A stretch of DNA of 48,402 nucleotides, taken from contig CALWBA010000021.1 of NCBI GenBank assembly GCA_944375815.1, positions 1 through 48,402 of the forward strand, in the 5' to 3' direction. Of this stretch, positions 1 to 48,402 are shown in pieces. The position numbers were made by a program, and so were the translations under genes. Under the pieces are notes generated by a model that saw nothing but the letters and a program-made list of their open reading frames with translations, did no database searches and had not been told where the DNA came from. Every line of letters begins with the position of its first letter. Position 1 is the stretch's first letter. Origin of the DNA: an uncultured Lachnospiraceae bacterium (GTDB lineage: Bacteria; Bacillota; Clostridia; Lachnospirales; Lachnospiraceae).

Positions 1-2328
1 GGTGTATCTCACCGTGTTGAGCAGCTTTCAGATCGACCGGAGGGATATCAGAAGCCTGGAGCAAAGGTATTTGAGAGCCTTGTACCTCTGCCAGAGGTGA
101 TAGCAGCCGCGACAGGACATGCTGCGGCGGGGCAGAAGGTGCAAAGGGAATATTTCCATATGCTGCAGAAACTGGGATCTGAATTTGAGATCCTGCGTCA
201 GATACCGGCTGAGGAAATCCGCAGTGTTTCCGGACGCATGATTGCCGAGGGTATTTCGAGACTGCGTCATGGGCAAGTGGAACGGATTCCGGGTTTTGAT
301 GGAGAATATGGTACCATCCGCCTTTTCAGGCAATCGGAGCTGGAAGATACAGACGGCCAGATGGATTTCTTTTCATTGCTGCATGCGGACAAAGAGAGTG
401 CGGTGTCACGGGAAGACGCAGGGGCAGATGCTGCAGAAAGCGGGAAAATGCAGCAGGAAAAACCGCAGACGGAGAAAGCAGCACCGCAGATCAGTGCGGC
501 TGCAGACGGCGGTCTTAACGAGGGACAGCAGCGGGCGGTGTGCGCAAACCAAAGGCGAATTGCTGTTATTGCCGGACCGGGGACAGGGAAAACGAAGACT
601 CTGGTTTCCCATATCATATATCTGCTGGAGGCGAGAAAAGTAAAAGCGTCTGAGATTACAGCGGTTACATTTACAAACCAGGCAGCATCGGAGCTGAGGG
701 AGAGGATTCGAAAAGAGATAGGGAGAAAAAAGAGAATCAGCGCAATGCAGATTGGAACGTTTCATGCAATCTGCCTGAACTTTCTGAAGGCGCAGGGCAT
801 AGAATTTACACTTGCTGATGATACAGCACTGTCAGCACTTGCTGACCGCGCCGTAAAGTCAGCCGGGTTAAAGATGCCTGTGAAGAAATTTCTGGAGGCT
901 GTTTCTGCAGAAAAGTCCGGTGCAATACTGTCTGAAGAGGATAACGGACAGATGAATGAGGCAGTCTGCGTTTATACAGAATCCCTGAGAGAAAGAAAAC
1001 TTTTTGACTTTGATGATCTGCTGCTGGAGACTGTCCGCCTGATCGAGGACGGAAAAGCACAAAAGGGATGGGAGAAAGCCTTCTCTTATCTGCTTGTCGA
1101 TGAATTCCAGGACATTAATCCTCTGCAGTACCGCCTGATGTGTGCGTGGAATACAAAGGGAAGGGAAATGTTTGTGATCGGAGACCCGGATCAGTCGATT
1201 TACGGATTTCGCGGTGCCGATGCAGGATGTTTTGACCGTCTCAGAGAAGATTATGAGGAGATGGAAGTGATAGGACTCAAAGAGAATTACCGGTGTGCGC
1301 CGCAGATACTGGACGCTGCGCTGAAGGTAATCTCTGACAATCCGGGAGGTGACCGGGTTCTGCACGCAAACTGCCCGCCGTCCGTATCTGTGCGCTTTGC
1401 GAAGGCGGGAACGGAAATGGGCGAAGCCATCTTCACAGCAAAAGAAATCAGCCGGCTGGCCGGAGGCATAGGTATGCTGGAGGCGCACGACGCTGCAGAA
1501 CAGCAGAACAGAGAAAAGATCAGAAGCTTTGATGAAATTGCAGTCCTGTGCCGCACGCACCGCCAGATAGAACTGGTGGAAAAGTGCCTGCGTCAGGAGG
1601 GAATTCCGTATATTGTGGCCGGAAGAGAGTCTTTTCTGGAGGATGAGACGGTTGCGCGAAGTCTCGCGTTTTTCCGAAGCATAGTCAATCCGCAGGATAT
1701 TATATCGCGGGAAGAATGTCTGCCTCTGCTGATACCGGATCTTGCGGATGGCAGTCTCAAGCTGGAGGGGGAGGAGTGCATAAATCCCGTAGCAGATGCC
1801 GTATATAAAGAGTGGGCAAAGAAGTATGTCCCTCTGTGTTCGAAAGGAAGACCGGGGAAAGTGATAAAGCAGTGGAGCGAGGAGCTGAACATTGAAAAGA
1901 ACAGTGCCATGCAGAAACTTCTGAACATGACGGTGTTTTATAAAAGCATGGAAGAGCTTCTGGAAGGGATAAGTCTGGGTGTGGAGAGCGATTTAAAACG
2001 CTGCGGAGGAAAAAATTATGCGTCCGGCGCAGTTACGCTGATGACACTTCATGGTTCCAAGGGACTGGAATTTCCCGCCGTAATCATTTTCGGTGCCCGT
2101 AAAGGAACAATTCCCCTGGAAAATGCAAAACACCCTGCGGATAAGGAGGAAGAACGCCGCCTGCTCTATGTGGGAATGACAAGAGCCAAAGAAGAACTGA
2201 TTCTGACCGGTTCAGGAGATGAATCTGAATTCCTGTCTGGTGTTCCGGAAGATCTGATGAAAAGAGAACGGGCAGACAGAAGGAAAAAAAGCGGAGAGTA
2301 TCATCAGATGAGTCTGTTTGAAATATAA
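1..2328 (+). CDS. EndoQ-like/UvrD-family DNA helicase fusion (5' end outside window)
   Basis: The frame is open from base 1 and ends at TAA 2326-2328, leaving 775 residues visible; a GTG at 97 is internal, so the true start lies upstream. The first ~75 visible residues (GVSHRVEQLSDRPEGY, then LVPLPEVIAA and FGSEF-like GSEFEIL) resemble, from memory, the C-terminal part of the PHP-type endonuclease Q/TIGR00375 family. The rest is a superfamily 1 UvrD/PcrA helicase: Walker A GPGTGKT at window residues 192-198, Walker B VDEFQD near 366-371, GDPDQSIYGFRG motif III, TLHGSKGLEF motif V and YVGMTRAKEE motif VI. Helicases of this family unwind DNA with ATP during repair. The protein ends in QMSLFEI, which fits the QxxLF beta-clamp-binding consensus (inference). 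Helicase identity is secure; the EndoQ-type front end is inferred from its tail alone. Confidence 0.88.
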   Translation, partial: GVSHRVEQLSDRPEGYQKPGAKVFESLVPLPEVIAAATGHAAAGQKVQREYFHMLQKLGSEFEILRQIPAEEIRSVSGRMIAEGISRLRHGQVERIPGFDGEYGTIRLFRQSELEDTDGQMDFFSLLHADKESAVSREDAGADAAESGKMQQEKPQTEKAAPQISAAADGGLNEGQQRAVCANQRRIAVIAGPGTGKTKTLVSHIIYLLEARKVKASEITAVTFTNQAASELRERIRKEIGRKKRISAMQIGTFHAICLNFLKAQGIEFTLADDTALSALADRAVKSAGLKMPVKKFLEAVSAEKSGAILSEEDNGQMNEAVCVYTESLRERKLFDFDDLLLETVRLIEDGKAQKGWEKAFSYLLVDEFQDINPLQYRLMCAWNTKGREMFVIGDPDQSIYGFRGADAGCFDRLREDYEEMEVIGLKENYRCAPQILDAALKVISDNPGGDRVLHANCPPSVSVRFAKAGTEMGEAIFTAKEISRLAGGIGMLEAHDAAEQQNREKIRSFDEIAVLCRTHRQIELVEKCLRQEGIPYIVAGRESFLEDETVARSLAFFRSIVNPQDIISREECLPLLIPDLADGSLKLEGEECINPVADAVYKEWAKKYVPLCSKGRPGKVIKQWSEELNIEKNSAMQKLLNMTVFYKSMEELLEGISLGVESDLKRCGGKNYASGAVTLMTLHGSKGLEFPAVIIFGARKGTIPLENAKHPADKEEERRLLYVGMTRAKEELILTGSGDESEFLSGVPEDLMKRERADRRKKSGEYHQMSLFEI

Positions 2329-2342
2329 AATTAAAAAAACTA

Positions 2343-2371
2343 TTGACAACCTTCCGGTAAGGTGGTAACAT
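2343..2371 (+). promoter_or_regulatory. Sigma-A promoter of rplJ-rplL
   Basis: TTGACA at 2343-2348 and TAACAT at 2366-2371 are separated by 17 bp, just downstream of the helicase stop codon and upstream of the L10 leader. The -35 box is perfect and the -10 box matches 4 of 6. Confidence 0.75.
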
Positions 2372-2382
2372 ACATTCGTATC

Positions 2383-2496
2383 ACGCCGAAGACAGCAGGT
2401 GCCGCAAGGCATAAGGAGAAAACGCCTGCCGAGGAAGTACATTCTTTGTAATGAAGAATCACAATACCTTCCTGTTTTAAGCGCAGGGAGGTTTTT
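2383..2496 (+). promoter_or_regulatory. Ribosomal protein L10 leader with terminator-like hairpin
   Basis: The sequence carries the hallmark GCCGAAGACAGCAGG ... CCTGCCGAGG strands (about 2385-2433) of the Firmicute L10 leader, to which the L10(L12)4 complex binds to repress its own operon. A hairpin follows, CCTTCCTG (2468-2475) with CAGGGAGG (2484-2491), ending in a T-run. This is consistent with autogenous control by transcription attenuation in front of rplJ. The family is well known; the exact boundaries are estimated by eye. Confidence 0.85.
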
Positions 2497-2542
2497 TAGT
2501 ATCGGCGGTACACTAACTATACTATAAGGAGGTGCACCATTC

Positions 2543-3040
2543 ATGGCAAAAGTAGAACTGAAGAAACCTATCGTAGAAGAGATTGCTGGAAACATCAAAG
2601 GCGCTGCATCCGTAGTTCTGGTAAACTACAGCGGTTTAACTGTAGAGCAGGATACACAGCTTCGTAAGCAGTTAAGAGAAGCAGGTGTTGTATACAAGGT
2701 ATACAAGAACACTATGATGAACTTTGCATTCCAGGGAACACCGTGTGAAGAGCTGTGCAAGCACTTAGACGGAACAAACGCTCTGGCTGTATCCGCTACA
2801 GACGCTACAGCACCGGCAAGAATCATCGCGAAGTTCGCAAAGACAGCTCCGAAGCTGGAGTTAGTAGCAGGTGTTGTTGAGGACACATACTACGATAAAG
2901 CGGGCATTGAGTCTATGGCTGAGATCCCGTCCAGAGAAGAACTTCTCGGAAAACTGCTTGGTTCTATCCAGTCTCCGATTTCCAACTTTGCTCGTGTTAT
3001 TAAACAGATTGCTGAGCAGAACGGCGGAGCAGAGGCTTAA
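2543..3040 (+). CDS. rplJ: 50S ribosomal protein L10
   Basis: This 165-residue protein has the normal length for L10. L10 anchors the L7/L12 stalk to 23S rRNA at the GTPase-associated centre. The N-terminus has the typical KxxxVEEI...SVVLVNYSGLTVEQ pattern and KVYKNTMMNFA segment, followed by the C-terminal helical region that binds L12 dimers. AAGGAGG at 2526-2532 precedes the ATG with normal spacing. It is first in the rplJ-rplL pair, behind the L10 autoregulatory leader. Codon use is strongly biased, as expected for a highly expressed gene. Identification is very secure. Confidence 0.97.
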   Translation: MAKVELKKPIVEEIAGNIKGAASVVLVNYSGLTVEQDTQLRKQLREAGVVYKVYKNTMMNFAFQGTPCEELCKHLDGTNALAVSATDATAPARIIAKFAKTAPKLELVAGVVEDTYYDKAGIESMAEIPSREELLGKLLGSIQSPISNFARVIKQIAEQNGGAEA

Positions 3041-3090
3041 TCAGGCGAAGTAAGAATTACAGAAAATAAAAATTTTGGAGGTAAAGAAGA

Positions 3091-3465
3091 ATGGCAAAGT
3101 TAACAACAGCTGAATTTATCGAAGCTATCAAAGAGTTATCCGTATTAGAGTTAAATGAATTAGTAAAAGCATGTGAGGAAGAGTTCGGCGTATCTGCAGC
3201 AGCAGGCGTAGTAGTAGCAGCAGCAGGCGGAGTAGCTGAGGCAGCTGAGGAGAAAGACGAGTTCGACGTAGAGCTGACAGATGTTGGCCCGAACAAAGTT
3301 AAAGTTATCAAGGTAGTTCGTGAAGCTACAGGCTTAGGCTTAAAAGAGGCTAAGGCAGTAGTTGACGGCGCTCCGAAGGTAATGAAAGAGGGCGTTTCCA
3401 AGGCAGAGGCTGAGGACCTGAAAGCTAAATTAGAGGCTGAGGGAGCTAAAGTTACTTTAAAATAA
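3091..3465 (+). CDS. rplL: 50S ribosomal protein L7/L12
   Basis: This 124-residue protein has the usual L7/L12 architecture: an N-terminal dimerisation domain ([21 protein letters not shown]), an alanine-rich hinge around residues 35-55, and a C-terminal domain with [20 protein letters not shown] and [12 protein letters not shown] that recruits translation factors. It lies 50 bp after rplJ with its own GGAGG site, so the two genes are co-transcribed. A strong intrinsic terminator follows. Identification is very secure. Confidence 0.98.
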
Positions 3466-3487
3466 TTTTAGAGTGATCAATGATTTA

Positions 3488-3530
3488 CCGCACAGACAGC
3501 TGGTTTTACCGCTGCCTGTGCGGTTTTTTT
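3488..3530 (+). terminator. Intrinsic terminator after rplL
   Basis: Stem CCGCACAG (3488-3495) pairs with CTGTGCGG (3516-3523), extended by an imperfect CAG/CTG section, and is followed by seven T residues. It separates rplL from the convergent VanY-like gene. Confidence 0.92.
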
Positions 3531-3531
3531 G

Positions 3532-4092
3532 TCAGATGTGATGATATTCTTCCAGCGAAAGCCCTGTAAGAGAGAGATACAGCGCCAGCGGTTTGGTGAC
3601 ATACCGTATATGCCACGGTTCATAAGCATACCCTGTAATTTCTTCCTTGTTTTTAGGGTATCGCAGGATAAATCCATACATGGGTGCATACGTCTGAAGC
3701 CATTTCCCCTCACGGGTATCCTCAAATTTTTCCGTGAGTTCAAAACCCACGTCCGGGCAGGACACATCCAGAGCCAGACCGGTCTGATGTTCACTGCAGC
3801 CCGGTGCGGCAATGAAACGCTCGGTATGTTCTCTGCCCTGGGACTGAAGGCTGGAATTGTAAATTTCTTTCTGCCGGTCATAAGGGCGGTAGCCGGAAAC
3901 GCCATACAGAGATATGTGGAAAGTGCGGCTGTAGCAGAAAAGCTGATGTGCTGCCTCCGCTGCGGGCTGACAGAGCATCCGGCGGGATCTGGGTTCGCAG
4001 AGGTGGAAAGGAATATCCGCCTGTACAAGAAACTGCGGGATAAAGTCCGGGGCAAGCGGATGCTCCCTGTTAACCAGATATGTACACGTCAT
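3532..4092 (-). CDS. VanY-type D-alanyl-D-alanine carboxypeptidase family protein (M15), no signal peptide
   Basis: The 186-residue protein has the zinc peptidase signature of the M15B/VanY family: SEHQTGLALDV (SxHxxGxAxD, zinc His and Asp) and EPWHIRYV (catalytic Glu and zinc His). SGYRPYDRQKEIY is the conserved substrate-side segment. Such enzymes trim the terminal D-Ala of peptidoglycan stem peptides. The catalytic domain starts within a few residues of the N-terminus (LVNREHPL at residue ~6), so no signal peptide or membrane anchor is visible, which is unusual for an enzyme that should act outside the membrane. The start at 4092 has AAAGGGGG upstream, inside the 3' arm of a hairpin. It follows pncB on the minus strand. 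No van regulatory genes are nearby, so a role in vancomycin resistance is not supported. Confidence 0.85.
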   Translation of the reverse strand: MTCTYLVNREHPLAPDFIPQFLVQADIPFHLCEPRSRRMLCQPAAEAAHQLFCYSRTFHISLYGVSGYRPYDRQKEIYNSSLQSQGREHTERFIAAPGCSEHQTGLALDVSCPDVGFELTEKFEDTREGKWLQTYAPMYGFILRYPKNKEEITGYAYEPWHIRYVTKPLALYLSLTGLSLEEYHHI

Positions 4093-4096
4093 AAAG

Positions 4097-4139
4097 AAAA
4101 TCCCCCTTTCCCATTTATCATATGGAAAAGGAGGATTTT
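4097..4139 (-). terminator. Hairpin between pncB and the VanY-like gene, overlapping the latter's ribosome binding site
   Basis: AAAATCCTCCTTT-type and AAAGGGGGATTTT-type arms (plus-strand 4127-4139 and 4097-4109) pair over 13 bp with one mismatch. On the minus strand the hairpin follows the pncB stop codon and ends in TTTTC, so it can act as a weak terminator. Its 3' arm contains the GGGGG ribosome binding site of the VanY-like gene. Confidence 0.6.
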
Positions 4140-4157
4140 TATGCCATGATTAAAAAA

Positions 4158-5627
4158 TCATTGATATTTCAGGTTCTCAAGACTCATCTTTTCCAGCAGA
4201 TCACTCTTGATTCGGTAAAGCTTATCAGAGAGATCCACATAGACCTCATGAGGATTGACAAGGCGCAGTGTCTCGTCCCAGAGTGTTTCCTTTTCTCTGG
4301 CGCATATATCACGGATCTCCATCACGGAAGGAGATGTATAGACGCAGCGGCCCTTTTCGAAGACAGGAACAAGCAGTTCGCGCAGAGTATACGTGCCGCT
4401 CTTGATTTTGGTCTTTTTCCATGTCTCAATCGGATCGAAAATAATCATATCTTTTGAAGTATCAAATGTCTCGTCTGCAAGACAGATCAGGTCGGCCCGG
4501 ATCTTTCCGGTTTCCTTGTCATAAATGCGGAAAATTGTTTTGTTGCCGGGGTTTGTGACCTTCTCGGAGTTCTCAGAGAGTTTGATCTTCGGGATAAACT
4601 CTTCATCTTCTTTGTTTTTAATTGCAGCCAGCTTATACACGCCTCCGAATGCAGGACAGTCCTTGGATGTGATCAGGTTTGTTCCTACACCCCAGGAGTT
4701 GATCTTTGCTCCCTGTGTCTTTAAACTGTCAATCAGGTACTCATCCAGATCGCTGGAAGCAGAGATGATAGCGTCTTCGAATCCGGCATCTGAGAGCATT
4801 TTATACGCTTTCTTGGAGAGGTAGGCGAGGTCTCCGCTGTCAATGCGGATTCCGTAGCCTTTCAGCTCTATGCCCGCATCGCGCATCTCCTGGAAAACGC
4901 GGATAGCATTGGGAATGCCGGAATCCAGCACATCGTATGTATCCACCAACAGGATACAGGAATCGGGATAAAGCTTGGCATACGTCTTAAAGGCGGTATA
5001 TTCATCCGGAAAGCTCATGATCCAGCTGTGCGCATGCGTGCCCTTGACCGGAACGTCAAACATCTGTCCGGTCAGCACGTTGGAGGTTCCGATACAGCCG
5101 CCGATCATTGCAGCGCGGGCACCGTAGATGCCTGCGTCGGGACCCTGTGCGCGGCGAAGTCCGAACTCCATGATGCCGTCACCCTTTGCAGCATAGACTA
5201 CGCGGGAAGCTTTCGTCGCAATCAGGCTCTGATGATTTAAAATATTTAATATTGCCGTCTCCAGAAGCTGAGCTTCCATGACCGGAGCCACGACCTTCAA
5301 AAGAGGTTCCCGCGGGAAAACAACCGTTCCCTCAGGAATTGCATAAATGTCCCCGGTAAAATGGAAACCGCGCAGATACTCCAGAAAATCTGTGTCAAAG
5401 ATTCCAAGTGTCCGCAGATAGTCAATATCGTCGGGATGGAAATGAAGATCACGTACATACTCAATAATCTGCTCCAGTCCTGCAGCAATAGCATATCCGC
5501 CGTCACAGGGATTATGACGGTAAAATGCGTCAAAGACCACGATCTGATCCGTAGGGTTTTTAAAATACCCCTGCATCATTGTCAGCTCGTAGAGGTCTGT
5601 TAATAATGTAAGGTTTGTCGCTCTCAT
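4158..5627 (-). CDS. pncB: Nicotinate phosphoribosyltransferase
   Basis: The 489-residue protein matches the Firmicute nicotinate phosphoribosyltransferase family over its full length. The N-terminus NLTLLTDLYELTMMQGY is diagnostic, as are EFGLRRAQG, GTHAHSWIM and the GYGIRIDSGDLAYLSKK segment. It forms nicotinate mononucleotide from nicotinate, PRPP and ATP, the entry step of NAD salvage. The ATG at 5627 is preceded by AAGGAG and by a good promoter. The gene is transcribed divergently from the cation diffusion facilitator. Nothing about it looks damaged. Confidence 0.96.
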   Translation of the reverse strand: MRATNLTLLTDLYELTMMQGYFKNPTDQIVVFDAFYRHNPCDGGYAIAAGLEQIIEYVRDLHFHPDDIDYLRTLGIFDTDFLEYLRGFHFTGDIYAIPEGTVVFPREPLLKVVAPVMEAQLLETAILNILNHQSLIATKASRVVYAAKGDGIMEFGLRRAQGPDAGIYGARAAMIGGCIGTSNVLTGQMFDVPVKGTHAHSWIMSFPDEYTAFKTYAKLYPDSCILLVDTYDVLDSGIPNAIRVFQEMRDAGIELKGYGIRIDSGDLAYLSKKAYKMLSDAGFEDAIISASSDLDEYLIDSLKTQGAKINSWGVGTNLITSKDCPAFGGVYKLAAIKNKEDEEFIPKIKLSENSEKVTNPGNKTIFRIYDKETGKIRADLICLADETFDTSKDMIIFDPIETWKKTKIKSGTYTLRELLVPVFEKGRCVYTSPSVMEIRDICAREKETLWDETLRLVNPHEVYVDLSDKLYRIKSDLLEKMSLENLKYQ

Positions 5628-5673
5628 AAACTTTTTCTCCTTCTGAAAATAAAAAAGGTTCCAAATTTTTCTT

Positions 5674-5702
5674 ATTATACCACCCGCCTGTTAAAAATAC
5701 AA
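5674..5702 (-). promoter_or_regulatory. Promoter of pncB
   Basis: On the minus strand TTGTAT (5702-5697) and TATAAT (5679-5674) are 17 bp apart. The perfect -10 box lies about 45 bp upstream of the pncB start. Confidence 0.75.
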
Positions 5703-5724
5703 CGATTCACCGAAAAAGTTAGCA

Positions 5725-5754
5725 TTGACTCCCCGGTGATGCACGGGATAAGAT
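5725..5754 (+). promoter_or_regulatory. Promoter of the cation diffusion facilitator gene
   Basis: TTGACT at 5725-5730 and TAAGAT at 5749-5754 are separated by 18 bp. Transcription would begin near 5761, which makes the ATG at 5762 almost leaderless and favours translation from 5786. Confidence 0.6.
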
Positions 5755-5785
5755 ATAGGGAATGAAAAATAGGGGGCAAGATGAT

Positions 5786-6973
5786 ATGACAGAATTTCTT
5801 GTGAGAAGATTTGTAAAGGATTATACGCAGACAGACAGCATCCGAGTACGCACAGATTACGGTATCCTCTCGAGCTTCGTGGGGATCTTCTGCAACGTGC
5901 TGCTGTTTGCTGCAAAGTTCCTTATTGGATTTGTGATGGGAAGTATAGCGGTTATGGCAGATGCGTTCAACAACCTCTCGGACGCCGCATCTTCCATCAT
6001 CAGCTTTATAGGAGTAAAGATGGCGGGGAAACCGGCGGACAAGGATCATCCGTTCGGGCATGGACGAATTGAATACATCGCTGCGCTTATTGTAGCATTT
6101 CTTGTAATCCAGGTGGGATTTTCCTTCTTTAAGAGCGGCGTTGACAAGCTCCGTAATCCGGAAGAGATTACTTTTGAATTGGTTCCGTTTCTGATCCTGC
6201 TTCTTTCTATCGGCGTCAAGCTGTGGATGGCGGCATTTAACAGAAAGCTTGGCAAAAGGATAGACTCTAAGGTAATGCTCGCAACTGCGGCGGACTCCAT
6301 GGGAGATGTTATTACAACCAGTGCAACAGTTCTTTCTATTCTGATCTGTGCGTTTGCGGGAGTAAACATCGATGCGATCGCCGGTATTGCAGTATCTCTC
6401 GTTGTCATATGGTCGGGCGTGAGCATTGCGAAGGATACGCTGGAACCGCTGATCGGAGAGCCTGTGGATCCGGAACTTTATCAGGAAATTACCGACTGCG
6501 TAGAGGGGTATGACGGAGTCCTGGGATCACATGATCTGATTGTGCACAATTACGGACCGGGAAGAAGCATGGCTTCGATTCACGCTGAGGTTCCCAAAGA
6601 TGTGGATATTGAAGCATCCCATGAAATTATTGACCGCATAGAGCGGGAAGTGAGCAGAAAACTGGGAATTTTTCTTGTAATTCATATGGATCCGGCAGAG
6701 GTGAATAATCAGGAACTGACTTACCTGAAAAATCAGCTGACCATCTTTTTATCTGATCTGGATCCCAAGCTGAGCTTTCACGATTTCCGCATGGTAAACG
6801 GTAAAGAGTCGGCAAATCTGATCTTTGATCTTGTGGTTCCGTTCGATTACGCCGAGAAGGATATTGATGAACTTAAGAAACGCATTGAAGAAGGAATGGA
6901 AAAACAGTCCAAATATCCCGGGAAGACGTATCGATGCGTGATGACAATTGACCGGAATTTTATGGGAGAATAA
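5786..6973 (+). CDS. Cation diffusion facilitator family transporter
   Basis: This roughly 395-residue membrane protein belongs to the CDF family of divalent metal/proton antiporters that export Zn, Mn, Fe, Co or Ni. ADAFNNLSD in helix II and ADSMGD in helix V carry the transport-site Asp residues, and the HPFGHGRIEY cytosolic loop is typical. A C-terminal domain (~residues 205-395) resembles the dimeric metal-sensing domain, here longer than usual. The DD-type site (no His) hints at a manganese- or iron-type rather than zinc-type carrier, but this is not proven. ATG 5786 is chosen over 5762 because AGGGGG (5771-5776) is well spaced and the promoter lies just before 5762. A hairpin follows the stop codon. 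Confidence 0.92.
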   Translation: MTEFLVRRFVKDYTQTDSIRVRTDYGILSSFVGIFCNVLLFAAKFLIGFVMGSIAVMADAFNNLSDAASSIISFIGVKMAGKPADKDHPFGHGRIEYIAALIVAFLVIQVGFSFFKSGVDKLRNPEEITFELVPFLILLLSIGVKLWMAAFNRKLGKRIDSKVMLATAADSMGDVITTSATVLSILICAFAGVNIDAIAGIAVSLVVIWSGVSIAKDTLEPLIGEPVDPELYQEITDCVEGYDGVLGSHDLIVHNYGPGRSMASIHAEVPKDVDIEASHEIIDRIEREVSRKLGIFLVIHMDPAEVNNQELTYLKNQLTIFLSDLDPKLSFHDFRMVNGKESANLIFDLVVPFDYAEKDIDELKKRIEEGMEKQSKYPGKTYRCVMTIDRNFMGE

Positions 6974-6977
6974 CCGT

Positions 6978-7013
6978 GAGTGTCTGCCGATGAACAGGCG
7001 GCAGACACTCTTT
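6978..7013 (+). terminator. Terminator after the cation diffusion facilitator gene
   Basis: GAGTGTCTGCCG (~6978-6989) pairs perfectly with CGGCAGACACTC (6999-7010), followed by only three Ts. The stem is strong and the T-run weak. Confidence 0.75.
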
Positions 7014-7044
7014 AAATGAAATTTAAAAAAATTAAAAAAACCTC

Positions 7045-7073
7045 TTGATTTTTCTGTGAGAATCTGGTATTAT
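7045..7073 (+). promoter_or_regulatory. Promoter of the tRNA-Gln pair
   Basis: TTGATT (7045-7050) and TATTAT (7068-7073) are spaced 17 bp apart and lie 18 bp upstream of the first tRNA. Confidence 0.75.
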
Positions 7074-7090
7074 ACATAGCGTTGACACGA

Positions 7091-7162
7091 TGGGCTATCG
7101 CCAAACGGTAAGGCAACGGACTCTGACTCCGTCATTTCAAGGTTCGAATCCTTGTAGCCCAG
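7091..7162 (+). tRNA. tRNA-Gln (anticodon CUG), copy 1
   Basis: This 72-nt cloverleaf has acceptor strands TGGGCTA/TAGCCCA with U1-A72 as typical for tRNA-Gln, discriminator G at 7162, and anticodon stem ACGGA/TCCGT enclosing the loop CTCTGAC with anticodon CTG at 7123-7125. The T-arm holds GGTTCGAATCC. CCA is not encoded. It differs from copy 2 by one base in the D-loop (C at 7106). Confidence 0.95.
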
Positions 7163-7192
7163 TTCTTTTTTCTAATATATTCGTCAATATAG

Positions 7193-7264
7193 TGGGCTAT
7201 CGCCAAATGGTAAGGCAACGGACTCTGACTCCGTCATTTCAAGGTTCGAATCCTTGTAGCCCAG
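7193..7264 (+). tRNA. tRNA-Gln (anticodon CUG), copy 2
   Basis: This is a near-identical duplicate of the upstream gene, 30 bp later, with anticodon CTG at 7225-7227 and one base difference in the D-loop (T in place of C). It is presumably part of the same transcript, which ends at the terminator just downstream. CCA is not encoded. Confidence 0.95.
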
Positions 7265-7271
7265 TTTGGAA

Positions 7272-7301
7272 AGTCCTAAGCAGAAGCTTAGGACTTATTT
7301 T
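7272..7301 (+). terminator. Terminator of the tRNA-Gln operon
   Basis: AGTCCTAAGC (7272-7281) and GCTTAGGACT (7286-7295) form a perfect 10-bp stem with a 4-nt loop, followed by TATTTTT. Confidence 0.92.
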
Positions 7302-7331
7302 TGTAAATAATAATGGGAGGCAGATGTTCAA

Positions 7332-8048
7332 ATGAAGTATTCGTTTGAGAGCAGAATACGATACAGCGAAGTCGGAGAGGACGGAAAGCTGACACTTTTC
7401 GGGCTGCTGAATTATTTTCAGGACTGTACCATTTTCCACTCCGAATCCATAGGTCTTGGCGTCGATCATCTGGAGCAGGCGAAGAAAATATGGGTGCTTC
7501 AGAGCTGGCAGATCGATATCGCGCGATATCCCCGGATGGGAGAGCACGTCCGTGTATTTACCTGGCCATATGCATTCAAGGGATTTTTCGGGGACAGAAA
7601 TTTTGTCATGGCAGATGAGAATGGCGAGCACGTTGCCTGGGCGAATTCCGTGTGGGTTTTTATGGATCCGGCCACGGGCAGACCATCACGCGTATCGGAA
7701 GAGGAGCTTGCGGGTTATGAGCTTGCGGAGAAGCTGGATATGGACTATCAGGACCGCCGTGTGCGTATGCCTGAAGGAGGAAGTGTCAAAGAGCCGATCA
7801 CCATTCGCAGAGAATATCTGGATACGAATCATCACATGAACAACGGGCAGTATGTGCGCCTGGGACAGCTTTGCCTCCCGGCGGATTTCTCAGTGAAAAG
7901 GCTGCGGGCAGAGTATAAAGCACAGGCAAAACTGGGGGATATCTGTATCCCCGAGATTGTGGAAAAGGACAATGCCGTCTATGTATCTTTAAAAAACAAA
8001 CAGGGCGCAGCTTATGCAAATATGGAATTCTGCCGCGAAAGACAGTGA
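7332..8048 (+). CDS. Acyl-[acyl-carrier-protein] thioesterase
   Basis: This 238-residue protein has the double hotdog fold layout of the bacterial FatA/FatB-like acyl-ACP thioesterase family (PF01643). The first hotdog includes YSEVGEDGKLTLFGLLNYFQD and the WVLQSWQIDI helix-strand. The second contains YLDTNHHMNNGQYV, the segment with conserved Asn and His near the active site. These enzymes hydrolyse acyl-ACP to free fatty acids, setting chain length or diverting fatty acid from membrane synthesis. GGGAGG upstream serves ATG 7332. It lies 34 bp ahead of the CvfB-like gene and is probably co-transcribed with it. Chain-length specificity cannot be read from the sequence. Confidence 0.9.
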   Translation: MKYSFESRIRYSEVGEDGKLTLFGLLNYFQDCTIFHSESIGLGVDHLEQAKKIWVLQSWQIDIARYPRMGEHVRVFTWPYAFKGFFGDRNFVMADENGEHVAWANSVWVFMDPATGRPSRVSEEELAGYELAEKLDMDYQDRRVRMPEGGSVKEPITIRREYLDTNHHMNNGQYVRLGQLCLPADFSVKRLRAEYKAQAKLGDICIPEIVEKDNAVYVSLKNKQGAAYANMEFCRERQ

Positions 8049-8082
8049 CAGACAGGACGGATAAACCGGGAAAGGGAAAAGT

Positions 8083-8922
8083 ATGTTGAAATTAGGACAA
8101 AAGCAGAAATTGCTGGCAGTAAAGAAAGTGGATTTTGGTATTTACCTGGGAGAGAAACTGGATGCCCAGGAGAAGGAACGTGTGCTGCTTCCGGCCAAGC
8201 AGGTGCCGGAAGGAACAAAAATCGGAGACCGGCTGGAAGTATTTCTCTATAAGGATTCGAGAGACAGAATGATTGCCACAACAAGGGAGCCAAAGCTTTC
8301 TGTAGGACAGACGGCTGTTCTTGAGGTGCTGGAGGTAGGAAAGATTGGCGCATTCCTTGACTGGGGACTGGAAAAGGATCTTCTGCTGCCGTATCACGAG
8401 CAGACCCGCAGGGTGAGAAAAGGTGAGCGCTGTCTCGTCGCAATGTACGTGGATAAAAGCGGACGGCTCTGTGCGACAATGAAAGTGTACCACTATCTGA
8501 AGACGAACTCTCCGTACATCATTGGAGATATGGTTAAGGGAACAATCTATGAGATCAGTGACAATTTTGGCGTGTTCGTAGCTGTAGACAATCAGTATAC
8601 GGGTCTGATTCCCAAGCAGGAGGCACAGGGCAGATATGAGATCGGAGCGGAAATGGAGTTTCGCGTGACTGCAGTGAAAGAGGACGGAAAGCTGAATCTC
8701 TCTGCAAAACAGAAGGCATATCTTCAGATTGAGGAGGATGCTGAGGCGGTGCTGATGGCAATCAAAGAGTTCGCCGGTGTGCTTCCGTTTGACGATAAGG
8801 CCTCACCGGAGGTTATTAAGCGGGAGTTCGGCCTGAGTAAGGCAGCATTCAAGAGAGCAGTCGGTCATCTGCTCAAGAATAAGAAGATAGAGATCCGGGA
8901 CGGAAGAATTTTTGTGCGCTAA
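8083..8922 (+). CDS. cvfB: CvfB-like S1 RNA-binding protein
   Basis: The 279-residue protein matches the CvfB/YitL family: consecutive S1-like OB domains (about residues 1-65, 70-135 and 145-210) followed by a C-terminal winged helix (about 220-279). VGKIGAFLDWGLEKDLLLPY is the characteristic second S1 unit, and ISDNFGVFVAVDNQYTGLIP marks the third. Family members bind RNA and influence virulence or stress gene expression in Firmicutes; the molecular target is unknown. It follows the thioesterase closely and precedes a promoter for the methyltransferase. The family assignment is firm, the role in this organism is not. Confidence 0.88.
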   Translation: MLKLGQKQKLLAVKKVDFGIYLGEKLDAQEKERVLLPAKQVPEGTKIGDRLEVFLYKDSRDRMIATTREPKLSVGQTAVLEVLEVGKIGAFLDWGLEKDLLLPYHEQTRRVRKGERCLVAMYVDKSGRLCATMKVYHYLKTNSPYIIGDMVKGTIYEISDNFGVFVAVDNQYTGLIPKQEAQGRYEIGAEMEFRVTAVKEDGKLNLSAKQKAYLQIEEDAEAVLMAIKEFAGVLPFDDKASPEVIKREFGLSKAAFKRAVGHLLKNKKIEIRDGRIFVR

Positions 8923-8946
8923 ACAATAGATTTTGACGGGCACTTA

Positions 8947-8955
8947 TGCTATACT
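8947..8955 (+). promoter_or_regulatory. Extended -10 promoter upstream of the methyltransferase
   Basis: TGC-TATACT forms an extended -10 element. The nearby TTGACG (8933-8938) is too close to serve as a -35 box. The start codon lies 61 bp downstream. Confidence 0.5.
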
Positions 8956-9015
8956 TTTTGTGTATGCAGTAAAAAATCAGAAATGATGGACGAATATTAA
9001 AGGAGGGTTTTTTTA

Positions 9016-9600
9016 GTGGATTCGATTGACTATTATAATCGGTACGCTGCGCCTTATTATGAAGCAACTGTCGATTTAGATATGTCAGAAATTATGCAGC
9101 CGTTTATTGACCTGCTGCCTGAGGACGCAGAGGTTCTGGATCTGGGATGCGGATCGGGAAGAGATTCCCTTGCGCTGGAGGAGCATGGATTCTATGTAAG
9201 CTCTATGGACGGCTCTGAGGAAATGTGTAAGCTGGCAAGCATTTATCTGGATAAAGAGGTTCTTCATCTCACCTTTGAGGAGATGGATTTTGACGAGGTG
9301 TTTGACGGTATCTGGGCATGTGCATCCCTGGTACATGTACACCCGGACAATATGCCGATCATTTTAAAAAAGATCTTTAATGCGCTCAAGCCGGGAGGAA
9401 TTTTATACTTCTCCGTCTATGAAGGCAGTCGCGACGGTGTCTACAGAGGAAGATATTACCATGATTACACCAAGGCAGAACTGAGGGAACTTCTGGAAGA
9501 ATTCGAGCATATCGAAGTGCTTGATATCTGGCGGACTCAGGACGTGCGCCAGGAAAAGGGCGACCGGAAATGGCTGAACGTATTGGTGAAGAAGGTATGA
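9016..9600 (+). CDS. Class I SAM-dependent methyltransferase
   Basis: This 194-residue protein has a Rossmann-type methyltransferase fold. Motif I is VLDLGCGSGRDS at residues 40-51, an acidic SSMDGSEEM motif II follows, and PGGILYFSVYEG is the post-motif III strand. The substrate is unknown; proteins of this size and pattern act on small molecules or unknown targets. Translation starts at GTG 9016, with AGGAGG at 9001-9006 and no better ATG upstream. Its stop codon overlaps the dnaE start (ATGA at 9597-9600), implying translational coupling to DNA polymerase III. The pairing with dnaE is positional only and gives no proof of shared function. Confidence 0.87.
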   Translation: MDSIDYYNRYAAPYYEATVDLDMSEIMQPFIDLLPEDAEVLDLGCGSGRDSLALEEHGFYVSSMDGSEEMCKLASIYLDKEVLHLTFEEMDFDEVFDGIWACASLVHVHPDNMPIILKKIFNALKPGGILYFSVYEGSRDGVYRGRYYHDYTKAELRELLEEFEHIEVLDIWRTQDVRQEKGDRKWLNVLVKKV

Positions 9601-11616
9601 GTGTGAATTTTGCCCATTTGCATGTGCATACGGAGTACAGTCTGCTGGACGGCTCCAATAAAATTAAAGAATATGTAGCCAGAGTTAAGGAACTGGGAAT
9701 GAACAGTGCAGCCATTACGGACCACGGCGTCATGTTTGGATGCATTGATTTTTACCGTGCCGCAAAGGAGGCGGGCATTAACCCCATTATAGGCTGTGAG
9801 GTCTATGTGGCGCCCGGCTCCCGCTTTGATAAAGAGCAGGGAAATGCTTCGGAGCGGTACTACCATCTGGTCCTGCTGGCTGAGAATAATACGGGATACG
9901 GTAATCTTATGAAGATCGTATCCCGTGGTTTTACCGAAGGATTTTATTATAAACCCAGAGTGGATCTTGATCTTCTGCGCAGATATCATGAAGGCATCAT
10001 CGGGCTGTCTGCCTGCCTGGCGGGCGAAGTATCCCGAAATCTTGTGCGCGGTTTATATGAGGAAGGGAAGAAGGCCGCACTGCGGTATCTTGACATCTTC
10101 GGAGAGGGGAATTTCTTCCTTGAGCTTCAGGATCACGGAATTCCGGAGCAGCGGATGGTAAATCCGCTGCTTCTGCGGATGAGCCGCGAGACAGGCATTC
10201 CGCTTGTTGCTACAAACGACGTGCATTACACGTATAAGGAAGATGTGGTGCCACACGATATTCTGCTGTGTCTGCAGACCGGAAAGAAGATCGATGATGA
10301 GGACAGAATGCGCTACGAAGGCGGGCAGTATTTCGTGAAATCTCCTGAGGAGATGGAGGAATTGTTCTCATACGCTCCGGAAGCGCTTGAGAATACGCAG
10401 AAGATCGCTGACCGCTGCCATGTGGAGATTGAATTCGGTGTGACGAAGCTGCCAAAGTTTGATGTGCCGGACGGATATACTGCATGGGAATATCTGAATA
10501 AGCTGTGCTTTGAGGGATTGAAGGAGCGGTATCAGCCTGTGACAGCTGAACTTGAGGAACGCCTGAATTATGAGCTGAATACGATTCGTGAAATGGGATA
10601 TGTGGACTATTTCCTGATTGTGTGGGACTTTATCCGCTATGCCCGGGACCATGACATCATGGTGGGACCCGGAAGAGGATCGGCAGCAGGAAGTCTTGTG
10701 TCGTATACGCTGGGCATTACAAAGCTGGATCCGATTCGCTATAATCTGCTGTTTGAGCGGTTCCTGAATCCGGAGCGCGTCTCCATGCCTGATATTGATA
10801 TTGATTTCTGCTTCGAGCGCAGACAGGAGGTTATTGACTATGTGGTTCGAAAGTATGGAAAAGACCGCGTAGTTCAGATTGTGACCTTCGGTACGCTGGC
10901 GGCCCGCGGCGTGATCCGCGATGTGGGAAGAGTGCTGGATATGCCGTATTCTGCAGTTGACGCGATCGCAAAGATGGTTCCTACAGAACTTAACATGACG
11001 ATCGACAAGGCACTGCAGATGAATCCGCAGCTGAGAAAGACGTATGAGGAGGACGATCAGGTTCATTATCTCATCGATATGGCCAAGCGTCTGGAGGGAC
11101 TGCCGCGCCATACTTCCATGCATGCAGCCGGAGTTGTGATCAGTCAGAAAGCGGTAGATGAGTATGTACCGCTGTCAAGAGCATCGGACGGATCGATTAC
11201 CACGCAGTTTACGATGACAACGCTGGAGGAGCTCGGACTTCTGAAGATGGATTTCCTTGGGCTTCGTACGCTGACTGTGATTCAGAACGCAGTTAAGATG
11301 GCGCAGAAGAATAACGGGATTACTCTTGATCTGGATCATGTGGATTACAATGATCCTAAAGTTATGCAGATGATCGGAGCGGGCAGAACTGAGGGCGTAT
11401 TCCAGCTCGAAAGTGCTGGTTTTAAGAGCTTCATGAAGGAACTTAAGCCGCAGAATCTGGAGGATATCATTGCCGGAATTTCTCTGTACCGGCCTGGTCC
11501 TATGGATTTTATTCCGCAGTATATTAAGGGAAAAAATCATCCGGAGGAAATTGTTTACGACTGTCCGCAGCTTAAACCTATTCTGGAGTCGACATACGGG
11601 TGTATTGTATATCAGG
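9597..11616 (+). CDS. dnaE: DNA polymerase III subunit alpha, 5' exon (gene split by group II intron)
   Basis: This exon encodes residues 1-673 plus the first base of codon 674. It contains the N-terminal PHP domain (HLHVHTEYSLLDG, residues ~7-19) and the polymerase palm, with catalytic aspartates at D401 and D403 (PDIDIDF) and D552 (KMDFLGL). ATG 9597 is preferred to 9570: it overlaps the upstream stop codon as ATGA and gives the standard short DnaE N-terminus. Reading ends in STYGCIVYQ, after which the intron begins with GTGCGAC. Without splicing, translation would run a few codons into the intron and stop at TAA 11631-11633, leaving a polymerase without fingers. Joined to 14562-16027, the frame gives 1161 residues, the normal DnaE length. 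Confidence 0.95.
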
Positions 11617-12413
11617 GTGCGACTCGTTCCTAACCGAAATTCACAAGGTTAGGCACGATGTTCAGATTAAGTGCGAAAGCACCGAAATGAAATATTGTGA
11701 ACTACAACTTTGAAGTATGGAATGATAGGGTAACGCCTAGAAACATACTCTTTAATACTCCGACTAGCATATGTAAACGAAAGTTGATATGTTAGAAGCT
11801 CGGTGAAGTCGGCAGAAGCTGACCTAAGTCAAAGAAATAATTGAGTATGATTGGTTCAAAAGTGGCTAGAGCCCACCTGTCAAGAAAGATTAAAGTATGA
11901 GATATGGTCAGTGATATGTCGGAAGTCTATAAAATACCTATGGTGAGTATGTCATAACGACTGACAAACTCGAGAAATTAAAGGACCTATATACGACTGT
12001 ATGGAAACATACAGGGCCGCTTACGACGGTGTTAGTGTGGTAAAGTAAGAATCTTGGTTATGAAATACCATAATATGCGAAATCTTCGGATGGCGGGCAT
12101 ATTCAAGCTAACAGGTCTATATTGAGCACCTAAGGGTATATGTACAGATAGAAGTTGTGGAACGAGGAAAGGTACTGGGCGAATCGTATTAATCGCAGGT
12201 TGTCGAAGACAATAAGCAACCGAACCAGTGCTGAAAAGCAGTGGTCGAACCTAAGAAGTTCCTGTAATGGGAATGGAGGAATGGCCACAAGTCGTTGTAA
12301 TTCTTTTTATAGTACGGCAGTATAATTAATTTGTTCATTCAAATTTTAATAGGGATTTCGTGTATGACTAAAAAGGCTCACTTTCAATTCTGAAGAAAGG
12401 AAGTGAGAACCCT

Positions 12414-14372
12414 ATGCCTAAAAAGACGAAATGCATTGATAGTTTGAGACATAATGAATACTATAATATGCAAAGTGTTTTTGACGAACTTTATAACGAA
12501 AGCATACAGGGCTCAGTATTTCACGAATTAATGGACAAAATCCTTGAAGAAGATAACATACTACTTGCATATCGCAATATTAAAACTAACGGTGGTAGCA
12601 ATACCCCAGGTACAGATGGCTTATCCATCAAAGATATTGCGAGAATGGAACCGCAAAAAGTGGTTGAAAAAGTAAGATTTATACTGAGAGGAAGCCAACA
12701 TGGATACAGACCAAAAGCTGTTAGAAGAAAGGAAATTCCAAAACCAAACGGGAAAACAAGGCCACTTGGAATACCGTGTATTTGGGATAGACTGATTCAG
12801 CAATGTATCAAACAGGTTATGGAACCAATCTGTGAAGCTAAATTCTCTGAAAATAGCTATGGATTCCGTCCTAACCGCTCTGTAGAACACGCAATTGCAC
12901 GAAGCTACAGACTGTTGCAGATGTCCAACCTACACTATGTTATTGAATTTGACATTAAAGGATTTTTTGATAATGTAGACCATAGCAAGCTGATAAAGCA
13001 GATATGGGCACTAGGTATACGAGATAAAGAGTTAATCTATATAATCAAAAGAATACTAAAAGCTCCAATTAAGATGTCAGACGGTAGCCTGATTAGTCCA
13101 GAAAAAGGCACGCCGCAAGGTGGTATTTTATCACCTCTATTAGCTAACATTGTACTCAATGAACTAGACCACTGGGTTGAAAGTCAATGGCAGTACAGTA
13201 AAGTGACAGATAATTACAGACAACGCCCACAAAGCAATGGAACTGTAGATAGAAGTCATGGCTACAGAGCAATGCGAGAATCCACAAAACTCAAAGAGAT
13301 GTGGATTGTAAGGTATGCGGACGACTTCAGAATTTTCTGTAAAACAAGAAGTGATGCAGAAAAGACTAAGATAGCCATCGAAAAATGGTTAAAGGACAGA
13401 CTGAGGTTAGACATATCATCTGAAAAAATTCGCATTGTAAATACAAGGCAAAAACCAATGGAATTTTTAGGATTTAGCATTAAAGTTCGTAAAAAGAAAA
13501 AAGATACTAAGTATGTTGTAGATTCACATATTAGTCCCAAAGCTCTCAAGGATAAAAGTGATAAACTAGCAAATCAAGTTAAAGTATTTTGTAAGTTCAA
13601 AGATTCAGACCAAGGTGCAAAAGAGGTTGTAATTTATAATTCAATGGTTTTGGGAATACAGAACTATTACAGAATTGCAACCAATGTAGCAAGCGACTTG
13701 AATGTAATTCAACAGCGAACCTACAGGATTATGTATAATAGATTGAACACACAAAGCGGAAACGCCCTGCGAAAGGAAGGCAGAAAGCTAACCCCGTTAG
13801 AGGTACACCGATTTGGAAAATCGAAGTCTCTCAGATATATAGCAGGAACACGAGAACCTATATATCCAATTTATTACATACAGTGCAAAAACCCGATGGC
13901 GTTTAATCGTAGGATATGTCCTTATACAAGTGAGGGCAGAGCTATTGTACACGACAGGCTGGGAATTAACTGCAATCTGCTGTACCAACTGATGAATCAA
14001 AAACTTACTGATGGTAGTATTGAATTTTATGATAACAGAATATCGCTATACAGTGCCCAGCAGGGAAAATGCTATATTACAAGCAAAGAATTTTTGAGTC
14101 TTGAGGATATTCATTGTCACCATAAAATTGCAAAAAGCAAGGGCGGTACAGACGAATATTCCAATCTAGTTCTGGTGGATAAAGATGTTCATAAATTAAT
14201 ACACGCAACAGATATTGAAGTTATAAAATACTATATTGAAGTGCTAAAACTTAAAGCTAAACAACTAGAAAAGCTTAATAGTCTAAGACAGTACTTAGGC
14301 TTATCGATGATTGTGAAAAAGAAAAAGAGCCTAATGCTTAGTTATAACGAAAACATGGCGTCAGCATCCTAA
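12414..14372 (+). CDS. ltrA: Group II intron reverse transcriptase/maturase with HNH endonuclease domain
   Basis: The 652-residue intron-encoded protein appears intact. It has the RT fingers and palm (GTDGLSIKDI, PKPNGKTRPLGIP, YGFRPNRSVEHAI, FDIKGFFDNVDH, GTPQGGILSPLLAN) with catalytic YADD at residues 301-304 and the FLGFSIK block. The X/maturase thumb region follows (~390-480). A C-terminal HNH domain contains HCHHK at 567-571, GGTDEYSNLVLV and HKLIHA. The protein helps the intron fold and splice, and copies it into new sites by target-primed reverse transcription, with HNH cutting the second strand. It starts at ATG 12414 after AAGGAAGTGAG, inside intron domain IV. All catalytic motifs are present, so both splicing help and mobility are plausible. 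Confidence 0.96.
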   Translation: MPKKTKCIDSLRHNEYYNMQSVFDELYNESIQGSVFHELMDKILEEDNILLAYRNIKTNGGSNTPGTDGLSIKDIARMEPQKVVEKVRFILRGSQHGYRPKAVRRKEIPKPNGKTRPLGIPCIWDRLIQQCIKQVMEPICEAKFSENSYGFRPNRSVEHAIARSYRLLQMSNLHYVIEFDIKGFFDNVDHSKLIKQIWALGIRDKELIYIIKRILKAPIKMSDGSLISPEKGTPQGGILSPLLANIVLNELDHWVESQWQYSKVTDNYRQRPQSNGTVDRSHGYRAMRESTKLKEMWIVRYADDFRIFCKTRSDAEKTKIAIEKWLKDRLRLDISSEKIRIVNTRQKPMEFLGFSIKVRKKKKDTKYVVDSHISPKALKDKSDKLANQVKVFCKFKDSDQGAKEVVIYNSMVLGIQNYYRIATNVASDLNVIQQRTYRIMYNRLNTQSGNALRKEGRKLTPLEVHRFGKSKSLRYIAGTREPIYPIYYIQCKNPMAFNRRICPYTSEGRAIVHDRLGINCNLLYQLMNQKLTDGSIEFYDNRISLYSAQQGKCYITSKEFLSLEDIHCHHKIAKSKGGTDEYSNLVLVDKDVHKLIHATDIEVIKYYIEVLKLKAKQLEKLNSLRQYLGLSMIVKKKKSLMLSYNENMASAS

Positions 14373-14478
14373 TCATTGACTCTGTGACCTGTATAATAGC
14401 ATCGGAAAAATGAGAGGAAGTTGTAGCTGAACCCTTTTAGGTTATTTGATTAGAACGAATGAGAATTACAACGATGGA

Positions 14479-14512
14479 ACGCCGTGTGCGGTGAAAGGCG
14501 CACGCACGGTGT
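14479..14512 (+). ncRNA. Group II intron domain V
   Basis: The 34-nt hairpin has arms ACGCCGTGTGCG and CGCACGCACGGTGT around a GTGAAAGG-type loop, matching the group II domain V consensus almost base for base. The catalytic triad position reads CGC instead of the more common AGC; CGC also occurs in functional introns. The intron 3' end lies 49 nt downstream, leaving room for domain VI. Confidence 0.9.
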
Positions 14513-14561
14513 GGAGTGGGGGAAAACTTGGAGATTACATCAAAGAGTTACCTATCACTAT

Positions 14562-16027
14562 AGCAGGTTATGCAGATTGTCCGTGAGCTTGGAGGATATA
14601 CGCTGGGCAGGAGCGATCTGGTGCGGCGTGCGATGTCCAAGAAGAAGGCAGCTGTGATGGAAAAGGAGCGAAGAAATTTCGTTTACGGCAATCCTGAAGA
14701 GGGTGTGCCGGGCTGCATTGCCAACGGTATTGACGAGAAGGTGGCAAATAAGATTTATGATGAGATGATCGACTTCGCGAAATATGCTTTTAATAAGTCT
14801 CATGCAGCGGCATATGCGGTTGTGTCATATCAGACCGCATATCTGAAGTACTATTATCCGGTGGAGTTTATGGCAGCTCTGATGACATCCTGTATTGAAA
14901 ATCCCAGTAAGGTTTCAGAGTATATCATGAACTGCCGTCAGATGGGAATCGAGATTCTTCCTCCCGATGTGAACAAGAGCATCGGCTACTTCTCAGTGGA
15001 GGGATCTTCCATTCGCTACGGCCTGACAGCAATCAAGGGAATAGGAAAGCCGGTTATGGAGGCTATTGAAGAGGCCAGAAAGGATGGCCCGTTCCTGTCT
15101 CTGCAGGATTTTCTGGAGCGCATCAGCGGAAGGGACATCAACAAGCGCAACGTTGAGAACCTTATCAAGTCGGGAGCGCTGGATGGCCTGGGAGGCACCA
15201 GACGACAGTTTATGATGATTTATCTGCAGGTTATGGAGGATGTCTCAAGAGAGCATAAAAATTCTATTACAGGGCAGATGAGCCTTTTTGACCTCGTCGG
15301 AGAGGAAGAAAAGAAGGTATTTCAGGTTCAGCTTCCCAATGTGGGAGAATATACGAAGGAGATGAAGCTCGCCTTTGAGAAAGAAGTGCTGGGCGTATAC
15401 ATCAGCGGACACCCGCTGGAGGAGTACGAAGAGCGCTGGAGAAAGAATATAACTGCTACGACTGCAGATTTTCAGCCCGATGAGGACACGGGCTTCCCAC
15501 ATGTCAGAGATGGGGAAAAGGTTATCTGCGGCGGTATGATAACGGATAAGACAATCAAGTATACGAAGACGAATAAGGTTATGGCATTTCTCACTCTTGA
15601 GGATCTTGTAGGCACGGTGGAAGTCGTGGTATTTCCCAGAGACTATGAGCGAAATATGGGGCTGATAGAGGCAGATGCAAAGGTATTTATCCGAGGACGG
15701 GTTTCAGCGGAGGATGAAAAGGCAAGCAAGCTGATCTGCGAAAAGATCATATCTTTTGACGATTCTCCCAGGGAAGTATGGATTCAGTTCCAGGATAAGG
15801 CGTCCTACGAGAGACAGGTTCATGGACTTTACGAAAATTTAAAAGAGTCGGATGGAAAGGATCAGGTAGTGATCTATCTGCGCCGGGAAAAGGCTTTAAA
15901 ACGGCTTCCGGCAAGCCGCAGCGTGAGCGCAGATGAGGCGCTTTTAGGGCGTTTAAGGGCACTTTACGGTGAGGAGAACGTGAAAGTTGTAGAAAAGAGT
16001 ATTGAAAATCTTGCTGGAATGAATTAG
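14562..16027 (+). CDS. dnaE: DNA polymerase III subunit alpha, 3' exon
   Basis: This exon completes codon 674 and encodes residues 675-1161: the fingers (QVMQIVRELGGYTLGRSDLVRRAMSKKK), the helix-hairpin-helix region (DINKRNVENLIKSGALDGLGG), and an OB-fold domain (VICGGMITDKTIKY ... VEVVVFPRDYERN). GQMSLFDL, before the OB fold, fits the beta-clamp-binding consensus QxxLF. No start codon or ribosome binding site of its own is needed, since it is joined to 9597-11616 by intron splicing. Nothing in the exon suggests decay: the frame is open to TAG 16025-16027. In Firmicutes DnaE works beside PolC at the replication fork, extending RNA primers, so correct splicing should matter for growth. Confidence 0.95.
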
Positions 16028-16133
16028 AATAAGGATGGATTTGGAATAATATCCGGTATAGAACCGGAGTTATGAAGGTTGGTATAAGATCAGATATTTT
16101 AGGAATAGTGTAACCATTAATGGAGGGAAGAAT

Positions 16134-17132
16134 ATGTCTACAGCAAGTAAAATCAAAACCATTGGTGTTCTGACAAGCGGTGGTGACGCCCCCGGAATGA
16201 ACGCGGCAATTCGTGCGGCAGTAAGAAGAGGTCTGGGCTGCGGAGTAAGAATGAAGGGTATCCTGAAGGGCTACGACGGACTTATGAACGAAGAGATCAT
16301 TGATATGTCCGCAAGAGATGTATCTGATACAATCGAGCGCGGAGGTACAATTCTGTACACAGCACGCTGTGCGGAGATGCGCACCGAAGAGGGCCAGAAG
16401 AGAGCAGCAGAGGTCTGCAGAAAGCATGGGATAGATGGTCTTGTCGTAATTGGAGGAGACGGTTCCTTTGCAGGAGCTCAGAAGCTGGCAAACCTGGGAA
16501 TCAATACCGTCGGAGTTCCGGGTACAATCGATTTGGATATTGCATGTACAGAGTATACGATCGGATTCGATACTGCGGTAAATACCGCTATGGAGGCTAT
16601 CGATAAAGTACGCGATACATCCACTTCTCATGAGCGATGCAGCATCATTGAGGTTATGGGAAGAAATGCGGGATATATTGCTCTGTGGTGCGGTATTGCC
16701 AACGGTGCAGAGGATATTCTGCTTCCGGAGAAATATGACTATGATGAGCAGAAGATCATCAACAATATCATAGAGAACCGTAAGAAGGGCAAAAAGCACC
16801 ATATCATCATTAACGCTGAGGGTATCGGACATTCCACCAGCATGGCAAAGCGTATCGAGGCAGCTACCGGCATCGAGACACGTGCGACGATTCTCGGCCA
16901 TATGCAGCGCGGCGGAAGCCCGACCTGCAAGGACAGAGTATACGCTTCTATTATGGGAGCCTATGCGGTAGATCTGCTGATCGCCGGCAAGACAAAGCGC
17001 GTTGTCGGATATAAGAACGGCGAATACGTGGACTTTGATATCAACGAAGCTCTTGCAATGACGAAGAGTATTCCGGAATATCAGTATGAGATCGCGAAAG
17101 CACTTTCCCATAACTACAGCAAGAATGACTGA
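16134..17132 (+). CDS. pfkA: ATP-dependent 6-phosphofructokinase
   Basis: The 332-residue enzyme phosphorylates fructose 6-phosphate to fructose 1,6-bisphosphate, the committed step of glycolysis. TSGGDAPGMNAAIRA is the N-terminal nucleotide site. GGDGS (107-111) has Gly where PPi-dependent enzymes have Asp, and PGTID has Gly where they have Lys; both indicate ATP use. MGRNAGYIA and GHMQRGGSP complete the pattern. The catalytic loop reads TIDLD (131-135) rather than the usual TIDND: both Asp and the Thr are kept, but Asn is Leu. The ribosome binding site GGAGGG overlaps a 10-bp palindrome CCATTAATGG (16113-16122). A hairpin TCCGG/CCGGA lies at 16052-16068, between dnaE and this gene. A strong terminator follows. 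Confidence 0.95.
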   Translation: MSTASKIKTIGVLTSGGDAPGMNAAIRAAVRRGLGCGVRMKGILKGYDGLMNEEIIDMSARDVSDTIERGGTILYTARCAEMRTEEGQKRAAEVCRKHGIDGLVVIGGDGSFAGAQKLANLGINTVGVPGTIDLDIACTEYTIGFDTAVNTAMEAIDKVRDTSTSHERCSIIEVMGRNAGYIALWCGIANGAEDILLPEKYDYDEQKIINNIIENRKKGKKHHIIINAEGIGHSTSMAKRIEAATGIETRATILGHMQRGGSPTCKDRVYASIMGAYAVDLLIAGKTKRVVGYKNGEYVDFDINEALAMTKSIPEYQYEIAKALSHNYSKND

Positions 17133-17148
17133 TAAAAAGCATTTACAG

Positions 17149-17175
17149 AAGGCTGCCGCATATGGCAGCCTTTTT
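17149..17175 (+). terminator. Terminator after pfkA
   Basis: AAGGCTGCC (17149-17157) pairs with GGCAGCCTT (17164-17172), followed by a T-run. The next gene starts only 18 bp later, so it depends on readthrough or on a promoter not recognised here. Confidence 0.9.
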
Positions 17176-17192
17176 GCGTGAGAGGAGTAAGT

Positions 17193-17975
17193 ATGATAAC
17201 AAGCAGCAGTAATGCGCAGGTGAAAAATGTAATACTATTAAATAAGAAGGCGAGAGCGAGACGTCAGCAGGGCGTTTTCATCGCTGAAGGGATAAAAATG
17301 TTTCAGGAAGCACCACGGGAATGGATTGAGAAGATCTATATTTCGGAGAGTTTTGCCGCAGACGCTGATCATGCGCCCCTGCTTGCAGACATATCCTATG
17401 AAACGGTGGAAGATCGGATTTTTGCGCAGATGTCGGATACGCAGACACCGCAGGGAATACTCTGTGTGGTGAAAATTCCTGACTATACCATTGAGGAAGT
17501 GCTTACGGGTGACCGCCCTCTGCTGTTAGTGCTGGAGGACCTGCAGGATCCCGGAAATGTCGGAACCATTCTGCGAACCGGTGAGGGTGCGGGTGTTACG
17601 GGAGTGATTCTGAGCAGAAATACCGTGGATCTTTTTAACCCAAAGACAATCCGTTCTACGATGGGATCCATATATCGGATGCCGTTTTACTGTGCAGACG
17701 ATCTGGGGCTTGTGATGGACATGCTCAGCCAGCGCGGTATCCGCACCTGTGCGGCGCATCTTAGAGGAGAGCATTCTTATACGCAGGAGGATTACTGTAA
17801 GCCGTGTGCGATTCTTATTGGAAATGAGGGTAACGGGCTAAGTGAAAGCCTCTCCGGGCGTGCGGATTGTCTGGTGCGCATTCCGATGGAAGGAAAGGTG
17901 GAGTCCTTAAATGCGGCTATAGCTTCAGCCGTCATGATGTATGAGGCGAATCGACAGAGAGGCATCGGAAGATAA
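17193..17975 (+). CDS. TrmH/SpoU-family RNA 2'-O-methyltransferase
   Basis: This 260-residue SPOUT enzyme has an N-terminal substrate-binding domain (about residues 1-95, QGVFIAEGIKMF) and a C-terminal knotted SAM domain. The three SpoU motifs are present: LEDLQDPGNVGTILRTG with the catalytic Asn/Arg, LIGNEGNGLS, and IPMEGKVESLNAAIASAV. It methylates a ribose 2'-OH in rRNA or tRNA; the target is not evident, with RlmB/TsnR-like relatives as the closest guess. ATG 17193 is chosen because AGAGGAG at 17181-17187 is well placed; the GTG at 17178 lies before that site. The gene sits immediately after the pfkA terminator. Confidence 0.9.
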   Translation: MITSSSNAQVKNVILLNKKARARRQQGVFIAEGIKMFQEAPREWIEKIYISESFAADADHAPLLADISYETVEDRIFAQMSDTQTPQGILCVVKIPDYTIEEVLTGDRPLLLVLEDLQDPGNVGTILRTGEGAGVTGVILSRNTVDLFNPKTIRSTMGSIYRMPFYCADDLGLVMDMLSQRGIRTCAAHLRGEHSYTQEDYCKPCAILIGNEGNGLSESLSGRADCLVRIPMEGKVESLNAAIASAVMMYEANRQRGIGR

Positions 17976-18020
17976 AATCCTTACGAAATGCTTAAGATTT
18001 CCGGGAAAAGGGAAATACTG

Positions 18021-18049
18021 TTGTTCAGGCAGCAAAGGCGTGATAAGAT
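18021..18049 (+). promoter_or_regulatory. Promoter of the polysaccharide deacetylase-like gene
   Basis: TTGTTC (18021-18026) and TAAGAT (18044-18049) are spaced 17 bp apart and lie 29 bp upstream of ATG 18079. Confidence 0.55.
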
Positions 18050-18078
18050 AAGGCTAATACCGCAGCAAGGAGGAAAAA

Positions 18079-19563
18079 ATGGAGGAAAAAAAGAGTTCCA
18101 ATAAAAAGAAAAAACGCGGCAGACGACGCAAACAGCGAGAGCTGATCTTAAAGGCATCTCTCGTTGGAGTGCTCCTGATAATACTGGCAGTGATTTTGGT
18201 TCTTGCCTTCAGAGTTGGAAAAGATAAGGATCAGACTGCGGACAAAGACTCCGATAAAAAGCAGGAGCAGCAGACAGAAGACAACGTGACGCAAGAGGAA
18301 GAGCAGAAAGATCAGAAAGAGCAGCAGCGCCAGCTTCTTATGGCGCAGGCAGACCTGCAGGCAGCACAGTATGATTATGATGCGGCCATGGCTACTCTGA
18401 ATTCGATCGAAGGCGCTGCTGAGGACACGGAAATCCAGGAGAAGCTCACACAGATCCAGCAGACGAAGGACAGCTGCGTACCTGTAAATATGAATGAAGT
18501 TACGCATATCTTCTATCATTCACTGGTAGTTGACCCTGAGAAGGGCTTTGCGGGAAATGACAGTGTTGCAGCCGGATTCAAGCAGTGGATGACGACAGTG
18601 GATGAGTTTAATAAAATCACACAGTCCATGTATGATAAGGGATATGTGATGGTAAGTCTTCACGATCTGGTAGAACAGACAGTGGACGCTGACGGAACTG
18701 TACACTTTAAGCCGGCGACAATTATGCTGCCGCCCGGAAAGAAGGCATATGTACTTTCGCTTGACGATCTGTGTTATTATCATTCTTATGACAACCGGGG
18801 TATTGCTTCGAAGATCGTGCTTGATGAAAATGGAAAGCCCACGTGCGAGTATATTCAGGATGACGGTACTGTGGTAACCGGCGCATATGACTGTGTACCG
18901 CTGATGGATGCATTTGTAGAGCAGCATCCTGACGCTTCTTACCGCGGGGCAAAGGGTATTATCGCTCTGACCGGCTATGACGGAATTCTCGGATATCGCA
19001 CAGACGGTGTGTATAACACAGCGGTACCGGAGGAAGATCCGGAACACTTCTTTCTGAGCAAAGATCAGCAGAAATGGCTGGACGAACATCCGGATTTCAA
19101 CTGGGATCAGGAGTGCGCCGAGGCAAAGAAAGTGGCGGATGCGATGAAAGCTGACGGATGGGAATTTGCAAGCCATACCTGGGGACATCAGCATATAGCG
19201 GATATTTCCTACGATAAGCTTGTCCGCGATACAGAGCGCTGGGCAAAATACGTAGCACCGCTTGTAGGAGGCACAGATACAATTATTTTTGCTCATGGAC
19301 AGGATCTGACATCCGGACAGGACTATACGCCTGATAATGAGAAATTTACCTACTTAAAGAGTCAGGGATTTAATTTCTACTGTAATGTGGATTCCACGCA
19401 GTACTGGCTGAAGATCGAGGACAATTACCTGCGCATGGGCAGAAGAAATCTCGATGGTTATCGTCTGTGGCAGGATGCGCATGGAACAGAAAGCAAAACA
19501 AGTGATCTGTTTGACGCAAAAGAGGTACTGGATCCGCGAAGGACAGATGTGCCGGACTTATAA
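18079..19563 (+). CDS. Membrane-anchored polysaccharide deacetylase-like protein
   Basis: The 494-residue protein starts with a very basic stretch (RGRRRKQR), has one transmembrane helix near residues 27-45, and then a Lys/Gln/Glu-rich, partly coiled-coil linker to about residue 140. The extracellular domain carries two NodB-type features: SLDDLCYY (Asp-Asp of motif 1) and ASHTWGHQHI (HxxxH, zinc ligands). These suggest a carbohydrate esterase 4 enzyme acting on peptidoglycan or another surface glycan. The domain has unusually long insertions, and other NodB motifs are not obvious, so activity is likely but not certain. It is monocistronic, between its own promoter and a strong terminator. 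Confidence 0.75.
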   Translation: MEEKKSSNKKKKRGRRRKQRELILKASLVGVLLIILAVILVLAFRVGKDKDQTADKDSDKKQEQQTEDNVTQEEEQKDQKEQQRQLLMAQADLQAAQYDYDAAMATLNSIEGAAEDTEIQEKLTQIQQTKDSCVPVNMNEVTHIFYHSLVVDPEKGFAGNDSVAAGFKQWMTTVDEFNKITQSMYDKGYVMVSLHDLVEQTVDADGTVHFKPATIMLPPGKKAYVLSLDDLCYYHSYDNRGIASKIVLDENGKPTCEYIQDDGTVVTGAYDCVPLMDAFVEQHPDASYRGAKGIIALTGYDGILGYRTDGVYNTAVPEEDPEHFFLSKDQQKWLDEHPDFNWDQECAEAKKVADAMKADGWEFASHTWGHQHIADISYDKLVRDTERWAKYVAPLVGGTDTIIFAHGQDLTSGQDYTPDNEKFTYLKSQGFNFYCNVDSTQYWLKIEDNYLRMGRRNLDGYRLWQDAHGTESKTSDLFDAKEVLDPRRTDVPDL

Positions 19564-19575
19564 AAAAACTGAGTA

Positions 19576-19626
19576 AAAAAAGCCGGGAGATTATGGCATA
19601 ATTCGTGCATAATCTCCCGGCTTTTT
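19576..19626 (+). terminator. Strong terminator after the deacetylase-like gene
   Basis: AAAAAGCCGGGAGATTATG and CATAATCTCCCGGCTTTTT form a long perfect stem with a 12-nt loop, flanked by A- and T-runs, so it can act in both directions. The rest of the 303-bp gap to 19867 is AT-rich and holds only the next promoter. Confidence 0.95.
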
Positions 19627-19773
19627 CTGCCTTTGCGCACGGGTGAAAAAACGCTGTAAAGCCGCAGGGTATCAGGAAAAACCCGCCGGATGATTTCTGA
19701 TAAAACTATTCAGAAAAATTTATTTTTATGCATCTTGAGAAAAACCATGTCAAAAAAACACATACGATTTATG

Positions 19774-19802
19774 TTGACAAAAAAACTTAACAATGTTAGA
19801 AT
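19774..19802 (+). promoter_or_regulatory. Promoter of the SleB-like hydrolase gene
   Basis: A perfect TTGACA (19774-19779) and TAGAAT (19797-19802) are spaced 17 bp apart. The 65-nt leader ends in ACAGGAGG before ATG 19867. A vegetative sigma-A promoter argues that this hydrolase is not limited to spores. Confidence 0.8.
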
Positions 19803-19866
19803 CACTTCGCAATAAATTCTTAACAAGTTTGTAATAATTACAGGCGAAAACAAACAGGAGGTAAGT

Positions 19867-20637
19867 ATGAAACTAAAAACAATCACTAAGATCCTGGGAG
19901 GAGCGCTTATGCTTTTGGTGCTGACGGCAGTGCCGGTCAGGGCAGAGGCAACGGATGCAGAGCTTACAAATGAGAGTGATTATACAGATGTTAATACATG
20001 GGAAAACATGGCGGCAGCGGATGTACAGACCTGTGCAAATATCCGCACAGCCCCGTCTGTTGAAGCAGAACGGACAGGTGTGCTAGGCAGCGGCCGTGCC
20101 GCCGAAGTTCTTGGGGAAGAGAACGGCTGGACAAAGATACGATCCGGAGAGGTAGAAGGATACATAAGAAGTGATCTGCTTGTTTTTTCCAGTGAGGCGT
20201 ATGAGCTGTACAGTGCAAAATACGATACAGGTGAAGAACTTCAGACAGCTACACCGATCGCAGAGCATCTGGGGCAGTCACAGCAGACGGCTGCAGCGGC
20301 AGTAAGCGCGGAGGAACTGGATCTGCTTGCAGCGATTATTCAATGTGAGGCAGGCGGCGAGAGCCGTGAGGGTAAGGTGGCAGTGGGAGCTGTGGTCTTA
20401 AACCGTGTGCGAAGCAGCAGTTTCCCGAATACGATCACCGATGTCGTGTACCAGAGCGGACAGTTCTCACCGGTAGCAAGCGGAATTCTATCCGGCGTGC
20501 TGGCATCAGGAGCCAGAAGTGACTGCTATGAGGCTGCACGAGACGCCTTAAACGGCCAGAATCCCGTCGGCGATTCGCTGTATTTCAACAGCGGATATGG
20601 CAGGGGAATCCAGATCGGAAACCAGCATTTCTATTGA
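19867..20637 (+). CDS. Secreted cell wall hydrolase, SH3b plus SleB-type (Hydrolase_2) domain
   Basis: The 256-residue protein has a signal peptide (residues ~1-26, basic start, LGGALMLLVLTAVPVRA with an ARA-like cleavage site). A bacterial SH3 domain follows (about 50-120: CANIRTAPS ... GYIRSDLL) that would bind the cell wall. The C-terminal ~120 residues match the SleB/CwlJ hydrolase fold: LLAAIIQCEAGGESREGKVAVGAVVLNRV includes the Glu expected to be catalytic. SleB-type enzymes are lytic transglycosylases that cut spore cortex peptidoglycan, but SH3b-containing relatives in Clostridia also act in growing cells. The promoter here looks vegetative. It is monocistronic with its own terminator. 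Confidence 0.87.
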   Translation: MKLKTITKILGGALMLLVLTAVPVRAEATDAELTNESDYTDVNTWENMAAADVQTCANIRTAPSVEAERTGVLGSGRAAEVLGEENGWTKIRSGEVEGYIRSDLLVFSSEAYELYSAKYDTGEELQTATPIAEHLGQSQQTAAAAVSAEELDLLAAIIQCEAGGESREGKVAVGAVVLNRVRSSSFPNTITDVVYQSGQFSPVASGILSGVLASGARSDCYEAARDALNGQNPVGDSLYFNSGYGRGIQIGNQHFY

Positions 20638-20649
20638 TTATTCAGATAT

Positions 20650-20674
20650 AAGCCCCCGCTTTATGGGGGCTTTT
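20650..20674 (+). terminator. Terminator after the SleB-like gene
   Basis: AAGCCCCC (20650-20657) and GGGGGCTT (20665-20672) pair around a short loop, followed by TT. Confidence 0.9.
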
Positions 20675-20745
20675 GCCATATAGTCACTCTTGTTAGATAA
20701 TTATATAATGTAAGAAAAATGAAAGATATATTTTTAACAAATACG

Positions 20746-20774
20746 TTGTATTTTCAGAAAAAATATAGTATGAT
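20746..20774 (+). promoter_or_regulatory. Promoter of the nfeD-SPFH operon
   Basis: TTGTAT (20746-20751) and TATGAT (20769-20774) are spaced 17 bp apart and lie 35 bp upstream of the nfeD start. Confidence 0.6.
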
Positions 20775-20809
20775 AACAACAAACATCAGCAGAGAAAGGA
20801 GAGATGCTT

Positions 20810-21241
20810 ATGGTAGCTGTAATCTGGCTAAGTATACTGGTAGTGCTGCTGATTATTGAAGCCGCTACAATGGGGCTTACTACAATCTGGTTTGCCGGCG
20901 GTGCGCTTATCGCGTTTCTTGCAGCTTTACTGGGTATACCGTTATGGATTCAGATAGCGCTGTTTGTTGTAATCTCTCTTGTGCTTTTGATCTTTACACG
21001 ACCGGCTGCGGTCCGGCTGATGAACCGTCCTAAGACTCAGACAAACGTGGACAGTATTCCCGGTAAGACAGGAATTGTCACGGAAGAAATCGATAATCTT
21101 GCCGCAAAGGGAAGAGTACAGATTGACGGGATGGAGTGGTCAGCGAGAACACAGCATTCGGAGGACAAGATCCTAAGAGGGGAAGAGGTAACAGTACTGC
21201 GCGTAGAAGGCGTGAAGCTGATAGTGGAAAGGAAAAGGTAA
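20810..21241 (+). CDS. NfeD-family membrane protein
   Basis: This protein of about 143 residues has two or three hydrophobic helices in its first 65 residues and a C-terminal OB-fold (about 80-143, GKTGIVTEEIDNLAAKGRVQIDGMEWSA), the standard layout of short NfeD proteins. NfeD proteins pair with SPFH/stomatin proteins in membrane microdomains. The SPFH gene follows 5 bp later, so the two form the classic pair. ATG 20810 is preferred over 20804 because AAAGGAG (20795-20801) is then correctly spaced. Cargo or process is unknown. Confidence 0.9.
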   Translation: MVAVIWLSILVVLLIIEAATMGLTTIWFAGGALIAFLAALLGIPLWIQIALFVVISLVLLIFTRPAAVRLMNRPKTQTNVDSIPGKTGIVTEEIDNLAAKGRVQIDGMEWSARTQHSEDKILRGEEVTVLRVEGVKLIVERKR

Positions 21242-21246
21242 AAAGT

Positions 21247-22191
21247 ATGGAAAATATGGGAATTATTATTGCCGTTATAGTATTTATCATTGTGGTTCTC
21301 TGCATCCTGGCATCCTGTGTTAAGATTGTTCCCCAGGCAAAAGCGATGGTTCTGGAGCGTCTTGGTGCATACCGCGACACCTGGAATACGGGACTTCACT
21401 TTAAGATACCGTTCATCGAGCGTATTGCAAAGCGCGTAAACTTAAAGGAACAGGTAGTGGATTTCCCGCCGCAGCCGGTAATCACAAAAGACAATGTTAC
21501 GATGCAGATTGACACGGTAGTGTACTTTCAGATTACAGATCCGAAGCTGTTCGCATATGGAGTAGAGAATCCGATTATGGCGATTGAGAACCTGACGGCG
21601 ACTACCCTGCGAAATATTCTCGGTGAGATGGAGCTGGATGAGACACTGACTTCCCGCGAGGTCATCAATACAAAGATGCGCTCCGCACTCGATGTTGCAA
21701 CTGACCCATGGGGCATCAAGGTCAACCGTGTGGAACTTAAGAACATCATGCCGCCCAAAGCAATTCAGGGAGCGATGGAGAAGCAGATGAAGGCTGAACG
21801 TGAACGAAGAGAAGCTATCCTGATAGCAGAGGGCGAGAAGAAGTCTACAATTCTGATTGCAGAAGGTAAGAAAGAATCCGCAATTCTTGACGCTGAGGCT
21901 GAGAAGCAGTCGGCTATCCTGAAAGCAGAGGCTGAGAAGGAGAGAAGGATCCGCGAGGCAGAAGGTCAGGCAGAGGCTATTCTGAAGGTACAGCAGGCAA
22001 ATGCCGACGGTATCCGCTTCCTGAAGGAGGCAGGAGCCGATGAGTCGGTTCTGACACTGAAGAGTCTGGAAGCGCTTGGAGTTCTTGCAAACGGCAGAGC
22101 CACGAAGATTGTTGTGCCGTCGGATATCCAGGGACTTGCAAGTCTTGCCACCTCGCTGAAAGCGATTGTGGAAGATAAAAACGCAGAATAA
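21247..22191 (+). CDS. SPFH/Band 7 (stomatin/QmcA-like) membrane protein
   Basis: The 314-residue protein has an N-terminal transmembrane helix (residues ~5-25), an SPFH domain (about 28-190, PQAKAMVLERLGAYRDTWNTGLHF ... in the family pattern, then WGIKVNRVELKNI), and a long Ala/Glu/Lys-rich coiled coil (about 190-265) built from repeats such as ILIAEGEKKS and ILKAEAEKER. It should oligomerise into a membrane cage or scaffold with NfeD. ATG 21247 is used because the frame upstream runs back through nfeD and AAGGAAAAGG precedes this codon. The hairpin terminator after it ends the operon. Confidence 0.92.
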   Translation: MENMGIIIAVIVFIIVVLCILASCVKIVPQAKAMVLERLGAYRDTWNTGLHFKIPFIERIAKRVNLKEQVVDFPPQPVITKDNVTMQIDTVVYFQITDPKLFAYGVENPIMAIENLTATTLRNILGEMELDETLTSREVINTKMRSALDVATDPWGIKVNRVELKNIMPPKAIQGAMEKQMKAERERREAILIAEGEKKSTILIAEGKKESAILDAEAEKQSAILKAEAEKERRIREAEGQAEAILKVQQANADGIRFLKEAGADESVLTLKSLEALGVLANGRATKIVVPSDIQGLASLATSLKAIVEDKNAE

Positions 22192-22216
22192 TATCCGGAA
22201 TACAGATGAGGGGGGA

Positions 22217-22253
22217 GAAACTGCCGCACTATAATGTGCGGCGGTTTCTTTCT
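22217..22253 (+). terminator. Terminator after the nfeD-SPFH operon
   Basis: GAAACTGCCGCAC (22217-22229) and GTGCGGCGGTTTC (22236-22248) pair over 13 bp with one G-U wobble, then TTTC. Confidence 0.85.
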
Positions 22254-22288
22254 GGTTTTCGGGACTTTTTTGAGAGGAGTGTGAATAT

Positions 22289-23464
22289 ATGAAACCGGTG
22301 ATTGACTTAAACAGAGAATACGGAATTGTATTAGAAGGAGGAGGCGCACGCGGAGCGTATCAGATCGGAGCGTGGAAGGCACTGCGGGAAGCAGGAGTGC
22401 GTATCAGTGCAGTGGCCGGCACAAGTGTTGGCGCACTTAACGGAGCGTTTATCTGCATGGACCGCCTGGAGCAGGCAGAAGAGATCTGGAAGAATATCTC
22501 TTTTTCCAGTATTATGGATGTAGATGATATTCAGATGCGAAGACTTTTTGACGGAGAGCTGCCATTGAAAGAAGCGGTTGCCGGTATTCTGCGCCAGCTT
22601 GGAAACGGCGGCGTGGATGTCACACCTTTAAAGGAACTGCTTGCAAAATATGTGGATGAAGAGGCTTTGCGCAGTTCTCCGATTCCCCTTTACATTCTGA
22701 CATTCAATATGGATGCGTTTCAGGAACTGGAGCTGAATATCAGAGATATAGAACCCGGCATGATAAAAGATTATCTGCTGGCGAGCGCATATATTTTTCC
22801 TCTGTTTAAAAATGAGAGAATCAACGGCAGAAAATACATTGACGGCGGGGCGATTAATAATGTCCCTCTTGGAACATTGATCGATCGGGGATATAAGGAT
22901 ATCATTATGATAAGAATATTCGGTCCCGGAAGGGAAAAGAGGGTAAAACTGCCCGAAGATGCAACGGTGCTGATTGTTGAGCCGCGGGTACAGCTTGGAA
23001 AGTTTGTAGACTTTGATAAGAGAAAGAGTGTGCGCAACATGAAGATAGGGTATTACGATGCTATGAGAATGATCTACGGCCTGAAAGGGAAAATATATTA
23101 TATTGAAGAAAATCGGGAAGAGTGTTATTATTTAAATCAACTGGTAAATGTACCGGATACGGTGAAGGCAGCGGTGATGGAAGCATACCATACGGGATCA
23201 GAAGTTTCCAGATGGATACGGCGCTTTACGGAGATCATTGCGCCGGCTGCAGCGCTGGAGCTGAAGCTTTCTGCCGGATGGAACTATCGGGATCTTTATC
23301 TGGCCATACTGGAGGCGGCAGCTAAGATCTACCGAATTCCCAAATACCAGATATATACGGCAGATGAACTGAGGGACCGTATTATAAGCAGGGCGGCACC
23401 GGCAGATGCGGGCGAACTTCCCGCATTTGTAAGGCTGATTGTAAAAGGTGAGACTTCTGTCTGA
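22289..23464 (+). CDS. Patatin-like phospholipase family protein
   Basis: The 391-residue protein has the patatin Ser-Asp dyad. The oxyanion loop [12 protein letters not shown] lies at residues 16-27, the nucleophile motif GTSVG has Ser46, and the catalytic Asp sits in YIDGGAINN. Patatin domains hydrolyse acyl chains from phospholipids or other lipids. The domain fills roughly the first 260 residues; the C-terminal ~130 residues ([14 protein letters not shown] onward) are helical and not recognised. No signal peptide is visible, so it probably acts at the inner membrane face. GAGAGGAG precedes the ATG. It lies after a terminator and seems separate from the SPFH operon. Confidence 0.88.
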
Positions 23465-23522
23465 CTGTGTCTGCCCGGCTCAAAGTACACGGAGCAATCC
23501 GAAAAAGAGGAGGATAATTATT

Positions 23523-24512
23523 ATGGACTTAAAAGGAAGACATTTTCTGACACTGAAAGATTTTACACCGGAGGAAATCACTTATCTGGTAGATCTTGCA
23601 GCTGAACTTAAGGAAAAAAAGAAAAACGGAATTCCGGTGGATACACTGAGAGGAAAAAATATCGCTCTGGTTTTTGAGAAGACAAGTACGAGAACGAGAT
23701 GTGCCTTTGAGGTGGCAGCACACGATTTAGGTATGGGTGTGACCTATCTGGATCCCAAGGCATCTCAGATCGGAAAGAAGGAGAGCATTAAGGATACTGC
23801 GAGAGTTCTAGGAAGAATGTTCCAGGGCATTGAATACCGCGGATATGGTCAGGAGATCGTGGAGGAGCTGGCAAAGTATGCCGGAGTTCCGGTATGGAAC
23901 GGTCTGACGAATGAATACCATCCGACACAGATGCTGGCAGATATGCTGACAATTCGTGAGCATCTGGGACGCGTAAAAGGCGTGAAGCTTGTATACATGG
24001 GTGATGCCCGTTACAACATGGGTAATTCTCTGATGATCCTGTGTGCAAAGATGGGCATGCATTTTGTAGCGTGTGCGCCGAAGAAGTATTTTCCGAATGA
24101 GGAGCTTGTTGCACAGTGCCGTGAATATGCCAAGGAGAGCGGTGCAACCATCACACTGACAGAGGATGTCAAAGCGGGAACAAAGGGTGCAGATGTTATC
24201 TATACGGATGTCTGGGTATCCATGGGCGAGCCGGAAGAGGTATGGGAGGAGCGCATCCGTGACCTGTCTCCGTATAAAGTAACAAAAGAAGTTATGACAA
24301 ATGCGGGCGAGCAGGCAATCTTCCTGCACTGTCTGCCGGCGTTCCATGATCTGGACACGGAGATCGGAAAAGAGATGGGAGAAAAGTACGGACTTTCTGA
24401 GCTTGAGGTGACAGATGAAGTTTTTGAATCTGAGCAGTCCGTAGTCTTTGATGAGGCTGAGAACCGTATGCACACCATCAAGGCTGTAATTGCGGTGACA
24501 CTGGGAGCATAA
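23523..24512 (+). CDS. argF: Ornithine carbamoyltransferase
   Basis: This 329-residue enzyme joins ornithine and carbamoyl phosphate to form citrulline. The carbamoyl phosphate site FEKTSTRTR has STRTR at 55-59. [19 protein letters not shown] (ornithine side) and the HCLP catalytic loop are all present. The start is ATG 23523 with AGAGGAGG upstream; the open frame before it extends back into patatin and lacks a ribosome binding site. No arginine biosynthesis or deiminase genes flank it, so the sequence does not decide between an anabolic (argF) and a catabolic (arcB) role. It is followed at once by birA, only 4 bp downstream. Confidence 0.95.
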
Positions 24513-24516
24513 CTGT

Positions 24517-25317
24517 ATGGAAAACAGCATGATGATAAGCCGCCTCGACGGAATTTTACCTAAAGAAATCAAAGCATTCTGGGAGACAAGTGTGGACTCC
24601 ACAAACCTGTCTGCAGTGCGGCTGGCACAACAGACGGACGCCCAAATGGTGCTTGCCATTGCGGATGAGCAGACACAGGGCAGAGGGAGAAGAGGAAGAA
24701 GCTGGAGTTCTCCGATGGGGCAGTCGCTCTATATGTCTCTGCTGCTGAAGCGCCCGCCGATTAAGCCGGAAAATGCATCTATGCTTACGCTTGTTATCGG
24801 ACTTTCAGCAGTGCAGTGCGTCAGGGAGCTCACCGAGTGCAGCGCTCAGATTAAATGGCCGAATGACGCTGTCATAGGCGATAAAAAGATCTGCGGTATA
24901 CTGACAGAGATGCGTGTCGACGAGGACGGCATTCGCCATGTTGTGCTCGGCGTGGGGGTAAACCTGAATGCGGGTGAGTTCCCTGAGGAGCTGAAAGACA
25001 GAGCTACATCTCTGTATCTTAAGACGGGGAAAAAGTATGACCGTGCAGAGACTGCGGCACTGCTATGCCGACGTTTCCTGGAAAACTATCACACGTTTTT
25101 GAAGACTCAGGATATGAGCGGACTTCTGGAGGAATATAACGGTGCATTAATTAATCTTGGGCGCCAGGTGAAGGTGCTCGATCCCAGAGGTGAATATACC
25201 GGAACAGCAGGAGGCATCACACCTCGGGGTGAACTGCGCGTGACGCGTCCGGACGGAAAAGAGGAGGTTATTTATGCCGGAGAGGTATCCGTCCGCGGGC
25301 TGTACGGGTATGTATAG
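24517..25317 (+). CDS. birA: Biotin--[acetyl-CoA-carboxylase] ligase
   Basis: This 266-residue class I biotin protein ligase activates biotin as biotinyl-AMP and attaches it to a lysine of biotin carriers. GRGRRGRSW is the adenylate-binding loop. KWPNDAVIGDKKICGILTE is the core strand-helix, and a C-terminal SH3-like domain (GITPRGELRV ... EVSVRGLYGYV) is present. The N-terminal HTH of bifunctional BirA repressors is missing, so this protein should not repress biotin genes. The ATG at 24517 follows argF by 4 bp; the ribosome binding site is weak (GGGAG), and internal ATGs at 24529/24532 are alternatives. Confidence 0.93.
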   Translation: MENSMMISRLDGILPKEIKAFWETSVDSTNLSAVRLAQQTDAQMVLAIADEQTQGRGRRGRSWSSPMGQSLYMSLLLKRPPIKPENASMLTLVIGLSAVQCVRELTECSAQIKWPNDAVIGDKKICGILTEMRVDEDGIRHVVLGVGVNLNAGEFPEELKDRATSLYLKTGKKYDRAETAALLCRRFLENYHTFLKTQDMSGLLEEYNGALINLGRQVKVLDPRGEYTGTAGGITPRGELRVTRPDGKEEVIYAGEVSVRGLYGYV

Positions 25318-25335
25318 AAAAAATTGGAGGTAAGC

Positions 25336-25671
25336 ATGTATTCGGACAGAATTGTATTATGCGGCGCCAGCGCATATGAGCAGAAATACTATTTTAACAG
25401 AGATTTTTCTGCACTTCCCAAGGAAGTGCAGGATGAACTTCATATTATGTGCGTACTCTTTACAGAGGACGTGGGAGGAATTCTGACCCTGGAGTTTAAC
25501 GAAGAGGGCAGCCTGGAATTTAAAGTTGAGGCATTGGATGCAGATGCCCGTTTTGATGAGATCGGAAGTGCACTTAAGATCAAGGAACTCCAGCGATCCA
25601 AGCATGAGCTTTTGGAATCTCTGGAGCTGTATTATAAAGTATTCTTTCTGGGTGAGGACGTTCCGGAATGA
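25336..25671 (+). CDS. Conserved uncharacterised protein (DUF6145-like)
   Basis: The 111-residue soluble protein starts MYSDRIVLCGASAYEQKYYF and is mixed alpha/beta with no signal or membrane segment. From memory it resembles a small Lachnospiraceae family (DUF6145), but no function is known. ATG 25336 is supported by TTGGAGG at 25324-25330. Its stop codon overlaps the dusB start (ATGA at 25668-25671), so the two are translationally coupled within the argF-birA-dusB run. No motif suggests an activity. Confidence 0.75.
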   Translation: MYSDRIVLCGASAYEQKYYFNRDFSALPKEVQDELHIMCVLFTEDVGGILTLEFNEEGSLEFKVEALDADARFDEIGSALKIKELQRSKHELLESLELYYKVFFLGEDVPE

Positions 25672-26636
25672 AGATGAGAGAACTGAAGATCGGAAATGTT
25701 GCTTTGGAAAATCCGCTCGTCCTTGCGCCTATGGCCGGTGTAACCGATCTGCCGTTTCGTCTGCTGTGCCGGGAACAGGGAGCAGGACTTTTATGTACGG
25801 AAATGGTAAGCGCCAAAGCGATTTATTATAAAAATAAAAACACGGAGCCGTTGATGGCAATTCATGAGAAGGAGCATCCGGTGTCGCTGCAGCTCTTCGG
25901 TTCTGACCCCGAACTGCTCGGGAGGATTGCATCGCAGATCGAGGAGCGTCCGTTTGAAATCCTGGATTTCAATATGGGGTGTCCGGTGCCGAAGGTCGTA
26001 AACAACAATGAGGGATCTGCTTTGATGAAGGATCCGAAGCTGGTGCGGGAGATTGTTTCCTCACTTGTAAAAGCAGTAAAAAAGCCGGTGACAGTCAAGA
26101 TCCGCAAAGGATTTGACGACGATCACGTGAATGCTGTAGAAATAGCAAAAATTATTGAGGACTGCGGAGCTGCAGCAGTCGCTGTCCATGGAAGAACGCG
26201 GGCACAGTATTACTCCGGAAAGGCGGATTGGGACATTATCCGCCGCGTCAAGGAGGCTGTTTCCATTCCGGTAATCGGAAACGGAGATGTGGTTTCTCCG
26301 GAAAGCGCTGAGGCCCTCGTAAAAGAGACAGGCTGTGATGGTATTATGATCGGCAGAGGCGTGCAGGGAAATCCCTGGCTGTTTTCGCAGATCCTTGCAT
26401 ACTTTGAGACAGGTAAGGTGCCGCCGAAGCCTGAGATACATGAAGTGCGCAGCATGATTCTCCGCCACGCAAAACTTCAGGTAGAGTTTAAGGGTGAATA
26501 TATCGGTATGAGAGAGATGCGAAAGCATGTCGCGTGGTATACGGCGGGCTATCCGCATTCCGCAAAGCTGCGCGCGGATGTCAATGAGGTACAGACTCTG
26601 GAGGAGCTGGAACATCTGCTGGAGCGGCTCGGTTAA
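25668..26636 (+). CDS. dusB: tRNA-dihydrouridine synthase B
   Basis: The 322-residue flavoenzyme reduces uridines in the tRNA D-loop using FMN and NADPH. The TIM-barrel start APMAGVTDLPFR, the catalytic Cys in NMGCPVPKV, TVKIRKG, VHGRTRAQYYSG and the FMN phosphate site MIGRGVQGNPW are all canonical for DusB. The C-terminal helical domain (~255-322) contacts tRNA. It overlaps the preceding gene by 4 bp. It lies upstream of greA-lysS, a neighbourhood seen often in Firmicutes, but here a structured RNA and a separate promoter come between them. Confidence 0.95.
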   Translation: MKMRELKIGNVALENPLVLAPMAGVTDLPFRLLCREQGAGLLCTEMVSAKAIYYKNKNTEPLMAIHEKEHPVSLQLFGSDPELLGRIASQIEERPFEILDFNMGCPVPKVVNNNEGSALMKDPKLVREIVSSLVKAVKKPVTVKIRKGFDDDHVNAVEIAKIIEDCGAAAVAVHGRTRAQYYSGKADWDIIRRVKEAVSIPVIGNGDVVSPESAEALVKETGCDGIMIGRGVQGNPWLFSQILAYFETGKVPPKPEIHEVRSMILRHAKLQVEFKGEYIGMREMRKHVAWYTAGYPHSAKLRADVNEVQTLEELEHLLERLG

Positions 26637-26657
26637 GAAGAAATTTCCGGTTATACT

Positions 26658-26826
26658 AAGGGCGTAAAGGCCACAGACGGGGGGCTGCCGGTGGGCAGTA
26701 CCTCCTTTATATTTTCCGGCAGCAAGGAGTCAGATATGAAGAAATAATCCGGACACTTTGTTCATATAACTGTAAAGAGAAAAGAGGGGCGGAGTAAGCC
26801 GCAACCCTGCTGAAACAGCGGGTTTT
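26658..26826 (+). ncRNA. Unassigned structured RNA element with mini-ORF, between dusB and greA
   Basis: A TATACT box at 26652-26657 could start a transcript near 26663. GCTGCCGG (26684-26691) pairs perfectly with CCGGCAGC (26716-26723). The loop carries CTCCTT (26702-26707), complementary to AAGGAG (26724-26729) just after the stem, so an H-type pseudoknot could mask this ribosome binding site. The same 5' strand can pair locally (CTGCC/GGCAG, 26685-26698), giving a competing fold. Seven bases after AAGGAG-T lies ATG AAG AAA TAA (26736-26747), encoding Met-Lys-Lys. At the end AACCC(T)GCTG/CAGCGGGTT forms a terminator-like hairpin with TTTT. I do not recognise the family. It fills most of the 320-bp gap before greA. 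Confidence 0.45.
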
Positions 26827-26841
26827 GGGGATGTACAGGTC

Positions 26842-26870
26842 TTGACATTTGACGGCAGATTTCGTATAAT
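26842..26870 (+). promoter_or_regulatory. Consensus promoter of greA-lysS
   Basis: TTGACA (26842-26847) and TATAAT (26865-26870) are both perfect and spaced 17 bp apart. A small hairpin TTCAGG/CCTGAA (~26890-26909) lies in the leader. Confidence 0.9.
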
Positions 26871-26956
26871 ACATTGATTCAAAGAGAAGGTTCAGGGGGT
26901 TCCTGAATCATATCGTTAGATAATTAGCAGGAAATTCAGAAAGGGTGTAGTAAATC

Positions 26957-27439
26957 ATGGATGAGAAGAAAAATATACTGACATATGCTGGTTTAAAGAA
27001 ACTGGAGGATGAGCTGCATGACTTAAAGGTTGTGAGAAGAAAAGAGGTTGCAGCTAAAATAAAAGAGGCGAGAGAGCAGGGTGACCTGTCCGAGAATGCG
27101 GAGTACGATGCAGCGAAGGACGAGCAGCGCGATATTGAGGCCCGCATCGAGGAGATCGAGAAGATCTTAAAGAATGCTGAGGTTGTAGTCGAGGATGAGG
27201 TTGACTTCGACAAGATCAGCATTGGATGTAAGGTAACCGTATTTGATATGGAGTTCGACGAGGAGATGGAGCTTCAGATCGTAGGCTCTACAGAGGCTAA
27301 CAGCCTGCAGGGCAAGATTTCCAATGAGTCCCCGGTAGGCAAAGCTCTGATCGGTGCTAAGACCGGCGACGTAGTGGATGTGGAAATGCCCACCGGAATT
27401 ATGCAGTATAAGGTATTGAACATCCAGAGAAATATCTAA
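26957..27439 (+). CDS. greA: Transcription elongation factor GreA
   Basis: The 160-residue protein has the standard GreA build. An N-terminal coiled coil (residues ~1-75) carries LTYAGLKKLEDEL and, at its tip, DLSENAEYDAAKDEQ; the acidic tip residues stimulate RNA polymerase to cleave backtracked RNA. A C-terminal FKBP-like domain (~85-160, SPVGKALIGAKTGDVVDV) binds the polymerase. It is driven by a perfect consensus promoter and followed by three hairpins before lysS. Identification is secure. Confidence 0.97.
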   Translation: MDEKKNILTYAGLKKLEDELHDLKVVRRKEVAAKIKEAREQGDLSENAEYDAAKDEQRDIEARIEEIEKILKNAEVVVEDEVDFDKISIGCKVTVFDMEFDEEMELQIVGSTEANSLQGKISNESPVGKALIGAKTGDVVDVEMPTGIMQYKVLNIQRNI

Positions 27440-27445
27440 GCCTTC

Positions 27446-27542
27446 ATGCGCCTATAGCCGGATGCACCATCAGTGCAAGAAGTCCGGCGGGCGCATTTAG
27501 CGTCCCTGGACGCATGCCGCCTGTTCGGCGGCGGGATTTTTT
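27446..27542 (+). terminator. Three consecutive hairpins with terminator between greA and lysS
   Basis: Hairpin 1 is an interrupted long stem: ATGCGCC (27446-27452) with GGCGCAT (27490-27496) and CCGGA (27458-27462) with TCCGG (27483-27487). Hairpin 2 is GCGTCC/GGACGC (27500-27513). Hairpin 3 is GCCGCC/GGCGGC (27516-27532) followed by GGGATTTTTT, an intrinsic terminator. lysS starts 35 bp later, so the terminator probably tunes rather than abolishes readthrough. Confidence 0.75.
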
Positions 27543-27576
27543 GTAAGAATACTGGAAAAGAGGAGAGAGAAAACAA

Positions 27577-29493
27577 ATGGCTGAACAGAAAAAGCAAGCA
27601 CAGGAACAGGACATTAACCAGCTTCTGAAGGTGCGCCGTGATAAATTAAAGGAGCTTCAGGAGAATGGAAAGGATCCGTTCATTATTACAAAATACGACG
27701 TTACACATCACAGCCAGGAAATCAAGGATCATTTTGACGAGCTGGAAGGACAGACAGTGTCCATAGCTGGACGTGTAATGTCCAAACGTGTGATGGGTAA
27801 AGCTTCTTTCTGCAACATTCAGGATCTGCCGGGCAATATCCAGTCCTATGTGGCAAGAGACAGTGTCGGAGAGGAAGCCTACAAGGACTTTAAGAAAATG
27901 GATATCGGAGATATCGTGGGAATCAAAGGTGAAGTATTCCGCACAAAGACCGGAGAGATTTCAATTCATGCAGCATCTGTGCAGCTTCTCTCCAAGAGTC
28001 TGCAGATTCTTCCGGAGAAGTTCCATGGACTGACAAACACAGATATGCGCTACCGCCAGAGATATGTGGACCTGATTATGAATCCGGAAGTTAAGGATAC
28101 ATTTGTGAAGCGCTCTCAGATTATCAGGGAGATCCGCAACTTCCTTGACGCGCAGGGATTCATGGAGGTAGAGACTCCGATGCTTGTGGCAAATGCAGGA
28201 GGAGCTGCAGCCAGACCGTTTGAGACTCATTACAACGCGCTGGACGAGGACGTAAAACTGCGTATTTCTCTGGAGCTGTACTTAAAGAGACTGATTGTCG
28301 GAGGACTTGAGCGGGTATACGAGATCGGACGTGTATTCAGAAATGAGGGAACTGACGCAAGACATAATCCGGAATTCACCCTGATGGAACTGTACCAGGC
28401 GTATACGGATTACAACGGAATGATGGATCTGACAGAGAATCTGTACCGTACAGTTGCCGAGAAGGTCTGCGGAACCGCAGTCGTACCGTACGGCGATGTG
28501 ATGATTGATCTTTCCAAGCCGTTTGAGCGCCTCTCCATGGTAGACGCCGTGAAGAAGTATGCTGGTGTGGATTTCCGTGAAATCAAGAGCGATGAGGAGG
28601 CAAAAGCCGTTGCTGACGCTCACCACGTAGAATATGAGCCGAGACATAAGAAGGGTGATATCTTAAGCTTGTTCTTCGAGGAGTTTGTTGAGGAGCATCT
28701 TGTACAGCCGACATTTGTCATTGACCATCCGGTTGAGATCTCCCCGCTGACCAAGAAGAAACCGGATGATCCGGAGTACACGGAGCGTTTTGAGCTGTTT
28801 ATTACAGGAAGAGAGATGGCAAACGCTTACTCTGAGTTAAACGATCCGATCGACCAGAGAGCACGTTTCGAGGCTCAGGAAGCACTGCTTGCGCAGGGTG
28901 ACGAAGAGGCCAACCACACAGATGAGGACTTCTTAAATGCTCTTTCCATCGGTATGCCGCCGACAGGAGGAATCGGATTCGGAATCGACAGAATGGTAAT
29001 GCTGCTGACAAATTCTGCAGCAATCCGTGACGTACTGCTGTTCCCGACAATGAAGTCACAGGGCGGTGCAAAGAACGAAGCAAACAATGCAGCGCAGGCT
29101 GCACAGGCGGAGAAGATCGATCTGTCTAAAGTAAAAGTAGTGCCTCTTTTTGAGGAGATGGTAGACTTTGATACATTCAGCAAATCCGATTTCCGCGCAG
29201 TAAAAGTGAAAGCATGTGAGGCAGTTCCGAAGAGCAAAAAGCTCTTAAAGTTCACTCTGGATGACGGAAGCGGAACAGACCGCATTATTTTAAGCGGAAT
29301 CCATGAGTATTACGAGCCGGAAGAGCTGGTTGGAAAGACCTGCATCGCTATTGTAAATCTGCCGCCGAGAAAGATGATGGGCATTGATTCCTGCGGTATG
29401 CTGATCAGTGCCGTACATGAGTATGACGGTCAGGAAACGCTGAACCTGCTTATGGTAGACGACAAGATTCCGGCAGGAGCGAAGTTGTATTAA
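27577..29493 (+). CDS. lysS: Lysyl-tRNA synthetase (class II) with C-terminal tRNA-binding domain
   Basis: The 638-residue enzyme charges tRNA-Lys. An N-terminal OB anticodon-binding domain (~55-165) precedes the class II catalytic core: motif 2 lies in VYEIGRVFRNEGTDARHNPEF and motif 3 in GGIGFGIDRMVMLL. Usual bacterial LysRS ends near residue 500. Here an Ala/Gln linker (~500-512) leads to an extra ~110-residue OB domain of the Trbp111/EMAP/CsaA type (FDTFSKSDFRAVKVKACEAVP ... PPRKMMGIDSCGMLISA), a general tRNA-binding module. The extension is in frame and has the same codon style. AGAGGAGAG precedes ATG 27577. It forms an operon with greA, with an internal terminator. Confidence 0.95.
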   Translation: MAEQKKQAQEQDINQLLKVRRDKLKELQENGKDPFIITKYDVTHHSQEIKDHFDELEGQTVSIAGRVMSKRVMGKASFCNIQDLPGNIQSYVARDSVGEEAYKDFKKMDIGDIVGIKGEVFRTKTGEISIHAASVQLLSKSLQILPEKFHGLTNTDMRYRQRYVDLIMNPEVKDTFVKRSQIIREIRNFLDAQGFMEVETPMLVANAGGAAARPFETHYNALDEDVKLRISLELYLKRLIVGGLERVYEIGRVFRNEGTDARHNPEFTLMELYQAYTDYNGMMDLTENLYRTVAEKVCGTAVVPYGDVMIDLSKPFERLSMVDAVKKYAGVDFREIKSDEEAKAVADAHHVEYEPRHKKGDILSLFFEEFVEEHLVQPTFVIDHPVEISPLTKKKPDDPEYTERFELFITGREMANAYSELNDPIDQRARFEAQEALLAQGDEEANHTDEDFLNALSIGMPPTGGIGFGIDRMVMLLTNSAAIRDVLLFPTMKSQGGAKNEANNAAQAAQAEKIDLSKVKVVPLFEEMVDFDTFSKSDFRAVKVKACEAVPKSKKLLKFTLDDGSGTDRIILSGIHEYYEPEELVGKTCIAIVNLPPRKMMGIDSCGMLISAVHEYDGQETLNLLMVDDKIPAGAKLY

Positions 29494-29540
29494 TATACTT
29501 GCTATGGCAATTAGATAATTTAAAAGAAGATATGGTTATA

Positions 29541-29578
29541 GGGTATTTTTCTGAGATAATTGGGAAAATACCCTTTTT
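29541..29578 (+). terminator. Terminator after lysS
   Basis: GGGTATTTT (29541-29549) and AAAATACCC (29565-29573) form a perfect 9-bp stem followed by TTTTT. Confidence 0.88.
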
Positions 29579-29635
29579 AATATAGAACTCTATGCCTCCG
29601 AAGCAACAGATTTATAAAACTCATGCTGTGCGTTA

Positions 29636-29664
29636 TTGACAAAAAATATATTATATGTTATAAG
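29636..29664 (+). promoter_or_regulatory. Promoter of the MATE gene
   Basis: TTGACA (29636-29641) and TATAAG (29659-29664) are spaced 17 bp apart. Transcription would start near 29671, giving a ~134-nt leader. Confidence 0.75.
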
Positions 29665-29676
29665 TGTATCGTTCAT

Positions 29677-29756
29677 CGGAGGGTGAGTAACATTGGAAGT
29701 TGCGAGCTGGATAAGATGGCAGGTGAAACTCCTGCTTTCTTATCCGGCTTTTTTTT
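29677..29756 (+). promoter_or_regulatory. Attenuator-type leader of the MATE gene: ribosome binding site, possible TTG start, terminator
   Basis: CGGAGGGTG (29677-29685) is a strong ribosome binding site, yet no ATG follows; TTG 29693 is correctly placed and opens a reading frame that runs through the next hairpin. AGCTGGATAAGA (29705-29716) pairs with TCTTATCCGGCT (29738-29749), with an inner GCAGG/CCTGC stem, followed by eight Ts: a strong terminator ahead of the coding gene. Ribosome position on the leader ORF could decide whether it forms. The arrangement is like translation-coupled attenuators of antibiotic-inducible exporters; that reading is inference. Confidence 0.65.
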
Positions 29757-29804
29757 GTAAGAACTTCCTGCATATTTTTGAAATTTATATAAGGAGAGAG
29801 CATT

Positions 29805-31154
29805 ATGAAACAAAGCACACAGAACAAATTAACACAGGGGAATATACTGAAATCCCTTATTTCATTTGCATTTCCAGTACTGCTGGCGCTTTTTCTGCAG
29901 GCAATGTATGGTGCCGCGGATTTAATTATTGTCGGAAAGTTTGCAGGAACCTATGAACAGTCCGGAGTGGCATCAGGAAGTCAGCTTTTCAATATGATCA
30001 CTATGATCATAACAGGACTTACGATGGGAGTAACAGTATTTGTAGGCGATTGTATAGGCAGAGGGAACAGAGAGAAAGCAGGACAAGGTATTGGCTCAGG
30101 TATTGTTCTCTTTTCCGCTCTTGCTCTTTTGTTAACCGCTTTACTGGTACCTTCCAGTGATTTGCTGTCAGAGCTTATGCATGCACCTGCAGAAGCATTT
30201 ACGCAAACAAGCAATTATATAAAGATCTGCGGTATAGGAACCGTTTTCATTATCGCCTATAATGTAATTGGTGCCGTTTTTCGCGGTGTTGGTGACGCAA
30301 AAACACCGTTACTGACAGTAGCCGTTGCCTGTCTGATAAATATTCTGGGAGATTTATTATTAGTAGCAGGATTTGGGATGGGAGCTTCCGGTGCAGCTAT
30401 AGCTACAGTATCAGCACAGGCAGTCAGCGTATTATTTTCTCTGCATTTTATCAGCAAAAAAACACTTCCGTTTTCATTTTCAAAGGAATATATCCGTTTT
30501 GAGAAAAACTATGTAAAAAGAATTTTGGCCGTTGGTGTTCCGATTGGTCTTCAGGAAATGCTTGTCCAATTTTCTTTCCTGTTTATTCAGGTCGTAGTAA
30601 ACAGAATGGGGGTTGTAGAATCGGCAGCTGTAGGGGTTGCGGAAAAGGTATGTGTGTTTTTGATGCTGGTTGCTTCGGCCTATATGCAGTCTATATCTGC
30701 TTTTGTAGCGCAGAATAATGGAGCGGGTGCCTATAATCGTTCAAAAAAAGCACTTTTTTATGGCATAAAAACAGCATTGCTTGCCGGGCTACTGATGAGT
30801 ATTCTTTCATTTTTCGGGGGCGCCATGCTGTCTTCTGCTTTTTCAAATGAGAGCAGTGTTATTGCATCTGCACACGAATATCTGAAAGCATATTCCATAG
30901 ACTGCCTGCTGACGGCAATACTGTTTTGCTTCATAGGATATTTTAATGGCTGCGGCAAAACGGTATTTGTTATGGTGCAAGGTGTATTTGGAGCTTTTTG
31001 CGTCAGGATTCCGACAGTGTTTTTAATGAGTCAAATAGAGGATGCATCCTTATTTCATATTGGATTGGGCACACCTGTTTCCTCTGCTGCACAGATTGTT
31101 CTTTGTATTGCCGCATATCGATTTTATAATAGCATCTGTACGATAGAAAAATAG
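29805..31154 (+). CDS. MATE family efflux transporter
   Basis: The 449-residue protein has 12 predicted hydrophobic helices in two homologous halves. FAFPVLLALFLQAMYGAADLIIVGKF and VPIGLQEMLVQFSF-type repeats mark the MATE superfamily (DinF/NorM-like branch). Such carriers export drugs, dyes or other organic compounds in exchange for sodium or protons. The substrate cannot be read from the sequence. AAGGAGAG precedes ATG 29805. The leader contains a terminator and a possible leader ORF, suggesting the exporter is induced. Composition is more AT-rich than the preceding housekeeping genes, which fits an acquired gene. Confidence 0.92.
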   Translation: MKQSTQNKLTQGNILKSLISFAFPVLLALFLQAMYGAADLIIVGKFAGTYEQSGVASGSQLFNMITMIITGLTMGVTVFVGDCIGRGNREKAGQGIGSGIVLFSALALLLTALLVPSSDLLSELMHAPAEAFTQTSNYIKICGIGTVFIIAYNVIGAVFRGVGDAKTPLLTVAVACLINILGDLLLVAGFGMGASGAAIATVSAQAVSVLFSLHFISKKTLPFSFSKEYIRFEKNYVKRILAVGVPIGLQEMLVQFSFLFIQVVVNRMGVVESAAVGVAEKVCVFLMLVASAYMQSISAFVAQNNGAGAYNRSKKALFYGIKTALLAGLLMSILSFFGGAMLSSAFSNESSVIASAHEYLKAYSIDCLLTAILFCFIGYFNGCGKTVFVMVQGVFGAFCVRIPTVFLMSQIEDASLFHIGLGTPVSSAAQIVLCIAAYRFYNSICTIEK

Positions 31155-31216
31155 GATTGACAGATACGATTTTTTTTGTGAAACTAAGCATATAAACTGT
31201 TAAGGAGAAGGAGTTT

Positions 31217-32686
31217 ATGAACAGCAAAGTACAAGAGTATCTGAAAAAAATTGATGAGGTAATTGCAGAGGGACCTTATAAGGATGACTGGGAATCTTTA
31301 AGTAAGTATACCGAACCGGAATGGTATAAGAAGGCAAAATTCGGAATTTTTATCCATTGGGGTGTTTACAGTGTGCCGGCGTTCGGCAGCGAATGGTATC
31401 CGCGTCTGATGTACCTGGAAGGAACCAAAGAATATGATCACCATGTGAAGACGTATGGTCCGCATAAGGAGTTTGGCTATAAGGATTTTATTCCTATGTT
31501 TAAGGCCGAAAAATTTGATGCCGGTGAGTGGATGAAACTTTTTAAAGAAAGCGGAGCGAAATATATTATGCCGGTTGCGGAACACCATGATGGATTCCAG
31601 ATGTATGACAGCGAACTCTCAGAGTGGTGTGCGGCAAAGATGGGACCTCATAGGGATATTATCGGTGAACTGAAAGAGGAAGCAGATAAGGAAGGGATTG
31701 TATTCAGCGTTTCCAGTCACAGAGCAGAAAATTACTGGTTTTTTGCAGGATCCAGAACCTTCGATTCCGGTATTGAAGGAGAGGGAATGATCGAACCGTA
31801 TGGATATCGTGATCCGGCATACATAAAACGAGAGGCTGATACAGGTGTACATTCTGAACCGGCTTCCAAGGAGCATCTGGAGGACTGGCTCGTACGTACC
31901 TGTGAACTGGTGGATAAATATCAGCCGAAAATAATCTTTTTTGACTGGTGGATTCAGAATAAGTGTTTTAAACCATACCTGAAGAAATTCGCGGCATATT
32001 ATTACAACCGTGCGGCACAGTGGGGTGTACAGGTGGCTATTAACTATAAGTATGAGGCGTTCGCATACTCTACTGCTATTCTTGACATAGAGAGAGGACA
32101 GCTTTCCGGAATCCGGCCCAGACTGTGGCAGACGGATACATCTGTAGCGGAAAATTCTTGGGGATATACGGAAAATAACTTATTTAAGAGCCCGGTTGAT
32201 CTGGTGTGCGATATTATTGACATAGTCAGCAAAAATGGCTGTATGCTTCTGAACATCGGTCCGAAGGCGGATGGAACCATTACAGAGGAAGAACAGGAAG
32301 TGCTGAGGAATATCGGAAGCTGGCTTAAGGTAAATGGCGAGTCCATTTACGATACTACATACTGGCAGGTATACGGCGAAGGACCTACGCAGATTGCTGA
32401 CGGAGCGTTCACAGATGTAAACCGCATGCCGTTTACAAGCGAAGATATCCGATTTACCTATAAGGCACCCTGCATCTATGCCAACGTTCTGGTATGGCCG
32501 CAGGACGGTAAAGTTTCTATAAAAAGCCTGGGCAGCAAAAAGTTTGACGGCGTAATTAAAAGCGTATCTGTGCTGGGATACGATAATCCGGTCTCCTTCA
32601 GACATGAAGAGGAATCATTGGAAATTCAGGCAGAAGGCACTATTAAGACCGATTATCCCGTATGCCTTAAGATAACCATGGAATAA
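31217..32686 (+). CDS. Alpha-L-fucosidase (glycoside hydrolase family 29)
   Basis: The 489-residue protein has the GH29 barrel: KFGIFIHWGVYSVPAFGSEWYP, PVAEHHDGFQMY (substrate-binding HH), and IIFFDWW, whose Asp243 is in the nucleophile position, then NIGPKADGTI near the barrel end. A C-terminal beta-sandwich (~390-489) follows. It should release L-fucose from glycans. There is no signal peptide, so the substrate must be imported. TAAGGAGAAGG precedes the ATG. It stands convergent to the LacI gene and upstream of the sugar locus; whether that repressor also controls it is unclear, as no matching operator was seen in its upstream region. The acid/base residue was not identified. Confidence 0.92.
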   Translation: MNSKVQEYLKKIDEVIAEGPYKDDWESLSKYTEPEWYKKAKFGIFIHWGVYSVPAFGSEWYPRLMYLEGTKEYDHHVKTYGPHKEFGYKDFIPMFKAEKFDAGEWMKLFKESGAKYIMPVAEHHDGFQMYDSELSEWCAAKMGPHRDIIGELKEEADKEGIVFSVSSHRAENYWFFAGSRTFDSGIEGEGMIEPYGYRDPAYIKREADTGVHSEPASKEHLEDWLVRTCELVDKYQPKIIFFDWWIQNKCFKPYLKKFAAYYYNRAAQWGVQVAINYKYEAFAYSTAILDIERGQLSGIRPRLWQTDTSVAENSWGYTENNLFKSPVDLVCDIIDIVSKNGCMLLNIGPKADGTITEEEQEVLRNIGSWLKVNGESIYDTTYWQVYGEGPTQIADGAFTDVNRMPFTSEDIRFTYKAPCIYANVLVWPQDGKVSIKSLGSKKFDGVIKSVSVLGYDNPVSFRHEEESLEIQAEGTIKTDYPVCLKITME

Positions 32687-32709
32687 TATTCGAAAGATAA
32701 TACCAAACA

Positions 32710-32745
32710 GGGGCCGGAGTGACTTGTTCAAGTCACTCCGGCCCC
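32710..32745. terminator. Perfect 17-bp inverted repeat between convergent GH29 and LacI genes
   Basis: GGGGCCGGAGTGACTTG (32710-32726) and its exact complement (32729-32745) are separated by TT. It is very GC-rich compared with its AT-rich surroundings. It probably protects or terminates both convergent transcripts, although neither side has a clear T-run. Confidence 0.6.
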
Positions 32746-32795
32746 CAAAACTTAGCGTAGATCCTTTTGTATATTTGTCACGTATACAGTTTTAA

Positions 32796-33833
32796 TCATA
32801 AATCCTTTTCGGTAGTTTCCCGTCGATAAAGAATAGGGGTTATAACTTTGTGAACAGGTTCTTTAAAAGGAGCAGAATTCATATTTTTTCGTTCATTAAG
32901 TTGTTCGACCAGAAGAGAAACTGCTTCGGAAGCCAGTTTCTCCATCTGCTGGCCTATGGTGGAAATAGATATTACAGCTTCCCGTGAAATGGGAGCATTA
33001 TCAAATCCGACGATATAATAGTCATCCGGCAATCGCCCATACTTACGAAAGAGCAAATTTAAAAAGACATTTGCATGAGTATCATTTGAAATAAAAATTC
33101 CCTTTCTCATACCGGCATATTTAGCATCCAGATATTCCAGAATGTCAGCAAGCTGCAGCCGCGCAGATTCATAGGTACTGCCCAGTTCTCGATACAGCAT
33201 TTCGTGTTTTAACCCGTGTTCCTGACAGAAGTCCAAAAATCCGGTAATACGTCCATGAGCCGGAACGTCTTCTGAAGAAGGGGAATTAATATGAACCAGA
33301 ATATCACAGTTATGTTTTGCCAAAAGGCACGATGCCTGTACCCCGCCCATATAATTATCAGTATTAACACTGGAGACATATTTATCTTCACGTTCAATCG
33401 TGACAACAGGGATTTTCAAATCAGCCAGCTGCCGGGAAGGCAAAGTGTGGCTCAGAACAATCAGACCTTCGATTTTATAAGCAAGCAGTTCCCGAATGTA
33501 TCGTTCCTCAGTTTCAGCGTTTTCATTTCCTATAAACACCAGAAATTTGTAGCCATACTGCTCATATGTACTTAAAATCTGTGTGAGTATTTCAGAATAG
33601 TATTGATAATAAAGTGTTGGTATAATAATCCCAACAAATTCTGTTTTTCCATTGGCTAAAATTCTGGCGACCTTATTTTCTTTATAATTCAATTTTTCTA
33701 AGGCTTCAGCGATTATTTTCTGATTTTCCGGAGTCAGGGAGTCCGGGTTGTTAAAATATCTGGAAATAGTTGTTTTAGAAAAATTGGTATATTTTGCAAT
33801 ATCGTTAAAAGTAATATTTTTCTTTTTATTCAT
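32796..33833 (-). CDS. LacI-family transcriptional regulator
   Basis: The 345-residue protein has an N-terminal LacI helix-turn-helix (NITFNDIAKYTNFSKTTISRYFN, then the hinge helix) and a periplasmic-binding-protein-like effector domain (~60-330, EFVGIIIPTLYYQYYSEIL ... IVGFDNAPISRE). It should bind a sugar or sugar phosphate and release its operator. ATG 33833 is chosen over 33857 because AAAGGAAAAG lies just upstream of it. It is divergent from the ABC-GH32 operon, with a perfect palindromic operator beside that operon's promoter. The effector is probably a fructoside or its product, inferred from the GH32 target operon. Confidence 0.93.
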   Translation of the reverse strand: MNKKKNITFNDIAKYTNFSKTTISRYFNNPDSLTPENQKIIAEALEKLNYKENKVARILANGKTEFVGIIIPTLYYQYYSEILTQILSTYEQYGYKFLVFIGNENAETEERYIRELLAYKIEGLIVLSHTLPSRQLADLKIPVVTIEREDKYVSSVNTDNYMGGVQASCLLAKHNCDILVHINSPSSEDVPAHGRITGFLDFCQEHGLKHEMLYRELGSTYESARLQLADILEYLDAKYAGMRKGIFISNDTHANVFLNLLFRKYGRLPDDYYIVGFDNAPISREAVISISTIGQQMEKLASEAVSLLVEQLNERKNMNSAPFKEPVHKVITPILYRRETTEKDL

Positions 33834-33890
33834 ATCTACTTTTCCTTTTTCTTTCATAGAGTGTTTGCAGTAAGAAAATATATCGCATTA

Positions 33891-33919
33891 ATTATAACAG
33901 CATAATAAGAAAAACACAA
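33891..33919 (-). promoter_or_regulatory. Promoter of the LacI-family gene
   Basis: On the minus strand TTGTGT (33919-33914) and TATAAT (33896-33891) are spaced 17 bp apart. The half-operator AGTAACCG lies ~15 bp upstream of the -35 box. Confidence 0.7.
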
Positions 33920-33931
33920 CATAGCGACAAG

Positions 33932-33948
33932 AGAGTAACCGATTTTGT
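33932..33948. promoter_or_regulatory. Possible second LacI operator (degenerate)
   Basis: AGTAACCG at 33934-33941 is an exact copy of the left half of the main palindrome, with a poor right half (GATTTTGT). It sits between the divergent promoters, 123 bp from the main site, a distance that could allow looping. Confidence 0.4.
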
Positions 33949-34019
33949 AAAATACTCACTAATACGCCAATGGAAAATTGGTAAATACTGATAAACATAA
34001 GTAAAATGCGGGATTTTTG

Positions 34020-34048
34020 TTGTATATCACCCAACGTATTGATATAAT
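34020..34048 (+). promoter_or_regulatory. Promoter of the ABC transporter-GH32 operon
   Basis: TTGTAT (34020-34025) and a perfect TATAAT (34043-34048) are spaced 17 bp apart, placing the start of transcription near 34055, at the edge of the operator. Confidence 0.85.
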
Positions 34049-34056
34049 CAAATAAA

Positions 34057-34072
34057 AAGTAACCGGTTACTT
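34057..34072. promoter_or_regulatory. LacI-family operator at the ABC-GH32 promoter
   Basis: AAGTAACCGGTTACTT is a perfect 16-bp palindrome with the central CG typical of LacI-family operators. It covers the predicted start of transcription, where a bound repressor would block RNA polymerase. The divergent LacI gene is the obvious regulator. Confidence 0.85.
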
Positions 34073-34101
34073 ACAAAAATATAACAAGGAGGAAGAGGAT
34101 C

Positions 34102-35478
34102 ATGAAGAAAAAAAATATTACAAGATATTTGGCGACGGGTATGGCTGGCATTTTAGCTGTGGGAATGCTTTCGGGATGTACTTTTGGGTTTGCCAGCGAT
34201 CCCGATGACCCAAATGAAGAAGAGAAAGAGATACCGATCGATATGTCTGTGGATACTTTTTCTTATGACAGTTCTTTAGAAGGGACCAAAATTACGCTGT
34301 TAAATTCTAAGGCGGAAATACAGGTTGCGTTGACGGAAATGGCAGAAGTTTTTGAGGAAAAGTCCGGAGTTCATATTGAGGTAATGCCTGTAACGGATGG
34401 GGATTCCCCGTATACGAAAGTCGTAAGCCTCTATAATTCGGGTAATCCGCCTACAATGGCAATTCTGGATACTACAGATGTTGTTGCTCTGGCAGAAGAA
34501 AAGGCATTGGATTTATCGGGTGAAAAATGGATAGAGGAAGCAGAACAATATGTGACAAGAATCAATGATAAAGTATACAGTCTGCCCTTATGTATTGAAG
34601 GAAGAGGATTAATTTATAATAAAAAAGCGATTGAGGATGCGCTGGGAAAAGAATTTGATCCGACTTCTATACAAACTCTGGATCAGTTCACAGAATTTCT
34701 GGATCAACTGGTGGATGGAGGAATAGAGAAACCCATTTCTGTGGCAAAAGAGGATTGGTCCCTGGGTGCTCATCATTTGCAGTATATTTATGAAACTTAC
34801 GATGGAACGTCGGAAGGCGCTCAGACTGTAATTGAGGAAATTAAGGATGGAAAAATGGATCTGGAAACTTATGACCGCTTATCTGAGTTCCTGGATATGT
34901 TTGATGTTTTGAAAGAGTATAATGTGGCAGAGGGAGATCCTCTGGGAGCAGATTATGACGAGATGGCAATTGATCTGGCTGACGGGAAAACAGCCATCTG
35001 GTTCAATGGAAACTGGGCATGGCCAAATCTTGAGGAAGCAGGAGCGGAGACTACAGATGAATATGGATTCCTTCCCTATTTCTTAAATAATGATCCGGAC
35101 GATTTCGCAAATAGAAAGATTCAGGCATCACCATCGAAACAGGTTATGATTGATGGAGAGGTAGCGACAGAAAAAGAACAGGCTGCAGCCAAAGAGTTCT
35201 TTAACTGGATTGTGTACAGCGAAATCGGACAGCAAATGCTGGTAAAGACCTGTAATCTGATTCCTCCATTTGCCAATAACCCAAATGAACCTGTAGATCC
35301 GTTAAGCAGGGATATTTATAATCAGATACATAATGGAACGACATTTAATGCTTCGGCGATTGTACCAAACGACCATTGGGCCGTGTTGGGAGCTGCTATG
35401 CAGAAGTATCTGGCCGATCGTTGTGACAGAGAAGATTTGATTGGAGAAATTAAAGATTACTGGGCTGAACAGGAATAA
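34102..35478 (+). CDS. ABC transporter sugar-binding lipoprotein (CUT1)
   Basis: The 458-residue protein has a lipoprotein signal (basic MKKKNITRYLATG, hydrophobic GILAVGML, lipobox LSGC with Cys26), an acidic linker, and an extracellular solute-binding domain of the CUT1 oligosaccharide type (TKVVSLYNSGNPPTMAILD, IYNKKAIEDAL, IWFNGNWAWP). It captures sugar outside the cell and passes it to the two permeases encoded next. AAGGAGGAAGAGG precedes the ATG. It is first in an operon of four genes ending with GH32, so a sucrose- or fructan-type oligosaccharide is the likely ligand. Confidence 0.93.
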   Translation: MKKKNITRYLATGMAGILAVGMLSGCTFGFASDPDDPNEEEKEIPIDMSVDTFSYDSSLEGTKITLLNSKAEIQVALTEMAEVFEEKSGVHIEVMPVTDGDSPYTKVVSLYNSGNPPTMAILDTTDVVALAEEKALDLSGEKWIEEAEQYVTRINDKVYSLPLCIEGRGLIYNKKAIEDALGKEFDPTSIQTLDQFTEFLDQLVDGGIEKPISVAKEDWSLGAHHLQYIYETYDGTSEGAQTVIEEIKDGKMDLETYDRLSEFLDMFDVLKEYNVAEGDPLGADYDEMAIDLADGKTAIWFNGNWAWPNLEEAGAETTDEYGFLPYFLNNDPDDFANRKIQASPSKQVMIDGEVATEKEQAAAKEFFNWIVYSEIGQQMLVKTCNLIPPFANNPNEPVDPLSRDIYNQIHNGTTFNASAIVPNDHWAVLGAAMQKYLADRCDREDLIGEIKDYWAEQE

Positions 35479-35495
35479 GAAAGAAGGGAATCATT

Positions 35496-36368
35496 ATGAA
35501 GAAAAAAAATAATGGAAAAGACTTTTTTATCTTTGCGCTTCCGGGAATGTTCTGCTTTATTGCGGTTGTAATTATTCCGTTTGTGTATGGATTATATCTG
35601 ACATTAACCGATTGGAACGGCGTTTCCGCAGTAAAAAATTTTGTTGGATTGAGTAATTTTACGAAAGTGTTTCATGACACACAGTTTTGGAGTTCATTGC
35701 TGTTAACATTCAAATATGTTATTGCAGTAGTGATTCTGGTAAATGTAGTTGCATTTTTTCTGGCCTATCTTCTTACGAGAGGAATTAAAGGACAGAATTT
35801 CTTCCGGGCAGGTTTCTTTACTCCTAACCTGATCGGCGGAATCGTTCTTGGATATATATGGCAATTTGTTTTTTCCAGAGTATTTGTAAGCATCGGTGAA
35901 TACACAGGCTGGGAATTGTTCGGGGTATCTTGGCTCTCTGATCTGAATAAAGCTTTTGCTGCTCTTGTAATGGTATCTGTGTGGCAGTTATCAGGGTATA
36001 TGATCTTAATCTATGTTGCAGGCTTTACAGGACTGAATGAGGATGTGATGGAAGCCGCAAGTATTGATGGAGCAAATGGATGGATTAAAATGAGAAAAAT
36101 TGTCCTTCCATTGATGATGTCTTCCATCACGATTTGTTTATTCTTAACCCTTTCACGTGCTTTTATGGTATATGATGTGAACTTATCTTTAACTGCAGGT
36201 GCGCCATATGGAACAACGGAAATGGCGGCAATGCATGTGTATGAAAAAGCATTTACATCCAGACAGTTTGGTGTAGGCCAGGCTGAGGCCGTGATTTTGT
36301 TTATTATTGTTGCATGTATCAGCGGACTGCAGGTTTATCTGACAAAGAAAAGGGAGGTTGAGGCTTAA
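35496..36368 (+). CDS. Sugar ABC transporter permease (MalF/UgpA-like)
   Basis: The 290-residue protein has six predicted membrane helices and the permease EAA loop EAASIDGANGWIKMRKIVLPLM, which docks with the ATPase. It is the first of the two CUT1 permease subunits and follows the binding protein by 17 bp. It overlaps the next gene by one base (TAATG). No ATPase gene is present in the locus, so a shared MsmK/MalK-type ATPase elsewhere must energise it. Confidence 0.93.
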   Translation: MKKKNNGKDFFIFALPGMFCFIAVVIIPFVYGLYLTLTDWNGVSAVKNFVGLSNFTKVFHDTQFWSSLLLTFKYVIAVVILVNVVAFFLAYLLTRGIKGQNFFRAGFFTPNLIGGIVLGYIWQFVFSRVFVSIGEYTGWELFGVSWLSDLNKAFAALVMVSVWQLSGYMILIYVAGFTGLNEDVMEAASIDGANGWIKMRKIVLPLMMSSITICLFLTLSRAFMVYDVNLSLTAGAPYGTTEMAAMHVYEKAFTSRQFGVGQAEAVILFIIVACISGLQVYLTKKREVEA

Positions 36369-37228
36369 TGAAAAGTACAGCAATTGGTGGTACAGGAAAA
36401 AAAGTAAAAAATGGAATTTCGGTAGCAATTCTGGTAGTAATTTTTGCGGCTTACATGTTTCCCTTTTTAATGGTTGTTATTAATTCGCTGAAACAGAAAA
36501 GGGATATTATCAAAAGCCCGTTTTCCTGGCTGTTTACTATTAAAGGTTTATCATTTGATAACTTTGTGAAAGCTTTTACTCAGATGGATTTTTTAAATGC
36601 TTTTAAAAACTCTCTGATTGTAACAGCAAGCGCAACCATTCTTGTTACTCTGTTAGCTGCTATGTTTGCTTACTACATTGTCAGACATAATAATGCAATC
36701 AGTAAAATTATCTTTGCCCTGATGATCGCATCCATGATCATTCCGTTTCAGGCAATTATGATTCCTCTGGTTAGTATTTACGGCGGTAATCTGAATATCC
36801 TGAATCACAGGATTACTCTGATCTTTATGCATACAGGATTTTCTATGGCAATGTCAGTGTTTATGTTTCACGGATTTATTAAAGGAAGTGTGCCCATTGC
36901 ATTGGAAGAGGCAGCATATATTGACGGTTGTACGCATACCCGTACGTTCTTTAAAATAGTACTTCCGCTGCTGAAACCTATTATTTCCACGATGGTAATT
37001 CTGAATGCACTTGCTTTCTGGAATGATTTCCTTCTTCCGTCACTCGTTTTGACGGATAAGAAACTGCTGACTTTACCGCTTTCTACATATAGCTTTTATG
37101 GAACCTATTCGGCAGATTACGGAACGATTATGGCAGGATTATTACTCTGCGTTATTCCTATTCTGATACTTTATGTGATTCTTCAGAAACAGATTATCAG
37201 CGGTGTAGTTGCAGGGGCAGTGAAGTAA
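36368..37228 (+). CDS. Carbohydrate ABC transporter permease (MalG/UgpE-like)
   Basis: The 286-residue protein has six predicted helices and an EAA loop (EEAAYIDGCTHTRTFFKIVLPLLKP). It forms the heterodimeric channel with the preceding permease. The start codon shares one base with the upstream stop codon, giving tight coupling. The motif NALAFWNDFLLP near the C-terminus is typical of the MalG side. Confidence 0.93.
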   Translation: MKSTAIGGTGKKVKNGISVAILVVIFAAYMFPFLMVVINSLKQKRDIIKSPFSWLFTIKGLSFDNFVKAFTQMDFLNAFKNSLIVTASATILVTLLAAMFAYYIVRHNNAISKIIFALMIASMIIPFQAIMIPLVSIYGGNLNILNHRITLIFMHTGFSMAMSVFMFHGFIKGSVPIALEEAAYIDGCTHTRTFFKIVLPLLKPIISTMVILNALAFWNDFLLPSLVLTDKKLLTLPLSTYSFYGTYSADYGTIMAGLLLCVIPILILYVILQKQIISGVVAGAVK

Positions 37229-37284
37229 ACAGCAATGGGGCTGTTTCGCTTTAAAATAATTCAAAAGGATGGGCAGAAGTTTCT

Positions 37285-38598
37285 ATGCAGAGAATACACG
37301 CAAAACCGGAAAATGGCTGGATGAATGACCCCAATGGTTTTATTTATTATAAAGGGCGGTATCATTTGTTTTATCAATGCTTTCCTTATGATGCAAGATG
37401 GGGAAGAATGCACTGGAAACATTTGATCAGCAAAGACCTCGTAAATTGGGAAGACCTTGGAATTGCACTCTATCCGAGTAAAACTGATGACAGAAGCGGA
37501 TGCTTTTCAGGAAGTGCAATAGAAGAGAATGGCAGGATGTATCTGTATTATACAGGGGTAAACTATCTTAAAGAAGATCCTGAAGATATTAATTTGTGCC
37601 TGGATGAACAATATATTTCTTCACAGATGATGATCACTTCTGACGATGGGATACACTTTGATAATATTCGCGATAAAAAAACAGTCATACCGGTGATAAG
37701 AGATCTTTCAGTCGGTGATCCCAGACATACAAGAGACCCCAAAGTGTGGAAAGAGAATGACGAGTGGTATATGATACTGGGGAGTACAATTGACGATAAG
37801 TTCGGAAGGTTACTTATTTATCGCAGTAAAAATAAAGAAACGTGGGAATATGCGGGCTCAGTCTCAAAAGGAGATGAATTTGGCTGGATGTGGGAGTGCC
37901 CGGATTATTTTGAACTGGATGAAAAGCAGATTCTTCTGTTTTCTCCTATGGGCATTATGAGAGACGGATATAAGGAGAAAAACCAATCGATTTGTACGCT
38001 GGTTACTTTTGAAAAGGAATCCTGTCATATGGAAATACCGGATCATTATCAGTTTGTGGACTTTGGAATGGATTTATATGCTCCGCAGACAACTTTAGAT
38101 GAAAATAGAAGACGGATAATGATCGGATGGCTTCGCATGCCGGAAAGTGTGGAAGACAAATGGCAAGGTATGATGTGCATTCCGCGAGTGGTGGAAGTAA
38201 AGAACGATCATATATATTTTCGTGTTCACCCAAATATACGAAATGCATATGGAAAACAAATTGAAGATCCAATGCAGGCGGATAAATCCGGATACAGACT
38301 GCGCTTTTCACTCGAGGATGGAGAAAGAGTAAATATAGGCGGTTACCTGATTTACCGAGAAGGAAAAAAAATCTGTACGAATCGAGAAAAATTATATGAA
38401 GCATTTCCGGAAATGCGAACTTCTTTTTCGACACCGGAACTGACAGATGGGTTCAATCTGGAAGTTTATGTAGATGAGAATGCAGTTGAAGTCTTTGTGA
38501 ATGATGGAGAAGCAGTAATTTCAAATATAGTATACCATCTTGGTACTGAATTGGAAGTTCATGGTGATGTAAAAATCAGAATAGATACTTTAGGATAA
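37285..38598 (+). CDS. Glycoside hydrolase family 32 (beta-fructosidase / sucrose-6-phosphate hydrolase type)
   Basis: The 437-residue enzyme has the three acidic residues of the GH32 propeller: nucleophile Asp15 in WMNDPNG, Asp151 in RDP, and acid/base Glu204 in ECPDYF. The C-terminal beta-sandwich (~300-437) is somewhat short. No signal peptide is visible, so it acts in the cytoplasm on sugar imported by the adjacent ABC system. Because uptake is by ABC and not PTS, the substrate is likely unphosphorylated sucrose or a fructooligosaccharide. A ribosome binding site (AAAGGATGG) precedes ATG 37285. It is last in the LacI-controlled operon. Confidence 0.93.
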   Translation: MQRIHAKPENGWMNDPNGFIYYKGRYHLFYQCFPYDARWGRMHWKHLISKDLVNWEDLGIALYPSKTDDRSGCFSGSAIEENGRMYLYYTGVNYLKEDPEDINLCLDEQYISSQMMITSDDGIHFDNIRDKKTVIPVIRDLSVGDPRHTRDPKVWKENDEWYMILGSTIDDKFGRLLIYRSKNKETWEYAGSVSKGDEFGWMWECPDYFELDEKQILLFSPMGIMRDGYKEKNQSICTLVTFEKESCHMEIPDHYQFVDFGMDLYAPQTTLDENRRRIMIGWLRMPESVEDKWQGMMCIPRVVEVKNDHIYFRVHPNIRNAYGKQIEDPMQADKSGYRLRFSLEDGERVNIGGYLIYREGKKICTNREKLYEAFPEMRTSFSTPELTDGFNLEVYVDENAVEVFVNDGEAVISNIVYHLGTELEVHGDVKIRIDTLG

Positions 38599-38627
38599 TT
38601 TACTTATCAGCAGTATAATATCCGGAA

Positions 38628-39503
38628 TTAACCCCTCCAGATCTTTCGGTATCTGAGAGGGGTTATCTCTTCTCTGTTTTTGAACAGATTGATAAAGTGA
38701 GTAACATTATTCATTCCGATTTCAAAAGTAATTTCACTGACAGAAAGTTCTGTGTACTTTAATAATTCTTTTGCATAGGAAATCCGTGTATTAATCAGAT
38801 ATTCATTCAGAGATATTCCCATATATTTTTTAAATTCTTTTGCAATGTGAAACCGGCTTCGGTGATATTTGTTTTCAAAATGAGCAAGACAAAGATGAGC
38901 CTGAAAATTCCGATCGATTTCGCGGATGATTTCCCGCAGATAGTCAGGCAGTATAAAATCATCAGAAGTTACTGCAGAAGTATGCAGCAGAAGGTCAGTT
39001 AATAAGCCGCTGATCAGATGGGAAACCAGAGGCTCCGTAGAAGAATCTTTATTCTGATAATGGGCAATAATCTGCCGGATCGTATCGCGGATATAAGTGG
39101 AAGCCTGACAGTCCGTAATCTGAAAACCATTTTTTACAAACTCTCTGTAATATCCCAGCGAATTTGCTCCATTAAAATGAATCCAGAGTATTTCCCAGTC
39201 CTCTTCGCGGGAGGCACGGTATAAATGATGTTCTTCGCAGTGGATGTAGAAGCATTTTCCGGCAGTGAGGGTATAGGTCTGATTTCTGTATTCCAGATAG
39301 CCTTTTCCGGAAACCGTGAAGACAATCAGGAAAGAGTCCAGATTTTCACGTTCGGAAAAGTACGGATACTTTGTCTTAAAATATCCGACCTCCTGCGTAT
39401 AAAAGTATAAATTTTTGGCGGTAATACTGGGAGTGAGAATCAGGCGGACAGAATCGTCACTCCAGGTATGGCTGCCGCGTTCTAATAGAGTCTGTCTTTT
39501 CAT
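38628..39503 (-). CDS. AraC-family transcriptional regulator
   Basis: The ~291-residue protein has an N-terminal cupin-like sensing domain (FLIVFTVSGKGYLEYRNQTYTLTAGKCFYIH) and a C-terminal double helix-turn-helix (about 190-288; HFENKYHRSRFHIAKEFKKY and LSVSEITFEIGMNNVTHFINLFK). Such proteins usually activate sugar genes on ligand binding. ATG 39503 is taken because upstream residues are not family-like and the predicted promoter lies between them, though its ribosome binding site is weak; an ATG at 39617 is the alternative. It is divergent from the isomerase-like gene, the likely target. A hairpin TAACCCCTC/GAGGGGTTA overlaps its last codons. Confidence 0.9.
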   Translation of the reverse strand: MKRQTLLERGSHTWSDDSVRLILTPSITAKNLYFYTQEVGYFKTKYPYFSERENLDSFLIVFTVSGKGYLEYRNQTYTLTAGKCFYIHCEEHHLYRASREEDWEILWIHFNGANSLGYYREFVKNGFQITDCQASTYIRDTIRQIIAHYQNKDSSTEPLVSHLISGLLTDLLLHTSAVTSDDFILPDYLREIIREIDRNFQAHLCLAHFENKYHRSRFHIAKEFKKYMGISLNEYLINTRISYAKELLKYTELSVSEITFEIGMNNVTHFINLFKNREEITPLRYRKIWRG

Positions 39504-39567
39504 AATAGCACCACAAGATTCTGTTATTTTTGGGCAAGTTGCTTTGATGTTTTTTTTATCATAAAAG

Positions 39568-39575
39568 ATTATAAT
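39568..39575. promoter_or_regulatory. Shared, overlapping -10 region of the divergent AraC and isomerase genes
   Basis: ATTATAAT contains TATAAT on both strands (plus 39570-39575, minus 39573-39568). The -35 elements on either side are poor, as expected for activator-dependent promoters. Confidence 0.5.
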
Positions 39576-39615
39576 GCATTTATCAAGAGAAAAAAGAATC
39601 AAAGGGGGCTTTTTC

Positions 39616-41118
39616 ATGAGAACAAGAAAAGAAGATAAAAAACCGAGAATCGGTATTTATTCCATGGGACTGAAGCATTACTGGGGACAGTTTCCGGGGC
39701 TGCGGGAGCGCCTGATCGAATATGGAACTTTTATTTCCAGAAAAGTGGAGACATTTGGTGTCGAAGTGTTTTTTTATGGTCTCGTAGATTGTGAGCAGGA
39801 AGGAAGAAAAGCCGGGGAGTATTTTAACGCAAATAATGTAGACTTGATTTTTGCGCATTCGGCAACTTATGTGACCAGTGCCTCCATCTTACCGGTTCAT
39901 CAGATCTGTAAGGCGCCTGCAGTGGTATTGAATTTACAGCCGACAGCAAGAATTAATTATGAAAAAACAACAACCGGAGAATGGCTTGCTCACTGCGGCG
40001 CCTGCCCGGTACCGGAAATTTCCAATGCGTTCAACAGAGCTGAAATTCCCTATCGCGTGGTAAATGGATTACTGGGGCTGGATTATACACCTGAGATTTC
40101 CATGACCAATGAAGTGACAAAAGACCGTTACGAGGCGATACGGGCCTGGAAAAAGATAGAAGAATGGGTACTTGCGGCTAAGGTAAAGAGAAATTTAAGC
40201 GGGGCAAGGTTTGGCTTTCTTGGAAATACATACAGCGGTATGCTGGATATGTACAGTGATTTTACCATGTTCCAGGGACAGACAGGCGCACATCTTCAGG
40301 TGCTGGAAATGTGTGATCTGGACAGACATTTGCAGAATGTTACAGAGGAAGAAGTAGCAGAAAAAAGGAAAGAGATAGAAGAATTTTTCCTCATCAGTGA
40401 GGATGCGGCAGCAGATCCGCTGGCGCAGAAACCGACAGAAGAGCAGCTGAACTGGTCGGCAAAAGTTGCAGTCGCTCAGGAGAAACTGGTGGAAGAATTT
40501 GATCTGGATGCCCTCACCTATTATTATCATGGAGCTCCGGGCAATCACTATGAAGAACTGCAGGGAGGATTTATTGTCGGACATTCACTGCTGACTGCGG
40601 AAGGTATTCCGTGCGCAGGGGAAGGAGATCTCAAGACATGTCTGGCAATGAAAATCTGTGATATTCTTGGAAAAGGCGGAAGCTTCTGCGAAATCGTTAC
40701 TGTGGATTATGAGGACGGAACCATTCTCCTGGGACACGACGGACCGTTCCATCTGGAAATCGCAAAAGGAAAACCGATTCTGAGAGGAATGGGGCTGTAT
40801 CACGGCAAACAGGGTACCGGAGTTTCTGTAGAAGCGAAAGTGCGTACCGGAGAGATCACCAATCTGGCATGCACACAGACAGCGGACGGAAAACTGAAAT
40901 TTATTATCACAGAAGCAGAGTCTACAGACGGAGAAATCATGACAATTGGGAATACGCAGACGCCTGTAAAATTCCGGCATGATCCGGATACTTATATGGA
41001 TGAATGGTTTGCAGAGGCTCCAACGCATCATTTTGCCATGAGTGTGGGACATAACGCAGGCCTTTATGAAAAAGTGGCGGATCTGCTGGGGATTCCATAC
41101 GTGATTCTTGATAAATAA
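39616..41118 (+). CDS. L-fucose/L-arabinose isomerase family protein
   Basis: The 500-residue protein resembles the FucI/AraA aldose-ketose isomerase superfamily: an N-terminal Rossmann-like part (RIGIYSMGLKHYWGQFPGL, VDLIFAHSATYVTSASILP) and a metal-site domain with CAGEGDLKT, LLGHDGPFHLEIAKG and THHFAMSVGH, which supply Glu and His ligands. It would convert an aldose into a ketose in the cytoplasm. The true sugar is unknown. With a GH29 fucosidase 7 kb away, L-fucose or a related sugar is a reasonable guess, but no fucose kinase or aldolase is nearby. ATG 39616 follows AAAGGGGG (39601-39608). It is divergent from an AraC regulator. Confidence 0.83.
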   Translation: MRTRKEDKKPRIGIYSMGLKHYWGQFPGLRERLIEYGTFISRKVETFGVEVFFYGLVDCEQEGRKAGEYFNANNVDLIFAHSATYVTSASILPVHQICKAPAVVLNLQPTARINYEKTTTGEWLAHCGACPVPEISNAFNRAEIPYRVVNGLLGLDYTPEISMTNEVTKDRYEAIRAWKKIEEWVLAAKVKRNLSGARFGFLGNTYSGMLDMYSDFTMFQGQTGAHLQVLEMCDLDRHLQNVTEEEVAEKRKEIEEFFLISEDAAADPLAQKPTEEQLNWSAKVAVAQEKLVEEFDLDALTYYYHGAPGNHYEELQGGFIVGHSLLTAEGIPCAGEGDLKTCLAMKICDILGKGGSFCEIVTVDYEDGTILLGHDGPFHLEIAKGKPILRGMGLYHGKQGTGVSVEAKVRTGEITNLACTQTADGKLKFIITEAESTDGEIMTIGNTQTPVKFRHDPDTYMDEWFAEAPTHHFAMSVGHNAGLYEKVADLLGIPYVILDK

Positions 41119-41129
41119 TACGAAAAGGA

Positions 41130-41166
41130 GCTGCGCACTAATTTCTTAGTGCGACAGCCCCATTTT
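41130..41166 (+). terminator. Terminator after the isomerase-like gene
   Basis: GCTG-C-GCACTAA and TTAGTGC-GA-CAGC pair with a small internal mismatch, followed by CCCATTTTT. Confidence 0.75.
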
Positions 41167-41181
41167 TAAATTCCTGAAAAA

Positions 41182-41787
41182 TTAATGCGCTATGGTTTTC
41201 CTTGATAATCCAATCTTATAGAACATTCCAGCTCTCTTAAGTGCCGGGCGAAGCGCCATGTAAACAACTACAGATACAACTGCGGAAATCACTGCGTTGA
41301 TCGAAGTGGAAGCGATGTTCCATGCAAGGGTGATCTCTGCAGCCGGTTTTCCCAGAATGGCCAGTTTATATAAGTAGCCTACAAGCGGGTCAGCAATCAT
41401 GTTGAAGATAAGTCCGCCTGCCGCTGCCAGGGATACCCATTTGAGTACATGTGATCTGTCCCCTGACTCGGTAATCTTACCCATGCGGTGAGCAATAAGA
41501 CCTGTAATCAGACCGATGCACAGCTTCAGCACAAAGGTCTTCGGTGCATAGATCACATATACGGGATCAAACAGATCACCGATCGTCATACCGATTGCGC
41601 CTCCGATGCCGCCGTAGATGCCGCCGAGAATAAGCGCGCCCAGAACGCAGACCGCGTTGCCGAGATGAATGGAAGTTGCATCGCCTCCCGGAAGCGGAAT
41701 CTTGAACTGCAGAAATGTAAAAATTACATATGACAGGGCGGCAAATACGCCTGTCAGAACCAGCTTTTGCGTCTTTTCATTATTCAT
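41182..41787 (-). CDS. ECF transporter S component
   Basis: The 201-residue protein has six predicted membrane helices and the Ala-rich first helix LVLTGVFAALSYVIFTF typical of ECF vitamin-uptake S components (PF12822-like). IHLGNAVCVLGALILGGIYGG is the conserved helix 2-3 region. It would bind a vitamin or cofactor precursor and use a shared energising module (EcfAA'T) that is not present here. No riboswitch is apparent in its short leader, so the ligand is unknown. GAGAGGAG precedes the ATG. On the minus strand a TATAAT (41834-41829) with a weak -35 lies upstream. Confidence 0.87.
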   Translation of the reverse strand: MNNEKTQKLVLTGVFAALSYVIFTFLQFKIPLPGGDATSIHLGNAVCVLGALILGGIYGGIGGAIGMTIGDLFDPVYVIYAPKTFVLKLCIGLITGLIAHRMGKITESGDRSHVLKWVSLAAAGGLIFNMIADPLVGYLYKLAILGKPAAEITLAWNIASTSINAVISAVVSVVVYMALRPALKRAGMFYKIGLSRKTIAH

Positions 41788-41888
41788 AATAAGAACTCCT
41801 CTCTGTGTCTTACCTTTGTATGAACTTTATTATACGCAAAACTGTCATGATTGAAAGTGCCAATTTCTATTTTTTTAAGCAGTCCAGT

Positions 41889-42629
41889 TTAAAGCAGCTT
41901 TTCATTCTTTTTCAGTGTTTCCAGTATCACGTTCTGTACATATGTCCCGATGTGCTTTTTGTCCTCTTTGGAGAGTTCCGATGGGATGATAGGCTTTCCG
42001 TACTCCACGATTACATGTGTGCGTTTTATTTTTGGGAAATGAGCTTCCCAGATATCGGAGCTGTTATTAATGGAGATCGGGATGATGGGGCAGTCGGTCT
42101 TTGTCGCGAGTTTGAAACTTCCTTCGTGGAACGGGAGCATGTCGAGGTCGCTGGCGCGGTGACTTCTCGTTCCCTCGGGGAAGATACACACAGAGATGCC
42201 GGATTTGATAAGGTCCACTCCGGCAAGAATGGTCTTGAGTCCTTCTTTTAAGTTCTCTCTGTCCATGAACAGGCAGTGCAGAAGCTTCATCCAGATACTC
42301 AGAAGAGGAACCTTCTCCATGGATTTCTTTGCAACGTAGCCGGTCAGATCAGGGCAGCGGGTGTACGTAAGCAGGATGTCGAAAAAGCTGCGATGATTCC
42401 CAATGTAGAGAACGGCTTGGTCTGTCGGTACATTTTCATGTCCGATTTCAGTGATTCTTACGCCGGTAGTCCAGAGAATAAGACGGAATGCACCCTGAAC
42501 GATGCGCAGGCTACTGATATCTCTTGCCCGGGGATTGAATTTTCCTATCGCCATTTCCACAAGCATGACGGGAAGAAACACGATCAGAAAGCCGATAACT
42601 TCCGCACAGACGATTAGAAATCGAATCAT
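41889..42629 (-). CDS. plsC: 1-acyl-sn-glycerol-3-phosphate acyltransferase
   Basis: The 246-residue protein has an N-terminal membrane helix (about 4-25) and an acyltransferase domain with NHRSFFD (HX4D catalytic motif) and FPEGTRS (glycerophosphate site). It adds the second acyl chain to make phosphatidic acid at the membrane. ATG 42629 with GGGAGG just upstream is preferred to the open frame extending to 42737, which covers the promoter. A good promoter and a 16-bp palindrome lie upstream, suggesting repression, perhaps by a lipid-responsive factor. Confidence 0.93.
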   Translation of the reverse strand: MIRFLIVCAEVIGFLIVFLPVMLVEMAIGKFNPRARDISSLRIVQGAFRLILWTTGVRITEIGHENVPTDQAVLYIGNHRSFFDILLTYTRCPDLTGYVAKKSMEKVPLLSIWMKLLHCLFMDRENLKEGLKTILAGVDLIKSGISVCIFPEGTRSHRASDLDMLPFHEGSFKLATKTDCPIIPISINNSSDIWEAHFPKIKRTHVIVEYGKPIIPSELSKEDKKHIGTYVQNVILETLKKNEKLL

Positions 42630-42670
42630 AACAAACCTCCCTCTGTCTCTTTTTGTATGTATGGCATCAG

Positions 42671-42686
42671 TATACCGTTCGGTATA
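42671..42686. promoter_or_regulatory. Palindromic operator candidate in the plsC leader
   Basis: TATACCGTTCGGTATA has exact 7-bp arms around TT. It lies 19 bp downstream of the plsC -10 box, i.e. over the early transcribed region, where a repressor could act. The cognate regulator is not in the window. Confidence 0.5.
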
Positions 42687-42704
42687 ATGACGCGCTGTAA
42701 AGAT

Positions 42705-42733
42705 ATTATACGGAAAAAATACACCTAATGCAA
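42705..42733 (-). promoter_or_regulatory. Promoter of plsC
   Basis: On the minus strand TTGCAT (42733-42728) and TATAAT (42710-42705) are spaced 17 bp apart. Confidence 0.75.
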
Positions 42734-42816
42734 GCATATTTGCGTATCCTTATCATAAAATATTTGTGAAAAAGCGGCGGGTTTTCCGCTGTGTGATATT
42801 CCGGGAGGAAACCAGG

Positions 42817-43236
42817 ATGAAAAAGGGGAAAATCCCGGCATCATGGTGCCTCGCGCTTGCGCTGTTTTTGGCAGTCGGATGCAGTGCGGAGCGCATTGAC
42901 AGGGACGCGGATCAGGAGCTTGAGTATACAGTGATGAAGACAGAGGAGATCCCCCAGGAGGTGCTGGATACGATGGAAGAGCAGGGGGAGGAGCCATACC
43001 AGCTTTGCTATCAGGACGGGAAAGAGCTTTATCTGATGCGGGGCTACGGAAAGCAGGAGACGGGCGGGTACAGCATTCAGGTGGAGAGCCTTGCCTCATC
43101 CGGTGAGACCATCATTTTCAGCACAAAGCTTATAGGGCCTCAGTCAAGAGACGAGCAGAAGTCGGAAGGATCCTGTCCGTATATCGTGGTCAGAACCGAA
43201 TATCTGGACCTTCCGGTACTCTTTGAGGACAGTTGA
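42817..43236 (+). CDS. PrcB-like lipoprotein
   Basis: The 139-residue protein starts with a lipoprotein signal (MKKGKIPASWCLALALFLAVGC, lipobox AVGC). The C-terminal ~60 residues (GGYSIQVESLASSGETI ... SCPYIVVR) fit the PrcB C-terminal domain (PF14343), named after a component of a treponemal surface protease. In Firmicutes the function is unknown. ATG 42817 is chosen for the GGGAGG at 42802-42807 and because it starts the signal peptide; the frame upstream is open but lacks these. The SPOCS-LysM gene follows 34 bp later, probably in the same operon, hinting at a role in the sporulation envelope. Confidence 0.8.
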   Translation: MKKGKIPASWCLALALFLAVGCSAERIDRDADQELEYTVMKTEEIPQEVLDTMEEQGEEPYQLCYQDGKELYLMRGYGKQETGGYSIQVESLASSGETIIFSTKLIGPQSRDEQKSEGSCPYIVVRTEYLDLPVLFEDS

Positions 43237-43270
43237 CAAAAATGTTTGCAGATCAGGGAGAGGGGTTAAT

Positions 43271-44827
43271 ATGGATATCTTAAAAAATATTTTGCATATG
43301 GTTAAGACAAAGAGCAGCGCAGTGAGTCAGATCACGTTCGATGAGGATGTGAATGTGCCTGACAGCAAGCCGGATGTGGGCAGAATGATTCAGAAAAAGG
43401 GAGAGGTAACTGTTGAGGAAGTGCAGATTGCCGAGGGGCAGGCGCGTGTTATGGGAAAACTTGCGTTTTTCCTGCTGTATGTCGAGGACGGCGGAGAGCG
43501 GCGCGTACATAGTCTGCAGGGCAGTCTCCCGATTAATGAAATCCTGCGTCTGGATGGTCTGCAGAGCGGCGACAAGGTGCGTCTGAAATGGGAGATCGAA
43601 GACCTGAGTCTCCATCTGATGAATACCCGTAAGCTGAATGTAAAAGCGGTAGTAACATTTCAGGCATCTGTGGATGCGGGCATAGAGGTGCCGCTGCCGG
43701 TGGGGGTAAAGGAGTCAGAGGGAATTTCGGTGAAGACGCGTCCCGTCACAGTGCTGGAACTTTCGGCAGGCAGAAAGGACTCCCTGCGCATCCGCAAGGA
43801 GATTCTCGTGGCGTCAAATAAACCGAATGTACACACGATTCTGTGGAAAGATGCTGAAATCCGGGGGCTGGAGCTGCGTGCTGAGGAGGGGAAAGTGACA
43901 GCGCGCGGCGAGCTGTTTGTATTCGTATTGTATGAAGGTGAAGATGAGGCGAATCCGCTGCAATGGCTGGAAAACGCGATTCCATTCACCGGAGAAATCG
44001 AGTGCTCGGGATGCACGGCGGAGATGATTCCGAATATCGAGGTGGCCGTGGCGCAGACAGATCTGGAGGTAAAACCGGACTCAGACGGCGAAGAGCGGAT
44101 TGTACAGACAGATGTGGTGCTGGATATGGACATTCTGCTGTACTGCCAGCGGGAGTACCGGCAGCTTCTGGATGTCTATACTCCTAAAAAAGAGTGTGTA
44201 CTGCAGCGTACGCCGGAGACGCTGGAGCAGCTGCTTGTGCGCAACTTTGCAAAGTGCCGCGTGTCTGAGCGGCTTAAGACACGGGAGCCGGAAGGAAAAA
44301 TCCTGCAGATCTGTCACAGCGACGGCAGTGTGAAGCTGGACGAAGCGCAGATTGTTGAGGACGGCATCCTTGTGCAGGGGGTTGTGCAGGTGCGGATCCT
44401 ATATATTATCAGTAACGATGAAATGCCATTCTATTCCATGGAGAGTTCTATTCCGTTCAGTCACACGATTGAGGCACCCGGAATCTCTGAGGAGTGTGTA
44501 TTTTATCTGCGCTCCGGACTGGAGCAGCTCTCCACAACCATGGCGGACAGCAATGAGATTGAGGCAAAGGCTGTTGTGAATTTAAATGCCATGGTCTTAA
44601 GAAGAGAACAGACGGAGATTATCCGTGCAGTTGAGGAGCGGGAACTCGATATGGAAAAGTTTCAGAGTATGCCGGGAATCGTCTGTTATATTGTACAGCC
44701 CGGGGATACGCTCTGGGATATTGCAAAGGAATTTTATACTACGGCAGAGGAGATTCGCGGTATGAATCAGCTCGGAGAAGGGGAACCGAAGTCCGGCGAT
44801 CGCCTTCTGGTCGTAAAAAAGGTTTAA
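43271..44827 (+). CDS. DUF3794 (SPOCS)-LysM protein, spore coat/cortex associated
   Basis: The 518-residue protein contains repeated DUF3794/SPOCS domains (about 30-110, 165-250 and 320-420; note VNVPDSKPDVGRMIQKKGEV near the start) and a single C-terminal LysM domain (VCYIVQPGDTLWDIAKEFY ... GDRLLVVKKV, about 470-518). SPOCS proteins such as SafA/SpoVID-like morphogenetic factors assemble at the developing spore surface, and LysM binds peptidoglycan. ATG 43271 is taken because AGGGAGAGGGG lies just upstream; the open frame back to 43223 overlaps the previous gene. It supports a spore-forming host. Confidence 0.9.
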   Translation: MDILKNILHMVKTKSSAVSQITFDEDVNVPDSKPDVGRMIQKKGEVTVEEVQIAEGQARVMGKLAFFLLYVEDGGERRVHSLQGSLPINEILRLDGLQSGDKVRLKWEIEDLSLHLMNTRKLNVKAVVTFQASVDAGIEVPLPVGVKESEGISVKTRPVTVLELSAGRKDSLRIRKEILVASNKPNVHTILWKDAEIRGLELRAEEGKVTARGELFVFVLYEGEDEANPLQWLENAIPFTGEIECSGCTAEMIPNIEVAVAQTDLEVKPDSDGEERIVQTDVVLDMDILLYCQREYRQLLDVYTPKKECVLQRTPETLEQLLVRNFAKCRVSERLKTREPEGKILQICHSDGSVKLDEAQIVEDGILVQGVVQVRILYIISNDEMPFYSMESSIPFSHTIEAPGISEECVFYLRSGLEQLSTTMADSNEIEAKAVVNLNAMVLRREQTEIIRAVEERELDMEKFQSMPGIVCYIVQPGDTLWDIAKEFYTTAEEIRGMNQLGEGEPKSGDRLLVVKKV

Positions 44828-44832
44828 TATGC

Positions 44833-44861
44833 TTGCACAGCTGCGGGAAAACGTGTACAAT
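44833..44861 (+). promoter_or_regulatory. Promoter of ispE-gntR
   Basis: TTGCAC (44833-44838) and TACAAT (44856-44861) are spaced 17 bp apart and lie 39 bp upstream of ispE. Confidence 0.75.
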
Positions 44862-44876
44862 AAAATTGTATACAAT
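44856..44876. promoter_or_regulatory. FadR-like palindromes over the ispE promoter, likely GntR/FCD operator
   Basis: ATTGTATACAAT (44865-44876) is a perfect palindrome containing GTA-TAC, matching the GT(N)AC core of FadR-subfamily GntR operators. The -10 box TACAAT itself pairs as an inverted repeat with ATTGTA across AAA, so three half-sites lie in 21 bp over the -10 box and start of transcription. The operon's own second gene is a GntR/FCD regulator, so autoregulation is likely (inference). Confidence 0.6.
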
Positions 44877-44900
44877 CTAAGAACTGGAGAGAAGATATAG

Positions 44901-45779
44901 ATGAGATTACGAGGAATGGCAAAAATCAATCTGGGACTGGATGTAGTGCGCAAAAAAGAGGACGGTTATCATGAGGTCCGAATGATTATGCAGACCATCC
45001 GCATGTATGACCAGATTGATCTGGAAATCAGCAAGGAACCTGGAATTCATGTACAGACGAACCTGCCGTTTTTGCCGTGCGATGAGAGTAACCTGACCTA
45101 TAAAGCGGCAAAGCTTCTGATGGATGAATTCAAGATACAGCAGGGAGTTTCTATTGATCTGAAGAAATTTATCCCTGTGGCAGCGGGTATGGCAGGAGGC
45201 AGTACGGATGCGGCTGCCGTGTTGGTGGGCGTCAACCGTCTCTTTCACCTGGGGCTTACCCGGCAGGAACTGATGCAGCGGGGTGTCAGGATCGGAGCAG
45301 ATGTGCCTTACTGCATCATGCGGGGTACGGCTCTTGCGGAGGGTATCGGGGAGGTACTGACTCCTCTTCCCCCCATGCCTGCCTGCCATTTGTTGATCGG
45401 CAAACCAGCCGTCAACGTCTCCACCAAGTTTGTTTATACGAACCTGCGGGCGAATGAGATTACAGATCATCCGGATATCGATGGGATGATAAAAGCGATA
45501 AAGGAAAACGATCTGCACGGGATTGTGTCCAGGATGGAAAATGTATTAGAGCGCGTGACCATACCGGAATATCCTGTAATTGAGGAGATTAAGAAGCACA
45601 TGAAGAAGCACGGAGCCCTTGGCGCTCTGATGAGCGGAAGCGGTCCGACAGTATTCGGAGTCTTCGACGATCTGGACAGGGCAAAGAGAGCCGCGTCGGA
45701 GCTCAGAAAGAGTCACCTGGCACGCCAGGTGTTTCTGACGGTTCCGGTCCAGAACGGAGGAACAATGGATGACAGGTAA
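44901..45779 (+). CDS. ispE: 4-diphosphocytidyl-2-C-methyl-D-erythritol kinase
   Basis: The 292-residue GHMP kinase phosphorylates CDP-methylerythritol in the MEP isoprenoid pathway. The start AKINLGLDVVRKKEDGYHEV has the conserved Lys/Asn and His. IPVAAGMAGGSTDAAAVL is the ATP-binding glycine loop, and GALMSGSGPTVFGVF is the C-terminal motif. ACTGGAGAG precedes the ATG. It overlaps the GntR gene by 11 bp, so the two are coupled. The promoter carries FadR-like palindromes. Presence of this gene indicates the MEP rather than the mevalonate route. Confidence 0.96.
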   Translation: MRLRGMAKINLGLDVVRKKEDGYHEVRMIMQTIRMYDQIDLEISKEPGIHVQTNLPFLPCDESNLTYKAAKLLMDEFKIQQGVSIDLKKFIPVAAGMAGGSTDAAAVLVGVNRLFHLGLTRQELMQRGVRIGADVPYCIMRGTALAEGIGEVLTPLPPMPACHLLIGKPAVNVSTKFVYTNLRANEITDHPDIDGMIKAIKENDLHGIVSRMENVLERVTIPEYPVIEEIKKHMKKHGALGALMSGSGPTVFGVFDDLDRAKRAASELRKSHLARQVFLTVPVQNGGTMDDR

Positions 45780-46443
45780 GCTGCAATTAATCGCGGACGA
45801 TTATCTTCCGCTGAGAGATGTGGTATTTAAGACACTTCGAGGCGCAATTCTTCGGGGCGAGTTAGAGCCCGGCGAGCGTCTCATGGAGATACGGCTGGCA
45901 AATGAACTGGGTGTAAGCCGCACCCCTATCCGTGAGGCGATCCGGATGCTGGAGCTGGAGGGACTGGTGCTTATGGTGCCGCGGCGCGGCGCACAGGTGG
46001 CCAAGATTACGGAAAAGGATTTAAAGGAAGTTCTGGAGGTACGCATCGGCCTGGACGAGCTTGCAATAGGTTTTGCCTGTGAGCGTGTGACACTGGAGCA
46101 GCTGGAGGCGATCCGGGAGGCCGGGGAGCATTTCGAGAGTCTTGCAGACAGCGAAGATCTGACGGCAGTGGCAGAGGCGGATGTGCGCTTCCATGACAGG
46201 ATTTACGATGCGGCCGGAAACCAGAGGCTGAATCAGATCCTTAATAACCTGCGCGAGCAGATGTATCGCTACCGCATGGAGTATCTGAAGGATACAAAGC
46301 GGCGCCGGAAACTCGCGGATGAGCACCGCGCGATATATGAGGCGATCCGGCATCGCGACACTGAGACGGCAAAGCGGGAGATCCGCAGCCACGTGCGTCA
46401 GCAGGAGGAGACCATCATTCTGCGTATGCGCGAGGAAGGATGA
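45769..46443 (+). CDS. GntR-family regulator, FadR/FCD subfamily
   Basis: The 224-residue protein has an N-terminal winged helix (residues ~12-75: LRDVVFKTLRGAILRGELEPGERL, NELGVSRTPIREAIRMLELEGLV) and an all-helical FCD ligand domain (about 85-215). The FCD metal ligands are apparent as DVRFHDRIY and the late His of HVRQQEE. Ligands are usually organic acids. It overlaps ispE and shares its promoter, whose palindromes fit the FadR-subfamily operator core. A terminator-like hairpin follows the stop codon. Confidence 0.93.
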   Translation: MTGKLQLIADDYLPLRDVVFKTLRGAILRGELEPGERLMEIRLANELGVSRTPIREAIRMLELEGLVLMVPRRGAQVAKITEKDLKEVLEVRIGLDELAIGFACERVTLEQLEAIREAGEHFESLADSEDLTAVAEADVRFHDRIYDAAGNQRLNQILNNLREQMYRYRMEYLKDTKRRRKLADEHRAIYEAIRHRDTETAKREIRSHVRQQEETIILRMREEG

Positions 46444-46476
46444 CAGATGCATAATCTGTCCGGATTTGGAAATGAT

Positions 46477-46507
46477 AAGAGAGACGCTTGGTACGGCGTC
46501 TCTTTTA
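46477..46507 (+). terminator. Terminator after the GntR gene
   Basis: AAGAGAGACGC (46477-46487) pairs with GCGTCTCTTTT (46496-46506) with one wobble; the Ts at the end double as the tail. Confidence 0.7.
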
Positions 46508-46543
46508 TATTTCCGAAAATATTTTCCTCAGAGGAGGAGGCTT

Positions 46544-48046
46544 ATGGAGATTTCGCTGAACATAAAGGAAAATGAACAGTATGTACGCAGCCGCTGTGAG
46601 GGATGCGCAGATATCCTGATACGGTCGATGAAGCTGGGAAGGGACAGGCAGCTGTCCTGCTTTGTTGTCTATATTGAGACAGCAGTCAGCAATATGATGC
46701 TGAGAGACTCCCTTGTAGGGCAGATGATCAACCGGCTCTGGGACATGCCGCAGAGAGAGATTTTAAAATGTATAAAGGAAAACAGTCTTGGAGTATCAGA
46801 TGTAAAAGAGCTTGCGACCATGGAGGAAGCGATGGCGGCAATGCTCGCCGGAAATGCGGTAATGTTTCTTGACAGATACGACCGCGCCGTGAAGATCTCT
46901 TCCAAAGGATATCCGTCGCGCGGCGTGCCGAAGGCAGAATCGGAGAAAGCACTGCGCGGATCAAACGAAGGTTTTGCAGAATCAGAAAAGATCAATGCGG
47001 CGCTTATAAGAAAACGAATACGAAGCACAGATCTGAAAGTAGAGGAGCTGACTGTGGGGAAAAGGTCACAGACTATGCTGGCCCTTGTATATATGGAAGG
47101 GCTGGCATATGAGAGTCTGCTGAATGATATCCGGGAAAAACTTCAGAATTTTGAAATCGACGGCATATTTGACACAGGCATGATCGAGCAGCTGGCAGAG
47201 GAGAGATGGCTTTCTCCGTTTCCTCAGTTTGAGACTACCGAGCGTCCTGACCGGGCAGCGATGGAGATATTAAACGGCAGGATTGTACTGCTGTGCGACA
47301 ATGCGCCGAACGCACTCATTCTTCCCACGACGTTTTCGAGCTTTATTCAGGCGGGGGAGGACAGATACAATCGGTTTGAGATCGTAACATTTCAGCGGAT
47401 GATACGGTATGCAGCAGTGATTCTGGCAATGATGTTTTCAGGTATCTATCTCGCGGTAATCAACTTTCACACGCAGATTGTGCCGACGCATCTGCTCCTG
47501 TCATTTGCAGAAGCCCGCCAGGGCGTTCCGTTTCCGAGCATTCTGGAAGTGCTGTTTATGGAACTGGCATTTGAGCTTATTCGGGAGGCAGGCGTGCGTA
47601 TGCCGGGACCTTTGGGAGGGACTATTGGAATTGTCGGAGGCCTTATTATCGGAGATGCGGCTGTGGGGGCAAATCTGGTAAGCCCCATGGCCGTTGTCGT
47701 GGTCGCTTTAAGTGCCTTAAGCTCGTTTGCAATCCCGGATGAAGAATTTTCCGCTCCGTTTCGCCTGCTGAAATACGGATTTATTCTGTTAGGCGGCTGG
47801 TTCGGAATATTTGGAATTGTCTGCGGATGCTATCTGGTGCTGGGGCATCTGGCAGGACTTACGAGTTTCCGGATTCCGTATCTGATGCCGTTTATCGGAA
47901 GCGGCCTCAAGGGATACACGAAGGACAGGGACGGTATCTTCCGCGGACCGCTGATGCGTATGCGCCGTCGTCCGGTATTTGCTCAACGTGGAGAGAGAGT
48001 GCGCCTGCGCATGGGTAATGAGAAGCACACCGGGAAAGGAGAGTAG
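46544..48046 (+). CDS. Spore germination protein, GerA family (A subunit)
   Basis: The 500-residue protein follows the GerA/GerKA/SpoVAF plan. A cytoplasmic N-terminal domain spans ~1-240. Several membrane helices span ~285-440 and contain the family core VPTHLLLSFAEARQGVPFPSILE-like segment, ELAFELIREAGVRMPGP and GGTIGIVGGLIIGDAAV. A short basic tail follows. GerA subunits act with B and C subunits as germinant receptors in the spore inner membrane. ATG 46544 follows GAGGAGGAGG directly; the frame is open back into the GntR gene but lacks a ribosome binding site there. The B subunit gene follows immediately. Confidence 0.93.
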   Translation: MEISLNIKENEQYVRSRCEGCADILIRSMKLGRDRQLSCFVVYIETAVSNMMLRDSLVGQMINRLWDMPQREILKCIKENSLGVSDVKELATMEEAMAAMLAGNAVMFLDRYDRAVKISSKGYPSRGVPKAESEKALRGSNEGFAESEKINAALIRKRIRSTDLKVEELTVGKRSQTMLALVYMEGLAYESLLNDIREKLQNFEIDGIFDTGMIEQLAEERWLSPFPQFETTERPDRAAMEILNGRIVLLCDNAPNALILPTTFSSFIQAGEDRYNRFEIVTFQRMIRYAAVILAMMFSGIYLAVINFHTQIVPTHLLLSFAEARQGVPFPSILEVLFMELAFELIREAGVRMPGPLGGTIGIVGGLIIGDAAVGANLVSPMAVVVVALSALSSFAIPDEEFSAPFRLLKYGFILLGGWFGIFGIVCGCYLVLGHLAGLTSFRIPYLMPFIGSGLKGYTKDRDGIFRGPLMRMRRRPVFAQRGERVRLRMGNEKHTGKGE

Positions 48047-48048
48047 TC

Positions 48049-48402
48049 ATGTTTTCTGATAATGACCGGATTTCCGGAATACAGTTAAACCGTCAGATTG
48101 CTGTAGGACTTACCGGAGCATTTCTTCTGATTCTCACAAAGGAGGGAGCGCTGGTTGGAAGAAGCGGTCTGCTGGGACTGCTTGGAGGATTTGCAGGAGT
48201 ACTGCTATATCTGACAGTGCTTGTACGCACATCATCGTGCTACCGTGACCCTGAGCTGCTGCTTGGAAGGGCCGGAGCGACGATTCTGCGGCTGTTTTAT
48301 CTCTCCTATCTGGTGCTCACAGGTTCATTTCTGCTTGCCGAGGCAGTAGAGATGGTGAGAACATATCTGATGCCGGGATCACAGGGGCTGACTGCCGCGG
48401 TT
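48049..48402 (+). CDS. Spore germination permease, GerB family (3' end outside window)
   Basis: The 118 visible residues start MFSDNDRISGIQLNRQIAVGL and contain at least three hydrophobic helices (about 20-30, 43-60, 79-98). Pattern and position, two bases after gerA, match the endospore germination permease family (GerAB/GerKB, APC superfamily). The ribosome binding site AAAGGAG lies in the end of gerA. The B subunit is thought to bind the germinant. The gene runs off the window, so subunit C is not seen. Confidence 0.87.
   Translation, partial: MFSDNDRISGIQLNRQIAVGLTGAFLLILTKEGALVGRSGLLGLLGGFAGVLLYLTVLVRTSSCYRDPELLLGRAGATILRLFYLSYLVLTGSFLLAEAVEMVRTYLMPGSQGLTAAV

Follow-up and report, generated by a model that had tools for sequence, protein, structure and literature searches.

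The window analysed here is a stretch of 48,402 nucleotides from an uncultured Lachnospiraceae bacterium (contig CALWBA010000021.1 of assembly GCA_944375815.1). It contains a dnaE gene, for the alpha chain of DNA polymerase III, and within this gene, in phase 1, a complete group II intron that encodes an RT/HNH protein. The features of the locus are listed below in order of position.

9597-11616, forward strand: dnaE exon 1, made up of codons 1-673 and the first base of codon 674; an open frame once joined to exon 2, with PHP, DNA_pol3_alpha and finger domains.
11605-11610, forward strand: IBS2 (TTGTAT), pairing at 6 of 6 bases with EBS2 at 11991-11996.
11611-11616, forward strand: IBS1 (ATCAGG), pairing at 6 of 6 bases with EBS1, with G.U pairs only at the synonymous positions -2 and -5.
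11617-14561, forward strand: the group II intron, 2945 bases, GTGCG...AT, defined by its Rfam halves, the empty sites of relatives and boundaries common to relatives.
11697-11933, forward strand: core of ribozyme domain I (Rfam RF02004, 130.2 bits).
11991-11996, forward strand: EBS2 (ATACGA), whose fourth base complements the base at exon position -10, either G or A, in all 12 introns at this site.
12053-12058, forward strand: EBS1 (CTTGGT), identical in 12 of 12 introns at this site; introns of two other dnaE sites have ATTTGT and ATTCCA there.
12414-14372, forward strand: ORF of 652 residues for the intron-encoded RT/maturase with HNH endonuclease, YADD present, supported by profile matches and by purifying selection among relatives.
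14477-14561, forward strand: domains V and VI (Rfam RF00029, 55.7 bits), with compensatory changes across relatives.
14554, forward strand: likely branch-point adenosine, unpaired in the folded domain VI helix and eighth base from the 3' end, its role being that expected from the family.
14562-16027, forward strand: dnaE exon 2, in which the finger-domain match continues and the joined frame stays open.

Joining 11616 to 14562 gives a single open frame, of 1170 residues from the ATG at 9570 or of 1161 from the ATG at 9597, the latter being the length given in the initial annotation. The joined frame and the Rfam matches also agree to the base with the phase 1 group II intron which that annotation had placed here. 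The ends fit the group II rule (5' GUGYG, 3' AY), and covariance-model searches put both RNA halves above the Rfam gathering cut-offs (RF02004 and RF00029). The ORF matches Pfam RVT_1 and HNH, and scores 342.6 against the NCBIfam group II maturase equivalog (cut-off 300), so that RNA domain V and the RT/maturase are both intact, as had been proposed. As a group II intron, the element would be expected to splice as a lariat. The site had been placed at the junction of palm and fingers, but PF17657, the Pfam finger domain, matches on either side of the intron, which puts the insertion inside the finger domain.

The genome that holds the window (G000) is a metagenome-like assembly of 2.54 Mb in 236 contigs, 83% complete, in which the intron is present as a single copy. 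At that completeness a single DnaE is present, together with an uninterrupted PolC-type gene whose frame spans 1511 residues, the PolC call being made by length and distant similarity. A second intact dnaE, which would make the split gene dispensable, was thus not found in this genome, and none is apparent in the eight other host genomes of named loci, in three of which (G421, G425 and G427) the DnaE matches are split over two contigs. Each of these eight, which are among the 11 other host genomes searched, has a PolC-type match, as do the rest of the 11. The genes flanking dnaE in the window are, in our reading, methyltransferase-like and phosphofructokinase-like, and the phosphofructokinase-like gene also lies 3' of dnaE in 10 of 12 related loci. 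Elsewhere in the window there are a ribosomal protein L10 leader (RF00557, 2368-2506) and tandem, near-identical tRNA-Gln (CTG) genes (7091-7162 and 7193-7264). The same genome has a short RT gene of 322 residues with YCDD (contig C107, 8843-9418; L160), which looks like a retron reverse transcriptase.

Both genomes of the same genus that were searched have an uninterrupted dnaE, with 97% (G002) and 95% (G001) amino acid identity to that of the window. DNA identity to G002 is level along dnaE, with no foreign tract beside the junction and hence no sign of exon co-conversion. The empty sites, together with the absence of a co-converted tract, fit a recent RNA-mediated insertion; loss from both relatives is the alternative explanation for the empty sites.

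The intron is not a single oddity. A scan of the genome collection with the intron protein found 58 loci, eight of which lie in dnaE at exactly the same place, including one in an isolate, Clostridium algidicarnis DSM 15099. Adding the window intron and those of three further species gives 12 introns at this position, here called site A (YQ/E), and the window intron is therefore a member of a site-specific dnaE lineage. The eight other intron proteins are 66-89% identical to that of the window. The lineage is sparse: among 397 genomes of the family the 5' junction in dnaE was found in 4, and among 391 of the class in 1, counts that include the window's own genome both times and that, resting on an exact pattern, miss diverged junctions. 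Metagenome assemblies make up most of the site-A hosts, and the presence of a PolC-type gene in a bin labelled Bacteroides shows that bin labels are open to error; this raises the question of whether the introns are artefacts, a mobile element having been placed in dnaE contigs by faulty assembly. We regard this as the least likely of the explanations considered, given the intron in the isolate, exact restoration of the frame at the intron ends in 11 of 12 introns (those with both exons; the contig of L005 stops at the 3' end of its intron), EBS1 pairing in 12 of 12, the single copy in the window's genome, and the differing lengths of the protein-less forms described below. In the related genome G007, contigs C43 and C44 hold many dnaE fragments on both strands, 38-89% identical and several with stops, which is perhaps a chimeric assembly.

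In the wider clade 60 loci were tried. Both intron ends were found by pattern in 37, seven of which were dropped as the joined frame was short, cut or on the opposite strand; the ends of the L008 and L010 introns were read by eye. The remaining 30 introns, with a usable joined frame, represent 13 sites, namely dnaE and 12 others (that of L024 being doubtful). Many of the others are apparently in genes for conjugation ATPases and the like, judging by eye from the peptides. The insertion is in phase 1 at 12 of the 13 in-gene sites, the exception being L040 and L024 being doubtful, and likewise at two further dnaE sites found in genus g308. In a phase 1 insertion the junction follows the first codon position and precedes the second, and these two positions are the least degenerate. 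An early in-frame stop as the cause of the phase was discarded, since the distance to the first stop in that frame varies from 11 to 95 bases. The motifs YQEQ and FNKSH, at two of the dnaE sites, are common to the polymerase III alpha chains 2hpi and 2hnh, which we take to be those of Thermus and E. coli respectively; RPGPM, at the third, is found in 2hpi only, 2hnh having RPGPL.

The relationship between introns and hosts was analysed using trees of both. In a tree of 63 RT sequences, the nine dnaE intron proteins form one clade (support 100/99, and present in 100% of 200 bootstrap trees); G309, G806 and G807 of genus g308 have no intron protein and so are outside this tree. In a DnaE tree of 32 sequences, the distribution of the ten intron-bearing hosts requires 8 changes, of which well-supported branches force at least 6. 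Shuffling the host labels gives 8.6 changes on average, with 196 of 500 shuffles needing as few as 8. A single clade of intron proteins set against hosts scattered over the DnaE tree points to horizontal spread, in which the intron lineage moves between species while the host dnaE genes stay native. Consistent with this, the intron proteins are more alike than the DnaE proteins in 34 of the 35 pairs with overlap (the pair L005-L009, with no DnaE overlap, being left out). A single old insertion into dnaE, lost in most descendants, would account for the single clade of intron proteins, but it is a highly improbable history: the intron and DnaE trees disagree, and C. algidicarnis shares 86-87% identity with L005 and L006 in the intron protein against only 52-58% in DnaE.

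No phage or plasmid vehicle for the transfer was found. The dnaE junction has no match in viral contigs, four of which carry proteins 51-58% identical to the intron protein; the best phage record has 60.5% protein identity, and among the 5000 plasmid records counted none reaches 60%. We also considered, and rejected, a transfer into Bacteroides, as suggested by the label of the L008 bin, whose DnaE is split. To our knowledge Bacteroides lack PolC, and the bin has a PolC-type match with a frame of 1498 residues, and a DnaE 52% identical to that of the window. The bin, which forms the longest branch of the DnaE tree, is probably mislabelled.

The pairing between intron and exon provides clues as to how the intron would find dnaE. 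EBS1 is CUUGGU in all 12 site-A introns and pairs with the host exon at all six bases in each of them, even though the hosts use all four spellings of Tyr-Gln (TAT or TAC, CAA or CAG). The only G.U pairs are at the two synonymous positions, -5 and -2, opposite which EBS1 has G and U and so pairs with all four TAY-CAR spellings. At site A the guide thus appears robust to codon choice, and any dnaE with TAY-CAR-G would be a possible EBS1 target. EBS2 matches less strictly, with 4 to 6 of 6 pairs across the 12 introns (its letters in the later-found introns being placed by alignment); the mismatches are at the third codon position -8 in 7 of 12 and once at -11. Its fourth base follows the exon in 12 of 12, being C opposite an exon G (Val) and U opposite an exon A (Ile). 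The assignment of EBS1 is confirmed by its change to match at the two further g308 dnaE sites, where ATTTGT and ATTCCA each match their own exon. At dnaE sites A and B alike, both synonymous positions are faced by G or U in the guide. The site-A guide may equally reflect ancestry rather than adaptation, because CUUGGU is the plain complement of TAC-CAA-G and could derive from a host with the spelling TAC-CAA. Codon wobble in the guide was also considered as a general rule and discarded, since inspection by eye shows a mismatch at -2 in L023, and the synonymous positions in L056 are apparently paired by C and A.

Three of the eight genomes of genus g308 (G309, G806 and G807) have site-A introns and the other five an uninterrupted dnaE at that site; in G811 dnaE is split between two contigs, elsewhere than at site A. 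All three introns keep the ribozyme and, unlike that of the window, have no protein, their lengths being 801, 911 and 1160 bases. In the shortest, that of G309, domain IV has shrunk to a stem and a loop of about 22 bases, and the Rfam halves are still above cut-off at 136.7 and 59.7 bits. Two of these genomes have a further dnaE intron: that of G806, at FNK/SH, retains protein remnants, and that of G807, at RPGPM(E)/F, has no protein; all four introns of these two genomes keep both Rfam halves. The g308 introns are all in phase 1, and their joined frames are open over 1154 codons from the first aligned residue. Intron B (L172, reverse complement of 5321-6750) starts with GTTCG rather than GTGCG between intact host exons; because of this start its splicing may be poor, the altered 5' end being either tolerated or a sign of impairment. 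A RAGATH-18 RNA match lies near the G807 dnaE (L173, 8035-8109, minus strand).

The G309 genome (99% complete) contains no match to the intron protein. Its only RVT_1 match is a protein of 326 residues with YCDD (C20, 28891-29466; L159), which by our reading resembles a retron RT. Other RT matches, at 30-40% identity, are present in G806 and G807, the former of which also contains the intron-B remnant. In a tree of the intron RNAs (18 sequences) the three protein-less site-A introns do not group together: each has its own position among protein-bearing introns, which requires three changes, all of them forced. That of G807 adjoins L005 with support of 100/100, while the introns of the two other dnaE sites branch outside site A (83/81). 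Unless the protein was regained, the three forced changes mean three losses, and it was apparently lost three times independently in g308. L011 represents a fourth stage, in which the protein gene lacks about 80 codons and has a frame change, judging from the match coordinates.

Pairs in domains V and VI are kept in 98.1% of 630 cells (21 sequences, a set that leaves out the G806 site-A intron, with its domain VI insertion), and 11 of 30 pairs have changed on both sides. The observed covariation is reached by none of 500 shuffles on four measures and by one of 500 on a fifth. The protein-less G807 site-A intron has a unique swap of C-G to G-C at one domain V pair, and none of 20 shuffled sequences folds as well as the complete G309 intron (z -3.32). 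Among the intact intron proteins, dN/dS is 0.045-0.093 in the 5 of 28 pairs with estimable dS; L006 has YGDD in place of YADD.

The joined DnaE has a dN/dS of 0.016 between the window and G002, and of 0.064, 0.067 and 0.068 among G806, G807 and G309, pairwise values that average the time before and after insertion and that are saturated in several other pairs. The intron-free pair G805 and G810 gives 0.038 (the G809 row, of 2 codons, being omitted from the DnaE comparison). Amino acid changes number 17 on the window's branch and 9 on that of G002. In the intron-bearing species of g308 the RNA cores are intact and the exons are under purifying selection; their introns are presumed to splice. 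The uninterrupted PolC-type gene of the window's genome, and the PolC-type matches in 11 other hosts, could suggest that DnaE is dispensable and the split gene decaying, so that splicing would be irrelevant. DnaE is essential beside PolC in Bacillus subtilis. We consider a decaying gene very unlikely in view of the low dN/dS (0.016-0.068) and open exons in intron-bearing species, and of the three protein-less site-A introns that keep both Rfam halves above cut-offs.

On the basis of these observations, we propose that the intron is a complete and probably mobile group II retroelement, belonging to a lineage that homes on one conserved dnaE site, has spread horizontally, and has protein-less forms in g308; we give this reading a probability of roughly 85%. 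The intron would be transcribed with dnaE, fold, and splice with the help of its own protein, restoring the reading frame. The complex of RNA and protein would recognise an empty dnaE by EBS1 and EBS2 pairing and then retrohome, as the pairing, the trees and the empty sites suggest. Since EBS1 pairs however Tyr-Gln-Glu is spelled, and this motif is conserved even in distant bacterial DnaE proteins, jumps between species may be easier. Exact excision would be enforced because only one DnaE is seen in each host, and because the species tested show purifying selection on DnaE. In g308, where the protein was apparently lost three times and the ribozyme kept, the introns would splice alone or with other factors. 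A bolder account of g308, which we offer tentatively and at somewhat less than even odds, is of a polymerase gene with up to two group II introns lacking a working protein, at least three maturase losses at one site, and at least one species splicing dnaE without any group II protein: a state like that of organelles, reached more than once in bacteria and derived from a lineage whose guide reads an amino acid motif whatever its codon spelling.

The initial annotation had suggested that the level of DnaE could be tied to splicing efficiency. A domesticated intron, kept by the host since its splicing sets the amount of polymerase, would sit well in a gene found once per genome, and Ll.LtrB is reported, in the portion of PMC6003770 consulted, to reduce expression of its host gene. 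Such an intron would hardly be absent from both same-genus genomes and from five of eight g308 species, nor patchy on the DnaE tree, and the intact intron proteins are under purifying selection as in a mobile element. We consider regulation unlikely, and the suggested tie to splicing efficiency is unsupported: since the insertion is apparently recent and horizontally acquired, a selfish homing element explains it more simply.

Group II introns are regarded as ancestors of spliceosomal introns, and the step from a mobile element to a protein-free intron in a core gene has been seen mostly in organelles. Some introns of Trichodesmium erythraeum are in dnaN. The view from which this study began, that bacterial group II introns mostly avoid essential genes, agrees with the parts of PMC4424553 and PMC6003770 available to us. 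In the consulted portions of the literature they are rare in housekeeping or essential genes, yet known there, as in recA of Geobacillus, in cyanobacteria and in Trichodesmium (PMC4424553, PMC6003770, PMC3522654, PMC4649490, PMC3919590, PMC8919778, PMC4853749, PMC12702839). Titles and abstract openings, with few subscription journals and without Zbase, where members may be listed, contain no earlier report of a group II intron in dnaE or DNA polymerase III alpha, in C. algidicarnis, or in an essential gene of Lachnospiraceae. The intron itself is of a known kind; what is new is the dnaE-specific lineage, its horizontal spread and the repeated loss of the maturase.

The closest parallels differ in several respects, going by those portions of the cited papers. 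The Geobacillus kaustophilus recA intron (Chee and Takami 2005, as cited in PMC3522654 and PMC4424553) is likewise an active intron in an essential gene of a Gram-positive, but has a single host, whereas the dnaE lineage occupies a different gene in many species and includes protein-less forms. Trichodesmium erythraeum also has introns in coding genes, 10 of 17 of them without an ORF, but some are helped by a trans-acting maturase, while G309 has no group II RT match; nor is horizontal spread at the same site, as seen in dnaE, described in the text of PMC4649490 at hand. According to PMC4424553 (2015), ORF-less introns are rare in bacteria and C.te.I1 of Clostridium tetani is the sole one without a related protein in its genome. 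This intron (PMC3919590, PMC4424553) resembles the g308 forms in being protein-less and is found, as that of G309 may be, in a genome without a group II protein, but it lies in a surface-layer protein gene and takes part in alternative splicing, whereas the dnaE introns break conserved codons of a replication gene. Six ORF-less introns are described in phages (PMC12350094). The protein-less g308 introns may be a rare bacterial parallel to the splicing-only introns of organelles, and the transition is testable, since full, broken and protein-less forms occur at the same dnaE base and relatives with empty sites can serve as controls.

Inteins and homing-endonuclease group I introns likewise occupy conserved codons and can spread horizontally. 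In the sections of PMC2814812 seen, these elements prefer conserved codons while group II introns show no preference for conserved sites; the dnaE-site lineage, whose recognition is by RNA pairing, runs against this finding, at least for this lineage. The closest plasmid-borne proteins among the 5000 records counted are those of Enterococcus faecium (NC_017961 and others), 59% identical over 96%, which are outside the tree; each of the eight other proteins from the dnaE site is closer to that of the window (66-89%).
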